Shown in pieces: positions 1-64,000 of a stretch of DNA of 64,000 nt. The number at the start of each line of letters is the position of its first letter. The first letter of the stretch is position 1. The notes under the pieces were generated by a model. The model had not been told where the DNA came from and searched no databases. It saw nothing but the letters and a program-made list of their open reading frames with translations. Origin of the DNA: Rhynchosporium graminicola (taxonomy: Eukaryota; Ascomycota; Leotiomycetes; Helotiales; Ploettnerulaceae). Both the position numbers and the translations under genes were made by a program. The stretch covers positions 1,106,704 through 1,170,703 of the forward strand of contig FJUW01000007.1 in NCBI GenBank assembly GCA_900074885.1, given 5' to 3'.

Positions 1-428
1 ACTAAACGGGTTTTGGTACTAAGAGAGAGTTAGTACTATTGGGAGAATAGTACTAATACGATTATAGTATAAATAAGCGACTAGTATTATAAGCCTACCT
101 ATATCGTAGTAATAATAATATTATAGTTATAGGTAATCTTGGATCACGTGATAGAATCTTACTTAGCGGGAGTTTAAGATATGGAGTCGGACTCCATATT
201 AAAGGACTCCTAGGTAGAGGACTCCCTCTAGGAGAAGGGGACTCTATATAAGACTAGTACTTCTGCTATTAGATAGGAGCTTCGTACTCAAATTCATATA
301 GTAATTAATACCTGCTTATAACGTCTTAATTTTAATTAAGAACCGAATTTCTTATTTACTTTACTTCATAGCTAATACTAACTGACGAGCCTATATACCG
401 CGTACCAGTCAGAACCAGGAACGTTATA
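1..428. repeat. G0-family LTR, 5' end cut by window
   Basis: This stretch matches, with many transition differences, the right-hand part of the complete solo LTR at 1170-1662: it shares the blocks starting AGTACT, ATCACGTGA, CTTCGTACTCAAATTCATA and the terminal GAACCAGGAACGTTATA. It ends at 428 and is followed by gypsy G2 sequence, so it is an LTR inserted into a G2 copy. The left edge lies outside the window, so I cannot tell a solo LTR from the end of a full element. Confidence 0.75.
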
Positions 429-1169
429 TAGTCCTTATACGAGAACGCGCCGGAGAGGTCTATAGAATAGTAGTTAGCGTTTATAGCTAGCTAGTCTCGT
501 ATTAATACTCTTTATTAAAGGAAAGTAGAGTATAATCTATTATCTAAGAGTAAGATCTTCCTTGTAAAATAAGACTTCTTAGGGCGTAACTCTACTAATT
601 CAGCGCTAAGAGAGAGTAATAATTTATTAGGAATAGTATTCTCTCTCTTGATACTATATATTAGAATAGAGTTTACTAGCTTATTAAACTCCGGAATACG
701 CAGAGATTATAATACTAGCTCTAGTAGAAGAGTCGAAGATAAGCGAGGAACCCTTAAGAGGAACTTATCTTATACGGAGATTAGTTTATCTATAGTATCT
801 TCTAAAGAGTTATTCTTTACTTCTTATTCTACTAATTATTATAAGAGGGAATAGATCAGATTCGAGTTATCTCTAGAGATAAGAGTACTTAGCGATTATA
901 CTTCTAATAAGTTTCGCTTTTATTTTCCTTTCTTTCTTAGTTAGTACTTCCTTAATAAGATATTAATATTCTCTAGTATAAGAGATATTTAGAGTAAAGG
1001 AGAGTATAATTGATTAGGTTCAGAGGTAGAGCGGGAGGGATCGAGTTAGGTTCCTTTAGAACTAGAAGAGTCTCTAGTTTATTAGTTAAGAGCTATAATA
1101 GTAGCCTAAAAAGGGGTATATTAGGGCTATTTCAGCGGCGATATATAAAAGTTAAAGATTCGGGGTATT
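429..1169 (-). mobile_element. G2-C gypsy fragment, part 1 (gag region)
   Basis: Decayed gag-region sequence of the G2 gypsy family in reverse orientation. It runs collinear with about 19225-19965 of element G2-A, for example sharing TAGTTAGCGTTTATA and CTAGCTAGTCT. The short open frames here at 648-854 and 1010-1225 are by-products of decayed sequence, not genes. The fragment is interrupted by a solo LTR at 1170 and resumes at 1663. Confidence 0.75.
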
Positions 1170-1662
1170 TGTCACGAACCAGCATAGTTCTTAGCACTAA
1201 AACCGTCCTGGCACCAGAATACTGATAGTATCACCCAGTAGTGAATACCAGATGGGTTTTAGTACTAATAGAGAGTTAGTACTATTGAAAGGAAGGCACT
1301 AATACGATTACGGTATAAACAGTAAGTGGTACTATACGCCTACCTGTATTATAGTAATAATAGTATTATAGCTATAGGTGATCCAGGATCACGTGACATG
1401 CTAGACTGCTAGACGGTCTTGCGGGCTTACACGCTCTGCAAGATGTCTTGCATAGCTAGCATAAGGGAACGAAGGTTCTATATAAGACTAGCACTTCTGC
1501 CTTTAGATAGGAGCTTCGTACTCAAATTCATATAGTAATTAACACCTGCTTATAACGTCTTAATTCTAATTAAGAACCGAACTTCTTATTTACTTTACTT
1601 TATAGCTGATACTAACCGACGAGCCTGTATACCGCGTACTAGCCAGAACCAGGAACGTTATA
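1170..1662. repeat. G0-family solo LTR, 493 bp, TSD GTATT
   Basis: The LTR begins TGTCACGAACC and ends GGAACGTTATA. It is flanked by an exact 5-bp duplication GTATT (1165-1169 and 1663-1667), and removing it rejoins G2 sequence that is continuous in G2-A. Both facts mark a solo LTR left by recombination between the two ends of an element. It is less decayed than its surroundings, which suggests a younger insertion. Confidence 0.88.
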
Positions 1663-1814
1663 GTATTAATATACTTTCTTTAAAATCTATCTATAATTCC
1701 TTTATACTAAGGGGGTTATTAAAAGAGTATTAGTAAAGACCTCCTTTATTTTATTATTTATAATAAGCTAAATTAAACTCTGATTTATAGCTATCCGAGA
1801 GATCTCTAGAATCT
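1663..1814 (-). mobile_element. G2-C gypsy fragment, part 2
   Basis: Continuation of the G2-C copy after the solo LTR. It aligns to about 19960-20105 of G2-A, sharing CCTTTATACTAAG and AATAAGCTAAATTAAAC. It is cut at 1815 by the left LTR of element G4. The rest of this G2 copy is not found on the far side of G4, so a later rearrangement or deletion is likely. Confidence 0.7.
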
Positions 1815-1998
1815 TGTCACGAGTGAATAATATATATACGAGGGTTTATAATAGTATTTAATAAGTTCGATAAGGAGAGAGTACGAATCTAACTAGAAGC
1901 CGTAAGGAAAAGTGCATAGTACTAAGGCTTAACCGAGCCTTGGTTAGCGATTCGTACTAGTAATACTAGTACTATAACCTAAGGGCTTAACTCTTATA
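1815..1998 (-). repeat. G4 left (3') LTR, 184 bp
   Basis: Starts TGTCACGAGTG and ends CTCTTATA. It shares ATTTAATAAGTTCGATAAGG and GGCTTAACCGAGCC with 40581-40764 at the same offsets and has exactly the same length. Confidence 0.8.
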
Positions 1999-2594
1999 TT
2001 ACTCCTCTCCTCTTATCTATTTCTTAGCGGAAACTAATAATAAATAGTCGTAGAATCCTCCTATAGTTAATAACCGCGTTCTATTATTAAACGTTGAGTA
2101 TTCTACTATTATCATTCGCTTCCTTTATTATAAACTCGCTATATTAAGCTAGCGCTCTGCTTCTATTATCACTCGATTCGGCTAAGATATTATAAAAGTA
2201 TTATTATACTTCCTCTTATTATTATTCGCTTCCTTTATTATTATCTTACTATATTAAGCTAGCGCTCCGCTCTTATTATCGCTTAATCCGGCTAAGAGGT
2301 TATAAAAGAAGAGCTTTCTACTCCTTTAGACTTCTCTTCTTTCTTCTATATAATAATAATAAATATAATAAGATAAGTCCCTCTTTCCTTTCTATTAAAA
2401 GAAAAATTATATTAAATATCCTATTATTATACTATCGAGGTCTACGCTAAAACTAGCGGAATTAGATATCTCTTATTATTTATTATATCGCTTATACTCT
2501 CTTAAGCTCTAATTATCTTAATTAAGCTATAAGTATTATACTTTACTTATTCTCGGACGGAATCCTAACGAACTTAGTCGAATCGCTCTCGATC

Positions 2595-2811
2595 TGTGAC
2601 GGGTTGCACCAGTTAGTATGCTTGACGCCTGAGGCGTCTACGCTAGTACCTGACTTATAGTTATACGTGTACCGATACTACTGCTACTAGCGGCCGTAGT
2701 ATTACCCTTTCTTCGAAGGGAGACTCCTATGCCTCCTTTCTCTTCTTAGTTAATTCTCCTTATAATACAGACGAGCTTTTGCACTATATACTTTATATTC
2801 GCCCTATAATA
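2595..2811 (+). repeat. G1-A left LTR, 217 bp
   Basis: Begins TGTGACGGGTTGCACC and ends GCCCTATAATA. It contains the palindrome GACGCCTGAGGCGTC and a GCGGCCG block that remain CG-rich while the surrounding DNA is almost all AT. Confidence 0.88.
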
Positions 2812-5800
2812 TTAGAATTAACTTATTCTTAATATTCTTAATTAAACGAAGGAGGATCTGCTTTCGAGCAGTAGATAATACGCGTGCGTAAGAAAGCTAG
2901 TACCCTAGCCCTACTATTACTATACGTATACCTACGATATAGAGATAGACGCCTCGGACTATATATAGTAGATCCGGCTACCTCACTTACGATTACGACG
3001 AATAGACGCCTCGGACTACGTACAGTAAGTCTAGCTATTCATACGACTACTATACGAGTAGTAACTACGACGACGCTAGAATATATAGTTCACTATAGCA
3101 GAAGAATAGCCCTCTTAGTAGCTACTAGATGCCTTCGAGGCATAAAGACGATAAGTTACTAAGCTAGTAGTATAATAAGTAAATACGACCGCTACTCTAA
3201 CTAGTAGGATCGAAGATATAGAAGTATAACGAAATATACTACTAGTACTACTAGTAGTACTAACTCCTATCGATATAATACGATCGATAAACCCGGAACT
3301 ACTTATGATAACTAAGTAATATATACCGAAACCCGAAAAGTTCGATAGTACTAACCTGGCCTTATACCTCTAATTCGAGGGTATCTTACGAGTAAAGCTA
3401 GAGATCGATACTATTACTATTAGTAATAAGAGAGAAAGGATATAGTATACGTTTAGCTATCTCTTAAGCGAGACTATAGAACGAATTTACCCTTAAGTAA
3501 GCTTTACTTAGAAGTAAGGGTAGTTAATAGTCGAAGGGCTATTTTAGCAGATAGCTATTACTTTTCATAACTCTTATTACTAGTAGAAAGCTATAAGCTA
3601 ACTAAATAAGATTAAGTAAGAAGCTTATCCTTTAAACAAGTTTCTTAATAATTTCAATCAGCTGATCCTCGAAGTAGAGGGATAGGACTAGGTAGACGTA
3701 ATTAAGAAGGGTTACCTGAAGGCTACTATTACTACTACTCTAGTCTATAGTATAATCGGAATAAAAGAGGAATAGTTATATGAAGAGTATTATTTATAAT
3801 TATAAATAGTTAGCGACTAGCTAACTGAAGTTAAGGAGCTATTAGCTAGAATAGACTAATAGAAGTAAGCACGAGGACAGTCCTCTAAGGCGGATCGATA
3901 TATAATAGACCTAATAGAGTAAGAAGTAACTCTTACTATTACTATAGTTATAATAATAAGAAAAGAACCCTAATAAGTAAGTCTTATTAAGATCGAGAGA
4001 TAGAAATTATAATAACTTTACTTCTACTATAGATAAGATAGATATATAATCTATAACTATTAAACGAAGCTAGCTAAAACCGAGAAGAAGAAAAGCTATA
4101 TAGTAATAGCTAAGATAAAGATAAAGAAGTCGAAGATAAAAGTAGTCGAGATAGACGAATCGAGTTCCGAGTTAGAGAGCTCGGGAAAAGAATAGCTTCT
4201 ATTGAAAATCGCTAATAGAAGTAGAAGGAGATTAATTAGGTAATAATAATAGAAGCTTAGGATTAGTTTAAGAATATAATAAATAGAGCTTCTTTCTTAG
4301 TATTTATAATAATTAATAAAGAGTATTATACTAAAACTCTACTTAATACTAAGTGCTTTTTATATAATATTATTAATTCCCGCTTTACTACTTACTATTA
4401 CCTCTAGCGTTTCCTTATTTCCCTTATTAAGATAAGTTCGTTCGAAGGGGAGAGAAGTCCTATTATAGAAGTAGTAATTATTGAAATAGATATTAATAGA
4501 TATAAGGAAGCTAAGGCTTTCTTCTATGTAATATTACGCTTAAAAGACTATATCCTGATTTTAGGATTACTATAGTTTAAGAAAAATAATATATATATAA
4601 TCGTATCGAAGTCACGATATTATATTAATACTATTACTACGACCTTATGTAACCGAATATAGAAGCTAGACTACGAGCTAGACTACTTCGTAGTATTAAT
4701 AGTAGTATTTAATAAGCTTACTCGAGGACGACTATATGAGAAGATATAAGTATTTCTAATAAGTATAGCGGATATCTAAAAGGCGCTTATACTGAAGATA
4801 AAGACTAACTTGCGAACGAAACTTTCTAATTAGCTATACGAGTACTTCGACTTATACGATAATAAGAAGGCAGACGTATTACTACTACTATAAGGTCCTA
4901 TAATTAACTATAAGATCGAACTCGAGTAATATAATAGTAAAGAACCTATAGTACCTTAGAGCTCTCTATATAATATATCTCGCGATAAACTCTTAGTATT
5001 ATAGAAGACTCTTACGAAGCTTCTTAATAAGGGATTTATTCGGGTTAATAACTCGCTTACTATTATTCTTATCTTATTCGTGAAGAAACTAGAAGATAAG
5101 CTACGATTTTATATCGATTACTAAGGGTTAAATCGAATTACGAAGAAGGATCGATACTTATTACTACTAATTTATAAGACTCTTCGGAATATAAGGAAAG
5201 TGAAATAGTTTACGAAACTAAATATTACTATTACTTTCTATAAGATACGTATTACTACTAGTAATAAATAGAAGATAGCTTTTCGCACGAGATATAGTCT
5301 ATATAAGTAGCTAGTAACTCCTTTTAGACTTGCGAATACCTTAAGTACGTTTTAATAATATATTAATTAAGCTTTACGCGACTACTTAAACGAATTCTAT
5401 TTCGCTTATATTAATAATATCCTAATCTATATAGATAGTAACTACTACTATTACTAAAAGCAAGTAGTAAAAGTTATAATAAGATTACGCGAGGCTAAAC
5501 TATAACTAGATATCGATAAGTACGAATTCGAAGTATAAATAACGAAATACCTTAGGTTCGTAATTAATATAAAAGAGGGTATTTAAATAAACTTTAAGAA
5601 AGTACGAGCGATTCGAGAATAAGAACTTCTAACTTCAATAAAAGGAATACGAAGTTTCTTAGGATTTACGAATTTCTATTAGATATTTATTAAGGATTAC
5701 TTGATAATCACGCTACTACTAATATAGCTTACTTATAAGGATTAGCTATAGTAATAAGATAAAGCGTTAGATAAAGCGTTTAAGAAGCTAAAAGATATAG

Positions 5801-6977
5801 TTACTACTAGACTTACGCTAGTGTAGTTTAACCCTAACTAAGAAATAATACTTAAAATAGACTTCTCTAGATAAGTAGTAGAAGGGGTACTTATATAATT
5901 CGATAACTAAAGATATTTATGATCTTATATATTCTTCTCGAAGAAAAACGCTTTAGCTAAATATAACTACGAGATCTATAATAAGGAAATACTAGTAATT
6001 ATATATTACTTTAAAGGAATAGTAATACGAATTGAAAAGTATATAAGAATTCTATATTCGTACTAATTATAAGAACCTCGAGTATATTATAATAATATAA
6101 TAGCTTATAGAATAGTAAATATAATAATTACTATTTCTCTCGCAGTTTAATTATACGATTAATTATATCTCGGGAAAAGAAAATAAACGCGTAGATATAC
6201 TCTTATAATAAGAATAAGATATGCCTTATAGTATAGAAGATAAATAACTCTAGTACTAGTTAATCTAACCAATTAAGCCGAAAGTATTATAAGAGCTATT
6301 ACTATTATAAGGGATAGTAGTAGTAGCTCCAGTTATAATATAATAAGATCGAAGACGCTAAGAAGAAGAAGAAGCCTCGCGATTATAGAACGAATCCCTA
6401 TAAGTTAAAGAACCTGAAATAGTTAATAAAGCCGCCCCGGATAATGATACTATTACTACTACTTTTATACTACTTAAGTAACTCTAGTTATAAGTAGAAT
6501 AAGCTAATAGTATATACTAGGGAATAGCTAAGGTAATACGCGATAAGTAGCGCGTATTCCTTATTACGCTAAAGTTGAAAATATTAATATTAAAGTACTT
6601 ACTATCGGAAGCGAGTAAATTATAATTCCGAGGCAGACTATAAGTACTCGATTCCGAAGAACTATATATAAAGTTAATCTAAGCGATATATAATACTAAG
6701 ATATATAGATACTTAGAACGAGATTTAACTACTACTACTATAAGTCGATAGTTCTTCTAGCTATAAATATCGAAAGATATAAGAAGGTTTATTCGGAACT
6801 ATAATACTTATAGAAGGAATAAGACGTAGCGAGACTAAAAGTAAGGATTCCTTAAGCTACTACTACTATTAAACTAGATCTAGTAAGAAATTTCTATCGA
6901 TTTTATTATTAATCTTCTAGAAAGTAAAGGATATACTAACTTAATCGTAGTTATTAATTAGCTTAGAAAAAGAATTA
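2812..6977 (+). pseudogene. G1-A gag-pol relic, 5' part
   Basis: Decayed gag-pol of the G1 gypsy family read forward. The reverse transcriptase and RNase H order is recognisable by eye from conceptual translation, but no frame remains open for more than about 90 codons. The 92-codon frame at 2884-3162 lies in the leader before gag and is repeated, decayed, in G1-B and G1-C, so it is element leader rather than a host gene. The last five bases (6973-6977, AATTA) are the TSD of C1. Confidence 0.8.
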
Positions 6978-7155
6978 TATCGCAAGGTTACGTTGATCTT
7001 CAGAGTAAGGCATAGAGTAGTTGAATGTTATTAGTTGTATTACAGTACTAATTACTATGGAGAATCGACAGAAGATATTATCTAGGAATATCCGCACGGA
7101 CTATGCACGTGACTATAGTCACCTGATCTATACTAAGACCTATATCCTCGCAATA
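6978..7155 (-). repeat. C1 left (3') LTR, 178 bp
   Basis: Begins TATCGCAAGGTTACG and ends TCCTCGCAATA. It matches 33295-33472 base for base in length, with transition differences only where I compared them (for example GCACGGACTATGCACGTGA against GCACGGACCATTCACGTGA, one of which is not a simple transition). Confidence 0.88.
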
Positions 7156-10100
7156 CACCCCTCTGTAGAGATACTATAAAGTCGGTAACTTCTATAGGTA
7201 CAAGTGATCTAAAATCCTGTAATTAGTAAATTATACTATCGTATAAATACATATAGTAATACCACTAGAGACTAGCACTATGCCTAGATATCACGTGAAC
7301 TAGATAAACTACAGGTTCCGTAATTCCTTCAAGATAAGTTAGCCTTTTAATTAATATCTATACCTTTTATTCTAGGTATAAAACAGTTATATTCAGTATT
7401 GCAATAAAGGCCTTCATATCTTATGAGCTAAGTGGTTTAGTGAACCTGTCTATAGCGTTCTCCTTTAACGGTATATACTAAGAGTCTAGGTGACCTCTAG
7501 TAACTTCTTATCGCAGGTAATGGAACTTGATATCGATATGCTTAGTACGCTAGTGTAATTCAGGGTTCTCTGATAGAGATAGAGCTCTTTGATTATTATA
7601 TAGTATCTCTATACTCCTAGAGTCTGGCTTATTATAGCCTAGCTCCTTCAGTACTTAGCGTATCTATGATACTTCTCTAGTAAAGGCGCATATAGCTATA
7701 TACTCTGCTTCTGTAGAAGCAAGAGCTATAGTAGTCTGTCGCTTTGAAATAGCTGAGAAAACACCTCCTGTAAGGAAGAAATAGACTCCGGTATATGATA
7801 CTCTATTAATTCGGTTACCGGCTTAATCAGAGTTATAGAAACCTCTTAATTTCATCTTCTCTCTATTAGTAATATCTCCTCCGTAAGTCGTAGCGTAGTA
7901 CTTCGTACCTTATAAGTACGCAAGTACTCTCTTGGCGCTTATAAGGTATTAAGGTAATAGATTTATCAGAAATTATAATAGTATAGAATAGTAGTATAGT
8001 ATATCCTAGCGAGTATGAGCTAGATACTATAAACTACTGTAAAGCTATTAATATAGCTTGATTTCTTATAGAGTAGCTACTCCCTTGAATTTGACTATAG
8101 AAACCTCTGAACTAGTAGTAAAGGGCGTATCGGCGCTCTTATAGTTAGTTATTCTAAATCGATCTAATATCTTATCGATATACGTATCTTAGTAAAGAAA
8201 AATCGTCTTCTTCTCTTTATTATATATAATTCTAATACTAAGGAAGTATTTAGCTAGTCTAGCTAGTAGAATATCGAATATAGTAAGAATCTTCTTCTTA
8301 AGCTCTTTAAGAGCTATTCTAGCCTTTGAGATAACTAGAAAATCATTAATATAAGTAATAATAATTATTCTAGTTTCTTAGTTAATATATACGTAATTAT
8401 CAGTTTATAAAGGTATAAAGTCGATAATACCGAACTCCTTACGTAGTATCTCTTACTAGAGGCGTGGAGACTACTTCAGATCGTATAGAGCCTTTAGTAA
8501 GAGTATATATTCCTCGTCTATAAGTCTACGCCTAAATTATCTATAAAATAGCGGTAATTTGACGTATATATAAGTATCAGCTTTACTATATAAGAATACT
8601 ATTACTATATTAAACTATTCGACTTCTAAGTCGTACTCCGCCGTAACTACTAAGCTTATCTTCTAAGTAGAAGATTTATAGACTCTAATATATATCTGAT
8701 CGTAATCGTGACTAAATTATTACGTATAACCTTAGACTATAAATCTGACCTTATATTTGTCGATTTTACTATCTATATCTCTCTTAGTCTTGAAAACTAG
8801 ACGAGAACCTAGTACTCTATACCCTTTTAGTATATCAGAGCGACTTATAGTCTTCTAAGTCGACTTCTTTTCAAGAGATCAGTACTCCTTAATAATTACC
8901 TTCTTTTATTCTGGCTAATCAGGTCTCTTTATAGCCTGATCTAAGGTAGTCGGATCATCTAAAAATAGCGACTCTTCTTAAGCTATATGAAAGGCGAGTC
9001 GATACTGACTAGTACTCTCTATCTCTTCTTCTAATAGAGAGATAATATGAGAGTAGCTGTTATTTGGTTCCGGGGTTGCCTCAGGCGTCGAATTTGGAGT
9101 CGGATTATTATAGCTAGAGCGTATAGCCCTAGGGACATACTCCGGCATATAGTTCTTAGATCTAAGAGGCCTATTACGCTTCTTTTATATAGTAATTTGC
9201 TCCGGAATATCGACCTCTAGTGCTGGAACTTCGTCCGTGACTATAGACTCGGCATCTTCCGTACTATCGATTTCGACTTCGGAATCCTTATCCTAGCTTA
9301 TAATACTTATATCAGAAGTAGTAGTACTAATAACCTCGACGTCTTGATTTTAGTTTAAAGTATCGATAGAATCACCCCTAGTTTAAGGTATTATTATAGC
9401 GTCTTCTTCGTGAGGTTCTATAACTAAGCTATCTTTATTAAATCGTAGATAAGAAGTACGAACTACTTTTCTATTAACTAGGTATCTATAGATATTATAA
9501 CTTTTAAATCTTACTAGAATACTCTTTTCAGCTCTAGGAGTTACTTTATAGCTCTAGACTCTCTTCTCCTTATTAATTAGTATAAAGATAAGATATCCTA
9601 ATATACAGAGATACTTAATAGAGGGAGTATAGTTCACTCTTAGCTTAATATCGTCTTAGAAGTACTTAAAAGGAGTCTTCCCTTCTACTCTAGAAGTAGA
9701 GGTAAGGTTAGCGATATATATATAGGCGAGTAGAATTTCCGGCTATATATAGTCAGGTAAATTCTGATCTACTATAACTATACGTACCTTCTCGATAATC
9801 GTACGTATAAAGCGTTTAGCTTTTCTATCTTACTCTGGAGTATACGAAGTAGACTTTTCTAGTAGTATTCTAAGGTAGTTAGTAAGCTCTTTTATCTGAG
9901 AGGGAGAGTACTTCTTGCTCTTATTATATCTCTATACCTTAATTTTGCGGTAATACTATATTTCGGCTAACTTAATTAGCTTTTGATTAGCTAGGTATAT
10001 ATCCGACTTCTTAGCGTAGATAAAGGCCCACTTTCTAGTCGAATAGGTATATAAGAAGATAGAGGCGTAAGTGTAATTATTCAGACCCTTAGGTTTAAGG

Positions 10101-11044
10101 TATATTATATCTATATAGATTTCATCTATTGATCTAGCAGGTCGTGCACGTGCCGACACCTTATTAACCTTCCGAATAGGTCGGCTTTTCTCATATAGTA
10201 CGTAAAAGCGAGTTCTACTAGTCTTAAGCTCTATAAACTTCATACTAGTAACTATAGATTAAGTGCGTCGTACTACGTTAAAGCTAGCGTGATATATACG
10301 TCTATACTAAAGCTCTATATCGACTGTAGCTTACTCTACTGCTATAGGTAAGCTTAAACCCGGAAGGCTAGCGTACCCTGCGCTAGAGGTCTTTTCTTTA
10401 ATAATAAATAGATTCTTATTAATTATATAGATCTCTTTCTCCTTAGACATGTAGAGAATAGAACTATATAAATAACCTCCTAATTTATTTAATTTAGAAC
10501 CGGAGTATAAGTAGACTAGAGACTGCGGGATATATAGTATATTATAGTACTCTAATATGCGTACTATACTATCGGTCTTTAGCGCCTTAATCGTATAACT
10601 TCTAATCCCGGTAGAGCGTAATAGCCTATTAATAGTAAGTATATACTATAAATCGTCTCTTAGCGTATATAAGGTAAACTTAGAAAGGTCGTTAGATATA
10701 TACTCTATAGCGCCGGTATCGAAGAGCTATCGTGACTTATTATGATAAGAGAATATAGCTATAGAAGCTATAATAGTAGGGAAATATAGTAAAAGGGCTG
10801 CGCTAAAGATATTACTATCGTCGGAATCGTTATCCTTCTTCTTTCTACTACTAGTCTTCTTCTTATTAGTCTTATTAGTCTTACTCTCTCCCTTCTTCTT
10901 CTTTAGCTATTCGGTATGCGGGATCTACTTCTTTCTAGACTTCTCTTTAAACTCTTTCTTCTTCTGCTTATTAATAATAAAATAGTTCTCTAGAGTATAC
11001 TTTAGCGATATCTGTTTATAATACTTATAAGTCGGCTTAGCTTC
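7156..11044 (-). pseudogene. C1 copia pol relic (integrase, RT, RNase H)
   Basis: Read on the minus strand this is a copia-order polyprotein: zinc knuckle/protease region near 10900-10400, integrase near 10240-9700, RT near 8900-8000 and RNase H near 7900-7400. Stops and frame breaks occur throughout. A lysine/serine-rich low-complexity stretch near 10800-10960 (CTTCTT-type repeats) lies near the gag-protease junction. The last bases (GCTTC, 11040-11044) are the TSD of G1-B. Confidence 0.75.
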
Positions 11045-11261
11045 TGTCACGGGGCGGATGTAAAGTGTATAGTGTAAAAGCTCGTCTATATTATAAGGAG
11101 AATTAACTAAGGAGAGAAGGGAGGCATAGGATTCTCCCTTCGAAGGAAAGATAATACCGCGGCCGCTAGTAGCAGTAGTATCGGTATACGTATAACTATA
11201 AGTCAGGTACTAGCGTAGACGCCTCAGGCGTTAAGTATACTAAGGGGTATAACTTATTATA
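11045..11261 (-). repeat. G1-B left (3') LTR, 217 bp
   Basis: Begins TGTCACGGGGCGGATG and is followed at 11262 by TTACCCCCCTCCCG, the complement of a polypurine tract. It is the same length as the other G1 LTRs. Confidence 0.87.
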
Positions 11262-12685
11262 TTACCCCCCTCCCGTTTCGAGGTTAGGGCTATCGAGTCT
11301 ATTCTTCTTCTCTTACTTATTAAGTGCTATAGTAATAGTAAGAGCTACTTCCGATTCCTATATTAGCTTTACGTAACTTATCTATTTAACTAGATACTTC
11401 CTTTTCCTTTAGCCTCCTCTTAGAAAAGATCTCTCCGCTAGGATCTCTTCTACTTCGAACTCGTCTTCGTCTGCTACTAATAGTAGTAGTAGCTATAAGT
11501 TATCTTATACTTAGCTTAGTAATAAGTTAGTAGTAGCTAAGCGTAATAGCTATATATAAAAAATATTATATATTCCTAGTAGCGTATCTAAGCGGTAGCT
11601 ATACGACTCTACTGCTTCGAATACTATATACTTAGCTTACTTCGCATCGAGTTTCTTCGCGGGACGATTCGTATGAATATTCTATAAACTTAACTAGACT
11701 TTATCTCTGACTTTAAACTCCGGGGCTTACTAGTAATAGTAGTTAGTAACCTCCTTCTGAACTTATTATACTACTAATATTACTATCTATACTTATTCCT
11801 TATTATCTTATAATTTCTTTAAGATCGTATCTGCCTTTTAAATAAGTAAGTAGTTAGTAGTAATAGTAAGTTCATCTTCGATATCTAAATTAATATATTA
11901 TATATAGTAACTATAAGTTAGAAAGAAAGAGCTTACTCTTATTAATATAGCGTCTTAGTTATTAATTACTACCTCTACTAATAGTAGTACGTTAAACTAA
12001 TCGTCTTATATAAAGTCTACGAATATATATAAATACGTCTCTAGCGTCTAGTTTATCCTCTCTATAGAGCTATTAGTTTCCGAGTAGTAAGCTGTAAAGA
12101 GATATCGCATAATCCCTAGTGAAGTATATACTTATATTCATAATATTCCGACGAATTATTTCCCTTAGTCGGATATAATTATATATAGTAATACGTATTA
12201 TCTATAGTAGACTTATATAAACTACTTTATTATAGCCTCTGCTTTAATTAATAATAGTCTATTATATATAATTCCCTTCTTAAGCCGATTAGTAACTACG
12301 ATTAAGTTAGTATATCTTTCACTTTCTAGAAGATCGATAATAAAATCGATAGAAATTTCTTACTAGATCTAGTCTAGTAGTAGTAGTAGCTTAAGGAATC
12401 CTTACTTTTAGTCTCGCTACGTCTTATTCCTTCTATAAGTATTATAGTTCCGAATAAACCTTCTTATATCTTTCGATATTTATAGCTAGAAGAACTATCG
12501 ACTTATAGTAGTAGTAGTTAAATCTTATTCTAAGTATCTATAAATCTTAGTATTATATATCGCTTAGATTAACTTCGTATATAGTTCTCCGGAATCAGGT
12601 ACCTATAGTTTACTTCGAAATTATAGTTTACCCGCTTCTAATAGCGAGTATTCTGATATTAATATTTTCAACTTCAGCGTAATAG

Positions 12686-12953
12686 TATAACGACACAAGA
12701 CTCGAGGCGGTATATAAGTAAGAATAAATAAGTAGGGAGGCTAAGAGCGGTCTTATATAGTCTACTATAAAGGAAACAAAAAGATAAGGAAGGAAGAAGA
12801 AGAGAGATAGAGTGTAAGGCATCTTATATATATATACCGGTACTAGTCCGATACTATATCGAGTCGGATACTAGTTATGCCGGGATACCTATGAACTTAG
12901 GCCCTAGTATCTATCCTTCTACTTATATAAAATTAAGGTAAGCTATAATTATA
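12686..12953 (-). repeat. G2-A left (3') LTR, 268 bp
   Basis: Begins TATAACGACACAAGACTCG, the RIP-altered complement of the G2 LTR end CTTATGTCGTTACA, and ends AGCTATAATTATA. Confidence 0.88.
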
Positions 12954-12989
12954 TTACCCCCCCCCTAAGAAGAGCTTAACCCTAAGCTC

Positions 12990-14560
12990 GGAAGGTTATA
13001 GTTTATACTAGAATTAGTTTTTATTATAACTATTTTCGTCGATATTCGCGTAATAAGCGCTAGTCGCTTTTTAGGAGTAGTAAATTCTTTATTAGGTTTT
13101 GACTAGTTATATTACTATAATAGTACTATATTAGTCGTAGCTTCTAAATCGGGCGGTAAGTAGTATTTACTTTATCTGTTTATAGCGGGAGTCGAGTTTA
13201 AGTAAGGCGTAAGGTATATAAAGGAAGAGGTTTATTAATATTAGAGCCTTTCCTTTTTAACTGCGATAATTACTCTAATTTATAAGTTTACTCTCCTTAG
13301 ACTATAATATAGTTCCTAGAGTAAGTATCGTTACTAACTACTATAGTAGTCTGCTATAATCTTATATATTAATCGACTTAATTAACTTTTCTCTTATTAT
13401 AAGTAAGTTCCTCGCCTTAGTATTAGGGATAGTCTTCAGGTGAGATATAAAGGTTCTACGGATCTATAACGCTAACTCCTATAGTGCCCTTACTAGTTCC
13501 TGCTAGTACTCTTTTAGTAGCGTATTATATATATTACCTACGATATATTCGCGCTTTCCTTAAGATAAAGTATAATAATACTCTTATTCTAGAACTTCTA
13601 TATTTATTTAACAAGCTTAACTCTAAGCTTTATAAGTATTATTTAGCGTTAAAGAGTAGTTATAAATATATAAGTTATTTGAACTTAAACGTAGTTATAT
13701 ATACTAACGCGTTATAGTTATCCGACTACGTTAATACGGAGTATACTATTTTATCTAGTTTACTTCTTAGTAGCGAAGCTAAGAACGCGGAGCTGAATCG
13801 GGGTAGTATCGTAGCTACCTATAAGGCTATTAATTAGATCTATCGTCTTGCGAAATCTGCTACTCCTATTACTATATTAGAGATTACTATTATATAATTA
13901 GCAGAGACTTAAGCTTTAAGGCGTTCTATAGAGAAAGTCTTTAAGGAGTTAGAGTTTATTAAAGTAATAAGTTACGATCTTAAACCCTTAGATACTAGTA
14001 TAATACTAACGCGATATAGGATTTAGATCTTTTAATAATAGATTCAGCGAAATCTAAGTTAATAGTATAAATAGCGTTAAATTAGATAAAGGAGTTAAAT
14101 AGTATTATACGGGAATTTGCGAAGAAAGCTATATTTAAAGCTACGATATCTAATACTAAGGGAAAGAGGAATTTGCCTTCTAGTTTAGAGATAGCGTTAG
14201 ATCTAGATACTCCCGGACTTTCTCTAAAGAAGAAACCTCGTAGGATTAGCTATTATACTTAGTTTACTACTAGGGCTATATTAGTAGATTTAAATAAGGA
14301 GTTAGATATAATAGTTCCGGTTCTAGAAGTTCTAGATTTACTAGAAGCTCCGGAGAACTTAAGAGAGAAAGCTAGTAAAGTAGAGGTAGTAAAGGAAGTA
14401 GAGTTTTAGATATAGCGTTATTACGAAGTATAATCAGGGGATTATCCTTAGTAATAAATTCTTAATACTAGTAATTATAATAGTTTATTATCCTCTAAGT
14501 AATTATAATTATCTATTCTATCTTCCTAGGCCTTAATCTACTAATCTAGTTTATGCGGAA
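12990..14560 (+). pseudogene. Antisense frame in 3' part of G2-A
   Basis: Between the end of integrase and the 3' polypurine tract, G2-A carries about 1.6 kb that makes best protein sense on the strand opposite to gag-pol. The longest open piece is 13484-13717 (77 codons, hydrophobic start then LYLFNKLNSKLYKYYLALKS). The same frame continues to about 14400 with scattered stops and Lys/Glu-rich segments. The same region exists in mirror image in G2-B at about 25870-27360. I do not recognise the product. It could be an accessory antisense ORF of the element, a captured fragment or chance, and I can claim no function for it. Confidence 0.4.
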
Positions 14561-17500
14561 GTCTAGGTTTACTTAAGTTAGTAGCTTAGAAGTCTCTAAG
14601 CTTATATAAAGTACTTATTAAGTCGGAAGTATTATACTAAATTAAGTCCGGGTCGTAGCTTAGCTAGCTAACTTAATACTTCAGATTACCTCTTAGGAGC
14701 TATATAGTAAGTATATCTTATAACTCCTACTTTTCTTAAGTAGCGATAACCTCCGGGGGTAGGTTTTATAACTCCTAGCTTAGTAATAGGTCGTCCGGGT
14801 CCTTAAAGAGTAATTCGGGAGCGAATATATTATATATAGAAGATCCCGGGGGTAAATCTAGCTTATAGGAGTATCCGATCTTAGCTAGGACTTAGTATAA
14901 TCCTACTTAGAGGCTAGATAGTTTCTTACTTAGCTAGTAATTATTAAGGTTCCTTATAGAGAGAAATACCTTATCTCTAACTTCCTAGTTAATACTACGC
15001 TGTTTCAGGTCAGTTATAGCGCTTATCTTCTATTATATAGCTAGTATATTAGCTTTTATAACCTTAATAGCAGATTTAGTACGTTTAGCTAAGGATTTAG
15101 TATTAGTATAGTTAAGCTTCTCTTATAGTATTGATATAGTAAGTTACTTCTAATCCTAGCTATTCCGTAGCAGAATACTATATTTAAGAGTATATAGCGC
15201 TATACTAATAGAATCATAAAGTAAGGTTACTTAAGCGTAGTCTATTATTAGTAGTAGTTCGCCCTAGTTACTTTAGTAGTAATTAACGAAAGGTCTAAGG
15301 CGTTAATCGATATACTAATTCATAATCTCTATTTATCTATTAGTTTACTAGTAGAAAGTAATAGAGTACTTAACCTTAACTCTAATTATATAATAAAACT
15401 CTTACTAGAAGAATAAGATAAACTAAGCTCCTTAGTTAGATATAATTAACTTAGAGGTATATATGAAATAATATATCTATTAGATAAATAATATCGCTAT
15501 CCCGCGGGTATCGATATTATAGTAGTATAATATCGATATAGAGTCTTTCCCTAGGCGGTTAATAAATACTAATATCTTATTAAACCTTTAGTTATCAGGC
15601 GAGAAGTCCTTAAAATCTATAGCTAAGTACTATGTAAGGTAGCTAAGTACTAGTAATAAGTAGAGGAATCCTTACTATTTCGTCTGTTTCGGATAAGAGT
15701 ATTAGTAGAAGTAGTAATTACGAATATACTATTTCATATCTAATACTAGTCCTTTCTAGTAGTAATAAGTAGAAATTATTTCGGCGGTCTTATAAGCGTT
15801 TAGATAAGTAGAGGAAACTTAATCGTAGACTTCGCTAATTAAATAAGTATATAGCAGGGTATAGCGTTATACGTATAGACGATTATTATAAAGTAGTAAA
15901 CTATTATTAATAGTATAGCTATCTTCTAATATATTCTATTTATTAGAGAATAACTCTTAATTAAATTAATATAGCTTCTCGATCAAATTAAAGGAGTTAC
16001 GTGCGAGTTCCGATAGTATATTAGTCCTTAGCGATATTAGGTATATATAACTAATTTAATCGATATAATATTTAGCTAGTTCCGCGTTAATCCTAGGATC
16101 TAGATAATCTAGAGGTAATAAAACCTAAGATCTACTATCCTATTTTTATTATTCTTATATCCTTAGATCTTATTCTCTATAGCTAAGGATATTAGCTTTA
16201 GCGTTATCTTTAATAAGCGTATATATAATTTGAAAGTTGAATTCGGAAAGGAATTCTATCTATCTAGCTTATTTACTAGTTAGGACCTTAGTAATTATAA
16301 AGTATTCTAAGGATCGATAGTCCGTATATATGCCGGTATAGTATTATAGAGATATAAGTTCTAGTCTTTATTTCCAGAAAGACTTAATAATAATATATAA
16401 TTCCTTATTATAGATCTCCTAGTTTAGTTCGTATCTATTAAGAATATAAGAGTAAAATCTAATTAGATACTATTAGTTATCTTCATATAATTAGAAGATA
16501 ACTCTAGCTATTATACTATTAAAGGTATTAGTTTCTAGTTTAGTTTGCAATTTAGAGTCGAAATAATATAATTTCTATACTAATAGTAGCTATTAATATA
16601 AATCGTCGAAGGACTTCTTATAATTATTAGTAAAATTCTATAGTACTATAAGCTTAATAAGTATTAAGAGAGGTTTAGCGATAAGGCCGAAATTCCGAAT
16701 AAATTAATAGTAGAAACTATAGAATCCTAGGAAAGATTTTATAGCTATTACTGTTTCGGGGTACTTCTAGTCTACTAATAGTATTACTTTCTCAGGATCT
16801 GGCTCGATTCTATTAATAATAATAATATATCCGAGGTATTTAGTCCGAGTAATATAGAACTTATTTTTCTTAATATTTACTTAGAGTCTAGTATCTATTA
16901 AGTATTATAATACTAATTTAATATATTCCTTACATTCCTAGAGCGTTTCCGAGTATATAAGGATATTATCTAAGTAAGCTATATAGAAATCGTCTAAGTA
17001 ATCTAGTAATATATTATTTATATATTATTAGTATATACTAAGTCTATTATAGAGCCTAAAAAGTAGTACTTTATATTTATAGGATCCGAAGCGGGTTCGG
17101 AAGGTAATATACTCCTTTGATTCGGGGTCTATATAGATATAGTTAAATACTACTCAGATATCTAGTTTAGTAAAAATTACTACTTTAGATATATAAGTTA
17201 AGAGCTTATTAATCCTAAGTATTAAGTAGGAATCCTTTCGAGTGATCATATTAAGCTTATAATAGTCGATATAGAAACGTAATCCTCTATCGGCCTTCTT
17301 AACGAATAGTATAAGTAATATAAAGGGACTTTAGCTAGATTTAATAAATCCCTTATCTAAGTTCTCTATAAAGTACTCTTTAGTTACTTATAATTTATCT
17401 ATAGATTACTAATATAAGAGCGAATATACGTTAGGTAATAGTTCTTCTAAGATAATTTTATAATTATATAAGTAATAAAGCAGAAGAATATTAGAATCCC

Positions 17501-20195
17501 GCTTAGAAAAGGCTTCCTTAAGAGTATAGTACTATTCTAGTAGCTTTTTAGCTATAAGTCGTTTAGTATTAAGATCCTTAGGAGAGTCGCTATTTAGATA
17601 GTCTTATAAGAGGCGGTCTATCTTATAGATACTAGTAAAGAATAATTCAGAGCTCTTATATTTTATATTAAAGTAAAAAGCTATAGTACTAATTTAGTAA
17701 ATCGGAACTAGTTTCTAGACCCTCGGAGGTTAAGAGAAGTACTTATAGTAGGGTTTTAGCGTAAGTACTTTTCTTAATAAATTCGGAGCAGAATAAGGTT
17801 CGGATTCCTTAGTAATAAGCGGAAATAAGTTAAATAGTAAGAATAATATATTAATATACTATATCGCTACTATTTAATATAATTAGCGTTAGTCTAGCTA
17901 GTTTATAACTAAGTCCCGCGCGTTAATATCGATTTAGTAAGATCGATAGATATTAGGTTTATAAAGCGATAGAGTTATAACTATCTCCTTATCGTATTAG
18001 AAGGTAGCTAGATATCGTTCCGGCTATAGTAGCTTATAATAGAGCGTATCTAGCTTAACTTAGAATTATTATATCTATTTAATACTAATAATTATATTTT
18101 ATTATCCTAAATCGAGAAGAATAAAAGGGTAGTTATAAATACGCTTACTATTAATAGAAAGGTATAAACATATGAAATAAGTAATATAAGTTCTGATAGA
18201 TTATTAGAACTTACGTATTAGAATAGAATAAGGCAGTAGCTCGATTTAATACTAAGAGCCCCTGATAATCGTCTAATAAGAATATAATTAATAAATAGAT
18301 AACTATTCGCTCTAGTATCGATTAAGCTATTTATAGAGACTCTTAGCCTATTTATACTAACTATAGTTAGGTATATAAATTACTTACTTTCTATTAGGGA
18401 GTTAAGGTTAAGATTAGAGAGATTATACTTATATAGACCTAGGAAGGAATTTTTACTTAGGCCTTATTGTTTTCCTTTAGTATTAGTCCAGGTTCAGAGG
18501 GTATATTTTCTACTGCTTCTTTAGTTACTCTCTCCTCTTCTGGAAATTCGTCGATTAATTAAACCTTAGGCGGGTTAGAGTAGTCTAGCTTAATATAACT
18601 GAGCTATCTATAGCTATAATACCTAATAGGTTCTCCGGTCGAGGTAGTAAGGCGTTTTAGCGCGGAGGGAGTACTAGCTTATACTAAGATAGAGGTATAT
18701 ACGTATAGTACAAGAGTAGTTTATCAAGAGGCTAAGCTTAGGGACTAGTAAGGAGTAGAACTAGTAGTAGTAATAGTAGGCTTATAGTACTATACCGGGG
18801 CAGTAGCTTTCTCGGGATAGGTACGTTCTGAGTTATAGCGATACTTAGTATTAAAAGAAAGTAAGGATCTAACTATAGAAGCGTAATCCTTATTCTATAT
18901 TAGTTTAATAATAAGAGTTAAAGTATATAAGGATAATATAAGGATAATATAATCTTATCCTATATATAGAAGAACTACTTCTTCTTTTTAACTTTACCTT
19001 AGATAGTAGCGCTTTAAAATCGACTACGAAACTTAGCGAAGGTCTCGCGGGTATAGCTAAGTTATTATATCTCTAAGTAATAGAAAGCGTTATAGTAATT
19101 ATCTTCCTCTAAATTAATAAGAAAGTTCTTCTCTAATAAGGAGATTATTTTATCGCTAGTCTTAAACTTATTAGCTAAGTACTAAGGCGTAAGATACTCT
19201 TTAGCTAATTTAGTAACTAGTCCCTATATAAGAACGCGCTAGAAGAAGTCTATAAAGTAATAGTTAGCGTTTATAACTAGCTAGTCTTATATTAATACTC
19301 TCTATTAGAGGAAGATAAGGTCTGATCTATTATCTAGGGGCAGGATCTTCTTAGTAAGATAGGACTTCCTAAGGTATAATTCTACTAATTCGACGCTAGG
19401 AGAGAGAGATAATTTATTAGGAATAGTATCTTCTTTCTTAGTACTACGTATCAGAATAGAGTTTATTAGCTTTTTAAACTCTAGAATACGCGGAGATTAT
19501 AGTATTAGTTCTAGTAGAAGAGTCGAAGATAAGCGAGAGACCCTTATAAGGAACTTATCTTATATAAAGATTAGTTTATCTATAGTATCTTCTAAAGAGT
19601 TATTCTTTTCTTCTTAGTCTACTAATTATTATAAGAGGGAATAGATCAGGTTCGAGTTACTTATAATAGTAGGAGTACTTAGCGATTATACTCTTAGGAA
19701 ATTTCGCTTTTATTTTCCTTTTTCTCTTAGTTAGTACTTCTTTAATAAGGTATTAATATTCTCTAGTATAAGAGACGTTTAAAGTAAGGAAGAGTATAAT
19801 AAATTAAGTTCGAAGGTAAAGTAGGAAGGATCGCGTTAAAGTCCCTTAAAACTAGAGAAGTCTCTAGTTAGTTAGTTAGGAGCTATTATAGTAGCTTAAA
19901 AAGGGTATATTAGGGCTATTTTAGTAGTAATATATAGAGGTTAAAGTTCCGAGGTATTTATTATACTTTCTTCAAAATCTGTTTATAATTCCTTTATACT
20001 AAGAGAGTTATTAAAGAAGCGTTAGCGAAAACCTCCTTTATTATACTATTTATAATAAGCTAAATTAAACCCTAATTTATAGCTATCTAAGAGATCTCTA
20101 GTATTTTAGCTATATACGAGTAGTTATCGAATAACTAACTTAGTAGTAAGATATTATATTAAGCTATCTCCGGCTATCTTAATCTTTTTATTTAA

Positions 20196-20279
20196 TATAA
20201 TAATATAAGACTCGAGGCAGTATATAAGTAAGAATAAACAAGTAGGGAGGCTAAGAGCGGTCTTATATAGTCTACTACG
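20196..20279 (-). repeat. G2-A right (5') LTR, first piece
   Basis: 84 bp starting TATAATAATATAAGACTCG. It ends at the TSD CTACG (20275-20279) of G2-B. The missing 184 bp of this LTR are at 27673-27856. Confidence 0.88.
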
Positions 20280-20547
20280 TGTGACGACAGCTCACCTGAA
20301 TATCATATAAGAAGAAGGATAGATAACAGGGCCCAAGTTCACAGGTATCCCGGCAGAACTAGTATCCGACCCGGTATAATATCGGACTAGTACCGGAATA
20401 TATATATAAGGTGCCTTATACTCTATCTCTCTTCTTCTTCTTTCATTATCTTTTTATTTCCTTCGTAGTAGAATATATAAGATCGCTCTTAGCCTCCCTA
20501 CTTATTTATTCTTACTTATATACTACCTTAAGTCTTATGTTATTATA
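20280..20547 (+). repeat. G2-B left LTR, 268 bp
   Basis: Begins TGTGACGACAGCTCACC and ends TCTTATGTTATTATA. A TATATATATAAGG box near 20400 could be the element's own TATA element. Confidence 0.88.
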
Positions 20548-23500
20548 TTAAATAAAAAGATTAAGATAGCTAGAGATAGCTTATTATAATATCTTATTAC
20601 TAAGTTAGTTATTCGATAACTACTTATATATAGCTAAGATACTAGAGATCTCTTAGATAACTATAAATTAGGGTTTAATTTAGCTTATTATAAATAGTAT
20701 AATAGAGAAGGTTTTCGCTAACGCTCCTTTAATAACTCCCTTAGTATAAAGGAATTATAGATAGATTTTAAAAAAAGTATAATAAATACCTTAGAACTTT
20801 AACTTCTTTATATTACTACTAAAATAGCCCTAATATACTCCTTTTTAAGCTACTATTATAGCTCTTAACTAATAAACTAGAGACTCTTCTAGTTCTAGAG
20901 GAACCTGATACGATCCTCTCTACTCTACCTCTAAACTTAACTTATTATACTTTTCCTTACTTTAAATATCTTCTACCCTAGAGAACGTTAATACTTTATT
21001 AAAGAAGTACTAACTAAAAGAGAAAAGAAAATAAAAGCGAAATTCATTAGAAGTATAATCGCTAAGTACTCTTACTACTATAAGTAACTTAAACCTGATT
21101 TATTCTCTCTTATAATAATTAGCGGACTAAGAGGAAAAGAATAACTCTCTAGAAGATACTATAAATAGACTAATCTCCGCATAAGATAAGTTCCTTATAA
21201 GAGTCTCTTACTTATCTTCGATTCTCCTACTAGAACTAATATTATAATTTCCGCGTATAGTAGAGTTTAATAACTTAATAAACTCTATTCTGATATATAG
21301 TACTAAGAGAGAGGATACTATTCCTAATAAACTATCTCTCTCTCCTAGCGCTAAATCGGTAGAGTTACGCCTTAGGAAGTCTTATCTTACTAAGAAGATC
21401 CTACCCCTAGATAATAGATCGGACTTTACTTTCCTCTAATAGAGAGTATTAATATAAGACTAGCTAACTATAAATACTAACTACTACTTTATAGACTTCT
21501 CCTAGCGCGTTCTTATATAGGAGCTAGTTACTAGATTAGCTAAAGAGTATCTTACGCTTTAGTATTTTACTAACGAGTTTAAAACTAGTAATAAAATAAT
21601 ATTCTTATTAGAAGAGAACTTTCTTACTAGTTTAGAAGAAGATAATTATTATAACGCTTTCTATTACCTAGAAATATAATAACTTAGCTATATACGCGAG
21701 ACTTTCGCTGAGTTTCGTAGTCGATTTTAAAGCGCTATTATCTAAAGTAAAGTTAAAAAGAAGGAGTAGTTCTTCTATATATAAGATAAGATTATATTAT
21801 CCTTACGCGCTTTAACTCTTATTATTAAATTAATATAGAATAAGGACTACGCTTCTATAGTTAGATCCTTACTTTCTTTTAATACTGAGTATCGCTATAA
21901 CTTAGAATATACCTATCTCGAGAAAGCTACTACTTAGGTATAGTACCGTAAGCTTACTATTACTACTACGACTATTACTAGTTCTACCTCTTACTAGTCC
22001 TTAAGCTTAGCTCCTCGATAAACTACTCCCGCACTATACGTATATACCTCTACCCCGGTATAGTCTAGTACTCCCTCTACGCTAAAACGCTTTACTACCT
22101 CGACCGGAGAACCCCTTAAGTATTATAGTTATAGATAGCTCGGTTATATTAAGCTAGATTACCCTAACTCGCTTAAGGTTTAATTAATCGACGAATTTCT
22201 AGAAGAGGATTAAGTAATTAAGAAAGTAGTAGAAGATATACCCTCCGAATCTGGACTAATACTAAAGGGAAACGATAAGGCTTAAGTAAAAACTCTTTCC
22301 TAGGTCTATATAAGTATAATCTCTCTAATCTGGACCTTAACTCCTTAATAAGAGGTAAGTAATTTATATACCCGATTATAGTTAATATAAACGGGCTAAG
22401 AGTCTCTATAAGTAGCTTAATCGATACCGGAGCGAATAGTTATCTATTTATTAATCGTACTCTTACTAGACGATTATCAGGAGCCCTTAGTATTAAAATC
22501 GAGCTACTGCTTTATTCTATTCTAATATATAAGTTCTAATAGTCTATTAGAACTTATATTACTTATTTCATATATTTATACTTTTCTATTAATAGCAGGC
22601 GTATTTATAACTACCCTTTTATTCTTCTCGATTTAGGATAATAAGATATAATTATTAGTATTAAATAGATATAACGATTTCAGGTTAAGCTAGATACGCT
22701 CTACTATAAGCTACTATAGTCGGAACGCTATCTAGCTACTCTCTAATACGATAAGGAGATAATTATAATTCTATTACTTTATAAACTTAGTATTAATTAA
22801 TCTTACTAAATTAATATTAACGCGCGGGATTTAGCTATAAACTAGCTAGACTAACGCTAATTATACTAAACGGTAATAATACAGTATATTAACGTATTAT
22901 CCTTACCTTTTAACTTATTTCCGCTTATTACTAAAGAATCTGAACTTTTTTCCGCTCTAACTTTATTAAGAAAGGTACTTACGCCGAAACTTTATTATAA
23001 GTGTTCCTCTTAACCTCTAAAGATCTAGAAACTAGTTCCGATTTACTAAATTAGTACTATAGCTTTTCACTTTAATATAAAATATAAAGGTTCCGAATTA
23101 TTCTTTATTAGTATCTACGAGATAAACTACCTCTTATAAGACTATCTAAATAGCGACTCTCCTAAGGATCCCGATACCGAACGACTTATAGCCGAAAAGC
23201 TACTAGAATAGTACTATACTATTAAAGAAGCTTTTTCTAAGCGGGATTCTAATATTCTTCCGCTATATCGCTTATATAATTATAAAATTATTCTAAAAGA
23301 ACTATTACTTAACGTATATTCGCCTTTATATTAGTAATCTATAGATAAACTATAAGTAACTAAGGAGTACCTCTTAGAAAACCTAGATAAGGGATTTATC
23401 GAATCTAGCTAAAGTCCTTTTATATTACTTATACTATTTATTAAGAAAGCTAACAGAGGATTATACTTCTATATTAATTATTATAAGCTTAATACGATCA

Positions 23501-26500
23501 CTCGAAAGGATTCCTACTTAATACCTAGGATCGATAAGCTCTTAACTTATATATCTAAAGTAGTAATCTTTATTAAACTAGATATCCGAGTAGTATTTAA
23601 CTATATCTATATAAACCCCGAATCCGAGGAATATACTACTTTCTAAACTTACTTCGGATCTTATAAATATAAAGTATTACCTTTCGGGCTCTATAACGGA
23701 CCTAGTATATACTAGTAATATATAAATAATATAATACTAGACTACTTAGATAATTTCTATATAGCTTACTTAGATAATATTCTTATATACTTAGAAACGC
23801 TCTAAGAATATAAAGAATATATTAAATTAGTATTATAATACTTAATAGATACCGGACTTTAAGTAGATATTAAGAAAAGCGAATTCTATATTACTTAGAC
23901 TAAATACCTTAGATATATTATTACTATTAACAGAATCGAGCTAGATCTTAAGAAGGTAGTACTATTAGTAGACTAGAAGTACCCCGAAATAGTAATAGCT
24001 ATAAAATCCTTCCTAGGATTCTATAGGTTTTACTATTAATTTATTCGGAATTTCGGCCTTATTACTAAACTTCTCTTAGTGCTTACTCAGCTTATAGTAC
24101 TATAGAATTTTACTAACGATTATAAGAAGTCCTTTANCTTAGTAAAGATAACGCTAAAGCTAATATCCTTAGCTATAGAGAATAAGATCTAAGGATATAG
24201 GAATAATAGAAATAGGATAATAGATCTCGGGTTTTATTACCTCTAGACTACCTAGACCTTAGGATTAACGCGGAACTAGCTAAGTATTATATCGATTAAA
24301 TTAGTTATATATACCTAATATCGCTAAGGACTAATATACTACCGGAACTTATATATAACTCTTTTAATTTAATTAAGAAATTATACTAATTTAACTAAGA
24401 ATCGTTCTCTAAGGAACGAAATATATTAAGAGATAGCTATACTATTAATAATAGTTTACTACTTTATAACGGTCGTCTATACGTATAACACTATACCCCG
24501 CTATATACTTATTTAATTAGCGAAATCTATAATTAAGTTTCCTCTGCTTATCTAAATACTCGTAAGACTACTAAAATAATTTCTACTTATTACTACTAGA
24601 AAGGACTTATATTAGATATAAAATAGTATACTTATAATTACTGCCCCTATTAGTACTCTTATCCGAAGTAAACGAAATAATAAAGATTCCTCTACTTATT
24701 ACTAGTACTTAGCTACCTTATATAGTACCTAGCTATAGATTTTAAAGACTTCCCGCCTAATAACTAAAGATTTAATAAGATATTAGTATTTATTAACTAC
24801 CTAAGGAAGGACTTCGTATTAATACTATATTACTATAATATCGATACTCGCGGGATAGTAATATTATTTATTTAATAGATATATCGTTTTAGATATACTC
24901 TTAAGTTAATTATATCTGACTAAAGAGCTTAGTTAGTCTTATCTTTCTAGTAAGAGTTTTACTATATAATTAGAGTTAAGGTTAAGCTCTCTACCTCTTT
25001 CTACTAGTAAACTAATAGATAAACGGAGATTATGAATTAGTATATTAACTAACGCTTTAGACCTTTTATTAATTACTACTAGAGTAACTAGGGCGAACTA
25101 CTACTAATAATAGATTACGCTTAAGTAACTCTACCTTACGACTCTATCGGTATAGCGCTATATACCCTTAAATATAGTATACTACTACAGAATAGCTAAG
25201 ACTAGAAGTAACTTACTAGATCGATACTATAAGAGAAGCTTAATTATACTAATACTAAATCCCTAGCTAAACGTGCTAAATCCGCTATCGAGGTTATAAA
25301 AGCTAATATACTAGCTACTTAGTATAAGATAAGCGCTATAACTGACCCGAAACGGCATAATATCGACTAGGAAGTTAGAGATAAGGTATTTCTCTCTATA
25401 AGGAACCTTAAGAATTACTAGCTAAGTAAGAAGCTATCTAGTCTCTAGGTAGGACTATACTAAGTCCTAGCTAAGATCAGATACTCTTATAAGCTAGATT
25501 TACTCCCGGGATCTTTTATATACGATATATTCGCCTTTGAATTACTTTTTAAGGACTCGGACGACTTATTACTAAGCTAGGAGTTACTAAACCTACCCCC
25601 GGAGATTATTACTACTTAAGAAGAGTAGAAGTTATAAGATATACTCGCTATATAGCTCCTAAGAAGTAATCTAAAGTATTAAGTTAGCTAGCTAAGCTAT
25701 AACCTAGACTTAACTTAGTATAATATTTCCGACCTAATAAGTACTTCGTATAAGCTTAGAGACTTCTACGCTACTAACCTAAGTAAACCTAGACCTCTAC
25801 GTAAACTAGATCAGTAGATTAAGGCTTAAGAAGACGGAATAGATAACTATAGTTATTTAGAAGATAATAAGCTATTATAGTTACTAGTATTAGAATTTAT
25901 TATTAGGAATAATCTCCTAATTATACTTCGTAATAACACTATATCTAAAACTCTACTTCTTTAACTACTTCTACTTTACTAGCTTTCTCTCTTAAGTTCT
26001 CCGGAGCTTCTAGTAAATCTAGAATATCTAGAACCGGAACTACTATATCTAACTCCTTACCTAAATCTACTAACGTAGCCCTAGTAGTAGACTAAGTATA
26101 ATAGCTAATCTTATAGGCTTTCTTCTTTAGAGAGGGTCCGGGAGTATCTAGATCTAACGCTATCTCTGAACTAGAAGGTAAATTCCTCTTTCCCTTAGTA
26201 TTAAATATCGTAGCCTTAAATATAGCTTTCTTTATAAATTCCTATATAATATTATTTAATTCTTTTATCTACTTTAATACTATTTCGGCTATTAACTTAG
26301 ATTTCGCTAAATCGACTATTAGAAGATCTAAATCTTATATCGCGTTAGTATCATACTTATATCTAAGGGTTTAAGATCGTAACTTACTACCTTAATAAAC
26401 TCTAACTCTTTAAATACTTTCTCTATAGAACGCCTTAAAGCTTAAGTCTCTACTAATTATATAGTAGTAATCTCTAACGTAGTAGTAGGAGTAGTAGATT

Positions 26501-27399
26501 TCGCAAGACGATAGATCCGATTAATAGCTTTATAAGTAGCTATAATACTACCCTGATTTAGCTCCGCGTCTTTAGCTTTACTACTAGGAAGTAAACCGGA
26601 TAAAATAATATACTCTATATTAATATAGTTAGGTAACTATAACGTATTAGTATATATAATTACGTTTATATTTAAGTAACTTATATACTTATAACAACTC
26701 TTTAACGCTAAATAATACTTATAAAGCTTAGAGTTAAGCTTATTAAATAAGTATAAGAGTTCTAAAATAGGAGTATTATTATACTTTATCTTAAGGAAAG
26801 CGCGAATATATCGCAGGTAATATATACGATACGCTACTGAAAGAGTACTAGTAGGAACTAGTAAAAGTACTATAGGAGTTAGTATTATAGATCTATGAAA
26901 CTCTTATACTATACTTAAAATTATCCCTAAAACTAAGATAGGAAACTTACTTATATTAAGAGAAGAGTTAATTAGGTCGATTAATATATAAGATTACAGT
27001 AGACTACTATAGTAGTTAGTAACGATACCTACTCTAGGAGTTATATCGTAGTCTAAGGAGAATAAACTTATAAGTTGAAGTAGTTATCGCAATTAAAAAG
27101 GAAAGGCTCTAATATTAATAAACCCCTTCTTTTATATACCTTACGCCTTACTTAAACTCGACTCCTACTATAAACAGATAAAGTAAATACTGCTTACCGC
27201 CTAATTTAGAAGCTATAACTAATATAATACTATTATAGCGATATAACTAGTCAGAACCTAATAAAGAATTTACTACTACTAAAGAGTAGCTAGCGCCTAT
27301 TACGCGAATATCGACGAAAATAGTTATAATAAAGACTAATTCTAGTATAAACTATAACCTTCCGAGCTTAAGGTTAAGCTCTTCTTAAGGAGGGGGTAA

Positions 27400-27667
27400 T
27401 ATGATAATAGCTCACTTGAATATCATATAAGAAGAAGGATAGATAACAGGGCCTAAGTTCATAGGTATCCCGGTAGAACTAGTATCCGACCCGGTATAGT
27501 ATCGGACTAGTACCGGCATATATATATAAGGTGCCTTGCACTCTATCTCTCTTCTTCTTCCTTCCTTATCTTTTTGTTTCCTTCGTAGTAGATTATATAA
27601 GATCGCTCTTAGCCTCCCTACTTATTTATTCTTACTTATATACCGCCTTGAGTCTTATGTCGTTACA
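27400..27667 (+). repeat. G2-B right LTR, 268 bp
   Basis: Begins TATGATAATAGCTCACTTG and ends CTTATGTCGTTACA. It follows directly on the polypurine tract and is followed by TSD CTACG. Confidence 0.88.
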
Positions 27668-27672
27668 CTACG

Positions 27673-27856
27673 AAGGAAATAAAAAGATAAGAAAAGAAGA
27701 AGAAGAGAGATAGAGTATAAGGCACCTTATATATATATACCGGTACTAGTCTGATACTATACCGAGTCGGACACTAGTTCTGCCGGGATACTTATGAACT
27801 TAGGCCCTAGTATCTATCCTTCTTCTCATGTGACCTTCAGGTGAGCTATCGTCATA
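27673..27856 (-). repeat. G2-A right (5') LTR, second piece
   Basis: 184 bp from AAGGAAATAAAAAG to GAGCTATCGTCATA. It completes the LTR begun at 20196-20279 and is followed by TSD AATAG. Confidence 0.88.
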
Positions 27857-30800
27857 AATAGGGAATACGCGCTACTTATCGCGTACTACTTTAGCTACTC
27901 CCTAGTATATACTATTAGCTTATTCTGCTTATAACTAGAGTTCCTTAAGCGATATAGAAGTAGTAGTAGTAGTATTATTATCTAGAGCGGCTTTATTAAC
28001 TATTTCGGGTTCTTCAACTTATAGGGGTTCGTTCTATAGTCGTAAGGCTTCTTTTTCTTCTTAGTATCTTCGATCTTATTATATTATAACCGGAGCTACT
28101 ACTATTATCCCTTATAGTAATAGCAGTTCTCGTAGTACTTTTAGCTTAATTAGTTAAACTAACTAGTACTAAAGTCGTTTATCTTCTATACTATAAGATA
28201 TATCTTATTCTTATTATAAGAGTATATTTATATATTTATTTTCTTTTCCTAGGATATAACTAATTATATAATTAAACTGCAAGAGAAATAATAACTATTG
28301 TATTTACTATTCCGTAAGCTATCGTACTATTATGAAAAACTCGAGGTTCTTATAATTAGTACGAATATAGAATTCTTATATACTTTTCAATTCGTACTAC
28401 TACTTCTTAAAGTAATATATAATTACTAATATTTCCTTATTATAGATTTCGTAGTTATATTCAGCTAGGGCGTTTTTCTTCGAGAAGAATACATAAGATT
28501 GTAAATATCCTCGGTTTTCGAATTATATAAGTACTTCTCTTACTATCTATCTAAAGGAGTTTATTTCGAGTATTATTTCTTAATTAGGGTTAAACTATAC
28601 TAGCGCAAGTCTAGTAGTAAATATATCTTTTAGCTTCTTAAACGCTTTATCTGCGGCTTTATTCTACTACTATAGCTAGTTCTTATAAGTAAGCTATATT
28701 AGTAATAGCGTGATCGTCGAGTAGTCTTTAATAAATATCCGATAGAAATTCGCAAATCCTAAGAAGCTTCGTACTCCTTTTACTAAGGTCGAGGGTTCCT
28801 ATTCTCGAATCGCTTATACTTTCCTAGGGTTTATTTAAATACCCTCTTTTATATTAATTATAAACCTAAGGTATTTTATTATTTATACTTCGAATTCGCA
28901 CTTATTAATATCGAGTTATAATCTAGCCTCGCGTAATCTTACTATAACTTTTACTACTTACTTTCGATAGTAATAGTAATTATTATCTATATAGATTAGA
29001 ATATTATTAATATAAGTAGAATAGAATTCGTCTAAGTAGTTATATAAGGTCTAATTAATATATTATTAAAATATACTTAGAGTATTCGCGAGTCTAAAAG
29101 GAGTTATTAACTACTTATATAAACTATATCTCGTGCGAAAAGCTATTTTCCATTTATTACTAGTAGTAATACGTATCTTATAGAATATAATAGTAATATC
29201 TAGTTTCGTAAACTATCTTACTTTTCTTATATTCCGGAGAGTCTTATAGATTAGTAGCAGTAAGTATTAATCTTTCTTTATAATTCGATTCAACTTATAA
29301 TAATCGATACAGAATCGTAAGCTATCTCTTAGTTTCTTTATAAATAAGATAGAAGTAATAGCAGGCGAATTACTAACTCGAATAAATCCTTTATCGAGTA
29401 GCTTTATAAGAGTCTTCTGTAATACTAAGAGTTTATCGCGAGATATATTATATAAGGGGCCCTATAGTACTATAAGTTCTTTACTATTATATTACTCGAG
29501 TTCGATCTTATAGTTAATTCTAGGACCTCGTAATAGTAGTAGTACGTCCGCCTTCTTATTTTTATATAAGTCGAGGTACTTATATAGCTAATTAGGAAGT
29601 TTTATTCGCAGGTTAGTTTTTATCTTTAGTATAAGCGCTTTTTAGATATCCGCTATACTTATTATAAATATTTATATCTTCTTACGTAATTATCCTTAAG
29701 TAAGCCTATTAAATACTATTACTAATACTGCGAAGTAGTTTAGCTCGTAATCCGGCTCCTATACTTAGTTACGTAGGGTCGTAGCAGTAGTATTAACGTA
29801 GTATTATAACTTCGGTACGATTATACGTATATTATTTTTCTTAAACTATAGTAATCCTAAAATCAAGTTATAGTTTTCTAAGCGTAATACTATATAGAAG
29901 AAAGCCTTAGCTTTCTTATACTCGTCGATATCTATTTCGATAACTGCTACTTCCGTAATAGGACTTCTCTTCCCTTCGAATAAACTTATCTTAATAGAGG
30001 AAATAGAGAAACGCTAGAGGCAGTAGCGAGTAATAAAGCGGGAATTAATAATACTATATAAAAAGTACTTAGTATTAAGTAGAGTTTTAGTATAATACTC
30101 TTTATTAATTATTATAAATACTAAGAAAGAAGCTCTATTTATTATATCCTTAAACTAATCCTAAGCTTCTATTACTATTACCTAATTAATCTCCTTCTAC
30201 TTCTATCAGCGATTTTCAATAGAAGCTATTCTTTTCCCGAGCTCTCTAACTCGGAACTCGATTCGTCTATCTCGACTACTTTTATCTTCGACTTCTTTAT
30301 CTTTATCTTAGCTATTACTATATAGCTTTTCTTCTTCTCGGTTTTAGCTAGCTTCATTTAATAGTTATAGATTATATATCTATCTTATCTATAGTAGAAG
30401 TAAAGTTATTCTGATTTCTATCTTTCGATCTCAATAGGACTTACTTATTAGAGTTCTTTTCTTATTATCGTAGCTATAGTAGTAATAGGAGTTACTTCTT
30501 ACTCTATCAGATCTATTATATATCGATCCGCCTCAGGGGACTATCCTTGTACTTACTTCTATTAGTCTATTCTAGCCGATAGCTCCTTAACTTCGATTAG
30601 CTAGTTACTAACTATTCGTAGTTATAAATAGTACTTTTCATATACTTATTCCTCTTTTATTCTGATTATACTATAGACTAAAGTAATAATAATAATAGCT
30701 TTTAAATAACTTTTCTTAATTATATCTACTTAGTCTTATCCCTCTGCTTCGAGGATCAGCTGATTAAAATTATTAAGGAACTCGTTTAAAGGATAAGCTC

Positions 30801-31480
30801 CTTACTTAATCTTATTTAGTTAGCTTATAGCTTTCTACTAGTAATAGGAGTTACGAAAGATAATAGCTATCTATTAGAATAGCTCCTCGACTATTAACTA
30901 TCCTTACTTCTAAGTGAAGCTTATCTAAAGGTAAATTCGTCCTGTAGCCTCGCTTAAGAGGCAGCTAAATACATATTATATCCTTTCCCTCTTATTACTA
31001 ATAGTAATAGTATCGATCTCTAGCTTCGCTCGTAGGATACCCTCGAATTAGAGGTATAAGGCTAGGTTAGTACTATCGAACTTTTCGGGTTTCGGTATAT
31101 ATTACTTAGTTATTATAAGTAGTTCCGAGGTTATCGATCGTATTATATCGATAGGAGTTAGTACTACTAGTAGTACTAGTAATGCATTTCGTCATGCTTC
31201 TATATCTTCGATCCTACTAGTTAGAATAGCAGTTATATTTACTTATTATACTACTAGCTTAGTAACTTATTATCTTTATGCCTCGAAGGCATCTAATAGC
31301 TACTGAGGGGGCTGTTCTTCTGCTATAGTGAACCGTATATTCTGGCGTCGTCGTAGTAGTCGTAAGTATACGTATAATAATAGTAAGGCCAGGGTATTAG
31401 TTTTCTTATGTACGCGTATTATCCATTACTCGAAAGCAGATCCTCCTTTATTTAATTAAGAATATCAGGCGTAAGTAAGA

Positions 31481-31690
31481 CAGCCGGATCTACTATATAT
31501 AGTCCGAGGCGTCTGTCTCCGTATCGTAAGTATACGTATAGCAATAGTAAGGCTAGGGTACTAGCTTTCTTACGCACGCGCAGATAAGGCAGCCGGATCT
31601 ACTATATATAGTCCGAGGCGTCTGTCTCTATATCTTAGGTGTGCGTATAGTAATAGTAGAGCTAGAGTACTAGCTTTCTTATACACGCGT
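31481..31690 (-). repeat. Tandem duplication in G1-B leader
   Basis: Two copies, about 110 bp apart, of a block starting AGCCGGATCTACTATATATA and running through GTCCGAGGCGTCTGTCT and a GTACTAGCTTTCTTA segment. The second copy has diverged by a few transitions. It lies between the 5' LTR and gag of G1-B. Confidence 0.65.
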
Positions 31691-31758
31691 ATTATCTACT
31701 GCTCGAAAGCAGATCCTCCTTTATTTAATTAAGAATATTAGGAATGAGTTAATTCTAA

Positions 31759-31975
31759 TATCATAAGGCGGATATAAAGTATATAGTATAAAAGCTCGTC
31801 TATATTATAAGGAGAATTAACTAAGGAGAGAAGGGAGGTATAGGATTCTCCCTTCGAAGGAAAGGTAATACCGCGGCCGCTAGTAGCAGTAGTATCGGTA
31901 CACGTATGACTATAAGTCAGGTACTAGTGTAGACGCCTCAGGCGTCAAGCATACTAAGGGGTGCAACCCGTCACA
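31759..31975 (-). repeat. G1-B right (5') LTR, 217 bp
   Basis: Ends GGGGTGCAACCCGTCACA, the least decayed G1 LTR end in the window, followed directly by TSD GCTTC. Confidence 0.87.
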
Positions 31976-33294
31976 GCTTCCTTACTAGCCGGCTTAGTAG
32001 CTCCTCTACTACTTCCTTTCTTAGGTATAGACTTATTACTATAAAGAGCTTAACCTGCTATCTTACTAGTAGAGTTACTCGCTCTTATCTTATTAGTAAT
32101 ATCTTCGATTAAACTAACTAAAGTTACTTCTAATTTGGACTTCTCGGTCGTATCTAGGTTATTACTAGAAGAAACTCTTAAGAGAGAACGTTATCTTTCA
32201 GCTTATATAAGCTACTTCTCTGAAACTATAGTAATAAATATAATTAGATACTATACTAGAGGTAGAGCTATTATTAAAGTCTCTAATTTGATAATTAAGA
32301 GCTTAAAAGCGATAATAAACTTCTCTAGGGAGTTGAAATTATTATACTAGAGCTTAACGTAATCTTATATAGCGTTATATACTAGTATATTACTACTTTC
32401 TTCGTACTGCGCTTATAAAGCCTTCTATATATCTAATGCGATAGTTTTACTAGTTATATACGCGAGAGGTCCGGCTTTATAATTTAACGTAATTACTAGC
32501 TTTATTTAACTCTCTTTAGACTCCTAATCTTATTACTTCTTAAGTACTTTATCGTTAATATTATCGTTCTATTTATCTACCTCTTTAGGCATATAGTCAC
32601 GCGACTTAACGTTAAGAAACTTACTAATTCTATTAGTTTTAGTAATATTTAGTACTTTATCTCTCTATTTCGTATAGTTCTCTTCTCTCTTAAGCTTATA
32701 GCTATCTACTAAGTTCAAAGATATAGAGCTACTTATCTTCTTACGTTTATACAGCTCTTCTAGCGTAGTTATAATAATAGGTTCCGATTCCGGGTCTTCC
32801 GGATCCTCTGGATAGTCCTGGGACGTTGATTTAGCGTCTGCAGAGGGTAAATCGGGTATATTTTGAGTCCTGGGGACTTAGGTAGGTTCCGGCGCTAGCG
32901 CGGAAAACTCTGCACCTCGAGATACGATAATTTCGGAATTATCGACTTTAACTGCTATACGAGTACAAGTATTAAGTACTATACGGCTTGTTTATAGTAT
33001 CTCTTTAATAGAGCTAGAGTTATCGGAGTACACTTCTTCGACTTCTTCTAATAATAGTAGCGTAAGTGCGACAGCTAAAGAACTCTCTCCACTAGCACTC
33101 TGCGCGACTATATTTGCTATAGAAAGACGCGCTAGTTTAACTAACTATACGCGTATACTATACCTTAATCGGAAGCTCGCAACTTAGATCTCTACCCTTA
33201 GTACTGAGAAATAGTTCGACGCTTACTATTAAGAATCATAGTACTACTACTTCTTTAAGTACTACTCTACTTCTGGCTATCGGGGCTCATAACC

Positions 33295-33472
33295 TATCGC
33301 AAGGTTACGTTAATCTTCAGAGTAAGGTATAGAGTAGTTAAATGTTATTAGTTATATTACAGTACTAATTACTATGGAGAATCGACAGAAGATATTATCT
33401 AGGAATATCCGCACGGACCATTCACGTGATTACAGTCACCTGATCCATGCCAAGACCCATATCCTCGCAACA
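33295..33472 (-). repeat. C1 right (5') LTR, 178 bp
   Basis: Begins TATCGCAAGGTTACG and ends CATATCCTCGCAACA, followed by TSD AATTA. It pairs with 6978-7155. Confidence 0.88.
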
Positions 33473-34484
33473 AATTATATATAACAGACTATTATTAATT
33501 AACGCAGAAGCTATAGTAAAGTAGTTTATACGAGTTTACTTTAGATAATACGTATTACTACGCGTAATTATATTCGACTAAGGGAAATAGTTCGTCGGAA
33601 TATTATAGATACGGGTATATACTTTACTAGGGATTACGCGACGCCTCTCTATAGCTTACTACCCGGAAACTAATAGCTCTATAGAGAGAATGAATTAGAT
33701 ACTAGAGATATATTTATATATATTCGTAGACTTTGCATAAGACGATTAGTTTAACGTACTATTATTAGTAGAGGTAGTAATTAATAACTAAGACGCTATA
33801 TTAATAGAAGTAAGCTCTTTCTTTCTGACTTATAGTTATTACGTATAATATATCGATTTGAATATCGAAGACGAACCTACTATTACTACTAACTGCTTAC
33901 TTATTTAAAAGGCGGATATAATCTTAAAGAAGCTATAAGACGCTAAGGAATAAGTATAGATAATAATAGTAGTAGTATAATAGGTTTAGGAGAAGGTTAC
34001 TAACTACTACTACTAATAAGCCCTAGAGTTTAAAGTCGGAGATAAAGTCTAGTTAAGTTTACAGAATATTCATACGAATCGACCTGCGAAGAAACTCGAT
34101 ATAAAGTAAGCTAAGTATATAATACTCGAAGCAGTAGAGTCGTATAGCTACTACTTAGATATTACACTAGAAATATATAATATTTTTTATATATAGCTAT
34201 TACGCTTAGCTACTACTGACTTATTACTAAGCTAAGTATAAGATAACTTATAGCTACTACTACTACTAATAGCGAACGAAGACAAGTTCGAAGTAGAAGA
34301 AATCCTAGTAGAGAGATCTTTTCGAAGGGGAAGCTAAAGGAAAAAGAAGTATCTAATTAAATAGATAAGTTATATAAGGCTAATATAGGAATCGGAAGTA
34401 GCTCTTACTATTACTATAGCACTTGATAAGTAGAAGGAGAAGAACAGACTCGATAGCCCTACCCTCGAAACGGAAGGAGAGTAA

Positions 34485-34701
34485 TATAATAGGTTATATC
34501 CGTTAGTATACTTAACGCCTAAGGCGTCTACGCTAGTATCTAACTTATAGTCATACGTATACCGATATTACTACTACTAGCGGCTGTAGTATTACCCTTT
34601 CTTCGAAGGGAGATTCCTATACCTCCTTTCTCTTCTTAGTTAATTCTCCTTATAATATAAACGAGCTTTTATATTATATACTTTATATTCGCCCTGTGAT
34701 A
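34485..34701 (+). repeat. G1-A right LTR, 217 bp
   Basis: Begins TATAATAGGTTATATCCG, the RIP-altered form of the LTR start TGTGACGGGTTGCACC, and ends GCCCTGTGATA, followed by TSD CGATC. Confidence 0.87.
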
Positions 34702-37700
34702 CGATCTTATATCTATTATAAGAATAAGAAGAAGAATTATAAGAATTTATAAGTTTTTCTTAAGTTCTATACGAAAATAATTAGCTTATATAATAATCCT
34801 TAAATCTCTTATATTATTTACTATATTTAGACTTATTTTATAATAATAATAAATAAGTATTATATTATACTTATTTTTTATTACTTTATACTTTATTTAG
34901 AAATAAAGCTTATATTAATCTTATTAAAGTCTTAAATTAAAGTCTTAAAAGCTTAGAAAGCTCTTAAGCTCTTTTAATCCTCTAGTCTTCTCTAGTCTTC
35001 TCTTTATATAAGTTTATTTAGTTCCTACTTATTTCTTATTAATAACTTATATTTTTTAGTCTTTTAGCTTTTAAGATTATTATTTCTATTATTATTATTA
35101 TTACTTAATAGAATTAAATATAAGTAATTATTAAACTCTACTTATTTCTTATTAGCTTATTCTCTTTTAGTACTAAAGGAATACTACTAGCTCTTATTTT
35201 AGGACTCTACTAAGCTTCTTAAGAGCTTTATAAGAGATATAATAGAATATATATCTTTTCTATAATATTATCTTCTTAAGAATTTAAAAATATAAAATTA
35301 AATTCTAAAATTAATCTTCTTTTTCTTTTCCTTTTTTATTTTATAAAAATATAACTGTTTTTATCTGAAAACACTTAGATCCTAATTAAATTATATTAGA
35401 AATTCTCCTTTCTTTTTTTATTTCTATAAATAACTCTTTTCTTAATATTTCCTTTAAAATCTATTTATTCTTATTTAAAGTTTTAAAATTTTTTTTTTTT
35501 TTTCTTTTCTTATTTAAATAAAAGTTTATTATATATATATTAATATTCTTATACTTTAGCTTATATTTATCTAAAGCTATAAAATCTATTAAGTTTTCTA
35601 AAGGTTCTTATATTAGTTTATAATAACTTAACTATTTTATAAGTACTTCTTTAAACTTTCTCTTTTCTCTTTTCTTATCTATTATATAAAAGATCTATTC
35701 TATTAAAAACTCTTTATATATCTTAAATAGAACTAGATCTAATTATTTATTATTAGTCTCTTATTCTATTAAGAGGTTATTATTAATAAGTTATAATAAA
35801 TCCGTATAAAATACTAAATAAATATTCCTAAGGATCTTAGATAATTATATAAATAATAGCGAAGGTACTTCTTTTATTATATATTTAGTATATTTAGTAT
35901 TTAAGCTCTTCTTCGGATAATCTATTTAATAGTTATATAAGTTTAATTATACTTTATTACTCTTCTAATAGATTAATATTAAAGTTCTAGTTTTATTAGT
36001 ATTATTCTTCTATTTCTATATAACTTTAGTTATATTTACTTAATATAATTTTATAATATTCTTTACCTTAATAATAAAAACTTTAGCTCTTTTATTCGAC
36101 TTAAGTTTAGTATTTTCCTTAGTCTCTAGTTCTAATAATATAGGAAATAGCGCTTTATAGCTATATATTATAAAGAATAGACTTATCTCGAATCCTACTT
36201 AATATTAGCTATTTAATACGAGTTATATTATAGGAAGCTATTTCTTCTAGTCTAATTACTCTTAGTTAATAAAATTTCATAAATAAGCTTATACTTTTTA
36301 ATTTAGTCTCTTTAAGCTTTTATCTATTTATAAGTAATATATAAAGCTTAATCTCTAATATACGCTTAAAAGTCGATAAAATATTTTCTAGAGTATACTT
36401 ATCTAATTCGTTCCTCTATCGCTTATAATAGCTCTTAGTATACTATAGTAATATACCTAGTAGTTTATAAACCTCTTTATATACTCTTCTGCTTTTATAC
36501 TAAGTATTACCTTTAATATAATAGACTTACTTAATCTATTCTTAATTACCTAAAGGTATTAGTTCCCTTAAGAGTTTAGTAAATCGATTATAAAGTCTAT
36601 TAAGATCTTCTAGAAGAATTAGTTAAGTACTAGTAGTAGTTAAAAGAGTTTATATTTATATTCCTTTTATATCTTATTTCTTTTATAATAATTATAATTC
36701 CTTAAGAATTATTAAATATACTTCAATTATAAAAGCTAGTAGAATTACCTTCTTAATATAAAAGCGATAGAGTTCTTATTAGAATACTTATATACTAATA
36801 CGTTATAAATAGATTAGAATAACTTTATTCTTAATATATTATCTCTTATTATATCGTCTATAAAGTCTATAGAATATATAGTTCTTAGTACTTATAATTT
36901 ACCTTAATAATATAGTATTTCTTTCGTATTAATACTATAGTTTCCTACTTATACTTTAAGCTTAATTTCGCTAAGTAAAGACTAAGCTTTACTCTAAATA
37001 ATATAAAGTATAGTTTTATATATTATATTATTTTTAATTACTTTTTCTTAGTATTTATTTAGTTATTTATCTTAGAAGAGTCTCTTAGAGTCTGACTAAT
37101 TAGTAGAAGAGATTATATCGGATTATATTACTAGAGTATCTAATATTATAATAACTAGAGCTATTATTATATTAAATTATATCGCTAGGAATTCTAATAC
37201 TATAATAATAACTACTACTTCTGCTAACTCCTTATTAAGTACTCACTAGTTTTTTATAGAATCCGGTTCGAGAAATCTATAGAATCGAAACTTTCTATTA
37301 TCTTTACTTAATATATCTTACTCTTTTCGTAATAAGGCGTCTAGAATAATCGCTTTACTTCTTAAGTGAAATACTAAAGAGAACTAGAATATAGCTAAAG
37401 TCTTATATTAGTATATCTATTATTCTAATAATTATCTTTTTATTATAAAATATTCTAAGTTCTTATAATCTATTTAAATTATAAAAGAGTATATTAACTT
37501 TAGTTTAAAAGCTTATAACTTTAAGCTAAATACTATTATAAGTATTTTTTTATTATAGATATTATAATTAATTTCGACTTTATTTAGCTTTCGTAAGAAA
37601 AATCTAATAAAGCGAAAGACTTTATTCTTTTCTTATAGAAGCGCGCTTTCTAATATAAACTTATTATAATTAGTTTCTAGGAATATAAGTACTTCTAAGT

Positions 37701-40580
37701 CTTATTATATTATTATAAGTATTTTTATAATTTTTATTTTTAAGGTCTCGAATACTTCTTTCTCTTATTTTCCCTGAGAGAATAGTATTCTCTTATTAAT
37801 AAGCGTAATTAAGAGCTTAGCTATCTTTAAATAATTTAATATAACCTTTTTATAAAAGTTAATAAACTTATTAAATTATTTAATTTCTTTTATTATTATA
37901 AGTAATTTCTAGTTTTTAATTACTTTTACTTTTTCTAAGTTAAGTCTTACTCTTTTTCTATTAGTATATATAATAAATCTTAAGTATTTAATTATCTTCT
38001 TAATAAACTTACTCTTTCTAATATTAAGAAATAAGCTTTTATCCTAAAGCTTCTAGAGTATAGTTCGTACTTTTACTAGATAATTATCTTTTAATCTATT
38101 AGAAAATATAATAATATTATCTATATATATAGATATATATTTACTAAGTTCCTTCTATAGTAAACTATTTATATACTACTAGAAAGTAGCTAGCGCTCTT
38201 AATAAACTGAACGGATATATAAGCTACTTAAATAAACCGAAGTAAGTATAGAATACTATTTTATATTTATAGCTTTTAGCTATTCGAATCATATAGAAAG
38301 CTAAAATAATATTTACTTTAGTTAATTACTTAGACCTCGTAAGAAAACGAAAAGTCTCTAATATAAGTAATAAGAAGTACTAATCTAGTATTATAATTAT
38401 ATTTAATACTCGATAATTATAATAGAAATATAAGCTTCCCTTAGGTTTCCTTATAAAAAGGATAAGTACTAAAGTTTCTAATATACTTTCTCGAACATAT
38501 CCTTTTTCTAATAAGTTATTTAGCGATTTCCTTAGTACTAAGAGTTCGTCCTTCGATATATTATATAGTAGCTCTTATAATAGTATTAGCTAAGATCTAT
38601 TAAGTTACTTATAGATCCCGATCTAATAATTAATTCCTAAGTAATAAGATATTAGGTTATTCGCTTCCTATTAGAAAATAATAGAGCTATATCCTTAAGC
38701 TCTAGTAAAAGAAGCCTTTTAAGTTCCTTTATTATTAACTCTACTTTCTTCGATATTACCTTTTTAATATTATTTAGCGATATTATAGCTATTATTATTA
38801 ATATATCGGAGTCCGATATATATAAGAGCTACGAGTCTTCGCGACTCCTATAGTTACGCCCCTCTAATATCTATTATTATACTATACTATAATAGAACTA
38901 ATACTTCTCTAGCGTAATCTATACTTTATTATTTATTTTCTAAGGATTTCCTAGTATAATTAGAAAGGATAAGTTAGCGATAATATAAGCGTAAACCGAT
39001 TACTTATATCTTATAATATCTATTTAGAAAGATATAACTTTTTCTATTTTCGTATCCCTTAGTAATTTAGATACGCCTTTTACTTTATAAGTCTTATTAC
39101 TAATATAGTAGAGACTAAGACTATTCGCTAAGTCTTTATTAATTATAATATAATACTAGTAGCTTTTATTAATAAGAGTAAATATTCCGAAAGTATTTTA
39201 AAAGATTATATTTATATATATAAAGTTTCTATTTATAATCTTCTTAAATTCACTTTATCTTTCTATTAATACTCCTTTCTCTTTTATCTTCTGATTTCGA
39301 GCGAGAGCTAGTCTTTTCCCGACTTTTCTTTATTAGAATCCTTATACTTATTATTATCCTCTAGTAGTAAGCCTAACTCGACTAAGCTAATAGTTATAGG
39401 CTTTATAGCTACGCTATAAGTATAATCGCGGATATAATATCTAGCTATTCTATATTAATAATAGAGTCTTTTCTTATAGTAATATTCTCTTTCCGCTTTA
39501 TCGATCTATTTAGCTTTCTATTTACCTCTTATATTCTTATAATATCCTTTATTATCCGGGCAGTCTCTTTTAATAAATATTAAGACTATTATAATATCTT
39601 TATTAGTATCTACTCTAAGTATTAAGGAAGAACTCGCTATATATAAGCTAACTATTATATATAATCCGGAGTTCTTATTCCTTTCCTTTTACTTCTTATT
39701 AGCTAATTTAAATTAATCTATCTCCTCGAGGTTTATAATAATATATTCTACCTCCCTTAAGAACTAATAGTAGTTTACTATCTTAGTTATAGAAGCTATA
39801 TATATTTAAATAGGATTTAAGAAAGTATTCTTTAAGTAATTAATTTTTATATTATTCTCTTAGCTTTCCTTACTTATACTAAGTAGGAGTCTATCGAATT
39901 CTAATTAGTATTTATACTAAAGTTATCCTATAGAATACTTAAGATTTAATAATTATTCTAACGCTTTAGCTTATTTATTACTATCTGCGAAGACCTCCTC
40001 GAGTCGCGCGAAGAAATACTTAAGAGCTTTACCTTTTATCGCGTCTCCTTTCTCCTAAAAATACTACATTCGAATTCGTTCTCGAGAGGGAAAGATATTA
40101 TAAATAATATCTTAATAATAATTAGTAAATAGTATTAGTTTTAATATAAAGCGAACTTAATAAGAGCTTCTAATCCTAAGTAAATAGTCCCGAAAGGTAT
40201 CTGCTTTATTATCTTAGGATAATAGCTTCTAACTTATAAGAGCTAACTTTTCTTTATTAGGGTTCGAGCGAGATATTAATATAATTAACTCGATTAGAGC
40301 TTTTATTAGCGAGTTAGTCGTATATCCTTACTACTATTATTCGGGCTCTTATTAGCTCTATCGCTAATATCTCTCCGCTTCTTATTAAGCGGACCGCGCT
40401 AAGGCTAGCTCGGTCTCTATTAGTTATTAGCGCTAGTATATCTTGTTTATAGCTTATACTAGTTCTACTTAAGTTATTATATATTCCGCTTACGAGTTAG
40501 TATTTAGCGCTAGTATTATAACGCTCTTTAGCGTAGACTAGTCAGGAGTATTTAACTCTATTTATTTTAATCGAACTTAA
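34702..40580 (-). pseudogene. G4 gag-pol relic
   Basis: Nearly pure A+T sequence with no useful open frame. Minus-strand translation near 38470-37900 gives a gypsy RT series (KPKGSLYF-YNYR, VNIILAFY, FGLFK, IYIDNIIIFSN), which fixes family and direction. Plus-strand T runs near 35480 and 35330 and the stretch 34710-35600 show no coding signal in any frame. The rest is assigned by continuity with the RT and the LTR at 40581. Confidence 0.7.
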
Positions 40581-40764
40581 TATTATAAGTAAATAATATA
40601 TATATAAGAATTTATAGTAGTATTTAATAAGTTCGATAAGGAGAGAGTACGAATCTAACCGGAAGCCGCAAGGAAGAGTACGTAGTACTAAGGCTTAACC
40701 GAGCCTTAGTTAGCGAGTCGTACTAGTAATACTAGCATCATAACCTAAGGGCTTAACCCTTATA
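40581..40764 (-). repeat. G4 right (5') LTR, 184 bp
   Basis: Begins TATTATAAGTAAATAATA and ends CTTAACCCTTATA. It is better preserved than the left LTR in its middle (GAAGCCGCAAGGAAGAG). Confidence 0.8.
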
Positions 40765-41027
40765 TAGATTACTAGATAGATCGCGAGAGCTTATACACTC
40801 TATAAGATAATCTTATATAACTAGTATAAGGGAATAAAAGTTATATATAAGACTAGTACTTCTATTATTAGATAGAAGCTTTATACTTAAATTCATATAG
40901 TAATTAATACTTACTTATAATATCTTAATTCTAATCAAGAACCGAACCTCTTATTTACTTTATTTTATAGCTAATACTAACTGACGAGCCTGTACACTGA
41001 GTACTAGTCAGAACCAGGAACGTTACA
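40765..41027. repeat. G0-family LTR, 3' part
   Basis: Matches about 1404-1662 of the solo G0 LTR and ends CAGGAACCAGGAACGTTACA-like at 41027. The first part of the LTR is missing, replaced by G4, so the G4 insertion or a later rearrangement removed it. Confidence 0.75.
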
Positions 41028-41714
41028 CTTTTCGGGTTTCGATATATATTATTTCGTAGATATAATTAGCTCTAAGGTTATCGACTATATCGTATTATTT
41101 AGAGTTAGTACTACTAGTGGTATTAGTAATACGTTTTATCATTCTATATCTTCGATCCTACTAGCTAAAGTAGTTATCGAACTTACTTATTATACTATTA
41201 GCTTAGTAACTTATCGTCTTTATACCTCGAAGGTATCTAGTAGCTACTAGATGGGCTGTTCTTCTGCTATCGTAAACTATATATTCTAGCGTCGTTATAA
41301 TTACTACTTATATAATAGTCGTATAAATAGCCGGATCTACTATATAAGTCCGATGCGTCTATCTTTATATCGTAGGTATACGTATAGTAATAGTAAGGCT
41401 GGGGTACTAGCTTTCTTATATACGCGTATCGTCTACTGCTCGAAATCAGATCCTCTTTCGTTTAATTAAGAATATCAGGAATAGGTTAATTCTAATATTA
41501 TAAAGCGAATATAAAGTATATAATATAAAAGCTCGTCTATATTATAAGGAGAATTAACTAAAGAGAGAGAAGAGAGTAATAGAAGTCTCCCTCTAAAGAA
41601 AAGATAATGCCGCGGCCGCTAGTAGTAGTAGTATTAAAGCACGTATAATAATACGTCAGGTACTAGCGTAGACGCCGCAGGCGTCGAGCATACTAACGGG
41701 TGCAACCCGTCACA
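41028..41714 (-). mobile_element. G1-C, 5' end of a third G1 gypsy copy
   Basis: Reverse-orientation start of gag and leader (41028-41495) and 5' LTR (41496-41714) of a G1 element. It matches 31078-31975 of G1-B. It ends with GGTGCAACCCGTCACA at 41714, the exact G1 LTR terminus, where ordinary-composition DNA starts. The remainder of this copy was lost to the G0 LTR insertion and later events. Confidence 0.8.
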
Positions 41715-42649
41715 TAAATTATTAAGGTTATATCTAAAGAAGTAATGTTTTTAGTAGTAATCTAACCCGTGCGCGGATAAATTTGCTTTCGACGGATATT
41801 ATACTTTCATCTACTTTTGGGGCCCTTCCCTAAAGTAGAGAGGTCAACTCCTACTATTATTGATTATCGACGAGAATGAAGCTCGGAGGATTCCTATCCC
41901 TGCCTGTCTCCGAGAATTCTTGACTATCGTATCCTCTTTGCTACTATCTTTTTAACTTGCCTGAGCTGTGAGGCCTGCTGTTTGCGGCCTGTTAGCTATG
42001 CTATGCTGGTGACTTGAAGTTTTTGCAAATTCATGCCTCAGCTACTCGGTTGATCTACCACGAAGTTTGAAGAAAGAATAATATATCCATGAGACCTAGA
42101 GACAAATGATTGCCGACGATAAGTTACGAAGTTCATCTGATCAAGGGTGCCATTTATGAAGATGTGAGGAGTAGAGATGGAGGTAATCATGAGATTTCAT
42201 TCTCTTCCCTCAAGTGTATAGACATCATACTCTTCACTTGCTACAAAATATCACAAGTACTTTTCTAACTGGCTCTTTTATTTTATTGATTATCTTTATA
42301 CTAACCCCAGCAATCTGTCTCTGCACATCGAGTCCAGTTCGCTTTCCTTCTTACGATCCATCGTCGAAACTAATTATATACAAACGTCCCAGAGCTATTT
42401 ACACATCCTAATGAGCCATCATCATGTCTTGGTGTCTCAAAAATACACAACCGCCCAAGGAGGCTCTGGTCACCTCACATCTCCCCGAAAGAAGTTATGT
42501 CTAGAGTATAAGTAGAGACTTAAGATGCTGCCATTAGATACAGAACGTCAACCCCTCGTCTAAGATATGACTTGGCAGCCCTGGCCGTACTAATGCATGT
42601 TCGTCATGAAAACACCGAAGAGCAAGTCCCCTTCAGCCTGAAGGAAGTT
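41715..42649. other. Intergenic, no gene seen
   Basis: Composition returns to normal about 50 bp inside this stretch. A 65-codon frame at 42214-42411 is hydrophobic, lacks a convincing initiator and resembles nothing I know. I see no RNA gene and no repeat. Confidence 0.6.
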
Positions 42650-43183
42650 CTAGACATTTCGCTGCGAAAGTGCCAGTTCCAAAGTGTCATTCTTCAGAGC
42701 TTGGATGATGCTTAATTGATATGCACAAGCATCTTTATCCCAAGTCTCTTTGGCGTCTTTCAATAGTTCTGGGTGCAACACATCTCCTAAGTTGGAGATC
42801 ACTTCCGTCGTTCGTCGCACCTCACCGAAGACCACTGCTTCGATAGACGTTTCCATTGAAGCATCTACACTAAATGCACCGACTTGAAGTTTGATCGTGG
42901 TTATTGGTCTCTGAATAGAGACTGCAAGTTGCAATAGCGCCGAATAACACTCGGTCGCTTGTCGCAAGAGGAGTGTATAAAATAGAAAACGAGACGATAC
43001 CGAGCAGAGTAAACACAAGGAGTACTGGTGCACGACGCTCACAGCTTGGCGAGTAGCTATAAGAATCCGATCTAGGGACTGATCTTGAATCCTAGAAGAG
43101 ACTTGGTGTAGCTGCTCTGAGGCGCGGAGAGCAGAAACAAAGCATGTGCACTCGCCTGAGCCCGCTTCGATTGTATTTGTCAT
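42650..43183 (-). pseudogene. AflR-like regulator C-terminal region, DNA-binding part missing
   Basis: The 177-residue frame has the layout of the C-terminal domain of AflR-type Zn2Cys6 activators: a Cys-rich turn (SLCLLCSVSS, residues 55-64), a hydrophobic helix (LFYTLLL) and the block LQVGAFSVDASME followed by an acidic/hydrophobic helix (IEAVVFGEVRRTTEVISNLG). The same order appears in the complete regulator at 53253-54918. The frame stays open a little upstream of its first Met (to about 43255), but nothing there or up to 43800 contains the CxxCx6C zinc cluster on this strand. The likely reading is a truncated regulator left over from a rearrangement. A short protein without DNA-binding activity, made from the Met at 43183, is possible. 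It lies divergently about 620 bp from the peptide precursor. Confidence 0.55.
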
Positions 43184-43806
43184 ATTTGGTACTGTATCAT
43201 CTGGTTGTGTAACTAATGGTGTGCAGTGCGGACCTTTGTATGTAATTCGTTGGGCTTATTTGAAAATGTACGGGGGTTTAAACCTTTAGCATGCCAGATA
43301 TCTAAGTATTGGTGTGCCGAACATGCGTTGAAGCGGTCGAACAAAATTGTTTCCTTCCGGGAGTGGCAAGATAAGATGTTAAGCCGGAGTGCAAAAATTG
43401 AAAATCTTAGCAGCATTGCCATGTTAGAATCTCCGCTCAAGCGCCGAATACTCCGGGAAAACTCTAAATCATATGTTGACATAGATTGCATATGTTCCGA
43501 GTATACAAAGAGACCTGGAAAGGATCGGGACCTCGGAACATTACTCTCGAGCAGAAGTAGCGTGCTGGAATTTGCTTTGAATCACTTCAGCTAACTTGCC
43601 GGAGACCTGAGTGCTCGGTCAAGTCTCTTCAGTCTTCTCCGGTCTACAACCCCTGGTCATTTCTCGGGCTGGTATAATAGAAAGGCAACGAGCTGCATGT
43701 CCTATTGTGATTATTACACCATTAACCCAATTAAAATTAACCAATATTATAACTTTCAACCAACATCTGCCTGAACCCTTTCACCCAAGCACGAAGCCTC
43801 GCCAAC
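43184..43806. promoter_or_regulatory. Upstream region of the peptide precursor
   Basis: 623 bp between the regulator fragment and the precursor. Overlapping frames at 43226-43594 (plus) and 43213-43491 (minus) have no recognisable protein features and I do not call either a gene. A TATAAT-like box (GGTATAATAG) ends near 43680, about 130 bp before the precursor ATG. The immediate leader is C/A-rich with CCAACATG at the start codon, a good fungal initiation context. Confidence 0.4.
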
Positions 43807-44163
43807 ATGAAGATATCAGTTATTTTTACCGGGCTCTCACTCGTCACAGCCACCTTGGCTTGGCCGTATGCCATCGGTATGTTAAATCTGCTGCACCTTG
43901 ACGGAATGTTTATAACCGGCGCGAATCTGACACTCTCAGTTACTTCAAGGTCCCTCGGGGAGAAGCGCGATATCGAGTCGGTGGACAGGCGTGATATCGA
44001 GTCAGTTGACAAGAAGCGTGATATCGAAAGCGTGGACAGGCGTGATATCGAAAGCGTGGACAGGCGTGATATCGAAAGCGTGGACAGGCGTGATATCGAA
44101 AGCGTGGACAGGCGTGATATCGAGTCAGTTGACAAGAAGCGCGACATTGAGTCCGTCGACTAA
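43807..44163 (+). CDS. Secreted Kex2-processed repeat peptide precursor (RiPP/KEP type), 8 x DIESVD
   Basis: Predicted precursor of a small secreted or modified peptide. Residues 1-18 form a signal peptide (basic start, hydrophobic core, cleavage likely after TLA). Then comes a short pro-region ending EKR and eight identical hexapeptides DIESVD, separated by RR (five times) or KKR (twice), the last followed by the stop codon. A 63-nt intron (43877-43939, GTATGT donor, CTGAC branch, TCTCAG acceptor) is an exact multiple of three, so the unspliced frame is also open; splicing gives a 97-residue protein and removes 21 residues. By family knowledge, dibasic sites are cut by Kex2 and the basic residues trimmed by Kex1 in the Golgi. 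UstYa-type genes on the right suggest later oxidation. Unlike known dikaritin cores the peptide has no Tyr, Phe or Trp, so it could also be an unmodified signalling peptide. I am confident in the precursor, less so in the modification. Confidence 0.88.
   Translation: MKISVIFTGLSLVTATLAWPYAIGMLNLLHLDGMFITGANLTLSVTSRSLGEKRDIESVDRRDIESVDKKRDIESVDRRDIESVDRRDIESVDRRDIESVDRRDIESVDKKRDIESVD
43969..44160 (+). repeat. Coding tandem repeat, 8 units (24 or 27 nt)
   Basis: Units encode DIESVD plus RR or KKR. Units 3-6 are identical at DNA level (GATATCGAAAGCGTGGAC), units 2 and 7 are identical to each other including their 27-nt KKR spacer version, and units 1 and 8 are the most divergent. Serine is written TCG, TCA, AGC and TCC in different units without any amino acid change. 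Confidence 0.95.
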
Positions 44164-44774
44164 GGTAAACCGGATCTCATTCATTATCAAGCGGCACTTG
44201 TTGATTATCAATGTTAGCAGTACCAGAGAAGATTATGTGGATCGGAGCTTGTTAGCAGGGTGATATCAATGCAAGTACATTAGCAAGACAAAGAGTTATA
44301 CGCCAGCACTGGAACAAGACGAGGTGCGTCGCAGAGGAGATATTTGAAGATCCCGAATTTAGTTTGCAATATAACACAGTTTGGACTGATAGATTCGTAA
44401 ATTCTCTCAGTGATATGTTTCCTTCCGTAGCAACTTGACCACTAAACATGCTAGATTTATTACAACATCGTAGTCTCTGTGTTATCGTTGGACCAAGTTC
44501 GATATTGACACTTGAGAATTTTACAGCTGTCAAAAGGCTCACATGAGCTTTCATAGTAGAGTATATCATGTTTCTAGGAAGCCGAATGAATAGGAATTCG
44601 AAGTGAAATTATGTTTACTAGCCCAGCGTAAGTTCAAGTAGATGAAATCATAGCAACGAAGTAAACACAACTCAGGGGGAAATTTGAACAACTAGAATTA
44701 ATCATTGATAGAGATAGATATACAGCAGAAAAGATGTATATTTACAGACTGCTCGTTTTTCCTTTCTCGCTCAC
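44164..44774. other. Intergenic between precursor and UstYa-like gene
   Basis: 611 bp that should hold the 3' ends of two convergent genes. A 105-codon minus-strand frame (44252-44569) has no family features and no good start context. I see nothing else. Confidence 0.5.
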
Positions 44775-45629
44775 TCAGCACAAAGGATATTTAATTGAAG
44801 CTCGGGTGACAGCAGACTCCATCGCAATACCTGCCCCATTACCTGAATGATCTGTAGCATTGATAATCAGTCTTCCGCAATGTGCCGTGTGTTCATAATT
44901 TCGCAGGAAACCGTCCAATTTCCTTCCTTTCTCAACAGCCCGGTGCATCTGCCTCCATGCATAAATGCAATGCCAAACATGATACTCCTTCGTTGCCCAA
45001 AAGGTCCCCTCGTAAAATCCAAGCTCCTCTAATGGAATAAGATGCAGCATCTCAGGCGCCGTTGGTCGTTCGTTGGGAGGGCCTGAGCTCCAATAAAAAG
45101 GCCAAGGAGCATGTAGCGCCATTATCTCTGCATTGAGATCTTCATCGTAGCAGTCCGGATGTTGCCATGAAGTAGTCATAACGTCGAATATACAGCCTTG
45201 CGCAACGGCTTCCGTTGGAGTGTGACCACAGCCTCGGGACCCGGATGCCTCGAAGGCCAAGCAGGAAGAGTCCGGGTTTTGCGGAATCCAAGGTTCATCA
45301 TCGGAATTTGGAGCTAATTGCCAGTCGTGTCGCTGGCTTTGATTGAGGGCATTTCGTAGTAGTAGTCCGCTGATTCCCAGAAGGAACAAGCTGAAGATGA
45401 TGCAGCCTGAACCAAACCCGATGCAAAGGACCAAGAGTCGTTTTAATCTTCTGTATGCATGGGGGTCGGATACCAGATGATTCTCGAACTCAGGCTGCTC
45501 CTGAGGGTCGAAGCTCTCTGCGGCGTTGTGAATAGGGTCGTAATTCTTTTTGGGGGTTGATAGAAGTCTCGCTGCCGCGGTGAGGGAGGAGCCCGAAAAT
45601 GTATCGCACCACTTAGATTTCTGGCTCAT
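44775..45629 (-). CDS. UstYa-like membrane protein, two HxxHC motifs
   Basis: 284 residues from one exon. It has a charged cytosolic N terminus (1-60), one membrane segment (about 64-91, RLLVLCIGFGSG to GISGLLL) and a lumenal domain. The domain begins with CGHTPTEAVAQGC (134-146) followed by IFDVMTTSWQHPDCYDED, continues with an aromatic stretch (PWPFYW) and ends with two HxxHC motifs, HVWHC (217-221) and HTAHC (247-251). In UstYa/DUF3328 proteins paired HxxHC motifs are thought to be the metal/catalytic site, and members oxidatively cyclise or otherwise modify ribosomal peptides in the secretory pathway. This protein belongs to a related branch marked by the CG-x4-EA-x3-GC block, shared with the gene at 55757-56759. 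Its substrate is inferred from position, the next gene being the repeat precursor. The start is the ATG at 45629. It is transcribed divergently from the small membrane protein gene at 45877. Confidence 0.82.
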   Translation of the reverse strand: MSQKSKWCDTFSGSSLTAAARLLSTPKKNYDPIHNAAESFDPQEQPEFENHLVSDPHAYRRLKRLLVLCIGFGSGCIIFSLFLLGISGLLLRNALNQSQRHDWQLAPNSDDEPWIPQNPDSSCLAFEASGSRGCGHTPTEAVAQGCIFDVMTTSWQHPDCYDEDLNAEIMALHAPWPFYWSSGPPNERPTAPEMLHLIPLEELGFYEGTFWATKEYHVWHCIYAWRQMHRAVEKGRKLDGFLRNYEHTAHCGRLIINATDHSGNGAGIAMESAVTRASIKYPLC

Positions 45630-45876
45630 GGTTACAATAGGGGGTTCTGGCCGTTGAAAGCTGGAAAGCTGAAGTATCGTGCACTACCTGCAGAGAAAAT
45701 CCTCAGCCCAAAATAAGGTGAAGAAAATGTCGGAGCTCTATGGGCTTCCGGACTTATGGCTCTTTTGTTACCTGGCTGACTCCTGAAATCTAAAATTATG
45801 TTAAGTTTAAGTACCTCGAATTAGCTAGCAGTGGTCCCCCATTGAAGGGTCCGATGAATTGGTTTTCACTGCAGAT
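45630..45876. promoter_or_regulatory. Divergent promoter region
   Basis: 247 bp between the starts of two divergent genes. No clear AflR-type TCGN5CGA site is visible. There is a purine-rich AAGGTGAAGAAAATG stretch near 45716. The call rests on geometry only. Confidence 0.35.
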
Positions 45877-46188
45877 ATGTATTCCTCCAGAAACACTTCC
45901 CACATGCCGGTTGACACCTTCGACGATGCTATCACAAAACACACCTCTAAAAGAAGCTACCGATTGAGGGTCACCTTTATCCTGTTCACTGTATGGCTCG
46001 CTTCATCGGCTGCTTTTGGAAGCCTGATAGCTGTGTGGCAAACGTCTGATTGTGAGGTGCGAAACGTGAAGATCAGAACTTGGCTCTAACGATCTGCAGG
46101 TGATATCTCATACTCATACAGAGCCGCCTCGACGCAAGGAAAACACTGGTGGAGTGAACTTGTGGCGAGGGATAATCCTAGTTCCTAA
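45877..46188 (+). CDS. Small single-pass membrane protein, possible UstYa N-terminal relic
   Basis: Two exons, 45877-46051 and 46100-46188, joined over a 48-nt intron (GTGAGG donor, CTAAC branch 10 nt before GCAG) give an 87-residue protein. Without splicing the frame also ends quickly, at 46089. Residues about 37-54 are a membrane helix (FILFTVWLASSAAFGSLI) after a basic segment (SKRSYRLR). The tail reads SYRAASTQGKHWWSELV and stops soon after. The arrangement of charged N terminus, one helix and short lumenal stub looks like the front end of a UstYa-type protein that has lost its catalytic domain, but similarity is too slight to be sure. It could be a relic or a genuine small partner protein. 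The start is the ATG at 45877; the frame opens earlier only with a TTG codon. Confidence 0.42.
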
Positions 46189-46826
46189 TTGCTAACTCCG
46201 GCGCTGGGCTCAAGGGCTAAAGGTTGTGGGGGTGTACGTACAAAAGGACAGGAGACCAAGAGGGGTGAAAGAAAAGTGGGGGCCGAATAAAGTTGATGGA
46301 ATTAATGTTTCGGATACGGATTGAAGGTCATGAGACCACAAGGCACACACAACAACATACCGCACGCACTCAGACTTACTTACTCATGCCGCTTTTGCTC
46401 GCTAAGTAATTGAGTTGGAGAAAATACATTTAAGGGTTCAAAAAGCGATTAATTATACTACGAGTCTACCCGAGGTAGAACATCGAAAGAGTATATTCGA
46501 TTCATAGTAATTAAACTCGAATTATAGTCTACATAATAAAATGTATAAATCGTGTGAATACTCATTGCTTTATAGGTAATTAGGTATAGCTTCCAGGAGA
46601 GGAAAACTCGCTTAAATCCAGCTCCAGGTAAAGTAGGGTAGGTAGATACCTCCTGGTGGTCGTAATATGTTCTCTACACTGCGAGCAAGCTAACAGTCGT
46701 CAGACATTTCTGCTTTCAATGGGTCTTCGAAGTCTCTGACCTGCCTTGTGTGAATGGCAGGGCCTATCTGTGGCGTCTCGTGTTCCAGCCATTGATGGCG
46801 GCAGCAAGTGACCGAAGCCGGAGCTC
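46189..46826. other. Intergenic, AT-rich middle
   Basis: Positions about 46440-46570 are AT-rich and resemble RIP-altered repeat DNA (AATTATACTACGAG and ATTAAACTCGAATTATAG), but they match none of the named elements that I could see. No gene is supported. The minus-strand frame at 46700-46888 overlaps the transporter relic. Confidence 0.45.
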
Positions 46827-48094
46827 ATGGGGACGCAGGAATTCGAGGCCGTACATGTCAGCAGAACAATCGGAACAATCATATCCATGATCTTCCTGGC
46901 TTGGGTCCAAGATATTCTGGTATCCTTGACCAGATTCCCGTATGGGAATATAGGTGATCGCGGCTTGGGAACAATCGTTCTGATACTTGCTCTTCTCGGG
47001 GTCTATCCTCTCAATATCTCGATTCAACCTCTTCAGATAGTTCTCGGAACACTTCTTATCGAGAGTTATCCGACCAGCTAACAACAGCAGGCCAGCGTCT
47101 GTGGTAGTCGCATAGTAGGAATTAGAAACATTATTAGATATCTTGCTAGTGTGACAGACTTGTCGTAATTTGCTCTATCGCTTCTTGTCACGCAGTTCCA
47201 AGGTCTCTGATTGATCTCTTCTGTATCATTGGTATGAGCTGTATATTACGACAGAGAGACTACCGCCAGAAGGTATACTACCGATAGATGATAATTTCAG
47301 CTTCTTATTATACTTCAGGTACTTACTTGTTAGGAACTTACAGAATCATGCCCTGGAATATCAGAAGAGTGTGCTATATCTAATTCTGGGCATGGATAGT
47401 ATGGTTTCCTTCTACATTTTACAGCACGACGTGAATTAAGCATGAGCTCTTGAAATCTTGCTAAAGTCTAATTTGTAATATTTATATGAGTGAACTATAC
47501 AAGTTTCTCTGCGGAAAAAATCGTTTCACGGCTTGATATTGAGAAGACGGTAAATTGCTTGTGTCCCGTTACGATACTACGGCTTTCCGTATGCGAGGAA
47601 AAATCAACGAGAGAGGCCTTCGTATTAGTTATTTTGCTAACCTTCTCTTTGCTATAGTTGACCTGTTATCAAATTCGGTTATTCCTTTCGTAGTATCAAA
47701 TACTCGGAGCAGCAATTTGCCAAAAGCAATTCAGGTTATGAGACCCACTGTGTTATAAGCTTGGACAGTATTGCACGTATTATTCGCTACCGTATCATTC
47801 GTATCGATTTTTGTTACTTCTATGATGGGAGAGATTGTCGTTTTGAGTTAACTAGGGATATCTTGGGTATTGATACTCTGGTCTCTATTTGCTATCATTG
47901 GAACTGGGATTGCTACTCTTCAGGATCTTCTTAGCAACAATCCTGAGGATCGAGATGGAGCCGTTATAGACTATGATGCGGGGGATATATCGGGTCTACA
48001 TAGTATCGCTATACCAGCTCCTCAGATTTTGGCAGCTCTAGTGTGTAGTGGGGCTTACTGGTTGGCCCAGTTCTTGAGAAGTTTAGACTCTTAG
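46827..48094 (+). pseudogene. Decayed GPH/SLC45-type sugar transporter
   Basis: Plus-strand pieces fall in the order of one transporter. Positions 46827-47081 read LAWVQDILVSL, GTIVLILALLGVYPLNI and IQPLQIVLGTLL. About 47085-47230 reads QQ-ASV, RIVGIRNIIRYLASVTDL and TQFQGL. Positions 47555-47758 give a membrane frame ending IPFVVSNTRSSNLPKAIQ. Positions 47870-48094 read WSLFAIIGTGIATLQDLL, then DISGLHSIAIPAPQILAAL. The patterns IQPLQ-x-L-RxLI, QFQGL and the AAPQ-like IPAPQILA are those of SLC45/sucrose-proton symporters of the GPH/MFS type. Stops and frame changes separate the pieces and the N terminus is missing, so it is not functional. Many stops are TAA/TAG in AT-rich surroundings, consistent with RIP. 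It lies inside the peptide cluster, between two UstYa-type genes. Confidence 0.7.
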
Positions 48095-48782
48095 GTTTGG
48101 ACGTTCAGGGATGGGGGACTTTCAGCTTCAATTGCGGCTTGGCTATCTAGAGGTCTATCTCAGGGGTCTTGAAGTCACACTTGAAAATTTATGATCAGGT
48201 ATTCAATTCAAGTTAGCTTGAAGGAATACAAACGACACAGAAAGCACGAGCATTATAAAACTTGATCAAGGTTGTAAAAAATATGCAGTGTCAAACAGAC
48301 TTCTGGCCCTGTTCACAACTTAATATATATCTCACATGACGAAGCAGATAGCCGGGACAGGCAATTTGTTTTAGGAATTTTAGTAAATGCATCGATTTCG
48401 CTCGAGTTCTCATATCATTTATTACATCCGGATTAAACACCCACTCAAAAACGGCAGATTTCCTGCCAATACAATGCACTGAGGACTCAAACCATTAGTC
48501 CGGAGGTTCGAAAATATGTAATCATACGTACCTTGACCCCTACTAGAGACTCTTACAAACTAAATCATGAGAGCCTATCAGGACGTGGGTCTGACTAGGT
48601 CGATGCAATAATTAAAAATTCCGGAGAGAGAGAGAGAAGGCATTCACCTCCTTCTTTTCGTAGCAGTATCCTTATCCACCAGAGTGGGGCTAGAATAATA
48701 CTGGTCGGATTATATCTGATATTTTGGAAGTGTGTGTTCGAAAACCGAGATTTACAGCACGAAACCCAATAATTAACACACC
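48095..48782. other. Intergenic upstream of UstYa gene
   Basis: 688 bp without a supported gene. A 62-codon minus-strand frame at 48291-48479 and a 65-codon one at 48595-48792 show no known features. A GA run (GGAGAGAGAGAGAGAAGG) near 48621-48638 is a candidate promoter feature of the gene at 48783. Confidence 0.45.
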
Positions 48783-49960
48783 ATGTTTTCAATTACAGGC
48801 TTCTTAAGATCCAAGCGCGCATACAAGGCACTGCCACACAACGAGGATCTAGATTTGGAAGAGAAGGATATATGTCCATCACCTTTGCTGATATCGAGAC
48901 CAAGAAGCAGCCACTCGTACTTCAATCTTCTTCCATGGGTTCTTTGTGCAGCTCTCAGCGTAGCCCTGATCACTATGTCAATCACTCATCATAAATTTCG
49001 CCATCAGAACACCTACGAGACCGGCTTTGATACCGAACTCGGTATGATTTCTCGTCCCAAAACTCCGCAACATATGCTAAAGCTTCACAGGTCCAGCCAA
49101 TTCCGTACTTGGGCTCACGAAGGTCAAATTCTATGGAGGTGTTCAAATAGACCCCAATGGTACCTATTATCTATCTTCAAACCCGGCGGAGCCAAACTAT
49201 GTTGGACCTTCGAGCCCCGAACTCGATGAGACATGGGACAGGATGCTTTTGCATCGTCAGTACCCAGATTCGTCCTCTATCGAATGACTGGCTTACAATG
49301 TGTGTCAGAACGATATCTGGGACTGACTCCCGAGGAAGTCTCACGGACAGACTTTAAGGTGGATGAGAAAGACTGGATTTTTGACCTATACTGGGTCTCG
49401 TATGTAGCTCTTTCTTGAATTTTGTCCTCGAGAGAGACCAGAGACTGACATATATCATATACTTCAGCCCCAATACTTTTCACAGTCTACATTGTCTTGT
49501 TCGTACTTGCTTTCACCGTGAAATATAAGGTCTAAAGTGAATAGGACTACATGCGCCGCTCTCTTGATAGGGAATATTATACGGACATCAAAGAATTACC
49601 TCCAAGACCGTTTCGAATGACACATAGAATGCATTTAGGTTAGTAAAATTCGAAGTGGCCTGTTTGGAAGATACCTGCACAGTTTCTCGAGGGCTAACAG
49701 CATTTTTAGATCATTGCATAGAAGCACTTCGTCAGACTCTAACATGTTCACTGGATATGACCCCTGTTCCCCGACCATGGATACCTCAAGCCGGTATATA
49801 TCATGCGGATATTGATCAGTGGCACACTTGTAGAGACTACAGTTCGGTGAGATCTTGGATGGATTGGAGGAACCGTGATGAGAAAGATGCTGATTTCATC
49901 AATGTTACCCATCGGTATAAAGACCGTGATGCATTGTACGCAAAGTTCAACCCTTGGTGA
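48783..49960 (+). CDS. UstYa family (DUF3328) peptide-modifying oxidase
   Basis: Six exons (48783-49041, 49091-49255, 49309-49399, 49468-49498, 49545-49638, 49710-49960) give an unbroken 296-residue protein; read without introns it looks frameshifted. It has one membrane helix (about 46-66), the family hallmark YETGFDTELGP (78-88), an EPNYVGPSSPELDETWDRML segment, RYLGLTPEEV, then HSLHC (177-181) and HLDHC (212-216). The tail has the usual SLDMTPVPRPW and HTCRD blocks. UstYa proteins form cross-links or hydroxyl/halogen modifications on peptides in the secretory pathway, with the two HxxHC motifs as presumed active site. The donors of introns 2 (GTCAGT) and 4 (GTTCGT) are unusual and intron 4 is only 46 nt, so those borders are less certain, but the family alignment fixes their phase. 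The substrate is probably the DIESVD peptide, by position. Confidence 0.88.
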
Positions 49961-50195
49961 AACCTTCAAGGTTCTGAGAGTGGAGAGTTGTCTATATTAA
50001 ATTTAGAAATCCATAGTGGCAGATGAACAGGAATTGAGTAGCGAAACTGACTACAATTAATGCTCTGAACGTAATGTTTGCAGTGTTTTCCTATCTGGGG
50101 AATGTTCAGCGCATATGCCGTAATGAAGAAATGAACGAGCAGCCTCTGTGGATATGAAATATAGTAAGCTCCCAGGACCCATTTAGATTCAAATT

Positions 50196-51878
50196 CTACG
50201 CGTCTTCTACTTTAACCATTTGCCAACATCTCGCCTTTTCATGGGATCTCGGCCAGAACTTTGTTTCGAAAACCTTGCCCTCCCGATTAACAACAACCTT
50301 CATCTCGGCTGTAAAGTTTTCTGCACACCTCCAAAAATGAGAACTCCATATAATCCTGTCCCCGTCCACCAACCCTGCTGCCATAGCCCGGCTTCCGTCC
50401 TTGATTGCCCTGACCATGCCTTGCTCAAATGACGCCCTGTCCATCCCAAGATCGAGAATCTCTTGATCACATTGGACCAGTCGATGGCTTTTGGCCCCGA
50501 ACACTTCTACCGGAAGCAAAATCACCTCCCCACGATACATATCTTCATAACGCCTTCTGGCGTCACCTCCCATCAATGGCGTCAGCAAATCGAGCCACTG
50601 ATTGATACCATGAGGTTCCCCCTGCTTCTTTTTGATCGCAAGTCTTTTGATTGCCAGATCCTCAATTGGCCTTTGCGGTGGCGTTGTTTTCTCGACAAGC
50701 TTCCGAGCTGCGAAATCTGTCCCAATGACGAAAGCCCATGCTCTGGTTTCAACTTGCTCGATAGCATAGGCATCATCTTTGGCAGCCAGCTCCAAGAGTG
50801 TATTCAGAGGGTATTCCAAGTACGGGCTAGTATAGTACTTCATACAAAGCATACTCAAAGTCTCCTGAAAGTAGTGACCTGGACGAAACTGGTTCGGTGG
50901 TCGGAATGGAAGATAGATTGAAAGTGTATGCTTTATCCCTTCGAAAATCCAGTCAATGTCTGGATTCGTGACCGAGGGACCAAGAAAGCTGTGTACCATT
51001 TCGTGTGCCATTCGTCTCACTAAGTCGTAGTCGTGAACTTGAGCGATTTGATCATCGTAGTCAAATATATGGCTGCGGACGAAAGAGGTTCCTCCAAAAG
51101 CCTTTTTTGCCGAGTTGTACCTCACGAAGTGACGGTAAGGGTTGCTTACCGATGGGGAATCGTTGAAGAAACGAGATACCTTCAAGAAAAACGCTTCATG
51201 AATTTCTCTGATGACCTCGACATTTGGTGGAAGTTTTCCAAACCAGTAGAAACCATAAGAAGCCGAGCTTGGTTCTACCGCTGGCGTAGCTGGAGTACCG
51301 TGGACTGGCCCAACCATATACACAGAATCACCCAACAATGAGGCCGGTCCAATCTTCTCAACAGGTCCAGGGCCTTCACCAAAGGTCCAAACCGCTCTCG
51401 TGCCCTCTGGGGCTGCAGCTAGATTCCACTCAACCACTAAGCGAAATGTTTCTTTTCCGGCTGGGATAGCAACAAAGGAGAGGCCTGATCCGATAAGACC
51501 ACCTTGGTCAGGTCTCAAGTCTGTCGTGGGCCCATCATCGAAGAGCGTCTCAGAAACCAAAACCTCTGCTTCATACGATATCTTTACTCCACCTGACGTA
51601 TCGCGCAAAGCAATCCACTCGCAATTGGCACTGGAGTGCACGCCTTGGCGACGAACAGGCAAAACACCCACATCATCGATTGTCTGCGAAAGATCGCTAG
51701 CTAGAGATGTAGAGATTTTACTGTTGATAGCAGAAGGAAAGGTAAGGATGGTCTCTCCAGCCTTGAACTGCAGAGATTCGATGTGCATCTTGACGTGAAG
51801 TGACTTGACATTGTGCAACAGGTCGTATCTTGGTGTAATTGTTACGTGGATGCTGGCCATTGTTGTTGAGTCCGACAT
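50196..51878 (-). CDS. M61-type metallopeptidase with PDZ-like C terminus
   Basis: One exon, 560 residues from the ATG at 51878; the frame extends ten codons further but only to a TTG. The first half is a beta-rich domain as in M61 (glycyl aminopeptidase) proteins. The zinc site is HEMVH (292-296) followed 17 residues later by the third ligand Glu in DWIFEG (E313), the gluzincin arrangement with the W-x-x-EG typical of M61. The C-terminal 100 residues contain GMVRAIKDGSRAMAAGLVDGDRIIW, split here as GMVRAIKDGS and AGLVDGDRII, a PDZ-like ligand-binding fold that M61 proteins often carry. There is no obvious signal peptide or membrane helix. It stands between two UstYa genes and is intact, so a role in trimming the peptide released from the precursor is reasonable but inferred. 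A housekeeping role is the alternative. Confidence 0.82.
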   Translation of the reverse strand: MSDSTTMASIHVTITPRYDLLHNVKSLHVKMHIESLQFKAGETILTFPSAINSKISTSLASDLSQTIDDVGVLPVRRQGVHSSANCEWIALRDTSGGVKISYEAEVLVSETLFDDGPTTDLRPDQGGLIGSGLSFVAIPAGKETFRLVVEWNLAAAPEGTRAVWTFGEGPGPVEKIGPASLLGDSVYMVGPVHGTPATPAVEPSSASYGFYWFGKLPPNVEVIREIHEAFFLKVSRFFNDSPSVSNPYRHFVRYNSAKKAFGGTSFVRSHIFDYDDQIAQVHDYDLVRRMAHEMVHSFLGPSVTNPDIDWIFEGIKHTLSIYLPFRPPNQFRPGHYFQETLSMLCMKYYTSPYLEYPLNTLLELAAKDDAYAIEQVETRAWAFVIGTDFAARKLVEKTTPPQRPIEDLAIKRLAIKKKQGEPHGINQWLDLLTPLMGGDARRRYEDMYRGEVILLPVEVFGAKSHRLVQCDQEILDLGMDRASFEQGMVRAIKDGSRAMAAGLVDGDRIIWSSHFWRCAENFTAEMKVVVNREGKVFETKFWPRSHEKARCWQMVKVEDA

Positions 51879-53252
51879 TGTACCTGTGTCATGAAGCAAA
51901 AAAACCAAGATCCATGAAGTTTACGAAGAAGATAGCTGTGATATCGAGACCAGCACCATCCCACCCTCCGGCAGAGCTAAGTACCTTCCGCGAATTCCTA
52001 CCGGAGAGCAGTACCCGAAGGCACGATTAGGTGGCTATATTATGGCAATACGAAGTTAACACTTGTACCCGAGTATTCGTGATTCCGCCTTTTTGTGAGA
52101 ATGCCTCCCTTGAATCATGCCGAAGACTTCCGTGTAATCAAAGGCTCTATCTCCTCAGCTGCTGCCAGAATTACAGTTCTCCCATCACCCAAAAAGCAGC
52201 CAATCATTTCCCTACAGGCAGGATCTAACGTTGTTGATTTGATCGCTTAGAGGAGCATGACAGCAGCTGAGGGGAGGGGATAAGAGTTCTACGACGCGTT
52301 ACTAGCACCAAACCATGCTATAGCGAAGGTTTAGAAACTACTGGAATAGCACGCCAGATACAAGGAAGATGCCTATATGGGACTAAGTCAAAAAGAGGCT
52401 TTTGTGCTCTAAAAATTTATTCTTTACACTCGGGAGGTGAGAATTTTTGATGTTTAAAGAGTAGGGAACAGCAGAAAGGTATTGAAAGAAGTTCACAGCG
52501 TATCAAGTCTGGTTGTATTGCGGGCTAACATGGGTGATCAAGAAGTAGCTGCTCATACTAGAGAAAAGTACGTCTAGGGACTTGGACCTTTGTAACTAGC
52601 AGAAATGAAAATACCAGACATTTACTATATGGTAGCATACTAAAGATTGAATATTGATTTTCGGTACCTATTTCTCGGTGTGCCCCACCTGGATTCGGCG
52701 GTCTGATTAAGTTGAAAGTTTGAAGGTGAAAGGTCAAAGGTTACAAAAAAAAGGGAAAAGGTAAAAGGTAAAGGTAAAAGACAGAAGGTAAAGGTCCATT
52801 CTCACCTCCTCGCGAAACGAGTCCAGTTATTCCGATGGCTGTACTGTGCTGCATTGTGATAGGATGTAAGTGTAGGTTACAGGCGAGTACGAGTAATTGG
52901 TGATGCCGATTGATAAGGTAGGTACGAACTGGCCATAAGAAAGAGCTTGGCAAACGAACCGAAAGGACGATGGAACCCTGAGATACAAATATCTGGTACA
53001 CATGGAATTCAACACTGGCCACCATCACGACTCATGATATCACTTAGTACTGGATAATCTTTGCAGATCACTAAAGCGACGTCCAGCTTAGTCGAGGGCC
53101 ATTGGTGAGAGGTATAGCGTGCCATGGTCTGTCATTGTGGGTTTCGAGGTGATATGCGGGTGTGTTGTACCTCCGTAGTATAAAACAGCGTTCCTCTCCT
53201 CCATTCCTCCAGAACACCGACCTTCCAGCTTTATAATTTGGAGAAAAGATTC
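51879..53252. other. Divergent intergenic region before the activator
   Basis: 1.37 kb between divergent peptidase and regulator genes, without a supported gene. Frames at 51839-52228 and 52741-53028 have no family features. Its right half contains a purine-rich repeat (52721-52796). It is likely to hold both promoters. Confidence 0.5.
52721..52796. repeat. Purine-rich AAAGGT repeat tract
   Basis: Irregular repeats of AAAGGT/AAAAGGT with an A run in the middle, all purine apart from single T or C bases. It lies about 460 bp upstream of the activator ATG and may be a promoter element or simple-sequence expansion. Confidence 0.6.
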
Positions 53253-54918
53253 ATGGACGAGTCTGAGTCTCGGCGCGAACAACGGCCAGAAGGCGACAAG
53301 CAAAGCGCCAGAGGCAGAGGGTCCTCCGTCCTGGTCACAGCCTGTGATCAGTGCTACCGTTGCAAAGTTCGTTGCTCTGGGCAGCGAGACGCTTGCGACC
53401 GATGTGTTCGGAACAACAATACCTGTACCTACAGCCTGGGTAGACCGCTTGGTAAGCCGCCTAAGAACGGGCGAGGCAGAGCGCCGAAGAAGAGAAACCA
53501 CAGCCCCCGGCCGAAGAGGCTCAGCCGGTCCAACGACACTCAAGCAAGTTCGAGCTCGAGGGGGAAGCGCCCCCAGCTTGATGGTGTCTGTATCGGTGGT
53601 GCTGGTGGTGATAGTGAAGTATCAAAGTTTTATCCTCTGGTGAGAAGTCAGATTCTTCCGTACTTTTACCGCGTACCTAGTACTTCCGTGCAGTTACTTC
53701 GAAGTATATCTTCTATGCACTCTGTCCCGCTCCGCCGCTCCCCCACACCCCCTACCCAGGTAGCCTTCCTATATGCCAACCACTGATTAAGCTTTGGCTA
53801 ATTCTCCGTATCGGTAGGACGCGGGCACTTCCGGGACCAGCAGAGGCGAGAGTAGCGATCCAATCGCAACGGAGGTCTCGCACCTCCCTAGCATTCGGAG
53901 GGATGATGATGGTGATATTGACGGTGATGGCGATATTGATATTGATGGTGCTGGTGATAATGCCCCAAACCCGAACCCCGAACTTCGTGTTCTAGCTCCG
54001 CGGTCAATGACCACAGCCGCAGCCGATGTGGCCTTGCATGGATTCGAGCTGCTGGAGATGCCCCCCCTAGATATGGAGATGCATGTGGATGTGGACATGA
54101 ATGTGGATCTGGATCTGGATCTAGAAGGGGCAGAGATGAGTTTCGATCCCAGCCTTTTCGGCTACTTTCTGCATTCTCCAAGACCTGACGACCCCCTTGT
54201 GGCTTCGACTTCCACTTCGACTTCGACTTCGATTTCGACGACGGAGGAGTTATCGCAGGCAGAGGATGCGAATACAAATGTAAATGCAAATGCAAATGCA
54301 AATGCTGCTCTCATCACTCCTCCCATTTCTCTCTCATCTGCTGGTGGTGTAGACAGATCTGGGTCTGGTCCTACCCAGACCCAGCTGCCCCCCGATCTAA
54401 TGCGCCTCATCTCGGATCTCTACTCAGCGCCGCACTCCACCAACCCCGACCAGCGTTTTGACAGGACCCTTCTTCTGGCTCGACAAGGGCTGGATGTCGT
54501 GCGCTCGAGCATACCCGCTTTGGCAGCCCCGGACTCCCCGAACTCCCCACTCTTGTGCGTGATCATTGTACAGCAGATGCTGGCAATCTACAAGTCCCTT
54601 CAGTCTCGGATTGCCTCGCGCCTCACGTCAAGCAATGTGTCTACCATCGAGAAAGATCTTCAAGAGAGTGTCTGCGTGGGGACCTTCGAGGTAGAAGGCG
54701 TCGAGAGTCGGTGCCATGTCCTGAACGCCATTGTCAATTTGGAAGTGGTGAAGCTGGAGAGGGTGATGAAACAGCTGGCCAAGCAAGCGGAGGAATTGAG
54801 CAAGGATGGAAATGAAAATGGGAACTTAGCACACCTGATCTTGGTGGCTCTCAAGGCATGTTCATCCACGAATACAAAGGACGAGTACAGGTGCAAGTAC
54901 CCGTACAAGTACAAGTAG
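53253..54918 (+). CDS. AflR-like Zn2Cys6 transcriptional activator
   Basis: Two exons (53253-53639 and 53818-54918; intron of 178 nt, GTGAGA donor, GGTAG acceptor) give 495 residues. The zinc cluster is Cys 31, 34, 41, 48, 51 and 58 (C-x2-C-x6-C-x6-C-x2-C-x6-C) in the AflR-like context ACDQCYRCKVRC. It is followed by a Gly/Lys/Arg linker (GRPLGKPPKNGRGRAPKKR). The middle is low-complexity: Asp/Ile/Gly repeats, a VDVDMNVDLDLDLEG run, a Ser/Thr run and Asn-Ala repeats, encoded by hexanucleotide arrays. The C terminus has the AflR-type helices (LLCVIIVQQMLAIYKSL, then VGTFEVEGVES). Proteins of this type bind promoters within their own secondary-metabolite cluster. It is probably the cluster activator. 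The start is the ATG at 53253; the frame opens at a TTG 15 nt earlier. The last residues are a Lys/Tyr repeat (YPYKYK). Confidence 0.85.
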
Positions 54919-55756
54919 TTTGTAGATAAAATACAGCCAACCGTGGCGGCAAGGAATCAAGTGAAGCAAGTCAGTCAGTTCAAGCGGTCTGTCTGTCGTG
55001 CCTCCTTTGCGTGCGCACCGGCCGATTCGCAAAACCCGGCAGCCACCGTCAGACCCCGGAGAATCTCCGCAAGGGACCTTACCGACCGACCGACCGACTG
55101 GTCACCTGACCTCCTTACCTACGAACGATGTACAGTAAGTAGGTACGGAAGTACCTACATACAGTAGGGAGGTAAGTAAGGGAGGGAGATCGGAAGTGCC
55201 TCAGGCACAAGGCAAAAAACATCGAAATGGGAAAGGTCCGAATAGATCTCATTATTCGGACACTAAAGATTCTAAGGAGATAGATAGTAAGCTATAGAAT
55301 GAGTCTCTTAGTGATTAACATCTATCGGGATTAGATAATAGAATACAACATGTATCCTAGCTGAGAATACACTTTTCACGTATTCATAAGTTTCCACTTA
55401 TTGTTCGAGGAGCACAATCAACCAGAACACATTGCAAGTATCCTTTCGTAAATAGAGAAAGGTACCTACGAAGTATAATCGATTGTTTGCGACGAGCCCA
55501 CGGTCACATCTGGTCATGTTCATTCATACAGGTACTTGATGCACAGGTACATACCGAGGTACGGACACAATAAAGGGATTTGAACACCGTTATTCCACGA
55601 CTAGCGAGCTCAGCCGGCCTGAATCAACAAGACACGAAAGGGCTAGGTACCTAAGGTGATTAGACCTATCTCGTTTCCTGCTCCATCCCACTTCCACTTC
55701 CACTTCCACTTCCACTTCCACTTCCACTTGCCAGTGACGAACGACCCTGAACATGA
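54919..55756. other. Intergenic between activator and UstYa-like gene
   Basis: 838 bp with short simple repeats (GACCGACCGACCGAC near 55083, AGGTAAGTAAGGGAGGGAG near 55170) and imperfect inverted repeats at about 55236-55262 (TCCGAATA against TATTCGGA) and 55261-55316 (CACTAAAGATTC against a TCTCTTAGTG arm). The latter might be remains of a miniature element. No gene is seen. Confidence 0.5.
55691..55730. repeat. Hexanucleotide microsatellite (CTTCCA)6
   Basis: Six perfect CTTCCA units followed by CTTG, just beyond the stop codon (55757) of the minus-strand UstYa-like gene. Confidence 0.9.
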
Positions 55757-56759
55757 TCACCCAAACAGGCCCCTCCCGCCCGTGGTGGCGGCCTCACTTG
55801 GACCGTCCAATCTCACACAAGACCCAATCCGCTTGACAGCTTGCGCAGGCCAACTCTCAGGCTTCTCCATGTTATTCAGCAATTTATTGCAGTGAGTTAC
55901 GTGCGCCCTGAATTTGACAAGTTAGAAGTTTGTACCCAAGTATATCCTCTTATTAACCAGATTTCTGCCTGAGAGAATCAAAGCACGCGCGATAGGACCA
56001 GGTATAGGAAGTGCCAATTACTCACCATTCCACCATTTTCTCGTACACCCAGACTCCTCCTGGGGGCGAACTCGCCACTCGGGTCATGGCCCTATGACTA
56101 ACACGCCAGAGGTAGAGGCAGTGTGCACGGTGGTAAACGTTATTTGTCCATACAGGTTTGATAGAGCTCAAAACCTCGACTGTTTGTGGCAATGGATCGG
56201 TCTGGTTCTCATATCGCCACCATGGCCATACGCCAGTCGCTCGAGATGGGGCCAGCTCTGAATCTCCGTTCACAGCATCGAGAGCTGCCTCCTCGTCGTA
56301 ACACGCGGGCGGGGTATAAACAAAAGTCATGATGTCGAATTTACATCCAGCAGCTTCAGCCTCTTCGAAGGTGTCGCCACAGGTTAGAAGGCGACCGTCG
56401 GCGGTATATTCTAGGCCTGGGATACGGCCGGGTGCAACGATTTTCATGGACGATGTTCGGATAGCTTGGATTGTAACGGTACTTAAGACACCTAGAGCTA
56501 GGAGTGTCAGGAAACCGAGGGCGAAGTTCCGTCTGTAGGCTGTCAGTCGAGCACGGAATCCGATGTGACCATCTTTCTGGCTCGAGGGGCTGAAGTCCTC
56601 CAATGCTACCAGGCTGTAGTCATTATCATGGTATCGACCTCCTTTTTCGGCGTCAAGAACATCCGATAGCGTGGCAGAGTCATCATCATGGCAAGTTGAA
56701 GAGTTTGACGATGGGGCACTACTCTCTGGAATAAAAGGGATACACTCTTCCGCAGCCAT
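55757..56759 (-). CDS. UstYa-like membrane protein, second copy of the CG-EA-GC subfamily
   Basis: Two exons on the minus strand (56026-56759 and 55757-55907) joined over a 118-nt intron (GTGAGT donor, TTCAG acceptor), 294 residues. Without splicing the frame stops just before the second catalytic motif; splicing restores it, which supports the intron. It has an acidic N terminus, one membrane helix (about 79-99, FALGFLTLLALGVLSTVTI), then CGDTFEEAEAAGC (127-139), KFDIMTFVYTPPACYDEE, VWPWWRYEN, HRAHC (210-214) and HVTHC (247-251). It is a paralogue of the protein at 44775-45629 with the same order of motifs and little identity outside them. A role beside the canonical UstYa proteins in oxidising the cluster peptide is inferred. 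It is divergent from the UstYa gene at 57385 over a 625-bp shared region. Confidence 0.85.
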
Positions 56760-57384
56760 GGCGTGAAGATGAAGAAGTTACCACGGGGGACTTAGTCGTC
56801 TCGGTTTTGCTTCTTCCTTTATTCGTGGTAGAGCTGCTTATTGAAAGTGGCCGACGTGGTAGAAGAGAAACAGCAGTCAGTCCTTATGAGTGGATTAGGT
56901 CTCCAAGATATTGACGCCGGTATGCTCAGCTTCTCAAATTCCGTGAATATCATTTCGGACTGTCCGCATGCGAGATCATCTCCCGTACTTTACGAGGTCG
57001 CAAGAACAAAATAATCCTAAAACCGGAGGTGGCGGAGGGATTCCCAAAATAAACTACAGAAGGTTGTTGTTATGAGAGAGCGAAAATGGTTCGTAATCCC
57101 GGAGCTCAAATACGCCAACAGTTCTTACCAAACCCCCGCGGAGTGTAGACCCCCATAACAAAGTGTCAAAGGTGGAAATTACATAGATCGGCCAATCACA
57201 ATGGTTGATCAAGTTCCGGAGCATAATCTACTAAATCTGCCATTGAATTGAGGAGCGCACCATTTTCGGCTGCTACAATGTAATAGCCTAAGCGTCAGAC
57301 AACTCCCATCTTCAGATCCGCCCTCGTTCAAGGAGATTCGCCCTCGTTCAAGGACATCCTCGATCATAGTAACAAATACTCAAG
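56760..57384. promoter_or_regulatory. Shared divergent promoter of two UstYa-type genes
   Basis: 625 bp between the start codons of 55757-56759 (minus) and 57385-58219 (plus). Divergent pairs like this are common in secondary-metabolite clusters and are often jointly controlled. A 16-bp direct repeat lies close to the right-hand gene (separate entry). No TCGN5CGA site was found by eye. Confidence 0.45.
57319..57354. promoter_or_regulatory. 16-bp direct repeat before UstYa gene
   Basis: CGCCCTCGTTCAAGGA occurs twice, at 57319-57334 and 57339-57354, with a 20-bp period (about two helical turns), 30 bp before the ATG at 57385. It may be a tandem protein-binding site or a duplication in the 5' leader. 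Confidence 0.5.
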
Positions 57385-58219
57385 ATGTCTAAAACGAAAG
57401 AGAAATACTCGCGTCTTGGGAATGAGGATCTTGAGGAGGAAATGAGCTACCAGCCAGCCGAGTCTTCTCGCATCTCTCGTGTCAGAATGCTTTATCTTGG
57501 CAGTGCCATAATTTTTCTCATATTGCTGGGAACCTCTGCACTGACTTTGCTCCCTAAGTGGAGGCCGATGAGGAATGGCCGCTGGGATCCTCAATCGATG
57601 CTTCCAACGAGTAAGTTACGCCTCCAAAAGAAAGATGCGGGCTTGGATTATTGACATAATAGCTTTCTAGTCCCGACAGTCTCTCTTGCCTTTCATATGA
57701 CCAAAAAATATGGAACGTACGACGAGGAGGGCAATCGGGCTTGGGATGAGCTTGTGCCAGGTATGTTAAGCAACTCCCGATATCTTCGAAATAAGCTGAA
57801 AGGGATACTGCGCAGTGAAACATGGCCTTTTTGCTCTTGCAGACCCCTACCGGTACGATTTGCAGCCTGGACATGAAGACAAAAACGACGAGAATGTAGC
57901 GTGGTTTGGGGTTGCAGTCTTCCACCAGCTCCACTGCCTGCGGGCACTAAGAGACACTGTCCGCCAGCTGAAGACAGGACAACCAGCGAGAGATTGGGGT
58001 GGACCAGATCACCTTGAACACTGCTTGGATTATATACGACAAGGTCTCATGTGCTCTGCCGATACAACCATTGAATGGCCTGTGTTCGTGAAGAACGAAT
58101 CTGGAAAAGATGGCCCTATCACGGGAGAAGGTATCGAGCATCAGTGCAGGGATTGGAACGCGGTTCGCGCGTTTGGGATGAGGAGTGGAGAGCTCATAGA
58201 TAGTCTCGGAAAACAGTAG
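57385..58219 (+). CDS. UstYa family (DUF3328) peptide-modifying oxidase, short form
   Basis: Three exons (57385-57610, 57671-57760, 57816-58219) with introns of 60 and 55 nt (GTAAGT and GTATGT donors) give 239 residues. It has a charged N terminus, one membrane helix (about 33-56, LYLGSAIIFLILLGTSALTLL split by eye) and a lumenal domain with a YGTYDEEGNRAWDELVP segment, FHQLHCLRALR (HQLHC 142-146), DHLEHCLDYIRQGLMC (HLEHC 171-175), ADTTIEW and HQCRDW near the C terminus. These are the standard UstYa blocks. It is shorter than the protein at 48783 and lacks the YETGFDTELGP hallmark, so it represents a different UstYa branch. Clusters of this type usually carry two or more UstYa genes. The protein is intact, and its function on the DIESVD peptide is inferred from location. 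Confidence 0.9.
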
Positions 58220-58913
58220 ACTGGTGTAATGCGATCTTTATTATTCCAGGCGAAGAACTGCGTTCCTTCCAGGACCAAATGCGGCGTGTTTGCGAGCTAT
58301 CCGCCCGTAATTTACGCTGTAAACACCTGTTTCATCCCCAAATAAGAGTACCACATTGCCCCTGCCACTCTGCGGAGTCTTATTTCCAGGCAAGAATAAC
58401 CTGAGAGGCGTTTCTCATATTGTCCTTTCGTAACAATCCGGGAATCATGCAATCATCATGGGAATCTGATGAATAAATCGTAGGAATGGATACGACTCAG
58501 GCTGTAGTTCGACGAGAGGAGCTGCTACCTCCGATTGAACCATATCTACATTTAGCCAACGGGAGGTCGATTTATCTCCTGTTAGCTAGGATAAATATGA
58601 CGGAAACTATGTCTTATAAATTGAATTAAGCTCCTTGCCATGACGCCAGTGAGCACGAAACGCCATTGAGGCAATAGCATAGTAGCACTACACTGTATGT
58701 AGCAATAGAGTTCTGGTTGTTTGGTTTCTCTCAATGGAGTAATCGGAGTCTCCGATGTGTATCAACCTATATCGCTTAGCCAATGGTATCTCCCATTGGT
58801 TAATTCAAATATTGCTGGGTTGGAGGTAAAGTGACTGAGTTGAGGCTCTGCAATAGGAGACAGGATATATGTAGAAAGGTGTTGAGATAGGTATTGAGCG
58901 GTGCTATGCTAAC
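58220..58913. other. Intergenic between convergent genes
   Basis: 694 bp between the ends of the UstYa gene and the permease. Two CAATGG-type inverted pairs occur near 58730-58800, but nothing else is recognisable. Confidence 0.5.
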
Positions 58914-61131
58914 CTATAATATCCATTCATAAGCACGGCGCAAAGGAGACTTCAGACGATCCTCCTCCTTCTCAATAGTTCTGATCTCTTTGTGTCCCTT
59001 TGAAGTACTCCTCCCGTGGATAAGATCAATCTCTGCTGCTTTCACGAACTTCACGAAGTTAGTTACTGGACTGCAAAGGAATATGGCAAAAAATGATACT
59101 CACAGATGTCCTCTTGACAAGCTTCCATCCCAAGAAACACCCACCATAGATTCCAATACTCAGGTAGTTTGCAAAGAATGTAGCCGTGTCCCATTGTCCA
59201 GTGACAAATACGCTGAAACCGCTCAGGAAAGCGAGGATGTAACAGCAGAACATGCCATACCACCTGGGTAGACATTAGCCCAAGAACTTTTAATAAAATT
59301 AATTGAGAACTCACGATCCATAAGGCAACCATTTCGATCGGTAGGGCAAATCGTCAGGCTCCATACCGTTTGCCCTGAGAGCTGCGCGAAATCTGAGATG
59401 ACTAAGGCATATCGAGCCCCAATTCAGTAAAGCACCCTGTGCGGTTAATGCACTCAACCAGAGGAAAACCTTCGAGGCACCGGAGCTGATGGATAGATAG
59501 GCGAGTGCTCCGATGGCCAACGTGAGAGCAGCGGCGACCCATGGAAGCCCGAATCTATTGACCTTGGTAAAAATCTTCGGGAACCGTCCGGAAAGTGCCA
59601 TGGAATATAGAGTTCGGGCCGAAGCATACGCATATGAGTTTCCAGCACTCCACGCAGAGACCAGAATGACAGCGTTGATGATGTGTGGAAGTGTTGGGAT
59701 ACCGGCATTTCTGAAGGCGATAACCTTCAACAGTTTAGTATTGTAAAAACACGATGTCTTAGGATCGGGACCAGGATCAGCGAAGAAAATTGATCCTGAT
59801 CCGAGATCACTGAAACTATGAGGGCTGGAAAACATACATATGGCGAACCCGATGCATCGTCGGCGCTGACAAGAAGAGGATCTGCGCTCGAAACAAGCAT
59901 GCCAACAAGAATGACACCGAGGATGTCTATTGTGATTAGATGATATCACTCATGAATAGGGGACAGACATACAGAAGAATAGAATACGAAACCATACTTT
60001 CTTGACAACTCGAGGAATCTCGCGAACTGGGTTTTTTGTTTCTCCAGCAACCAGAATGACACACTCGGCTCCAGAATAAGTATACGCGGCGTTGATAATA
60101 GCTGAGAGAACGCCAAGGAAGCGTCCTCCAAGTCCAGCGATTCCGGAATACTGAACCCAAGGTCCCTATTTCACTATGAGCTACGTGATCGAGGCAACAT
60201 ACCAAAATTACTTACAGGATTGTTCCAGTACGTGAAGCCCAGCCGTGAGCCTGTGGGAGCTCCTCCCAGATCTACGACCACAGAAGTAACAACAATGACA
60301 ATGAAGGCCAATATCTTCATTATACTGCAGTAAAATTCACTCTCTCCGTAAAATCTTACAGGTGCTGCACTATACAGCCATTATATCAGTGACTTTCGAT
60401 GTTAATAGTAAGACAACAAAGACGATCAATATTTGCCGATATAAGTGGTGGTTGAGGAAGGATGTAGTGTCGCTTACATAATTACAATACTCGGTAGGTA
60501 CAGAATGGAGATCCATCCGGCAGGTGACTATTTCGATTAGCTCCAGGTCTTGTTATTGACATGGCATTTGTGACGAGGAAGGGCTTACCACTCCATTATC
60601 TGGCCAGTACTGAAGCACAACTGCACAAGCAGACAGCTCTGCTGCGAAAGAGATGGCATTTCCGTAGGCGTAATTGATGCCCACACAAAACCCGAGGGCT
60701 GGATCAACGAATCGACCCGCAAAGTGAGGAAAGGAGCCCGAGCCGGGGAACATCGAGGCCATTTCTCCCAGAGACTCCATCACCCCTATCATTGCCAGAC
60801 CCAAAAGCAGAAAGCCGATCAGAAGACCTGCGGGACCAGCTGTGGTAAGTGCATAGCCTGTTCCGAGCCATAGACCAGTTCCGATAGCTTCAAGTAAATA
60901 ATCGTGAGCGAAGTTTCGCCAACGAATGGATCAAAAATTCTCACCTCCTCCAATGCCGATCATTTGCAAATGGCGATGCTTCAAAGCACGATTCACCTCT
61001 CCAACGCCATCGTCGACACCGGTAGTAAATCCGTTTGATCCGGATGATATCGAACGAGGATGAGGATTCCGAATGTCCTTGGGTCCCGATGCACTCTCTT
61101 CGTCGCCTTTGTGGATGAATTGGTTCGACAT
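58914..61131 (-). CDS. Amino acid permease (YAT/APC family), intact with 8 introns
   Basis: Nine exons on the minus strand (60945-61131, 60589-60887, 60478-60527, 60216-60369, 59973-60165, 59838-59926, 59315-59724, 59104-59263, 58914-59048) keep frame throughout and give 558 residues, the usual size. It has a hydrophilic N terminus ending LKHRHLQMIGIGG, then AIGTGLWLGTG (63-73), ESLGEMASMFPGSGSF, the NPVREIPR segment, INAVILVSAWSAGNSYAYASARTLY and a charged C terminus. It should be a proton-coupled plasma-membrane amino acid importer. It is next to the peptide cluster but is a common family; a role in uptake of precursor or export is not supported. Exon 3 is only 50 nt, and the last acceptor (TTCGTGAAG) was chosen because the nearer CAG sites break frame. 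Neither affects the family call. Confidence 0.88.
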
Positions 61132-62479
61132 GTTCCTTGCAATGTGTAGTAGTCGACCTAACGAGCAGAACGTTTCTGATGTTCCCTTCCGGTCGCTACA
61201 TATATATGTTAGCTAGGTAACTAGCTTTATGGGATGGTGCAATATACTTCAATTATTCGACTTGTTCTCAGTCCACTAACTCCAGTATTTAAAGTGGATC
61301 GTGAGAATTTTGCAGCAAAGGGCAGGGCCGAGCCGACACCAACCAAATAATCCCAGAGTGGTGCCGGTAGAAAATTCTATTATCTACGAGTTCTGTCTAG
61401 CCTTAGGAGCGAATTGGCGAGTGTTACTGCGATGAATTGAATTCTTCATTTACAAGGACAACTATAATCTCGCACGTCCATCCGATGTGCTTCTTTGGAT
61501 GCCCACGTGAATGAGAAGCAGAAGCACACTACACTACGAACGATCCGAACTTGTTAATACCAAGTAAGCGAGCCCCAAGCTACACAGTCAGAGAAAGTGC
61601 CCTATCTCAGCTTAGATCCATTATAAAAAGTACTTCTTAATGGACATTATAGAAGAAGAAAATCCCTGTGATTAGGAAGAAGTACCAGCTACCAATATTT
61701 ACATAAGATTGCTATAACTTAGTAATAGAGAGTGCAAAAGTCATTATCGAAATACTACCCTTAAAAAGAAAAGTTCCTCCTCGCTTAATGTCCTTGAGCT
61801 CTTGGAAATCCTATAGAAAATCCCTATATTTTCAATCATTCCTACTAAAAATATTTATGACCTTTTTAATATAGAATAATCGTGAAGCTAGAGCTTCCAC
61901 TGTGACTTAAAAGTACTCATGATCTGAATTTCAAATTAAAGTAACAGTACATTCTCGAGTGTTTAATACCTAGAAAGGTACTTCGCCACGACTTTGCTTT
62001 CCCCGATAATAAGCGAGCCCTCGAGCTCACAGGAGGCGGACCAGCTATTAATGTATCTTCTTCAATACTGCAATCGCTGGAATAACATCTCCATGCACAA
62101 TTGAACGAACTACTCAATTACCCAATCCAATGTTACCGTTCCAACTTTACCGTTGCCGTCATTGTAACGGCCATGCTACCACGGCTCGCCGTTGAGCTGG
62201 GAGCCTTCCTGCTTCAAAGTCGGCTCGTTCATTCAGGTTCCTCATGTTGCTCAGAGTCTCCCCACGCGCTGTCTTTGGATCTGCAGCAGCGTCTGTCGAT
62301 CTGTCTGCTTCTTCCGCTATTGTTCTGATATTGATATTGTATCAATCTGGAATTGATGGGAACCTAGGTTACGCCGATATTCCCCTACGCGACGCCTTGA
62401 ATTAACATATCATTTCCTATGGGGGTTTTTAGAGCCTAAATCGAATCAAGCCACATGGAAGAGATGGTATATCTTGGTG
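61132..62479. other. Intergenic, permease promoter and AT-rich stretch
   Basis: 1.35 kb. The left part is the upstream region of the permease. About 61620-61920 is AT-rich without matches to the named repeats. Frames at 61917-62117 (minus) and 62101-62328 (plus) have no protein features I recognise. Confidence 0.5.
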
Positions 62480-64000
62480 GGTTCGTTGTGTTCACACATA
62501 ACCGCGTTCGAATATAGACTGAACGAGGGGGCGACCGAGAAGAGTCGGGCAAGCCAGATGAGAGCGAGTTTGAAAGTTTCAGTGTTGGCCTCTTTATGCA
62601 AGACAAGGAGCTGGTCCAGTTACTCGGAGGCTACGACCCCGCTTCAGCTCCGTTGCTCGCGCGCTGATGATGGCCTGTTCGTCATTTCCAGGAAGTTCTT
62701 TGGCGCCAGACTTGTGATCAGATGATCGTTGAATAAGTTGGCAGCTACTGAAGCAAGGACAGCTCCCCCAAAATTTGGGCGGAAAGTACCATGGCAGTGC
62801 CTACGGAAATATACTCAGGCTTCAGGACGGTCTGTACGGTAACGACCGTCTGCAGAAAGCCAGCGCCTGTACCAAACTCTTATACCACCTCATCAAGACT
62901 CAATTTTTTGGCAACTATTGATTGCTCAAAATAGAGATCCGATCCTAGATCCACAAGTTTGTAAGCTTTAGTGTGAGAATACTGACCTGGTGTTTGCAAA
63001 AAATCTCAAGCCCAGTCTCAATTTTAAAGGTCATCAAGAGTCTTGCACCTGCATCCATGAACATTGTTAATAAAGGAGCCCAAGACGTATGCCATCCTAG
63101 AGCTGTGATCATGGCGTCTGAGACGATGGTTATGACAGTTACAACAAGGAAAAACGGCAGATTCCAAATTTCCGATTTCACAGGCGAGATACCTTGCACC
63201 GCGTGGAATCAACTTGGAAGGTAGTAGACCATGACGAAGAAGAAACCACCAAAGCGAAATGCCAACAGAGTTGCAGCAATTTGCGGGCGATTTTCAGTCA
63301 TGCGAGGTGGCACCGTCGCCGCATCACCCCTCCACACTAAATACCAATAAATGTTGATTTTTAGCAAAGCGCCGAATTCAACCAGTAAAACGATCATGCG
63401 ACTGCTCGGCCACCTACAAAATGAACAATTAGCAGTTACTCGTTGAAGTTTGTTTTGGGATAGGTTAAGATGCGTCTCCAGAAAAGAGATCACGCGTGGC
63501 ACTTCTGTTGAGAGGAATGATCCGGCTTTCCTCAACGCGGACTCATGCATATTTGTACCGCCCATTCACATAGTTACAGGTACGAAAGCCGAAGTGCCAC
63601 TTGGATTGAATTGTGTGAGCCGTTTCGCGAGTCCTGGAGACTGCTTGGCCACGTCCCTGAAGAAGAATAGCCCGACCATTGCCAACCCCCCTACCGACAG
63701 ATTCGTTTAGAGCACCAGGTGGATAGTTGAGGTAGTACATCCACCCAAGAGATAAGTTGCCAGCTACGACGACTTGTGTGAGATAAGCTCCTGGAACTCA
63801 CAAGGGGAAGAGTGGGGAGATGTCGCTTACCATCTCCAGCTGATCTTATTACTGAACGCATCGCCCACCAAAAGCTAGCTACGCTCGCAATTCCAGACAT
63901 GCCTCCGAGCATGCCAGTGTAGACAGGACGTTTTTCTCAAGATATCGAGCATGCAATGATTACGTACAAGCCAGCGAATTTTCCTCTGAACCCAACCCAG
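62480..64000 (-). pseudogene. Decayed MFS drug-efflux (DHA14-type) transporter, 5' end outside window
   Basis: Minus-strand pieces follow the order of a 14-helix MFS exporter: a KFAGLY block at about 63980, KRPVYTGMLGGMSGIASVAS, FSNKISWRW, FFFRDVAKQSPGLAKRL, WRGDAATVPPRM, VMVYYLP, HAVQGISPVKSEIWNLP, then GTGAGFLQTVVTVQTVLKPE and ASVAANLFNDHL. These are the hallmarks of fungal toxin/drug efflux pumps. The frame is broken: the Trp after YYLP is a TGA (TGG to TGA, a G-to-A change), single-base losses occur near ASVAS and near the C-terminal GGAV, and further stops lie near the end. At least one intron seems to remain. It is therefore dead, and the changes include RIP-type ones. Such pumps often export cluster products, so its loss may mean that the product is now secreted by other means or that the gene belonged to another locus. 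Confidence 0.75.

Follow-up and report, generated by a model that had tools for sequence, protein, structure and literature searches.

The peptide ring of ustiloxin, phomopsin and asperipin-2a is closed via Tyr (PMC7329392; PMC9233826), and ring links between Tyr and Ile and between Phe and Leu are described for epichloecyclin and victorin, respectively (PMC9233826); five dikaritins are counted in PMC10512285. A preliminary description of the locus treated here, according to which characterised dikaritins make use of an aromatic side chain, is thus borne out by the Tyr or Phe that these sources give for ustiloxin, phomopsin, asperipin-2a, epichloecyclin and victorin. The same description regarded as new any action on residues of the aliphatic or acidic kind. 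There, precedents exist: in phomopsin, gene inactivation assigned dehydro-Ile, dehydro-Asp and dehydro-Pro to the UstYa proteins PhomYc, PhomYd and PhomYe, respectively (PMC10880069), and the DUF3328 protein CctR is reported to carry out copper-dependent hydroxylation of an aliphatic C-H in cyclochlorotine, holding two coppers and requiring the His and Cys of its motif for activity (PMC12435403). Given these phomopsin and CctR precedents, UstYa action on the core peptide considered below is less foreign than was first held.

Repeat precursors of the KEP type have been delimited in more than one way. The definition of Le Marquer 2019 comprises a signal peptide and at least three repeats between KR or RR sites that make up at least 15% of the protein, with units of 3-8 residues recognised as a size class (PMC6339444), while the screen of Umemura 2020 considered annotated proteins with at least three repeats of at least 8 aa between Kex2 sites (PMC7329392). 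According to the latter survey of 1461 strains, Tyr occurs in 65.6% of the repeats of 1758 DUF3328-linked precursors, with a Trp content rate of 20.5% and His-His in 5.7% of repeats near DUF3328 genes. About a third of these repeats are without Tyr, and Tyr-free cores beside UstYa genes are therefore common; the survey places Rhynchosporium in types G-3 (His-His) and G-6 (Tyr).

What is unusual at the present locus of Rhynchosporium graminicola is a core, DIESVD, without any Tyr, Phe, Trp or His. Our full-text literature searches, which took in titles and the starts of abstracts and had most subscription journals outside their coverage, returned no aromatic-free dikaritin. The window analysed is a 64,000-nucleotide stretch (contig C75, 1106704-1170703) of a 55.3-Mb assembly in 121 contigs.

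The DIESVD precursor

The open frame that carries the array (Table 1) is very probably interrupted by an intron. The 63-nt stretch bearing the marks of one keeps the frame, making a 97-aa precursor likely, and a genome search returned the precursor as a single copy, appearing as two exon matches. Residues 5-18 are hydrophobic in a hydropathy scan and, by inspection, an Ala lies ahead of the presumed signal-peptide cleavage site; the stop codon follows directly upon the last DIESVD unit. Aromatic residues (F7, W19 and Y21) occur in the pre-core part, and none in the core. Translation with the intron retained gives, at the exon 1 end, a single YAIG, which is the core of ustiloxin B; this was taken as coincidence. 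Among 3472 candidates drawn from 5.8 billion proteins, none proved related to the precursor at E<=1, in a search that the repetitive query may hamper; as the window's own gene was likewise missing from the output, the precursor gene is probably unannotated in the protein collection.

Splitting the array at its dibasic sites yields eight exact DIESVD units and no variant, each preceded in the frame by EKR, DRR or KKR, and Tandem Repeats Finder independently detected the array (43961-44123 and 43981-44123). The eight identical cores between dibasic sites that the preliminary description had reported are thereby confirmed, as are its claim of a core without aromatic residues (F, Y, W and also H are all absent) and its [M+H]+ of about 677.30 (computed, 677.2988). 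With eight units covering 48 of 97 residues, the array falls within the KEP repeat definition of Le Marquer 2019; with units of 6 aa, it falls outside that of the Umemura 2020 screen. The units start with DI right after the dibasic site and the Ste13 signature XA/XP is absent, which places the array outside the alpha-pheromone type.

At the DNA level, the eight copies exist in four versions, with 7 of 18 columns variable and at least nine substitutions, including Ser codons of the TCN versus AGC kinds. None of these changes an amino acid in the coding frame, whereas in any of the remaining five frames the copies encode three or four distinct peptides. The probability that nine random substitutions would all be silent ranges from ~4e-7 without transition bias to ~6e-6 at a bias of 4, with substitutions treated as independent. 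Because the changes are silent, and in the coding frame alone, the DIESVD peptide looks to have been kept by selection. The repeat precursor at 43807-44163 is real, of Kex2-processed build and probably in working order. The opposite reading, in which this tandem repeat is non-functional or goes untranslated, has in its favour a location on the margin of a block rich in AT and in repeats and the absence of a precursor relative from the searched protein database, but we give it next to no credence in view of silent-only variation confined to one of the six frames, a signal-like start, an intron-like stretch with a branch site and open oxidase genes all around.

Table 1. Positions of the precursor and of the genes around it, numbered from the first letter of the window
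Feature	Position	Strand	Details
KEP precursor, probably two exons	43807..44163	+	open frame; 118 aa unspliced
Signal-peptide-like N-terminus, MKISVIFTGLSLVTATLA	43807..43860	+	hydrophobic stretch 5-18; cleavage site by inspection
Probable in-phase intron, 63 nt	43877..43939	+	GTATGT...CTGAC...CAG by sequence inspection
Eight DIESVD units	starts 43969, 43993, 44020, 44044, 44068, 44092, 44116, 44143; span 43969..44160	+	RR or KKR spacers
UL1, UstYa-like oxidase 1, 284 aa, one exon	44775..45629	-	one hydrophobic helix; HVWHC(217), HTAHC(247); no Pfam match
Scattered transporter-like open pieces	45829..48091	+	no Pfam match
U2, UstYa oxidase, 296 aa	48783..49960	+	HSLHC, HLDHC; Pfam UstYa E 1.2e-34
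U2 introns, five	49042-49090, 49256-49308, 49400-49467, 49499-49544, 49639-49709	+	exon model by eye
Possible zinc metallopeptidase	50196..51908	-	HEMVH, WIFEG; weak PDZ-like C-terminal matches; start codon uncertain
Zn2Cys6 transcription factor	53238..54918	+	DNA-binding part 53337-53435, Zn_clus E 1.2e-6
UL2, UstYa-like oxidase 2, 294 aa	55757..56759	-	intron model 56025-55908 (by eye, unconfirmed); HRAHC, HVTHC; no Pfam match
U3, UstYa oxidase, 230 aa	57385..58219	+	intron models 57611-57670, 57761-57842 (by eye, unconfirmed); HQLHC, HLEHC

Oxidases and other neighbours

Four oxidase genes, all open, full length and starting within 14 kb of the precursor, were found downstream of the array. 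Two of them match Pfam UstYa (PF11807; cut-off, 25 bits), U2 with 120.5 bits and U3 with 90.7 bits (E 1.6e-25) over part of the profile. The exon model of U2 agrees with a same-length R. graminicola protein, WAI453_001015, to which it is identical at 295/296 residues, and U2 is thus kept between Rhynchosporium isolates. The nearest neighbour of the precursor is UL1, which converges on it at a distance of 0.6 kb and shares all 284 residues (100% identity) with the Rhynchosporium agropyri protein RAG0_10291; in a Pfam scan, neither UL1 nor UL2 matched any family, PF11807 included. The earlier placement of the precursor "beside UstYa genes" holds with a refinement: Pfam-UstYa genes start 4.6 kb (48783) and 13.2 kb (57385) away, but the gene adjoining the precursor is one that PF11807 does not recognise. 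Each of the four proteins displays one strong hydrophobic stretch near its N-terminus (hydropathy scan) and two HxxHC motifs whose starts lie 29 to 37 residues apart (motif scan).

UL1 and UL2 are 24% identical over their alignment (38% over about 100 residues). The genome holds nine UL1 matches, itself and UL2 included, seven of which begin no more than 5 kb from a Pfam-UstYa hit, with places this close to any of the 31 such hits making up 0.4% of the genome; the corresponding binomial figure is 3e-16, which treats the matches as independent although those on the same contig are not. The two exceptions lie on C47, 18 kb from a UstYa hit, and on C35, a contig without one. Outside the window, members of the family were seen on contigs C47, C53, C64 and C35. 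Eight relatives of UL1 (50-64% identity) were recovered, one of them from Scytalidium lignicola; in these and UL1, the motif H.WHC is found in 9/9 and the second motif reads HTAHC in 8/9 and HTAHF in one. Aligned to UstYa with hhalign, the UstYa-like family gave a weak match (probability 5%, E 0.0073) in which both HxxHC motifs were nonetheless aligned. The UL1 profile gave weak trefoil matches alone against the PDB (E 0.41 or worse), and a UL1 structure prediction from 9 sequences reached a pLDDT of 43. A zf_topless match of one UL1 relative, P0003 (E 0.00036), was set aside as a chance effect of Cys/His richness, its 20.5 bits being below the cut-off of 27. The UL proteins would be candidate partner oxidases of UstYa.

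Window positions 1-42000 are AT-rich (GC 0.21-0.35), and the gene cluster begins where GC goes up. A reverse-transcriptase RNase H remnant was seen near 37.5 kb, where two single minus frames were scanned; such a remnant in an AT-rich block is what mutated repeats would lead one to expect. A 177-aa frame at 42650-43183 (-), with no Pfam match over the cut-off, is presumably similar to AflR-type regulators in their C-terminal half. The open pieces between UL1 and U2, which we take to resemble a sugar/H+ symporter-type transporter, were not joined into one frame; an 84-residue piece has no second copy in the genome, and the region is either decayed or else intron-rich.

Downstream of U2, the HEMVH and WIFEG motifs of the next frame would suggest a zinc peptidase, possibly of M61-like type. 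Peptidase_M61 (PF05299) was matched neither by this frame in the Pfam scan nor in the genome search; its protein gave weak PDZ matches in the PDB (E 0.18-0.21), weak sub-cut-off matches to SprT and RseP in NCBIfam, and a pLDDT of 34 in a structure prediction from one sequence. A paralogue on C34, in three exon pieces of 34-42% identity, has no Pfam family either. We infer that the Zn2Cys6 gene comprises the frame 54007-54918 in addition to the DNA-binding part. Past the cluster, an amino acid permease gene lies in exon pieces at 59314-60930 (-). Elsewhere, the Kex2 P-domain has one match in the genome.

Other repeat precursors of the genome

Six-frame scanning for Kex2-site arrays over about 10 kb or more around the 31 UstYa hits (17 neighbourhoods) revealed a repeat precursor in 4/17, with cores of DIESVD, DSDAATAYGAD (L028), DIALGDYYE-like (L027) and HHTAGQIAAK (L030) type; this is a lower bound, since the scan takes no account of introns, requires three copies and may miss end-cut arrays. 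A strict pass gave two of the four, and a looser pass gave all four plus one false match. A Gly-rich protein in L039, flagged as a repeat precursor, was rejected as it has no Kex2 array. Two of the four cores contain Tyr, one contains His-His, and DIESVD contains neither.

The DSDAATAYGAD precursor (L028 7856-8968; C62, about 1124355-1125467) bears 20 perfect units between KR sites plus one degenerate unit, and sits between UstYa hits as a Tyr-core dikaritin candidate. Its 20 exact copies exist in 12 DNA versions with 10/33 columns variable, a variation that is silent by construction as exact matches were picked; the 21st unit differs at four residues. A dibasic context of Asp-site-Asp is common to this precursor and that of DIESVD. 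At L027 6693-7058 (C18, about 415192), imperfect DIALGDYYE-type repeats lie 1.6 kb from a UstYa hit and 5.4 kb from a tyrosinase, giving a classical-looking dikaritin cluster; among three copies, 11/30 bases and 3/10 residues vary. At L030 1160-1994 (C66, about 235659), a precursor of His-His repeats (HHTAGQIAAKKAKGGKR) was seen about 2.7 kb from UstYa hits, two copies of its unit varying at 8/54 bases and 0 residues. The G-3 and G-6 entries for Rhynchosporium in PMC7329392 may correspond to L030 and to L027 or L028.

None of the 22 Pfam tyrosinase hits in the genome lies on C75, which sets the DIESVD locus apart from the ustiloxin/phomopsin type. The contigs of the DSDAATAYGAD and His-His precursors have no tyrosinase hit either.

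The hexapeptide and known peptide systems

With confidence a little above even, we read the locus as a dikaritin-like cluster in which copper UstYa enzymes would oxidise Kex2-processed DIESVD at its Ile, Val, Asp or Ser residues. The precursor would enter the secretory path, where Kex2 would cut after KR/RR and Kex1 would trim the basic residues to release eight DIESVD copies; the sites and repeats are observed, and the cutting is what they suggest. In the lumen, membrane-anchored U2 and UL1 (perhaps also U3 and UL2) would attack C-H bonds in the side chains of aliphatic and acidic residues, using two coppers coordinated by HxxHC(x)nHxxHC. It is their position in the cluster that suggests DIESVD as a substrate of these oxidases. 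Desaturation or hydroxylation (-2 or +16 Da for each event) of Ile, Val or Asp would be the likeliest outcome, with an aromatic-free ring closure possible and less likely. DIESVD would be the largest possible core, as the flanking Asp may be removed, a step in which the metallopeptidase-like protein of the cluster may have a part.

Several lines of evidence favour oxidation within a dikaritin-like cluster: (i) the eight perfect Kex2-bounded units, with silent-only variation in the coding frame; (ii) the Asp-site-Asp context common with the Tyr-core DSDAATAYGAD precursor; (iii) the Pfam matches and both HxxHC motifs of U2 and U3, U2 being kept between isolates; (iv) the conserved UL motifs and the proximity of UL matches to UstYa in 7/9 cases; (v) the absence of a tyrosinase hit from C75, as opposed to the tyrosinase 5.4 kb from the Tyr-core precursor on C18, a contrast that is weak because the DSDAATAYGAD contig is also without one; and (vi) the UstYa precedents on Ile, Asp and an aliphatic C-H. 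It is weakened by the lack of a precursor relative in the search, by a nearest Pfam-UstYa gene 4.6 kb off with transporter-like fragments between, by the weak hhalign match of the UL family to UstYa, the zinc-finger match of P0003 and the UL1 pLDDT of 43, by an M61-like peptidase label that comes from short motifs and has no Pfam M61 match, and by the by-eye exon models of U3 and UL2.

The foremost rival, which we consider unlikely though a serious contender, is that the hexapeptide stays linear and unmodified and acts, once secreted, as a signal or an effector, with the oxidases nearby serving another purpose. KEPs away from DUF3328 genes are the majority (6120/7878, 78%) according to PMC7329392, several KEP peptides are described as linear or minimally modified (PMC9769878), six-residue units belong to the recognised size class of PMC6339444, and DIESVD is without the residue types that serve the aromatic side of ring closure in the dikaritins cited above. 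However, UL1 lies 0.6 kb away and is one of four full-length oxidase genes that start within 14 kb, the scan (which ignores introns and needs three copies) revealed no further repeat precursor across the window and the 10 kb that follow it, and pheromone-annotated KEPs are reported to be almost never near DUF3328 genes (PMC7329392).

Given the precedents on Ile, Asp and aliphatic C-H, the cautious prediction is a DIESVD that has undergone desaturation or hydroxylation, and the bolder one is a ring. That paired copper oxidases, UstYa and UstYa-like, would cross-link this aliphatic/acidic/Ser hexapeptide into a ring without an aromatic residue we hold to be decidedly unlikely.

A further rival, and a very unlikely one in our estimation, is that the oxidases serve another precursor, either a single-core peptide or the pre-core segment WPYAIVTSRSLGEKR, with the DIESVD units as spacers or a separate product. 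This segment contains W19 and Y21, and the repeat scan is blind to single-copy precursors; yet the segment occurs once as against eight cores, and spacers would need no silent-only change across eight copies.

Should UstYa proteins act on an aromatic-free core, as in the oxidation that we favour, their ring-closing role (aromatic in the cases cited) would be separable from plain C-H oxidation. With UstYa/DUF3328 proteins recently shown to be copper enzymes (PMC12435403), it is their substrate limits that are at stake. The locus also points to two blind spots: the screen that yielded 7878 KEPs needs repeats of at least eight residues in annotated proteins (PMC7329392), whereas DIESVD has six and its gene did not turn up in the protein collection searched, and the UstYa-like family adjoining UstYa genes escapes Pfam.

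Ultimately, the locus has in common with the dikaritins (ustiloxin, phomopsin, asperipin-2a, victorin and epichloecyclin) a precursor that is putatively secreted, Kex2-bounded repeat cores and a UstYa/DUF3328 cluster. The C6 regulator described for the ustiloxin cluster (PMC4740483) has its counterpart in the Zn2Cys6 gene, and the peptidases described for dikaritin clusters (PMC9233826) have a candidate in the metallopeptidase-like gene. Of the dikaritin traits, a KEP-type precursor clustered with UstYa homologues is present and an aromatic residue in the core is absent; known dikaritin cores form their ring through Tyr or Phe, whereas DIESVD is free of aromatic residues and of His and is encoded on a contig without a tyrosinase hit. 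Linear KEP peptides (alpha-pheromones, Rep1, candidalysin and Agaricomycete KEPs) involve a signal peptide, repeats and Kex2/Kex1 processing (PMC9769878), and the DIESVD precursor compares with them in its repeats, its signal-like start and its predicted processing. Unlike DIESVD, pheromone-type KEPs are reported to be almost never near UstYa genes (PMC7329392), and DIESVD is without their XA/XP Ste13 signature. The closest parallels in chemistry are with phomopsin, in which altered Ile, Asp and Pro are assigned to UstYa proteins where DIESVD offers Ile, Val and two Asp, although phomopsin additionally bears a Tyr-Ile ring (PMC7329392), unlike the aromatic-free DIESVD; and with CctR, whose layout of a single membrane helix and HxxHC(x)nHxxHC (PMC12435403) is matched by U2, U3, UL1 and UL2.
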